Shown here: positions 1 to 21,988 of the stretch, piece after piece
How positions within the stretch are numbered: the stretch's first letter is position 1
Layout: each line of letters begins with the position of its first letter
IMG/VR virus record: IMGVR_UViG_3300025418_001646
Coordinates: 1-21,988 of that record
Length of the DNA: 21,988 bases
Reading direction: 5' to 3' (one strand)
DNA from: a virus
The notes under the pieces: generated by a model
What the model was told of the DNA's origin: nothing
Database searches by the model: none
Seen by the model: the letters and a program-made list of their open reading frames with translations, nothing else
Position numbers and translations under genes: made by a program

Positions 1-1922
1 GTATAATCTCTACCACTTTGTTTAGCTTGTAGTGCTTGTTGTATTTTTGTATCAAAGTGAGCATTAACATTCGGGTCATTAATAACTAAATTACCCACCG
101 AACCTGGAGGAAAAGAAAGACCTGTAAAATTATGGGTAACAGTTAAATTACCTGTAACATTTTGTACAAAATTTCCTACCTTTTCAGATACTTTACTTCC
201 TATGTTCGAGATACCTGTTTCAGCTTTGGATATTATAGGAGATAATATTGATTTTGTTTTATCATATACAGCACCAACACCCTTTTTGAAACTATCCATA
301 GCTTGATTATTAATACCCATTTGTTTACCAACTTCATCTAACATAGCATCGCTAGCTCCCTTAAATGCTTCCATCGATGCATTAATATCTTTTTTGAATG
401 CTTCGCTCTGCATAACTTGACCTAATGATTTACCTTTGTTTTCAGGATTTGTATTAGCATTGTATAATGCAGTAGACAACGCACTCATTGCTTCTTGTAG
501 TTTATTAGAACTTTCACTATTATATGCTCTTGCACCTATCCTTAATGCTATACTATTAACAGTATTCATTATATTTGTTGTGGCAGTATATTGAGATCTG
601 GCTATATCAATCGGATTTTGTGCAGCCATTTTTTCTTGTAGTTTTTGGAATTCACCTATACTACCTCCCATTTCTTCTATTGAATGGAATCCTTCCTCCA
701 TACCCATTTTTTTAGCAATATCCTCAGGTATATCAAAACCAACTTTACCACCTTTTAATGTTGCTAAATTTGCAACAAACTCCTTTTGGTCAGGTTTTAT
801 ACTTGGGAACATATCTATTTTGGACATTATTTCAAATTTGTTTGCTGCCCTAACAGCCATATTTGTCAATTCCCCTGTTGACATACCTAAAGCTTTGGCC
901 ATTTCATTTGCTCTTCTTAAATTAGCACCAGACACTTCAAATCTACCTTGTTCTGTATTAAATGTGGCTAAACTTTTAGCAGCTCCTATTAAACTATCTT
1001 GTAAACCGTCAACATTATTTGTTGCATCATACATTAATTTTATTGGGTCACCAAAATCACCAAATGCACCACCTAAAGCTTGTAAATTAGCAGTCATATC
1101 AATTGCTTTAGCAGGGTCAAATAAATCATTAGCAATATTCAAAGTTTTATCAATAGAAATACCTAATGATTGAGCTTGTTGAACCATTCTGCCTAAACCT
1201 TCAATGCCGTTTTTAAACCCGTATGAATTTAGTTTATCTAAGTTTGTTACTAATGTATCTGTTACCTTTTTGGCATTAAGGCCCATTCCAATAGATGACT
1301 TTCCAATATCATTAACCGATTTGGCTGCATCTGCTAAACCTAAGCCAACACTTCTAAATTTCTCTACATTTTCTAATAGAAATGTGTTTGATTTAGTATA
1401 TGCAGCTGATGCTTCTAATCCTTCAGCTATGGTTTGTTTTCCAACTAAAGCAAGTTTTCCACTTGCTTCTGTAAGACTTCTAACACCATCAATGGTGTTT
1501 TTCATTGTTACTCCGTAATTGGCAACTTCAGAACCGATGAAACCAATTTGTTTTCGCATACCGTCAGCTAACTCTCCATACGCTGAGCCCTGACCTTCTA
1601 AATTAGTACGCATCTCTGCGTCCATTTGTGCAATTGTTTGAATTACCTTTGTAGCTCCACCAGTTAAATCACCAATTAAACCAGGTATGTCGAAACTTGA
1701 CAATCTATCAACAATTTTGTCCACAGTGTTTTCAACATCATTCAAACCAATTCTATATTTTTCGGTATCTAATTGATCTACAAGAGGAGCAGTTACTAAA
1801 CTAACTGTTTTCTCAAGAGCTGAAGAATTGGTATTAAATTTTGTTTGAAGTTCACGAAATTTACCATCGATATAATCTTTCGTACCAGGTGATACATCAT
1901 CGGGTTTATTTTGGAGTAACAT
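1..1922 (-). CDS. Tail tape measure protein, 3' end cut by the window edge
   Basis: An uninterrupted minus-strand reading frame of 640 codons starts at the ATG at 1922 and leaves the window without a stop, so the C-terminus is missing. The start gives MLLQNKPDDVSPG. The protein is long, Ala/Ser/Lys-rich and mostly helical in appearance, with runs such as GGAFGDFGDPIKLMYDA and GANLRRANEMAKALGM. This is the style of phage tail-length tape measure proteins. Its place directly after tube and chaperone genes is the canonical position for one. Tape measure proteins occupy the tube lumen and set tail length; 640 or more residues would be about the size of T4 gp29 (roughly 590 aa), implying a T4-sized tail. 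The last visible residues (VTGNLTVTHNFTGLSFPPGS onward) are less helical and may be near the C-terminus. There is no Shine-Dalgarno sequence; a TATTTAT motif lies 20 nt upstream. Family recognition is from context and composition, not a catalytic motif. Confidence 0.8.
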   Translation of the reverse strand, partial: MLLQNKPDDVSPGTKDYIDGKFRELQTKFNTNSSALEKTVSLVTAPLVDQLDTEKYRIGLNDVENTVDKIVDRLSSFDIPGLIGDLTGGATKVIQTIAQMDAEMRTNLEGQGSAYGELADGMRKQIGFIGSEVANYGVTMKNTIDGVRSLTEASGKLALVGKQTIAEGLEASAAYTKSNTFLLENVEKFRSVGLGLADAAKSVNDIGKSSIGMGLNAKKVTDTLVTNLDKLNSYGFKNGIEGLGRMVQQAQSLGISIDKTLNIANDLFDPAKAIDMTANLQALGGAFGDFGDPIKLMYDATNNVDGLQDSLIGAAKSLATFNTEQGRFEVSGANLRRANEMAKALGMSTGELTNMAVRAANKFEIMSKIDMFPSIKPDQKEFVANLATLKGGKVGFDIPEDIAKKMGMEEGFHSIEEMGGSIGEFQKLQEKMAAQNPIDIARSQYTATTNIMNTVNSIALRIGARAYNSESSNKLQEAMSALSTALYNANTNPENKGKSLGQVMQSEAFKKDINASMEAFKGASDAMLDEVGKQMGINNQAMDSFKKGVGAVYDKTKSILSPIISKAETGISNIGSKVSEKVGNFVQNVTGNLTVTHNFTGLSFPPGSVGNLVINDPNVNAHFDTKIQQALQAKQSGRDY

Positions 1923-1942
1923 ATATTAATCTATTATTTATA

Positions 1943-1950
1943 ATAAATAG
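1943..1950 (-). promoter_or_regulatory. Upstream TATTTAT motif of the tape measure gene
   Basis: The coding strand reads GCTATTTATTATAA, with TATTTAT at 1949-1943, 20 nt before the ATG. The same core precedes several other virion genes here. Whether it is a phage late promoter element or an AT-rich translation leader cannot be told from sequence alone. Confidence 0.35.
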
Positions 1951-1951
1951 C

Positions 1952-2119
1952 TTATTCATTATTTTCTAATAAAAGGCCAACAATGTTATTTTTCTCGTGT
2001 ATAGGTAAATTAAGAATTTCATTATATGAAAAACCATTCCTTAATAAAAATAACGTAGTTTGTATTTGATTTTTTTTATATTCCGTAGAAGGGACGAAAA
2101 AAGTCAACCCCAAAATCCA
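1952..2119 (-). CDS. +1-frame extension of the tail assembly chaperone (probable frameshift product)
   Basis: This open frame runs from just after a TAG at 2122-2120 to the TAA at 1954-1952 and overlaps the last 14 codons of the 251-aa gene in the +1 frame. It has no ATG or GTG; only two TTG codons (2113-2111, 2107-2105) could start it independently. Beyond the overlap it encodes a convincing peptide: TTLFLLRNGFSYNEILNLPI followed by HEKNNIVGLL. The overlap contains TTT TTT CGT CCC TTC in the upstream frame. A +1 slip at CCC-T (2093-2090) would give a 292-aa fusion (247 residues plus 45), joining the conserved FFRP end to STEYKKNQ. Tail assembly chaperones between tube and tape measure genes are classically made in short and frameshifted long forms (lambda gpG/gpGT, P2 gpE+E'; Mu by -2; Listeria phage PSA structural proteins by +1 at CCCU). 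A separate TTG-started small protein is the main alternative. Confidence 0.6.
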   Translation of the reverse strand, partial: WILGLTFFVPSTEYKKNQIQTTLFLLRNGFSYNEILNLPIHEKNNIVGLLLENNE

Positions 2120-2831
2120 CTAAAACTGGGATTTTTTCTCCTGATGGGGCTGTTACTTCAACAATTAAATCTAAACCTGGTTTATTTTCATTCACGAATC
2201 TTCGAATGGCTTGTGAATCTTTAATTGGCATATTCTGAATAAAAGTATAAATCGCCATTGGGTCTCTATTTCCTTCAATTGATTTAATTAACATTTCCAA
2301 TCTTTTGGTGTTAATTGGTGGTACAGCCACAGAGGAGTCATTTTTGATTTTATCTAAATCACTCAATTGTTTTTTGTTCAAAAATTTAAAAGTTATATTT
2401 TTTTCACTAACAGGAAGGAAGAATTCATACTCACCATTAGCATCTGCAATTAAATTGAAATCTTTGGTTTTCATTACCGATAAATCTATAGTAGCTAAAA
2501 ATTCTTTGTTTGTTATAGGATCATTTAATTTAATTGTATATTCACTACCAAAAGCAGTATTTCTTAAGAATACTAATATTGCTTGTATGTCTTCATCTAC
2601 TATTTCATCAATTGAAATGTCTTTATCAAGTATTTTTCTTTTCAATAATTCATCAACAATTGAATTATTATCTGATTGAGATAAATTTGGTGATTGTAAA
2701 ATATTTTCATCTGCTGCAGTTAAATAAGCAACTCTTAAACTTTTTTTATTATTTTTATAATAAATTCCTTGTGAGGGTAATGGGACTACGTCATATTGAA
2801 TCGTAGGATCCACTCTAAATGTTTCTTCCAT
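2076..2831 (-). CDS. Tail assembly chaperone / T4 gp26-like baseplate hub protein
   Basis: The 251-aa product starts MEETFRVDPTIQYDVVPLPSQG. Features of the gp26-like family are visible: an N-terminal LPSQGIYY segment (about residues 18-25), an AYLTAADENILQSP segment (about 35-48), an acidic stretch followed by LVFLRNTAFGSEY (about 87-99), a central EYEFFLPVSEKNITFKFL, a late segment with FIQNMPIKDSQAIRRFV, and the C-terminal GVDFFRP that is nearly invariant as GVxFFWP in relatives. These proteins help load or protect the tape measure protein during tail or hub assembly. The gene lies between tube and tape measure, exactly where such chaperones sit. Its 3' end overlaps a +1 reading frame with a possible slippery site. 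There is no Shine-Dalgarno sequence, and no TATTTAT core was seen near this start. A gp26-type hub role and a gpG-type chaperone role are hard to separate by sequence. Confidence 0.72.
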   Translation of the reverse strand: MEETFRVDPTIQYDVVPLPSQGIYYKNNKKSLRVAYLTAADENILQSPNLSQSDNNSIVDELLKRKILDKDISIDEIVDEDIQAILVFLRNTAFGSEYTIKLNDPITNKEFLATIDLSVMKTKDFNLIADANGEYEFFLPVSEKNITFKFLNKKQLSDLDKIKNDSSVAVPPINTKRLEMLIKSIEGNRDPMAIYTFIQNMPIKDSQAIRRFVNENKPGLDLIVEVTAPSGEKIPVLVDFGVDFFRPFYGI

Positions 2832-2881
2832 AGTATCAATTTATATAATAACTATGGTAAAGTAAAGTTTTTTAAATAAAA

Positions 2882-2913
2882 AAACCGATACCCACAAAAT
2901 AGGATACCGGTTT
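2882..2913 (-). terminator. Rho-independent terminator of the tail tube gene
   Basis: Read on the minus strand, AAACCGGTATCC (2913-2902) pairs with GGGTATCGGTTT (2893-2882) over 12 base pairs with only two G-U wobbles and an 8-nt loop. It is followed by a run of seven T. Read on the plus strand, the same two positions become A-C mismatches, so the hairpin is built for minus-strand transcripts. It separates tube from chaperone transcription and would allow high tube expression relative to the chaperone. Confidence 0.85.
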
Positions 2914-2934
2914 AATTTTAAATTTAAATTTGTT

Positions 2935-3423
2935 TTAATATACTAAAATACATCTATCAGGACGTAAAGTAACGTCAATATCTGCAATTTCATCTCTAGA
3001 GTAATCTAATTGACCAAAGTTGATGTCTTGCAAAAATGTACCTTGTAATGTCCATTTTTCAATAACAACACCTGTTGGATCAAGCATCTCCAAATCAATA
3101 TCTTTTTTATAACCAGCAGCATAACCCATTCTACCAGTTACTGATTCTGCGTGTAAACGGAACCATTCCATTAATGCTTGAGCAGCTGAAGGTCCAATTG
3201 GATCTCTAAACTTCACTTTCATAGTATCCCAAACGAATCTACCAGCAACATAAGTTGAAGTATTAAGGAATTGTATTTCAGTTGAGTTTATTTTAGCACT
3301 AGGTCTTTGTGAACTAGATACATACCACTCATTTATACCCATTGATGAAGGAAATCTTAGGATAAATCTATTCTGTCTTTTCGGTTCATATGGAACCGGC
3401 ATCTTCATTAGTAAATCTGCCAT
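2935..3423 (-). CDS. Tail tube protein, T4 gp19-like
   Basis: The 162-aa protein matches T4 gp19 (163 aa) closely in length and general sequence style. It opens MADLLMKMPVPYEPKRQNRF, followed by ILRFPSSMGINEWYVSS. It contains the tube-type segments FVWDTMKVKFRDPIGPSAAQ (about residues 63-82) and MEWFRLHAESVTGRMGY (about 84-100), and ends with LQGTFLQDINFGQLDYSRDE then IDVTLRPDRC. In this family hexameric rings stack to make the inner tube inside the contractile sheath. It lies downstream of the sheath gene, the order seen in T4 (18-19), but an HNH gene on the opposite strand separates the two. It has its own strong terminator. A copy of the AAGATATTTATAA motif sits about 43 nt upstream. The start at 3423 is the only sensible ATG. 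Confidence 0.9.
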   Translation of the reverse strand: MADLLMKMPVPYEPKRQNRFILRFPSSMGINEWYVSSSQRPSAKINSTEIQFLNTSTYVAGRFVWDTMKVKFRDPIGPSAAQALMEWFRLHAESVTGRMGYAAGYKKDIDLEMLDPTGVVIEKWTLQGTFLQDINFGQLDYSRDEIADIDVTLRPDRCILVY

Positions 3424-3464
3424 ATTGTTTTATATTAATTGTTTTTGTTTAATTATCTTGTTTA

Positions 3465-3479
3465 TTATAAATATCTTCG
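3465..3479 (-). promoter_or_regulatory. Upstream AAGATATTTATAA motif of the tube gene
   Basis: The coding strand reads GAAGATATTTATAAT, 43 nt from the TATTTAT core to the ATG. The same GATATTTAT core precedes the sheath gene and, twice, the 141-aa gene. It is a candidate late promoter element by recurrence only. Confidence 0.4.
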
Positions 3480-3648
3480 TTTTAAAAAAATATTTTTTCC
3501 ATTTTACTTGACTTTATCAATTATTTTCCGTAGTTTTTTACTAGAACCAGTTTTAAATACTTTTTAATCAATAATATTAATTATCTCTATTATAATTAAA
3601 TACTTTAAATTTCTAATTAATTAATTAATACCTCAAATAAATCTATAA

Positions 3649-3665
3649 TATACTAGTCTAGTATA
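3649..3665. promoter_or_regulatory. 17-bp palindrome, possible operator of the HNH gene
   Basis: TATACTAG and CTAGTATA form perfect 8-bp inverted arms around a single central T. It sits directly upstream of the region expected for the -33 element of the TATATTTG promoter, so it could be a repressor site. The spacing is too tight (1 nt) for an RNA hairpin, which favours a protein-binding dyad. Confidence 0.45.
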
Positions 3666-3685
3666 CTGGATATCATTTTTTTTCT

Positions 3686-3693
3686 TATATTTG
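3686..3693 (+). promoter_or_regulatory. Bacteroidota-type -7 promoter element for the HNH gene
   Basis: TATATTTG matches the Bacteroidota -7 consensus TAnnTTTG exactly. A partial -33 (CTG at 3666-3668, instead of TTG) lies 17 nt upstream. The HNH start codon is 53 nt downstream. This would be a host-type promoter giving the HNH gene independent expression. Confidence 0.5.
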
Positions 3694-3720
3694 TTCCACA
3701 AATCACAATAATGTTCCACA
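3692..3720 (+). repeat. Direct repeat of TGTTCCACA, 20 bp apart
   Basis: TGTTCCACA occurs at 3692-3700 and 3712-3720, start-to-start 20 bp, about two helical turns, so both copies face the same side of DNA. They overlap and follow the -7 element, a good place for a repressor. They differ from the DnaA box TTATCCACA at two positions, so an origin role is not claimed. Confidence 0.45.
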
Positions 3721-3746
3721 TTAACATATTTATTTAAAAATAGATT

Positions 3747-4085
3747 ATGAGAATAAGAAACCCTAAAGGCATTTATAAATTAACATGTAGCAAATGTGAT
3801 AAACCAATTGAAAATGAGTTAGTTGGGAGACAAAGATATTGTAGAAAATGTAAAGCAGAGAATACAAAACTACATAGAAAAAATTATAGTGAACTGTCAG
3901 AAGAAGAGAAAATGAAATCGAATGCCAGAGCTTACTTACATGTCTATGTAAAAAGGGGAAAATTAACCAAACTTCCTTGTAGTATTTGTGGTGATGAAAA
4001 AAGTGAAGCCCATCATACCGATTATAATAAACCAATTGATGTTATATGGTATTGTAGAAAATGTCATTTGGAACAACACAAATAA
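3747..4085 (+). CDS. HNH endonuclease-like zinc protein
   Basis: The 112-aa protein has two zinc-binding parts. Residues 14-35 form a ribbon with CxxC (C14, C17) and CxxC (C32, C35). Residues 78-111 form the HNH treble clef: C78-x2-C81, the His pair H89-H90, N94, then C103-x2-C106-H107 and H111. The AHHTDYNKPIDVIW stretch is typical of small phage HNH proteins. Such proteins are free-standing homing nucleases or nicking enzymes. The gene lies on the opposite strand between sheath and tube, which are adjacent in T4, the usual sign of a mobile nuclease gene dropped into a late operon. It has its own promoter-like region and a shared terminator. Its leader (ATATTTATTTAAAAATAG) resembles that of the plus-strand neck gene. 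DNA cleavage is inferred from the motif; a non-catalytic zinc protein is possible. Confidence 0.8.
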   Translation: MRIRNPKGIYKLTCSKCDKPIENELVGRQRYCRKCKAENTKLHRKNYSELSEEEKMKSNARAYLHVYVKRGKLTKLPCSICGDEKSEAHHTDYNKPIDVIWYCRKCHLEQHK

Positions 4086-4087
4086 AA

Positions 4088-4114
4088 AAAGGGGATGTTT
4101 TAACACCCCCCTTT
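4088..4114. terminator. Bidirectional terminator between HNH and sheath genes
   Basis: AAAGGGG plus TGTT (4088-4099) pairs with AACA plus CCCCTTT (4102-4114) around a TT loop with a small A/CC internal mismatch. The plus strand continues into ATTCTTTTT; the minus strand continues into seven T. It lies between two convergent genes and can serve both. Confidence 0.8.
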
Positions 4115-4137
4115 ATTCTTTTTAATATTCTTCCAAA

Positions 4138-7083
4138 TTACGCATTTTCAAATGATGCACCTGTTGGTGTAATAATGAATTCCAAATCTATGAATTCTAA
4201 AGAACGAGTAGGTTGGATGTATATTTTACCACTTAACAGGTTGTTATCCAAATCAGAAGGATCACTAGATACCGTTACACGGAAGTCTGTTAAACCCCTT
4301 TCTTTTTGTATTTGGGTTAGAATTGGATTTACCAATCTTAAGAATTCTTGTCTAACTGTATCGTCATTTTGTTCAAATAACAATCTTACAGCTACCGCAG
4401 ATATTAATAATCTAGCTTGTAATAACAATCTTCTTACATTTAATCTATCCAAAGCTGATTGTGCAACTTGTAATGTTTTATTACCCCAAATGATAGTACC
4501 AGTGTCTGAGAATGTAGCAATTGGGTTGATATTGTTGTTATATAGATTATCTCTATCGCTTAAAGTTAATTTAGTAACCGCTTTAATTGAATTTACTAAA
4601 CCTCTAGTATAACCTGCTGATGCAAACCAAGGATAAGCAACATTATCAGTTAAGGCAATGTTTCTTACAACCTCACCTGTTGGTGGGATGTATACTTGAG
4701 TTGAATTATAAGGATCAGTTACTTGAATCCAAGGCCAATATGTAGCTGAATAGTTACTATCATAACCTTGATTTTGTATTGCTGAAATTACTTCTGCAGC
4801 TGTACTATAGTTTGGTGAATTTATCACGTATACTGAATCCGCTCTATCGGTTTCGATCATATCAATTGTTAAATTAGTTAACGATGAATGATCGTTAAAA
4901 TTTAAACCTGGTGTTGCAAACACATTGATAGCAACAGCTTCAGGGTTAGCATATGTTTGAATGCCTTGTAAATAAGCATAGTAATCAGAATTTCCAAAAG
5001 ATGAACTAAATACACCTCCGTTATTTGTATTACTTGCATTATACAATGCTTTACCGAAAATATAACCATCGGTATTTGTTCTTGTTTGTCTGTAGATGTC
5101 CCAACCATCAAAACCACCAGCTACAGCAAATGTAAATTTACAAGCATTTTTGTTAGTTAATGGGTTGTTATTACCTGTTTGACCTTCTAAATCGTATTGA
5201 GTTGTTTGATAAACAGTATTACCTGATACATCTGTTATTCCCGCAGCATTTACTGACAAGTGGAAACCGAATGTTGTTTCATTTGCGCTTTTCCCTTTAT
5301 ATTGGAATAAGCTATTATCATAATATGTTTCAAATGAATTAGAAGAAAATAAACCTAAGGTTGTTTTTCTTAATGAATCACCACTTGAGATATGTGGAGT
5401 ACCGTCAGCTTCATAGTACATAACATCACCTGCATTATAATATTGAGTCTTGTAAATTACGCTACCCAAATTACCAGGTGTTGCATTAGAACCATTATTA
5501 AGTTTTCCTGTGTATCCGTTATAACTTGTAAAACCTTTGAAACCTGCAGGGAATGCATCAGAAGGGGCATTATCTGCTAAGTTAATCATAATGTATTTTG
5601 ATTTTAATGGGAAATTACCATCAGATGTACCAATCTTCAATCCAATATAACCTGTTAAAGAAGGGTCCATATTACATCTTGTCCAACTTTCTAATATTAC
5701 TTGATTATCATCTGTATCATTAAAATCACGAACAACTATATCAAAATCACCTGTATTGATATTAATATTTTGAATAGTAATTTTAATTTGATAGTTTGCC
5801 GAATCACCGTCTGCAATTGGTATTACTTGGAATAAATCGTGAACAACACCACCTCTAACTTCAGAAACTACTGTAGGGGACATTGGTGTATCCCATTCAT
5901 TTAAAAAGTCGTGAGTATCCGCGTTATCATCCAAATGTTGATAAATGTTCATATCCAACCCTCTAATCCATCCTTGTTGGAAAGCTACGTTAACTAAATT
6001 ATCATAGATTTCATAAACATATAATGGGAAATTTTGATATGTTTTATCAAATGGTTGGTTACCTAAAACTTTAGGAGCATATTGTGTAATTGAATTATTC
6101 AATGAAATAACGAATGATGTTGCACCGTTAGTTCCACCTGTCACATTCAAAGTGAATTCTGCAAATGGATTAGATTCAATACCGTTACTCGAACTTGCAC
6201 TTACTAATTCGTAAGCTGTAGAGCCAGCAACTTCTAAATCTAATGTATGAGTTGCGTCATAGTGACCTCTCGATCTTAATGCCAAAGCAACTACTCCATC
6301 GTAATTTTTATTAAGAGAAGCCGGATATTTGTATCTAACAACATCAAATGTGTTACCAGTGTGGTTGTAAACAAACAAATATGCATAAACACCATCAATT
6401 GTGCTATCTGTAGCACCTGTTTTATGGTAGAATATGTTATACCACTCTTTATTATTGTTATTATTAGCTGTGTAATTACCTGTTAATGGGCTGACTACTT
6501 CATCACCTGATTGTGAATTTACATCTGCACTTGGTATTAAACCAATTGTAAACCAATTACCATCATCACCTGATGTGTAACCACTAGTTGTGTTTAAAAT
6601 ATAATCGGTAATAGACATACCATTATAAGCTGTTTTACCCGAAAGTTCAACATATATAGCACTTGCTTGCTCGCGTGAAAGGGTTGTTGCTGAAAACGTA
6701 AAGTCTGCTTCACTAGGGGTTGCTTCTTTATTTACGTTTATACCTCCTAATGTTTTTATTGCGAATGTGTTATACGGTTTGTAACCTGTTAAACCTAAAA
6801 CTCTGGTTACAAATAACTGATTTGATTCTTTCAAATATGAATTTGCTACATAAGGTAATTCATATGCAGGATTTCCATTTCCGTCTTTTGCAGGGTTAGT
6901 TGATCCGAATGTTGAGCTGAAACTATCCCAAGATTGTATTAAAATAGGTTCGAAAGCTGGACCCATCATAGTCTCACCCGCTAAACCTAATGTCGTTACT
7001 CCGACACTTTGAGCCACATACGTTAAATCTACCTCGGAAGTGTAAACACCGGGAGATACGAATACTTTTGATGCTGTTGCCAT
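4138..7083 (-). CDS. Contractile tail sheath protein, gp18-like, enlarged
   Basis: The 981-aa protein begins MATASKVFVSPGVYTSEVDL, the standard sheath N-terminus (FxSPGVYxxExD), and goes on with GETMMGPAFEPILIQSWDSF and SYLKESNQLFVTRVLG (about residues 37-95). The C-terminal conserved domain starts near residue 816 (AYPWFASAGYTRGL) and includes NNNINPIATFSDTGTIIWGN, LDRLNVRRLLLQARLLI and KIYIQPTRSLEFIDLEF. Sheath subunits encircle the tube and contract to drive it through the cell envelope. T4 gp18 has 659 residues, so about 320 extra residues lie in the middle, which is Asn/Ser/Thr/Tyr-rich and probably forms outward-facing domains. No Shine-Dalgarno sequence is visible; an AAAGATATTTATGA motif lies 37 nt upstream. 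The gene ends at a bidirectional terminator. Confidence 0.93.
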   Translation of the reverse strand: MATASKVFVSPGVYTSEVDLTYVAQSVGVTTLGLAGETMMGPAFEPILIQSWDSFSSTFGSTNPAKDGNGNPAYELPYVANSYLKESNQLFVTRVLGLTGYKPYNTFAIKTLGGINVNKEATPSEADFTFSATTLSREQASAIYVELSGKTAYNGMSITDYILNTTSGYTSGDDGNWFTIGLIPSADVNSQSGDEVVSPLTGNYTANNNNNKEWYNIFYHKTGATDSTIDGVYAYLFVYNHTGNTFDVVRYKYPASLNKNYDGVVALALRSRGHYDATHTLDLEVAGSTAYELVSASSSNGIESNPFAEFTLNVTGGTNGATSFVISLNNSITQYAPKVLGNQPFDKTYQNFPLYVYEIYDNLVNVAFQQGWIRGLDMNIYQHLDDNADTHDFLNEWDTPMSPTVVSEVRGGVVHDLFQVIPIADGDSANYQIKITIQNININTGDFDIVVRDFNDTDDNQVILESWTRCNMDPSLTGYIGLKIGTSDGNFPLKSKYIMINLADNAPSDAFPAGFKGFTSYNGYTGKLNNGSNATPGNLGSVIYKTQYYNAGDVMYYEADGTPHISSGDSLRKTTLGLFSSNSFETYYDNSLFQYKGKSANETTFGFHLSVNAAGITDVSGNTVYQTTQYDLEGQTGNNNPLTNKNACKFTFAVAGGFDGWDIYRQTRTNTDGYIFGKALYNASNTNNGGVFSSSFGNSDYYAYLQGIQTYANPEAVAINVFATPGLNFNDHSSLTNLTIDMIETDRADSVYVINSPNYSTAAEVISAIQNQGYDSNYSATYWPWIQVTDPYNSTQVYIPPTGEVVRNIALTDNVAYPWFASAGYTRGLVNSIKAVTKLTLSDRDNLYNNNINPIATFSDTGTIIWGNKTLQVAQSALDRLNVRRLLLQARLLISAVAVRLLFEQNDDTVRQEFLRLVNPILTQIQKERGLTDFRVTVSSDPSDLDNNLLSGKIYIQPTRSLEFIDLEFIITPTGASFENA

Positions 7084-7118
7084 TGATTGTTATTAATTAA
7101 AAGTTTTTTTATTATTAT

Positions 7119-7131
7119 TCATAAATATCTT
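7119..7131 (-). promoter_or_regulatory. Upstream AAGATATTTATGA motif of the sheath gene
   Basis: The coding strand carries AAGATATTTATGA with the TATTTAT core at 7127-7121, 37 nt before the sheath ATG. The match to the tube motif (GAAGATATTTATAA) is close and both genes need very high late expression. Confidence 0.4.
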
Positions 7132-7164
7132 TATTTTTATCAAAGATTTACGTATTTTCAATAT

Positions 7165-7186
7165 AAAAGATATTTAACTATCTTTT
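7165..7186. repeat. Perfect 8-bp inverted repeat before the 51-aa gene
   Basis: AAAAGATA (7165-7172) and TATCTTTT (7179-7186) are perfect arms around TTTAAC, 13 nt before the ATG of the small plus-strand gene. It could be a weak terminator, a leader hairpin or an operator for the encoded small protein. The T-run on the plus strand is short. Confidence 0.35.
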
Positions 7187-7198
7187 TCTATCTACAGA

Positions 7199-7354
7199 AT
7201 GGAAACAGAAATGAAAAATGTTAAAATAAGTAAAAAACATCACGAATTGATTAAGAACTATTGTGATGACAAAGGATTGAAAATATATAAGGTTATACAA
7301 AAATGGATTGAAGATAATTGTAAACCCAAAAAAAAGGATATATACGGAGAATAA
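7199..7354 (+). CDS. 51-aa small basic protein, possibly ribbon-helix-helix type
   Basis: The frame METEMKNVKISKKHHELIKN, then YCDDKGLKIYKVIQKWIEDN and CKPKKKDIYGE, is complete with ATG at 7199 and TAA at 7352-7354. A short strand-like start (MKNVKIS) followed by two amphipathic helices (KHHELIKNYCDDKG and YKVIQKWIEDN) fits the ribbon-helix-helix or CopG-like plan of small DNA-binding proteins; this is inference from pattern, not an identified family. It lies on the plus strand in the gap behind the sheath promoter and ends one base before the stop codon of the convergent 88-aa gene. A regulatory role is plausible because inverted repeats flank both of its ends. A weaker alternative is a chance ORF, but composition and ending look real. 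Confidence 0.6.
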   Translation: METEMKNVKISKKHHELIKNYCDDKGLKIYKVIQKWIEDNCKPKKKDIYGE

Positions 7355-7374
7355 ACTAGTAAGAATAGTTTATT
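7350..7374. repeat. 9-bp inverted repeat spanning two convergent stop codons
   Basis: AATAAACTA (7350-7358) and TAGTTTATT (7366-7374) are perfect arms with a 7-nt loop. The left arm contains both the TAA of the plus-strand 51-aa gene and the TAG of the minus-strand 88-aa gene. No T-run follows on either strand, so it is at best a weak bidirectional 3'-end structure. Confidence 0.5.
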
Positions 7375-7622
7375 GTAACGTTCGAGGGTATAACAGGTTC
7401 GTAATTAAAAGACACAATATTTTTATCAATTACTCTATACCCCACATTTTGTATTTCTTCTAAACCATTAATTTTGATACTAATAACGTTTTTAATTTCG
7501 TTTACAACGGTGAAACTTGGTGTCCCTCCTGTATATACAAAATTATTTGTGGTCGATTGAAAAACCCTGCTCGTTGGTATTAAAAGATTTGATACTGTTG
7601 TACTTAATATTATATTTGACAT
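7356..7622 (-). CDS. 88-aa free-standing beta-module, paralogue of the preceding gene's C-terminus
   Basis: The protein carries FVYTGGTPSFTVVNEIKNVI followed by IKINGLEEIQNVGYRVID, and NVTINYSY at the end. The C-terminus of the 411-aa neighbour has FTYTGGTPTFEISNPIKAML, VNGLEETENLGYQLLD and KIGVIYIS, so the two are clear paralogues over about 70 residues. The module looks like a small all-beta, Ig-like virion decoration or binding domain. ATG lies one base after the neighbour's TAA (TAA-A-ATG), so the two are translationally coupled. It may be a decoration subunit or a redundant copy. No named family is claimed. Confidence 0.72.
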   Translation of the reverse strand: MSNIILSTTVSNLLIPTSRVFQSTTNNFVYTGGTPSFTVVNEIKNVISIKINGLEEIQNVGYRVIDKNIVSFNYEPVIPSNVTINYSY

Positions 7623-7623
7623 T

Positions 7624-8859
7624 TTAAGAAATATAAATTACACCTATTTTGGAGTTTATGATTGGTTCATCGAATAGATTGATATGTGTCGCGTCTAATA
7701 ATTGATAACCAAGATTTTCTGTTTCCTCAAGACCGTTTACATCAAAACTTAACATTGCTTTAATTGGATTACTAATTTCGAAAGTTGGAGTTCCACCTGT
7801 ATATGTAAAATATTCTTTATTAACTAAAAGTACATTACCAAATGGATCCATCAATGTTGTATTTGCATTCTTAATGTATGTTACGGTAACCACACTTCCA
7901 TTTAATGGTGCATCCGAGAAGGTTATTCTTGAAGATCCGCCTATAAAAAAATAATCGGTATTTTGTTCTTGTGTTAAACCATTTATTTTGACTGTTATCA
8001 ATATTCCAATATTTTCATTAACATTATACACAGTATCCACACCATCAGAGCTAAATGTAACAGTTGTAATATCTAAGTTTGCTACTTGATTGATTTCTTT
8101 TTTCGAACCTTCATTGGGTGTTTCAAAAAACAACAATGCTCTATTGACTGCAGGAGATACTTCGAATTTTTCACTATCCAAAATGTAGCCATTCATAGTA
8201 AATTTATATGTCTGCACGTAGAAACGACGATTTTCAACTGTATTAATTGGTGAGGTATCAGTAACCCCTTCTAAAAATACAGGTATATAATGGCCATTAA
8301 CAATTTGATAATCCTGCATACTTGATAGGTTTTCTAACACAACTTTATTCATTGCATTCAAATCCCTAAATTTCGTACAAACAATTGTTACTTCATATTT
8401 TATATCAACTGGAACAGGTTGTGGGATTCTGTAAACATCAGCACCTGCTGTGGTCCCATTCCAAGTTTGTACAGTTGCATAATACCAAAGAGCTTGCTGT
8501 GGCACATTAAAAGCGTTAGATGGATGAGTTCCATAAGTAACTTCAGGGTTCCTAATAATAGCGATAAATGGAACTTCAATATTACCATCATCATCACTAA
8601 AAGACCAGTTTTGTGTAAATTCACCCCATCTTTGGATTGTCATTATTCTTTCAATAATTGGAATCTGCAAACCATCGGACACAATTGTGTATCTTGATTT
8701 TACATAATCTAAAAAACCTCTATCTAAGTCATCGTGTAATATTGATTGGGGAAGTTTTGTTTGATTTTGAGTAAGTTGTTTCAATAACTCTTCTCTACGA
8801 GACATACCTTTGTTCGTATTATAAATCGACAAACTTTTTTTTCTTTTTGCTATTCCCAT
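7624..8859 (-). CDS. Tail completion / sheath stabiliser-like protein (T4 gp15-like) with beta-modules
   Basis: The start chosen is ATG at 8859 (MGIAKRKKSLS), giving 411 aa. It is preceded by AGAGGAG, the only good Shine-Dalgarno sequence in the window, and lies one base after the upstream gene's stop. A start at 8892 would add 11 residues and overlap that gene. The central part resembles gp15-type tail terminators in layout: IPIIERIMTIQRWGEFTQNW, then PVPVDIKYEVTIVCTKFRDL and NAMNKVVLENLSSMQ, then NRRFYVQTYKFTMNGYILD. T4 gp15 forms the ring capping tube and sheath and joins the neck. Residues from about 270 add two repeats of the beta-module also found in the 88-aa protein, so the protein is much longer than T4 gp15 (272 aa). 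The order gp15-like, sheath, tube supports the call; another baseplate or neck role cannot be excluded. Confidence 0.55.
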   Translation of the reverse strand: MGIAKRKKSLSIYNTNKGMSRREELLKQLTQNQTKLPQSILHDDLDRGFLDYVKSRYTIVSDGLQIPIIERIMTIQRWGEFTQNWSFSDDDGNIEVPFIAIIRNPEVTYGTHPSNAFNVPQQALWYYATVQTWNGTTAGADVYRIPQPVPVDIKYEVTIVCTKFRDLNAMNKVVLENLSSMQDYQIVNGHYIPVFLEGVTDTSPINTVENRRFYVQTYKFTMNGYILDSEKFEVSPAVNRALLFFETPNEGSKKEINQVANLDITTVTFSSDGVDTVYNVNENIGILITVKINGLTQEQNTDYFFIGGSSRITFSDAPLNGSVVTVTYIKNANTTLMDPFGNVLLVNKEYFTYTGGTPTFEISNPIKAMLSFDVNGLEETENLGYQLLDATHINLFDEPIINSKIGVIYIS

Positions 8860-8860
8860 A

Positions 8861-9373
8861 TTAAACTCCTCTAAATGATACGTCTTGTACATAAGAACAT
8901 TCTATTGTTCTATAGTACGGTTTATAACCAAACATATTGTGCTTATTATCGGAAACAATTTTCCCATCATTAACCACAGTATAAAATCTTGTTTTTGTCT
9001 CAGATTCAGGATAACCTATATAATCACCATATCTTATATCTAACTTCAATTCATCCAATTGTTTTATATAAACCGAAACAACCAAATTACCTGGTTCGAG
9101 ATATCTTATTAAACCTTCCTTGTAAGTTTCATTTTTAGGGGCCTCAATTTTAACTATTCCACTAAATTCAACAGGTGGGAAATACTTAATCTGATCGGTA
9201 CCAACTTCCAAATATACATCATCGATATCCGTTTTTTGTCTATCTACTCTATATAAAACAAGCTTCATATTCAAATCCCCTTGCAAATATTCCTGCCCGA
9301 TTCTGACTTGTAAATCAAAGTCGTCCTGACTGAAAAACTTACCCAAACGGGTAATTGGTAATTTATTATCCAT
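8861..9373 (-). CDS. Conserved neck/tail-associated virion protein, unidentified
   Basis: The 170-aa product starts MDNKLPITRLGKFFSQDDFD at 9373. A longer frame to 9484 exists, but its extra 37 residues would lie over the divergent helicase gene and look non-coding, so the inner ATG is preferred. Visible segments are LQVRIGQEYLQGDLNMKLVL, FPPVEFSGIVKIEAPKNETY, LIRYLEPGNLVVSVYIK and the end PYYRTIECSYVQDVSFRGV. It is rich in beta-strand pattern and acidic residues. It is translationally coupled to the gp15-like gene and heads the gp15/sheath/tube series, so a role in the neck or tail-head joining is inferred. A TATTTAT motif ends 4 nt before the ATG. I do not recognise a named family; it could correspond to a gp14-type neck protein by position only. 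Confidence 0.65.
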   Translation of the reverse strand: MDNKLPITRLGKFFSQDDFDLQVRIGQEYLQGDLNMKLVLYRVDRQKTDIDDVYLEVGTDQIKYFPPVEFSGIVKIEAPKNETYKEGLIRYLEPGNLVVSVYIKQLDELKLDIRYGDYIGYPESETKTRFYTVVNDGKIVSDNKHNMFGYKPYYRTIECSYVQDVSFRGV

Positions 9374-9377
9374 TCTA

Positions 9378-9384
9378 ATAAATA
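9378..9384 (-). promoter_or_regulatory. TATTTAT motif immediately before the 170-aa gene
   Basis: The coding strand reads AAAGTATTTATTAGAATGG, leaving 4 nt between TATTTAT and ATG. If this is a -10-like element, the transcript would be leaderless or nearly so. The same close spacing is seen before the 122-aa and 141-aa genes and the remnant at 17883. Confidence 0.35.
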
Positions 9385-9423
9385 CTTTAGAAATATAATC
9401 TTTTTGGTTATATTTTATATATA

Positions 9424-11175
9424 ATGGATACGTTAATACCTGAAATTGAAGCGAGAAATATATTATTGAACTATGAAGGTTCAAACAATCAATTATTGGA
9501 ATGGAAACAAAAATTTGAGATTCAACAAAATTTCAAATTAACGAGACCACAATCTGATTATGTTTTAAAGTTCCATAAAGTAACCCCTAAGGTTGCAAAA
9601 AAATATATTGAAATAGTATCGACATTTGGCGAAAAGTTGATGGAAGATATGTTATTACCTAAAGCACCAGAAAAAATTTGGTGTGAAAAATTGTTATGTG
9701 ATTCTGATAAAGCATTTCATATATGGGGTAAAATATTAGACACACAAAAAAATCACGCAATATGGTTACCCAAAGCAGCGGTAATGCAACCTGAAAAAAA
9801 ATTGAATAGAGTTATCGATTATTCAAAATATGGAAGTAGACCTCCAATGGAACATCAAAAGATTGCAATTGAAAAATTATTAGCAAACGATAAGTTTATA
9901 TTGGCCGACGATATGGGGCTTGGTAAAACAACCGCATCTGTAATCGCATCTTTAGAAAGTGGCGCAAAGAAAGTATTAATTGTTTGTCCCGCATCTTTAA
10001 AAATAAACTGGGAAAGAGAAATAAAAAATTATACCGATAGAAGAATATTAATTGTTGAAGGCAGAAAATGGGGCTCTACTTTTGATTTTTATATCATCAA
10101 CTATGATATAATTAAAAATTATCACTCTACTGATAAAAGTGAAGATAGCGATGATTATAAATTATTAGTGAACGTAGGATTCGATCTTGCAATCGTAGAC
10201 GAAGCTCATTATATTTCCAATACCACTGCCAACAGAACACGTTTACTTAATGATGTTTTAGAAAAAATTCCTAAGGTATGGTTATTAACAGGAACTCCAA
10301 TGACATCAAGGCCTATCAACTATTTCAATCTTTTGAAAATTGTAGAATCTCCTCTTACTTTGAATTGGCAAAGCTATGTTAGGAGATATTGTAAGGGATA
10401 TCAATTTACAGTTGGAAATAGAAAAGTATGGAATACAAGTGGCGCTTCTAATTTGGATGAATTAAGAGAAAGAACTAAAAATATAGTTCTTAGAAGAATG
10501 AAAACAGACATACTTGATTTACCTGAAAAAATAATAACCCCTGTATTTTTAGAATTGGAGAGTAAAATGTATGATGAAGAAATACAAGAATTTATGAGGA
10601 TTACAAATGACAATAAAGATAAAGAAACTTTAAGTGTCACTATTAATCGTCTAATGAAAGTAAGACAATTAATTTCTTATGAAAAAATTCCTGTTACTTG
10701 TGAATTGATTGATAAATGTTTGGACCAAGGAAAAAAGGTTATCATTTTTACGAATTTCACAATGACTTTGGATATGTTAAATGAAAAGTACAAAAAAAAT
10801 TCAGTAGTCTTAGATGGCCGTATGAGTAAAGAAAGACGTCAGGAAGCTGTGGATAGATTTCAGAACGAAGACAAAATAAAAGTTTTTATTTCTAATATTA
10901 TAGCTGGTGGTGTAGGTATCACTTTAACGGCCGCAGAAGTTGTGATTATGAATGACCTATCATTTGTTCCTGCGCACCATAGTCAAGCGGAAGATAGAGC
11001 TTACAGATATGGCCAAAAGAATAGTGTGTTAGTTTATTATCCCATTTTCGAAAATACAGTAGAAAAAATAATTTATAATATTCTACAAAAAAAGAAAAAC
11101 ATAATCGACCAAGTTATGGGTGACGGAGAATTTTCCGAATCCTTCAGTAAGGATTTAATCAAAAGTTTGCTTTAA
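9424..11175 (+). CDS. SNF2-family DNA helicase/translocase
   Basis: The 583-aa protein has the full superfamily 2 set: motif I LADDMGLGKT (K168), motif Ia VLIVCPASLKINWEREI (184-200), motif II VDEAH (D259, E260, H262), motif III LTGTPM (288-293), and in the second RecA lobe VIIFTNFTMTLDML, VFISNIIAGGVGITLTAA, and motif VI QAEDRAYRYGQKNSV near residues 521-535. The GLGKT and RxYRxGQ forms place it in the SNF2 branch rather than T4 UvsW proper. The first 135 residues are a separate N-terminal part without recognised motifs. SNF2-like phage helicases probably act in recombination-dependent replication, repair or fork regression; the exact substrate is not visible. It is transcribed opposite to the tail genes and diverges from the 170-aa gene with only 50 bp between. 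No Shine-Dalgarno sequence precedes it; an AT palindrome-like leader does. Confidence 0.93.
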   Translation: MDTLIPEIEARNILLNYEGSNNQLLEWKQKFEIQQNFKLTRPQSDYVLKFHKVTPKVAKKYIEIVSTFGEKLMEDMLLPKAPEKIWCEKLLCDSDKAFHIWGKILDTQKNHAIWLPKAAVMQPEKKLNRVIDYSKYGSRPPMEHQKIAIEKLLANDKFILADDMGLGKTTASVIASLESGAKKVLIVCPASLKINWEREIKNYTDRRILIVEGRKWGSTFDFYIINYDIIKNYHSTDKSEDSDDYKLLVNVGFDLAIVDEAHYISNTTANRTRLLNDVLEKIPKVWLLTGTPMTSRPINYFNLLKIVESPLTLNWQSYVRRYCKGYQFTVGNRKVWNTSGASNLDELRERTKNIVLRRMKTDILDLPEKIITPVFLELESKMYDEEIQEFMRITNDNKDKETLSVTINRLMKVRQLISYEKIPVTCELIDKCLDQGKKVIIFTNFTMTLDMLNEKYKKNSVVLDGRMSKERRQEAVDRFQNEDKIKVFISNIIAGGVGITLTAAEVVIMNDLSFVPAHHSQAEDRAYRYGQKNSVLVYYPIFENTVEKIIYNILQKKKNIIDQVMGDGEFSESFSKDLIKSLL

Positions 11176-11359
11176 TTGTATTGATTGTATCTTGGATCAT
11201 AATATCCAACTCCTCATCTTCAGGGTTAACGATGTTAATTAAAATTTTTTTTGCATCTATATCTAATCCAATAAAATTATCATCTCCTTCAGTTTTATAA
11301 GTGAATTCGAAGTCGTTTTTACCTGTAATGTGGAATAATTCGTTTAATTTATTGCTCAT
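11159..11359 (-). CDS. 66-aa acidic hypothetical protein
   Basis: The frame MSNKLNELFHITGKNDFEFT continues with EGDDNFIGLDIDAKKILINI and ends DIMIQDTINTIKANF. It is acidic (many Asp/Glu), with beta-like first half and a C-terminal helix. The 3' end overlaps the end of the convergent helicase gene by 17 bp, and the 5' end diverges from the neck gene across 41 bp. The composition is protein-like and the gap would otherwise be unexplained, so it is kept. No family is recognised and no function is proposed. Confidence 0.6.
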   Translation of the reverse strand: MSNKLNELFHITGKNDFEFTYKTEGDDNFIGLDIDAKKILINIVNPEDEELDIMIQDTINTIKANF

Positions 11360-11373
11360 ATTGTAAAATATAA

Positions 11374-11392
11374 ACTATTTATTTAAAATAGT
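11374..11392. promoter_or_regulatory. Inverted repeat and TATTTAT motif in the divergent neck/66-aa gene gap
   Basis: ACTATTT (11374-11380) and AAATAGT (11386-11392) are perfect 7-bp arms around ATTTA in a 41-bp divergent intergenic region. It includes the TATTTAT core on the plus strand, 18 nt before the neck ATG. The HNH leader carries a similar ATATTTATTTAAAAATAG. It could be the promoter element plus a dyad for a regulator. Confidence 0.4.
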
Positions 11393-11400
11393 AAATTATT

Positions 11401-12519
11401 ATGTCGTCAACAATTATATCACCCGCAGAACGTGACAAACTATATACACAGGTTTTGAATGTATTGGGAGCACCTGTAAGAGGAATCGAATTAGCGGAAG
11501 AACAATTAGATACCTTTTTGGAGTTATCACTTTCAGAATACGAGCAATATGTGGAAGATTGGTTAATTGAATCCCAATGGTCATCATTGAACGGATTAGA
11601 CCTTGATACTCAATCTTTAAGTAGAGCATTTACAACTAAAAGTTTAGATTATGAAACAAGATGGACGTATGCTTACTCTAAAATTGTTGGTTTACAAGCA
11701 GGTGGTGATTGGGTTTTAAAAAAAGATTTTATTACATTAACTGCAAATACTCAAACCTATGTGATACCTGCTGGCCGTGAAATTAATGAAATGATGTGGT
11801 TCGAACGCGCGTCTTTAAGTGATTCAATTGTGGATCCATTTTTAGGGGGTTTTGGTGGTCTTGGTGGGGTTGGTTTCGGTGGAGTTGGTGGATTTGCTCA
11901 AGTGGGAGCTTCAGGTTCTTATTTTATGTTACCTGCTTATGACCTTTTACTTAGAATGGGAGACAGAAATTTGAAAAACAGATTGATTGGTGGTGATATG
12001 ACATATAGAATTACAGCAGGTCCTGAGGGAACTAAAATTGTACATTTATTAAATGTACCAGGTGGTAAATATGATTTTGGTTCAATACAAATGAACAATG
12101 CTCAAGTTTGGTATTGGTACTATGAAACAACTGATAGAGACACTTGTCTTGCTGAAAATAAAGATGTTGTTAAATTACCTTCAGATGTACAAACGGAACA
12201 ATTAATTTGGTCTGATTTGAATAGACCATCTCAAAACTGGGTTAGAAAATATTTGATTGCTTATGCAAAAGAAGGATTAGCGAGAATATGGGGCAAGTTT
12301 TCAGGGGATTTACAAGTTCCTGATAGCTCGGTTAAATTAGATTACAATACCCTACTTACAGAAGCTAAAGATGAGAAACAAAAATTAATTGAAGAATTAA
12401 TGCAAAGACTTGAAAGATTACGCCCTGATAAAATGTTAGAAAGAAAAGCGGGCGAAGCTGAGAATCTTAATAAATCTCTCAAGTTCAGAGCAATGCCCGC
12501 TCCTATACAAGTGGTTTAA
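11401..12519 (+). CDS. Neck protein, gp13-like
   Basis: The 372-aa protein starts MSSTIISPAERDKLYTQVLN and has the opening LGAPVRGIELAEEQLDTFLE (about residues 22-41) seen in gp13-like neck proteins of T4-related phages. Other matching parts are LTANTQTYVIPAGREINEMM (113-132), a QVWYWYYETTD segment, and the late WVRKYLIAYAKEGLARIWGK with a conserved acidic helical tail (LLTEAKDEKQKLIEELMQRL). gp13 and gp14 form the neck collar joining head and tail. Residues 149-165 form a glycine-rich insertion (FGGLGGVGFGGVGG), probably a flexible loop. It is on the plus strand, unlike the rest of the virion genes, and its TAA shares a TTAA with the stop codon of DNA polymerase. A portal-adjacent adaptor role is the alternative. 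Confidence 0.62.
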   Translation: MSSTIISPAERDKLYTQVLNVLGAPVRGIELAEEQLDTFLELSLSEYEQYVEDWLIESQWSSLNGLDLDTQSLSRAFTTKSLDYETRWTYAYSKIVGLQAGGDWVLKKDFITLTANTQTYVIPAGREINEMMWFERASLSDSIVDPFLGGFGGLGGVGFGGVGGFAQVGASGSYFMLPAYDLLLRMGDRNLKNRLIGGDMTYRITAGPEGTKIVHLLNVPGGKYDFGSIQMNNAQVWYWYYETTDRDTCLAENKDVVKLPSDVQTEQLIWSDLNRPSQNWVRKYLIAYAKEGLARIWGKFSGDLQVPDSSVKLDYNTLLTEAKDEKQKLIEELMQRLERLRPDKMLERKAGEAENLNKSLKFRAMPAPIQVV

Positions 12520-15413
12520 CTTTCTATTGCGTGAAAAGCATAATCGTGACCGTTGGTTTCAATTATCTCTTCTTCATTACTTATTGTACTTTTCTCTTGA
12601 AGAGAAACAACTTTTCTATTATGTTCAACCCAATATTGGTCAGCAAGTTCTAAACTGTTTTCAACATACATAAAGAACGGATCACGGCCCACACGATTCC
12701 AAAATAAAACTTCACTATCAGCAAGAGTCATTACTTCGTCAAATTTATCTTGACCACTCTCTTTTAATGGAAAACCATTCACTAATTGACATTGATTTTT
12801 AGTAAAATATTGTCTTTCTTGAGGATTTTCTACTAATATGCCATCTCTTATTTCAGGTTTGAATGCACATAATAAAGGTTCAATACGCTTATTAAAATTA
12901 TTCAAATAACGAGCAACATTGTAATCACCTTTTAAATCAGGATTATCATTTATGTCTTTTTCAGAAATCATATAACAATTCACCTCGATGTAATTCATTG
13001 GCATCGGTTTACCATAAGCTATGTAATAATCTTCTTGTTGTTTTTTAGTCGCTTTGGTAATTTTTTGAACATCCCCTGAAGATTTTTTAACTCCATTATT
13101 AACATAATAGATAGTGTCACCTAAACCTGCAGGATAATCATTTTGAATTATTAGTTCCATATGCGCTTGACGAGACATTAATGAACCTGACTTTGTGGTT
13201 TTTTTTATGTGCTTTTTATAATCTTCAACTGATTGTTTTACACGTGCCTTGTTTGCTATTTTTGCTAATGGAATTTCTTTATTGTAAATTTTTTCTACAT
13301 ATGAATAATAAAGTTCAACAAAAGAATGTCCATCACCATTTAACAAATATTTTAAACCCTCATCCAAAAATTCAACAATGTATGTTTGTAATTTTTTTGA
13401 TTTAATTGTATTACCTGTAAGCTTTATTTTTTCCTTTCCTTTCTTAATCATTTTAATGATGTAATTCTTTCTGGAAACATTTATACAAGCAGGTGCAATA
13501 TAATCGATATCCAAGCCCATCTCATTTCTCATAAAGATATCATTGAACTCAGCTGTATCAGCTTCAATGCCTTTATATTCTTTACCACTTTCTGTTAATT
13601 CATTCGATCCCTTACCAATGTAAATATGAGTATCAATATCTTCGGGAGTTTCAAAATTCACACCATCCGTATCCATAACCAAAGGTTTATAACCTTTCTT
13701 CATAAAAAACATAATCATCATACGGAGACATTGCCTACCCACACAAGTAATAGTTTCACCCATATTCATATCACCCCAAGGAAATACGTGAGGAGCTGAC
13801 AAACTTCCGAAATAAGCGTTGATGAAAATCTTGATTGGTAATTGTTTACGATCATACATTTCAGCCTCCACAGGGTTACTGTTTTTTAGTTCTCCTGCAA
13901 GTCTTTTATATTTAATACGAATATTACGGAAATATTTTAACATTGATTTTTGTACACCCATCACATCACACTCAGGAAATACATCGTAAACTAACTGTAT
14001 AGATGGATAAAGAGACGCATAGTCAAACTTAACAATGTTCTTCGAGTAACCAACGTTTAATAATCTTGATAAACCACCAGTGATTGCACGTTTTTCATCT
14101 TTAGCGGGAATTGCTAAATTATTTTCATAAGACCAAGCTAACATTATAATTTTCCATAATGTAGCCGTACCCATTGTTGCAACTCTTTCGTATGTTGTTG
14201 GTACCAATTTAGAAAGTAAGAAAGTAGATTGCGAGAAACTATCATCAACGACCATAGTTTCTGTTAAGTCATCATCAAGATATTGCTCAACAATTTTTCT
14301 ACCAGGCCATATTTCAAATTTACCAGGAAATTTATCTAAAAGACCTTCTGTTCCCACATCACCTATTTTTTTGTACTTTCCTGTCTTTGGATTGACATAA
14401 TAGCTCTCATTATCGAGATAAATCTTAGATATTTTCCCACCATCGACATAAACACGATTAGGTTTTTCTTTTTCTAAGTACTGTGTTATATACTTTAATC
14501 CCCAAGATTTAATCTCTGAGTTTATTGCTTGAGCTCTTCTAACAGAATGTGCAATATCAATTAAATTAAAACCCCAAATAACGTGTTGTGTGTATGGTTC
14601 AACCTCATTTGCCAATTTCAACATTGCCTCTTTTTCTTTCATACCTTGTAGATTGAATATTTGAGTTAATGCTGTAACATCTACACCTAATATCTTCGCA
14701 CGTTTAAGAATAAATGGCCAGTCAAAAAAGGCCGAGTTATAGCCACCTATAATTGTAGGTTTTAATTCTCTAATATATTTAAAAAACTCTTCAATACATT
14801 TTTTTTCACCATCCTCACCAAATGCAGGAATTGTTTTTTGCAGACCTTTGTTATCCTTAATTCCTATTAAAATTATAGAACAAGTTTCAGGATCCAAACC
14901 TGTCGTTTCAATATCGAATACAAATCTATGAACACCACCATAATCTTCAATACCTTTGAATAATCTTTTCTTTTTTTGAATCAAATATTGTTCAACAGGA
15001 TTCAATACAGTGAAATATTGTTTGAAATTTTCATTCCAAGGGTCTATACCTCCATATCTGAAAAAATTAATTAAATCAGTATATGTTTTAAGACTTCTAA
15101 CCAAGTATTTCATACCTGCTTCTAATCTTTCGTTTCCTTGTGTTTCTAATTTATCAATAATGATTCCGTGCTCTACCATTTTCTTTTTTTGTAGAGACTT
15201 TGATTCTTTATAAAACCCTAAACCTGTTAAATCACCAACCCAAAGAAATGGGGTGAATGTATCTTGTTTAATGATTTTACCCTTATCAGGGTCTTGAATA
15301 ATTTTGGAAATTATATTTGTGGGATAATCGTACTCGACTCCGACGATGTATTTTTCATCGTCTCCACCATTGAGGAATTGTTCAATAACCTCTTGAGAGA
15401 TAACCTCTTGCAT
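12516..15413 (-). CDS. DNA polymerase, family B, with 3'-5' exonuclease (T4 gp43-like)
   Basis: The 965-aa protein has the exonuclease motifs Exo I FDIETTG (D167, E169), Exo II GGYNSAFFDWPF (N226, D231) and a probable Exo III at YLDDD (378-382). Polymerase motif A is FDYASLYPS (D464), motif B is KIFINAYFG (K528, N532, G536), and motif C is VMDTDG (D581, D583). All catalytic acids are present, so it should be a proofreading replicative polymerase. Motif C has Gly where DTDS is usual. It is somewhat longer than T4 gp43 (898 aa). The C-terminal 80 residues follow a YFTKNQCQLVNGFPLKESG segment. It lies after the 128-aa gene on the same strand and ends convergently on the neck gene. The 98-bp leader has no Shine-Dalgarno sequence; AAATAAAATAAAAT precedes the ATG. 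Confidence 0.97.
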   Translation of the reverse strand: MQEVISQEVIEQFLNGGDDEKYIVGVEYDYPTNIISKIIQDPDKGKIIKQDTFTPFLWVGDLTGLGFYKESKSLQKKKMVEHGIIIDKLETQGNERLEAGMKYLVRSLKTYTDLINFFRYGGIDPWNENFKQYFTVLNPVEQYLIQKKKRLFKGIEDYGGVHRFVFDIETTGLDPETCSIILIGIKDNKGLQKTIPAFGEDGEKKCIEEFFKYIRELKPTIIGGYNSAFFDWPFILKRAKILGVDVTALTQIFNLQGMKEKEAMLKLANEVEPYTQHVIWGFNLIDIAHSVRRAQAINSEIKSWGLKYITQYLEKEKPNRVYVDGGKISKIYLDNESYYVNPKTGKYKKIGDVGTEGLLDKFPGKFEIWPGRKIVEQYLDDDLTETMVVDDSFSQSTFLLSKLVPTTYERVATMGTATLWKIIMLAWSYENNLAIPAKDEKRAITGGLSRLLNVGYSKNIVKFDYASLYPSIQLVYDVFPECDVMGVQKSMLKYFRNIRIKYKRLAGELKNSNPVEAEMYDRKQLPIKIFINAYFGSLSAPHVFPWGDMNMGETITCVGRQCLRMMIMFFMKKGYKPLVMDTDGVNFETPEDIDTHIYIGKGSNELTESGKEYKGIEADTAEFNDIFMRNEMGLDIDYIAPACINVSRKNYIIKMIKKGKEKIKLTGNTIKSKKLQTYIVEFLDEGLKYLLNGDGHSFVELYYSYVEKIYNKEIPLAKIANKARVKQSVEDYKKHIKKTTKSGSLMSRQAHMELIIQNDYPAGLGDTIYYVNNGVKKSSGDVQKITKATKKQQEDYYIAYGKPMPMNYIEVNCYMISEKDINDNPDLKGDYNVARYLNNFNKRIEPLLCAFKPEIRDGILVENPQERQYFTKNQCQLVNGFPLKESGQDKFDEVMTLADSEVLFWNRVGRDPFFMYVENSLELADQYWVEHNRKVVSLQEKSTISNEEEIIETNGHDYAFHAIES

Positions 15414-15511
15414 ATTTTATTTTATTTAATGTGACGTATTAGCTTGCGATTAAATCACAATTTGCCTTGTTTACAATATTAAATATACAAAAACAAAAGG
15501 GTAAAAAAAAA

Positions 15512-15898
15512 TTATAAAGAAATATTATTTGCCACCTCAACAATTTTTACAAAATCATCATATGCTAAAATAAAAACTTCTACATTAAACTGTTCTTCTA
15601 AAAATTTTATATGTTCTAAAACAGGTTTTGGAAAATCTTTATATAATCCTCTTATTATATAAAACTTATCCATTTTGTGTTTTCTATAATATTTGAAAAT
15701 TTTTTGAGGAAGTTTATCGATAACACTACCACTACTATTTTGATTAGTACAATCGGCGTAAATCTTTTTACTTACAGTTTCAATTATAAAATCAATATCA
15801 CTGTTACCGCCTGATTTGAATGTGTAGTTATATTCTTTAAGAAAGTTAGAAAGTTTTTTTTCTAATTTGGCTCCGCTTACATTAATAGGATTTGTCAT
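15512..15898 (-). CDS. PD-(D/E)xK nuclease-like protein, active-site lysine apparently missing
   Basis: The 128-aa protein has the layout of a minimal restriction-endonuclease fold: an N-terminal helix with GAKLEKKLSNFLKEY (E13), SDIDFIIE (D34, D36), a strand-loop IYADCTNQNSSGSVIDKLPQ (47-66), a helix KIFKYYRKHK, and FYIIRGL followed by PVLEHIKFLEEQF. In related phage proteins I expect (E/D)xK before the NQN-SGS loop; here the position reads D49-C50-T51, so the usual lysine is a threonine. The protein could be a nuclease using another residue, or a DNA-binding protein that has lost cleavage. It lies just upstream of DNA polymerase on the same strand, compatible with replication, repair or host DNA attack. 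A TTATTTATAA sequence lies 23 nt upstream. The family call is from pattern only. Confidence 0.5.
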   Translation of the reverse strand: MTNPINVSGAKLEKKLSNFLKEYNYTFKSGGNSDIDFIIETVSKKIYADCTNQNSSGSVIDKLPQKIFKYYRKHKMDKFYIIRGLYKDFPKPVLEHIKFLEEQFNVEVFILAYDDFVKIVEVANNISL

Positions 15899-15921
15899 TT
15901 AAAATTCAATAATATTAAATT

Positions 15922-15928
15922 ATAAATA
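15922..15928 (-). promoter_or_regulatory. TATTTAT motif upstream of the 128-aa gene
   Basis: The coding strand reads TTTTATTTATAATTT, with the core 23 nt before the ATG. It is less specific than the tube and sheath copies because the surroundings are very AT-rich. Confidence 0.25.
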
Positions 15929-15939
15929 AAATTTTTGAA

Positions 15940-16308
15940 TTAGAAAATATTAATGTATAATTTTTCTCTAACCGGCAATATTAAAGTACCTGTTGAATTT
16001 AAATTTGTGTCTCTAAAATATATTGTTATTTTACCTTCATATTTACCCACGCGACGTGTTTGCTCACAATTGAAATTATAAACAATATAATAACTTGTTG
16101 TTGTTTGATTATATAATTCTGTCTTAGTAGTTATATAACAAGAAGCATCTAATATGAATGGTTCATTTGTAGTTGAATCTGACATTTCGAATCTGATAAC
16201 AGCATTCTCTAATTGATCGTTAAATGATGACATATCATTTTTACCATCATCTATAAGTTGTAATTTTAAAATTGGTGTGGTTGAACCTTGTCTGATAAAA
16301 AATTCCAT
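15940..16308 (-). CDS. Conserved small virion/fibre-associated protein
   Basis: The 122-aa product starts MEFFIRQGSTTPILKLQLID and goes on DGKNDMSSFNDQLENAVIRF then EMSDSTTNEPF, and ends GKITIYFRDTNLNSTGTLIL PVREKLYINIF. I recognise the pattern (MxFxIRQGSTxPxLKLxLIxDG, NAxIxFxM, GTLxxPxRExLYI) as a small conserved protein near fibre genes in T4-like environmental phages, with an Ig-like beta-sandwich layout like the N-terminus of baseplate upper proteins; no functional name is firm. A duplicate of its first 16 codons lies at 17824-17883. A TATTTAT core ends 5 nt before the ATG, and the upstream gene's terminator lies immediately beyond, so transcription probably restarts here. Confidence 0.7.
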   Translation of the reverse strand: MEFFIRQGSTTPILKLQLIDDGKNDMSSFNDQLENAVIRFEMSDSTTNEPFILDASCYITTKTELYNQTTTSYYIVYNFNCEQTRRVGKYEGKITIYFRDTNLNSTGTLILPVREKLYINIF

Positions 16309-16313
16309 ATGTT

Positions 16314-16320
16314 ATAAATA
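16314..16320 (-). promoter_or_regulatory. TATTTAT motif immediately before the 122-aa gene
   Basis: The coding strand reads TATATTTATAACATATGG, with 5 nt between the core and ATG. It lies 7 nt past the right-hand terminator's stem, so it could restart transcription after termination. Confidence 0.35.
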
Positions 16321-16327
16321 TAAAAAA

Positions 16328-16349
16328 AAGGAGATTTTTACATCTCCTT
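16328..16349 (-). terminator. Rho-independent terminator of the 340-aa fibre gene
   Basis: AAGGAGAT (16349-16342 on the minus strand) pairs perfectly with ATCTCCTT (16335-16328) around a 6-nt loop and runs into T8. The 340-aa gene's stop codon is just upstream (16357). Confidence 0.88.
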
Positions 16350-16356
16350 CTGTATT

Positions 16357-17379
16357 TTAATATAATTGAACAATTCCTCGATATGTGAACGTTCCTGTGT
16401 CTGTAACTTTTAATTGCGCATAACTACCACTGAATGCAACGGTAAATGTCGGATTTGGTGCACCTGCACCTGAAGTTACTTTAGAATCACCACCAATAGT
16501 TGAATTAATGGAACCACCCCCTTGAGCAACAATATAATTACTATACGCCGTCACCTTATTTGTACTATCTTCAACAGCTGCAAACGCGTAGGTCGCCGCT
16601 TGATAAGATGATGTCAAAAATTGATGAATCACATAATTATTTGGATTTGTAATTGATGTTGCTAAAATATTTGTTTGTGCGGTTGAATCCATAATCAAGG
16701 AACCGCTATTGATTGTTAATGAACCTGTGATTAATGCTGAACCAGTAACATTTAAAGAACCTGTTATTGTTTGTCCTGAAATAAACACGTTTGAACCGGT
16801 TATCGCAAATGAACCTGTATCTAAATCTGTTAGTATTTTATGTGTATTAATAAAACCGCTACCTGTAATGTTCAAACTACCTGTCAATTGTGTGTTACCA
16901 ACTTGATTTAATGTACCATCGTGTTTATAAGCTCCGCTAATATAAGAAAACGAACCTGTCTGAGCCAAAAATGATGCTGAACCAACTAATTGCATATTAC
17001 CTGCAGAAACCAATAACGCACCACTCACATTTGATAATGTAGTGTTCGGTTGACCAGGGATACCCGCGATATTGATAGACCCCGACGATACAAATATATC
17101 TGCAAATGGTCTATCTAACGTACCAAGAGTGGCACCTCTTGCTGTATTAGGTACAATATTACCACCAAGGGTAGTTGTACCTGAAATAACAAGATTACCA
17201 TCTATTTCTATATTGTTATTTGTAGTCCAACCCGTGCTTGTTTGATGAAAAATTGAACCTGTAAGGAGATTACCCACACTAATTTGACTTGTAACACCTG
17301 AACTTACTATAGGTAATACGTCAGTAGATAAAGGGGTTGTTATTGAGGGTAAGGCCGATATTCGTTGATCAGTTGCCAT
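16357..17379 (-). CDS. Tail fibre / virion protein with TGS beta-repeats
   Basis: The 340-aa protein opens MATDQRISALPSITTPLSTD followed by VLPIVSSGVTSQISVGNLL, a start pattern common in phage fibre proteins (xRIxxLPxxxxxxxxDxxPIVxxGxT). Residues of about 60-245 are rich in short repeats: GNLVISGTTTLGG, LTGSLNITGSG, TITGSLNVTGSALITGSLTI, suggesting a beta-helix or beta-prism shaft. The C-terminus (about 246-340) is a compact non-repeat part ending SGSYAQLKVTDTGTFTYRGI VQLY that could be a tip or chaperone-like cap. The ATG overlaps the preceding gene's TAA by one base (TAATG), so the two are coupled. A perfect terminator follows. It probably belongs to a two-gene fibre cassette with the 141-aa gene. 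Confidence 0.75.
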   Translation of the reverse strand: MATDQRISALPSITTPLSTDVLPIVSSGVTSQISVGNLLTGSIFHQTSTGWTTNNNIEIDGNLVISGTTTLGGNIVPNTARGATLGTLDRPFADIFVSSGSINIAGIPGQPNTTLSNVSGALLVSAGNMQLVGSASFLAQTGSFSYISGAYKHDGTLNQVGNTQLTGSLNITGSGFINTHKILTDLDTGSFAITGSNVFISGQTITGSLNVTGSALITGSLTINSGSLIMDSTAQTNILATSITNPNNYVIHQFLTSSYQAATYAFAAVEDSTNKVTAYSNYIVAQGGGSINSTIGGDSKVTSGAGAPNPTFTVAFSGSYAQLKVTDTGTFTYRGIVQLY

Positions 17380-17804
17380 TATATTTTAATTTTATTATTT
17401 GATTCTTGTAATAAATAACTACCATCTTCATTGAGAAGAAAAATAGTAGACCAATTATTCCAAAATCCATTATTTGTTAAGTATGTTGATGCGTCATTTC
17501 CCGATGTAAAGATTTGTCCTGCAGCTTTATTAGCAAAATATAAAAAAGAACTCTCATCAAAATTTTTAGATCTGTAGAAATCCACTGATGCTGTCAAACC
17601 AGAAACTTGTGTAGTTGTAGAGTTATCAGGAACGCTTTTTGCAATTACATAACCCGTTGATTCATCAGGTCCCATCCACCATTTAACTCCACCATAATCC
17701 AAATCATATCTTTCATTTGAATTGGAAATTGCTAAGTGTCCAACTTCCTCTGTATCAGGTATTGTTGAACCAGTGTTATAAGCGAAAAGCCTTGTTGTAG
17801 CCAT
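17379..17804 (-). CDS. 141-aa virion/fibre-associated protein
   Basis: The protein starts MATTRLFAYNTGSTIPDTEE and continues VGHLAISNSNERYDLDYGGV KWWMGPDESTGYVIAKSVPD. The end reads GFWNNWSTIFLLNEDGSYLL QESNNKIKI. The pattern xxGxLAIxxxxxxY and a Trp-containing middle suggest an N-terminal fibre-attachment or short structural protein; relatives near fibre genes of large phages share this start. It is coupled to the 340-aa gene by TAATG overlap. Two GATATTTAT motifs stand before it (5 and 21 nt from ATG). Upstream is a broken duplicate of the 122-aa gene start, indicating that this gene pair was inserted there. Function beyond virion association is not known. Confidence 0.65.
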   Translation of the reverse strand: MATTRLFAYNTGSTIPDTEEVGHLAISNSNERYDLDYGGVKWWMGPDESTGYVIAKSVPDNSTTTQVSGLTASVDFYRSKNFDESSFLYFANKAAGQIFTSGNDASTYLTNNGFWNNWSTIFLLNEDGSYLLQESNNKIKI

Positions 17805-17807
17805 ATA

Positions 17808-17836
17808 TCATAAATATCTTCATTTATAAATATCTT
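17808..17836 (-). promoter_or_regulatory. Tandem GATATTTAT motifs before the 141-aa gene
   Basis: The coding strand reads AAGATATTTATAA at 17836-17824 and GAAGATATTTATGA at 17821-17808. The cores lie 21 and 5 nt before the ATG, start-to-start 16 bp. The upstream copy begins exactly where the homology of the neighbouring gene remnant ends. Confidence 0.4.
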
Positions 17837-17883
17837 AATTTTAAAATTGGTGTGGTTGAACCTTGTCTAATGAAAAATTCCAT
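17824..17883 (-). pseudogene. Remnant duplicate of the 122-aa gene start
   Basis: On the minus strand the sequence encodes MEFFIRQGSTTPILKLRYL and then TAA (19 codons). Its first 16 codons are identical in protein to the start of the 122-aa gene at 16308; at DNA level 48 bases differ at only two positions, both synonymous (TTT/TTC Phe and ATC/ATT Ile). Homology then stops at the motif belonging to the 141-aa gene. The copy keeps the TATTTAT upstream core (17895-17889, 5 nt before ATG). It is best explained as a leftover from an insertion or recombination that placed the 141-aa and 340-aa genes between the start and the rest of an original gene; a short expressed peptide is unlikely but possible. 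Confidence 0.85.
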
Positions 17884-17888
17884 AATTT

Positions 17889-17895
17889 ATAAATA
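17889..17895 (-). promoter_or_regulatory. TATTTAT motif before the gene remnant
   Basis: The coding strand reads AAACTATTTATAAATTATGG with 5 nt between core and ATG, the same spacing as at the intact 122-aa gene, although the flanking bases have diverged. Confidence 0.3.
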
Positions 17896-17903
17896 GTTTT
17901 ATT

Positions 17904-20900
17904 TTAACAAGGTGTATTATTAATTGTTATTGTTATTGGTCCGCTACAAGTTCCGTATATATCTATTCTACTTGTTTGACTTCCACCGCCACCTGTGGTA
18001 CAATATGTGTTACCAAGTGAATCCGTAACATGTACATAAACACCTGTATTAAATGGATATGTAAAATAAATGTAGAAAGGTTCTGTCGAATTATTACTAA
18101 AATAATAACTATATCTTCCCGAACCTCCATTTACAATACCTGAATATGTATTTCCACTCACATGTGTTGTGATATTTTGTCCAAGATAACTCATTCCTTG
18201 TATAACTTGTGAAGTGTTATTTATTATATCAAAATTAATTGTATAACAAACGAATGTAGGAGTTGGTGTTGGTGTCGGCATTGTTTGTGTTGGCGTTGGT
18301 GTCACACTATGTGTTGGTGTGTTTGTCACACTTACAGTTGGTGTAGCAGTCATTGTTGAGCTAGGTGTATGTGTTGGTGTATTTGATAATGTAATACTTG
18401 GTGTTGGTGTATTAGTATGAGTAGGTGTAACAGTTACTGTAGGTGTTGTAGTTGGTGTAATAACTACCGCACTTGAACTTGGCGTTGGAGTACTTGTAAC
18501 ACTTACTGTAGGTGTAAAACTATGAGTAGGGGTTATGCTTATAGTTGGTGTAGGAGTTGATGTCACCGCTATAGTTGTTGGGGTCGGAGTTGGTTCACCA
18601 CCCTTATCATATACGGAAATAACAATAACATCATTTGCATTAAGAGATAAACCAGTTAGAGATAATGTATCTTGATTCAAAGATATTTCAGAAATTGTTA
18701 CGATATTATTTTTTGTTACAATAACGTCAAATAAATTACCGCTACTATTATCGAATAAAATATTTATCACATCACTACCAGTACCTGTTACGGAAGGGTG
18801 TGAATATAAACCACCATAGTTATTAGCATTAAGAGGGAATGCATTGAAATCTAATACTTGAGTAGCGCCACTAATCGTTAATCCGGTTACTACTATACCA
18901 CTTGCATTTGTATCATTATGAATAAGTATTGTAGGATTTGGTGGATAAACAAAATATCCATTATATGTTAAAGTATTAAATTCAAATTTACCCATTTCTT
19001 GGAATGGAACACAATTTTGAGTAAATAAATTCATTGTAGTTCCTGTTGATTCCACAAAAAATGTGTCTGTGGCACTTGTATTAATAAAAGTATAACCATC
19101 AGCTTCAGGTGTACCTCCTTTCCACAACGTTGCCTTCAAAAAAACAGGATTAACACCTACTTGACTATAAAAAGTTGAAGTAAAAGTTATTTCTATATTA
19201 TGAGAACTAGGATTTTGAATTTTGAACTGATTCAAATCAAATAAAACCGCTTCTGCGCCTGTACCGTGATTATCACCACCATAAATCAAATAAGGCGTTC
19301 CTGTATATGGGTAAGTATCCATACTTGGACCTGCGCAAGTACCCACGTAATCATAATAATTACCGCCTGTTACTTGAACAGCATTGGAGTCCCCACTATT
19401 ACTTAACATTATAGATGGGTTGGAAATATATGTTATTGTATCAGTGTCTAAACCGTCAGTAAAAAAATATTCAACGACCATATAATCAAAATCGAACGTA
19501 AAACCTGACGAAGGAATTGAACCAAAACCTGTTGGTGTTGGTGTAGTTGTAGGTGTTGGTGTCATCCCTAAAGTTGCAGTTGGCGTTGGTGTCGCTGATA
19601 CACCTAATGTTGAAGTAGGTGTAGGTGTATGACTAATTGTTGGGGTTGGAGTATTTGTGTGTGTTGACGTAACTGTTATAGTAGGCGTCGGTGTAACGGT
19701 ACTTGAAACACTTACTGTAGGTGTTATAGTGTTTGTAGGCGTTGCAGTCGGCGTTAAACCTTGAGTTACCGACGGCGTAGGTGTAATTGTAGATGTAGGT
19801 GTATTAGTAGGTGTACTCGTTGGAGTCGCTGTTGGTGTTTCAGTTGGTAAAGGAGTATAAGTAAAACTTACAAAAACAGGTAATCCTGTTCTGAAATTAC
19901 TTACACTACCACTTGTTAAATTTAAATCAGGAGCATAAAATGTAACATAGGTAACTCCCGATTCAGAAACTATGTCTACTCCTGATGGATCACCACTATA
20001 TGTAACACTTATACTATCTTGACAAAATGTAACAAAATATATAGTATTTTCTAAGTTATTGAAATATGTTTCTTGATTAGTTCCATAAGCATCAATCATT
20101 CCAAATAAACAAGTATCAAATGAATTTGGATCATAAGTGACATCACCTGAAATATCAAGAAAAACTATTGAATTATTTGTATCTGATGGTTGAGTAATAG
20201 GTGTTGATAATAAATTATATCTTATTCCTGTACAAGAACCAACTACATTTGTTGTAGTAGGTGTTGGAGTTGCTGTAGGCGTTAAACCTGGTGTAACCGT
20301 ATGAGTAGGAGTTATACTTGGAGTAATCGTCACAGTTGGTGTTGGAGTTGGAGTTAATGTCGATGTTGCCGTAGGTGTTAATCCCGGAGTTACTGTCACA
20401 GTTGGTGTAACAGTAGGTGTAGGTGTATTAGTCGGAGTTGCTGATATGTCGATAGAACGTAAAAGATTAAAATCCTCAACGCAAGGTCCACCACATCCAT
20501 ATATATTAAAATTTGGCATTATCTCTGTAATATATTTATGATAAATATGAACATAATCTAAAGGTTGTTCATAATATTGTATTTGTTTTATGTTGAAACA
20601 ACAAGTTCCTTCGTGAACTCCTCCCATTAAACTTGGACCACCTCCCCAAGATTGAACAAATGGTTGATATCCTCTTGTAGAAGGCACAATTTCAATCCAA
20701 TTTTGTTTTTTGTAGATTGGGTTTCCATTTAAATAAATTTTTAATTCACCCATTCTATCTTGTAAACCATTCCACCACTTTAAATCTAAATTTTCTATTA
20801 ATTCATATTTTTCAGTTTGTCCTGAAATAATTGCGTTAGGATCGTTGATTAAAGTTTTACCTGAAATCATATCGTTCCAACCCCCTCTGTTATTTACATC

Positions 20901-21988
20901 ACAATAATCATAATGATTATATCTATTGAAAACAATCGAAATGTTGAAATCAGTAGTTAAACCTGAAGAACAAATTGTTGGTGTTTCATCTGTATCCACA
21001 TAATAATCATAAGAATAACCATTTGTTGTATCACAATCACCAGAATATCTTACTGATACCCATCTTATTTTTCCTTCGGGTGTAAATTGAAATGAAAGAT
21101 TATTGTCTGCATATTTTGATATGTCATCTTCACCTCTTACACCAAAATAATAAAATGTTCGTCCTTGAGACCAATCTAAACCCATTCTATTAAAAACAAA
21201 ATCTAATGTCCACCCACTTTGTGTTCTTCTTTCTAAAATAGGGTCACAAAAATCATCACCTGAACCTGTATTAAACTCATAAGCCCAAGGTTTAACATTT
21301 AAAGCGTCAGGTTGAGGACAACAAGCTCCTGAATAATATGTGGTCGCTGTGAATGGTTCGATTGGGAAATCGGGAGTAGAACCTGTTAATGTCCATCCAG
21401 ATACAACAGCAAATGAACTTTCACCATAAAACCATTTAGACTGAGGATAATTAACATTACCTGTGAAATATTGTGAATCTGTCCAAGGAGTTTTATTTGA
21501 TTCCGCAAAAAATGGTGGGTTAATAAATTGACTTATCCCTAAAGGACAAGCAAATATCGAAGGAGTAAAACCTGAAATAATTTCAGATTCAGTAAAACCT
21601 GATAACAATGGATCAATAAAAAGGGAATCATTGTAATTTGAAATAATAAAATAATGAACTTCTCCTGTTATACCTATAAAAGTAAAAGTATCATTATTTA
21701 AAATAGTGTTTTCATATGATAAACCCCCAAAAGTATCGAAATAATTAATCCAATTAGCATAGTCAATTGTAAAAGATAAACCCGAATAGATATAACCTGA
21801 ATCGTACGTGCGGTAATCAAATTCATTTATTGAAATAGTATTTATATTACAACTATATCCTGACATACTTTCATTAATTTTTAATGATGAATATGTAATA
21901 GGAGTATTAAAATTGATAACCTCAGTATCATAATCACCTTGAACTGGTGATAATTGATAATCGAATAATTCTGAATAATCTACCCTAA
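17904..21988 (-). CDS. Giant Pro/Thr-linker tail fibre or adhesin, 5' end outside the window
   Basis: An ATG at 21866 would give 1320 aa, but the same frame stays open to the window edge with protein-like sequence (VDYSELFDYQLSPVQGDYDT, then EVINFNTPITYSSLKINES), so this ATG is probably internal and at least 1361 codons are present. Numbered from 21866: residues 1-472 form a Trp/Tyr-rich domain with a LamG/concanavalin-like look (WTLDFVFNRMGLDWSQGRTF, MGELKIYLNGNPIY, FVQSWGGGPSLMGGVHEGTC); 473-539, 670-779 and 1090-1205 are Thr-Pro linkers; 540-669, 780-1089 and 1206-1320 are separate beta-rich domains, the last with a Cys-containing tip ending PITITINNTPC. The layout is that of a virion adhesin with sugar-binding-type modules on flexible stalks. 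It leads the fibre group. No signal peptide is visible in this part. A fibre role is inferred from context and architecture. Confidence 0.75.
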   Translation of the reverse strand, partial: RVDYSELFDYQLSPVQGDYDTEVINFNTPITYSSLKINESMSGYSCNINTISINEFDYRTYDSGYIYSGLSFTIDYANWINYFDTFGGLSYENTILNNDTFTFIGITGEVHYFIISNYNDSLFIDPLLSGFTESEIISGFTPSIFACPLGISQFINPPFFAESNKTPWTDSQYFTGNVNYPQSKWFYGESSFAVVSGWTLTGSTPDFPIEPFTATTYYSGACCPQPDALNVKPWAYEFNTGSGDDFCDPILERRTQSGWTLDFVFNRMGLDWSQGRTFYYFGVRGEDDISKYADNNLSFQFTPEGKIRWVSVRYSGDCDTTNGYSYDYYVDTDETPTICSSGLTTDFNISIVFNRYNHYDYCDVNNRGGWNDMISGKTLINDPNAIISGQTEKYELIENLDLKWWNGLQDRMGELKIYLNGNPIYKKQNWIEIVPSTRGYQPFVQSWGGGPSLMGGVHEGTCCFNIKQIQYYEQPLDYVHIYHKYITEIMPNFNIYGCGGPCVEDFNLLRSIDISATPTNTPTPTVTPTVTVTPGLTPTATSTLTPTPTPTVTITPSITPTHTVTPGLTPTATPTPTTTNVVGSCTGIRYNLLSTPITQPSDTNNSIVFLDISGDVTYDPNSFDTCLFGMIDAYGTNQETYFNNLENTIYFVTFCQDSISVTYSGDPSGVDIVSESGVTYVTFYAPDLNLTSGSVSNFRTGLPVFVSFTYTPLPTETPTATPTSTPTNTPTSTITPTPSVTQGLTPTATPTNTITPTVSVSSTVTPTPTITVTSTHTNTPTPTISHTPTPTSTLGVSATPTPTATLGMTPTPTTTPTPTGFGSIPSSGFTFDFDYMVVEYFFTDGLDTDTITYISNPSIMLSNSGDSNAVQVTGGNYYDYVGTCAGPSMDTYPYTGTPYLIYGGDNHGTGAEAVLFDLNQFKIQNPSSHNIEITFTSTFYSQVGVNPVFLKATLWKGGTPEADGYTFINTSATDTFFVESTGTTMNLFTQNCVPFQEMGKFEFNTLTYNGYFVYPPNPTILIHNDTNASGIVVTGLTISGATQVLDFNAFPLNANNYGGLYSHPSVTGTGSDVINILFDNSSGNLFDVIVTKNNIVTISEISLNQDTLSLTGLSLNANDVIVISVYDKGGEPTPTPTTIAVTSTPTPTISITPTHSFTPTVSVTSTPTPSSSAVVITPTTTPTVTVTPTHTNTPTPSITLSNTPTHTPSSTMTATPTVSVTNTPTHSVTPTPTQTMPTPTPTPTFVCYTINFDIINNTSQVIQGMSYLGQNITTHVSGNTYSGIVNGGSGRYSYYFSNNSTEPFYIYFTYPFNTGVYVHVTDSLGNTYCTTGGGGSQTSRIDIYGTCSGPITITINNTPC
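18252..18597 (-). repeat. Thr-Pro linker repeat 3 (C-terminal)
   Basis: Degenerate units of T-P with V/I/S/N/H spacers (for example TPTVSVTSTPTPSSS) are encoded by GGTGTNGGNGT-like DNA on the plus strand. About 115 residues with hardly any other residue type. Confidence 0.9.
19529..19857 (-). repeat. Thr-Pro linker repeat 2 (central)
   Basis: About 110 residues of TPT(A/N/S)TPT-type repeat, including PGLTPTATPT-like and SVTQGLTPTATPT units that recur in linker 1. Codons for Thr and Pro vary between units, so the repeat is kept at protein level rather than by very recent DNA duplication. Confidence 0.9.
20248..20447 (-). repeat. Thr-Pro linker repeat 1
   Basis: About 66 residues, containing the unit VTPGLTPTAT twice, separated by TP-TV-TI runs. 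It joins the LamG-like first domain to the second domain. Confidence 0.9.

Follow-up and report, generated by a model that had tools for sequence, protein, structure and literature searches.

The tail assembly chaperone gene of the viral DNA analysed here (the window, positions 1-21,988 of IMG/VR record IMGVR_UViG_3300025418_001646) very probably directs the synthesis of two proteins, a short form of 251 aa and a long form of 292 aa, the latter produced by a +1 ribosomal frameshift at UUU-C near the end of the gene. By every comparative test available, this is a real, conserved and programmed +1 frameshift site in a known class of proteins. A first-pass annotation of the window had described a +1 frame at 1952-2119 that overlaps the end of a 251-aa chaperone gene, and two potential slip sites, CCC-T at 2093-2090 and TTTTTT-C at 2102-2096; all of these positions were reproduced. 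The 251-aa reading frame lies at 2831-2076 on the minus strand, and the +1 frame is open from the codon at 2119-2117 to a stop at 1954-1952 (Table 1).

Table 1. Position of the features discussed in the text (window coordinates)
Feature	Coordinates	Strand	Remarks
Short form, 251-aa gp26-type tail assembly chaperone (TAC-N)	2076..2831	-	PF12322, phrog_150 and fold matches; stop TAA 2078-2076
Predicted slip site TTT TTT C	2096..2102	-	TTT-C in 30/30 relatives; next zero-frame codon CGT
+1 reading frame	1952..2119	-	Overlaps the chaperone end; 41 codons beyond the chaperone stop; stop TAA 1954-1952
Predicted long-form tail domain, 47 aa after the junction (VPSTEYKK...LLENNE)	1955..2095	-	Three predicted helices; homologous to T4 gp51 C-terminus
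Candidate upstream stem, 5′ arm GCCCCA	2145..2150	-	RNAalifold and shuffle test
Candidate upstream stem, 3′ arm TGGGGT	2107..2112	-	Ends 4 bases before the first TTT; includes the rare GGG (Gly) codon, which is invariant; co-variation with the 5′ arm
CCC of CCC-T, alternative slip site, judged not used	2091..2093	-	Zero-frame CCC only in the window clade
Tape-measure-like gene, 640 aa, downstream of the chaperone	3..1922	-	Position after tube and chaperone; runs off the window
Tail tube gene, upstream of the chaperone	2935..3423	-	phrog_4542, E 2.4e-29

The genes of the window are arranged in the order sheath, tube, chaperone and tape-measure-like gene, and the chaperone thus occupies the place characteristic of tail assembly chaperones (TACs), between the tube and tape measure genes. 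The 640-aa tape-measure-like product had no family match in Pfam and PHROG profile scans; a tape measure is annotated at the equivalent position in phages immuto, SP-15 and LIS04. The end of the chaperone gene reads GTT GAC TTT TTT CGT CCC TTC TAC GGA ATA TAA and, if CGTC is taken as a single step, conceptual translation yields the fused protein of 292 aa. As first noted, the overlapping +1 frame lacks ATG and GTG, though two TTG codons are present upstream of the slip site. Several other genes of the window deserve mention in their own right. The 981-aa tail sheath protein (4138-7083, minus strand) is covered over its entire length by a phrog_23 match of only ~450 profile positions and must therefore carry large insertions. 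The opposite (plus) strand carries, between the tube and sheath genes, a 112-aa ORF (3747-4085) with CxxC pairs and an HNH-endonuclease-like HHTDYNKP stretch. A 1320-aa protein (17904-21866, minus), possibly a tail fibre, has several long Thr-Pro repeat stretches (TPTPT) separating its domains, and the closest phage relatives of a Family B DNA polymerase (12516-15413, minus), from Salinibacter and Nostoc/Anabaena phages, are ~24% identical.

The 251-aa gene is a gp26-type tail assembly chaperone. Proteins of this class are needed for tail assembly, are absent from virions and bind the tape measure and the tube. The short form matches PF12322 just above the cut-off (25.5 bits against 24.5, E 1.3e-5) and phrog_150 with an E-value of 1.3e-8. 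Its AlphaFold model, calculated separately from that of the tail, has a pLDDT of 87.9 and retrieves gp26/gp51-type hub proteins from the viral Foldseek database (BFVD) with E-values down to 6.7e-28. Among solved structures, the best folds for residues 131-219 are 3klu (YqbN, Z 5.5) and 2ob9 (the HK97 tail assembly chaperone, Z 5.1), followed by a third match at Z 4.1; these Z-scores are middling and the Foldseek E-values not significant. As modelled, the short form has the TAC fold.

T4 gp26 and gp51 both fall into PF12322 and phrog_150, gp51 being longer at its C-terminus, and on this sequence evidence the two are paralogues, gp51 corresponding to a gp26-like protein plus a tail. In T4 they are divergently transcribed (L035:6803-8229). 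The fused 292-aa protein of the window aligns with phrog_150 from position 19 to 270 of 282 (E 1e-9), continuously through the junction and into the gp51 C-terminal part, while the short form alone reaches position 233. The suggestion that the gene would link gp26-like and gp51-like functions in a short/long pair is supported. A P-SSM2-type gp26 and gp51 joined in the same way match the profile over positions 5-278 with 321 bits. Profile-profile comparison of the tails, for which all E-values are single-pair values, provides a chain of homology from the window tail to Mel-JY01-type tails (E 1.3e-14), from these to cyanophage gp51 (E 1.2e-5), and from the cyanophage gp51 tail to T4 gp51 C-termini (E 3.4e-12). 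The direct comparison of the window tail with T4 gp51 C-termini, which had been proposed as a check of the fusion, gave a modest result in the same direction (single-pair E 6.6e-5, probability 64%). No significant match was obtained when the profile of the fused window family was compared pairwise with full-length T4 gp51, although phrog_150 covers both, and neither Pfam and PHROG scans with the tails alone nor a PDB sequence search returned anything convincing. The tail is modelled as three helices (pLDDT 90.5); ranked by TM-score, the viral models closest to it belong to gp51-type proteins (0.87 and 0.79; E-values not significant), and it had no match in the PDB.

Scanning IMG/VR with the 251-aa protein yielded 30 relatives (58-100% identical), representing 24 distinct genes. 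The +1 overlap is present in all 30, with the +1 frame open for 41-44 codons beyond the stop, and in the zero frame all of them end in FGVEFFRPFYG[IL], apart from minor differences. Over the first 36 codons after the stop in the 24 distinct genes, pN/pS is 0.46 in the +1 frame, while the two remaining frames give 0.98 and 1.23. The third codon position of the +1 tail is the most variable (0.53 versus 0.35 and 0.29). The tail is thus protein-coding sequence under purifying selection, and it is so in the +1 frame only. Synonymous variation in the chaperone gene amounts to 0.80 of expectation gene-wide and falls to its minimum, 0.29-0.39, in nine-codon windows immediately 5′ of the site and where the gene ends. 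An overlap of this kind is far beyond chance; the initial observation is confirmed, and the complete conservation of the overlap together with the pN/pS of the +1 frame lends support to the 292-aa fusion. A sequencing error restoring a single frame, or a decayed gene, might have been suspected from a frame break in a metagenome contig, but this is refuted by the same break under purifying selection in 24 distinct genes from many metagenomic samples and in several isolate genomes.

How the tail is reached is a separate question. One could imagine that it is made as a separate small protein by re-initiation within or after the chaperone gene, which is how cyanophage gp51 is annotated. The two TTG codons in the +1 frame of the window could serve such a purpose, and the gp51 genes of cyanophages and KVP40 have an ATG just past the chaperone stop. 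However, ATG, GTG and TTG are all missing from the +1 frame in 8 of the 24 distinct window-family genes and from the relevant stretch in 23 of 72 sister genes, and the commonest +1-frame TTG is converted to TAG by a synonymous GTT/GTA change in a Val codon. These losses make conventional initiation of the tail unlikely, and conservation of the open +1 frame, moreover, reaches back through TTT TTT Y. We therefore consider re-initiation very improbable.

The frameshift could also take place at one of several positions or by another step, with distinct consequences for the fused protein. Both slip sites put forward in the first-pass annotation permit +1 re-pairing in the window, and that annotation had named RP-STEYK, the junction for CCC-T, as the one to look for in a peptide. 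Only one of the two stands up to comparison. TTT-C is found in 30 of the 30 window-family relatives, but a zero-frame CCC exists only in the window clade; the other members have CCT-T, TAT-T or an altered codon, and neither CCT-T nor TAT-T can re-pair in +1. CCC-T at the gene end is not conserved in the relatives, and we give a shift at this site the same slight likelihood as re-initiation; the predicted junction becomes DFF-VPSTEYK. The second TTT is kept in all 18 non-redundant genes, even though 66 of the 251 Phe codons elsewhere in these genes are TTC, and the ratio of observed to expected synonymous variation at this codon is 0. The predicted slip site is TTT-C, re-pairable one base 3′ and conserved at the nucleotide level; it takes the form TTT TTT CGN in the window family and TTT TTT TGG in the sister group. 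A slow codon in the A site is a weak explanation for its action since CGT, at 4.9 per 1000, is used no less often than GTC, the codon read in +1 (2.2 per 1000).

The same fusion could be obtained by a −2 shift on TTTTTT, giving the junction DFFF-VPSTEYK. Phage Mu makes use of a −2 shift, and the six Ts would permit the corresponding re-pairing in most members. It is impossible, however, in four relatives with an interrupted T run, namely L021 and GXN1 (TTC TTT CG), LR756508 (TTT CTA TTC) and immuto (TTT CTT TGG), all of which still allow re-pairing in +1, which leaves the −2 shift with an even smaller likelihood. These four are equally informative with respect to RNA polymerase slippage, which would generate edited mRNAs on the T runs of 6-7 residues found in most members: they keep TTT-C or CTT-T in spite of the interruption, and the overlap is maintained in members whose T run does not exceed three residues (L021, L033, L034 and L036). 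Such short runs seldom cause polymerase slippage, and we regard this explanation as scarcely credible. A lambda-type −1 shift, already thought unlikely in the first-pass annotation, fails in the window because the −1 frame closes 11 codons beyond the zero-frame stop and is not conserved in the family. The computed tryptic peptide spanning the TTT-C junction is IPVLVDFGVDFFVPSTEYK, with an [M+2H]2+ of 1086.567; the corresponding values are 1115.083 for CCC-T and 1160.101 for the −2 shift.

A second conserved element lies upstream of the slip site. The fourth codon 5′ of the slip codon is the Gly codon GGG in 18 of 18 genes, despite a usage in the window of 4.0 per 1000 for GGG as compared to 45.8 for GGT. 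Dual coding does not explain this invariance because the +1 frame is closed at this position in many relatives. Unprompted, RNAalifold pairs the sequence [A/G]CCCCR with YGGGGT in the window family. Pairing holds in 99.1% of the cells, a score attained by none of 500 shuffles and abolished by shifting the partner. Both ends of the R-Y pair are synonymous third codon positions; the gene tree implies about four changes of this pair between A-U and G-C, and a single member (L030) has a mismatch. On the other hand, the thermodynamic z-score of the stem in the window sequence is only −1.1, little better than shuffles, and RNAalifold found no conserved RNA structure in the sister group; for these reasons a role of the stem in shifting is kept as a proposal. 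The GGGG might conceivably act as a Shine–Dalgarno-like element of the kind used at the +1 site of E. coli RF2 (prfB), CUU UGA, but it is located 8 nt from the P-site TTT compared to a spacing of 3 nt in RF2, so we mention this as a possibility only. The immuto site, CTT TGG, would be the same kind of P-site slip as CUU U in RF2, with the difference that here the A site holds a sense codon instead of a stop and the GGGG is farther upstream than the RF2 element.

The same +1 arrangement extends to sequenced isolates infecting different hosts, immuto (Flavobacterium), Mel-JY01 (Microcystis), GXN1 (Streptococcus), SP-15 (Bacillus) and LIS04 (Listeria), and to the 484-kb LR756508. In Rhodothermus phage RM378 a +1 frame of matching length is present, but it lacks a clear tail motif. 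The tail is largely unannotated in these genomes; in Mel-JY01 it appears as a separate overlapping CDS. Among Mel-JY01-type loci in IMG/VR, 78 of 80 have the +1 tail and the remaining two reach a contig edge, which, together with the 30 close relatives, answers the call for the same overlap in related genomes. Their site, in 63 non-redundant sequences, is TTT TTT TGG CCT (58), CTT TTT TGG CCT (3) or TTT TTT TAC CCT (2). Two distant Bacteroidales contigs with a chaperone relative, L211 and L215, have no shifted tail, and the chaperone stop of L215 is directly followed by the start of a long tape-measure-like ORF.

Another set of phages, comprising cyanophages P-SSM2 and S-SM2, Agrobacterium phage Atu_ph07 and Vibrio phage KVP40, carries the tail downstream of T_TTT_TTC in the −1 frame, and the chaperone gene ends in TTT TTC G(T/C)A stop. 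This −1 arrangement is seen in 78 of 80 P-SSM2-type loci; the other two are truncated at the edge of their contigs. TTT TTC is present without exception in the 43 non-redundant members. A separate ATG-started gene in place of the tail had been named at the outset as an argument against a fusion. Such genes are indeed annotated as gp51 in cyanophages and KVP40, with an ATG of their own just past the chaperone stop, but there a −1 slippery heptamer precedes the tail, which is in the −1 frame. The annotated gp51 of this group (L041-L044 and L045-L124; cyanophage, KVP40 and Atu_ph07) is probably the tail of a −1 fusion; the ATG could also serve, and with it re-initiation may also occur in the cyanophage/KVP40 group. 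Cyanophage and vibriophage gp51 have been described as lacking the first ~200 aa (Sullivan et al. 2010, PMC3037559). Cyanophage gp51 seems too short by this length because the residues concerned are the gp26 part. These phages thus resemble the window in having the tail directly behind a gp26-type gene at TTTTTTC and differ from it in the frame of the tail and the presence of the ATG.

The best known precedent is the lambda gpG/gpGT chaperone, which is made by a −1 shift (Atkins et al. 2016, PMC5009743). By description, the window gene is alike in its location between tube and tape measure, in the predicted production of a short and a rarer long form by a shift near the end, and in the tail being encoded in another frame, but it would shift +1 at UUU-C. 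The G-T frameshift is widely conserved in long-tailed phages with the exception of T4, and the archaeal virus HSTV-2 likely employs a +1 shift in its chaperone gene (Atkins et al. 2016, PMC5009743); HSTV-2 and the window gene are again likened by description. The T4 chaperones were identified as gp26/gp51 by Vladimirov, Gautam and Davidson (2022), who, as cited in PMC10885494 and PMC12846349, described T4-like phages in which a short gene is accompanied by a longer fusion gene, and others with poly-T −1 signals; the title of their work proposes a different mechanism for T4-like phages. In T4 there are two genes and no shift, in the window one gene with a predicted shift, yet both belong to the PF12322/phrog_150 family and the C-terminal tail of T4 gp51 corresponds to the +1 tail of the window gene. 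Vandenendeviridae chaperones, from other phage families, have a −1 GTTTTT site (PMC12846349) and resemble the window in that a poly-T slip site is situated where TAC-N ends. By the account of the papers citing Vladimirov et al., the gp26/gp51 chaperone identity and the −1 sites are thus prior art. Within a partial literature search we found no account of a +1 version or of a change in shift direction, and within that search the widespread +1 version and the change in direction are new.

We have combined these data in a model for the expression of the chaperone gene. Most ribosomes would terminate at 2078-2076, the product being the 251-aa short form (TAC-N). In a fraction of them, the P-site tRNA-Phe paired with the second UUU of UUU UUU CGU would move one base forward, re-pairing with UUC during the wait for the next codon. 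Reading in the +1 frame for 47 codons would then give the 292-aa long form (TAC-NC), whose helical tail is a homologue of the T4 gp51 C-terminus. By analogy with lambda gpG/gpGT, the two forms, made in a set ratio, may coat the tape measure and recruit tube subunits. While the dual coding and the slip site are conserved and the homology and fold are established by the comparisons above, we infer the occurrence and rate of slippage, a contribution of the stem and the function in assembly. A broader scheme, which we hold tentatively and just short of calling it probable, is that the homologous U run is used for +1 shifting by one half of the T4-like phages and for −1 shifting by the other, the direction having been reversed in evolution with both products kept, and that in the window family the stem re-forming behind the ribosome pushes it forward.

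Many T4-like phages possess a conserved frameshift arrangement that is mostly unannotated and can be +1, and a predicted long-form protein, missing so far, can be added to many genomes. These phages also provide a natural set for studying how +1 and −1 sites are interconverted.
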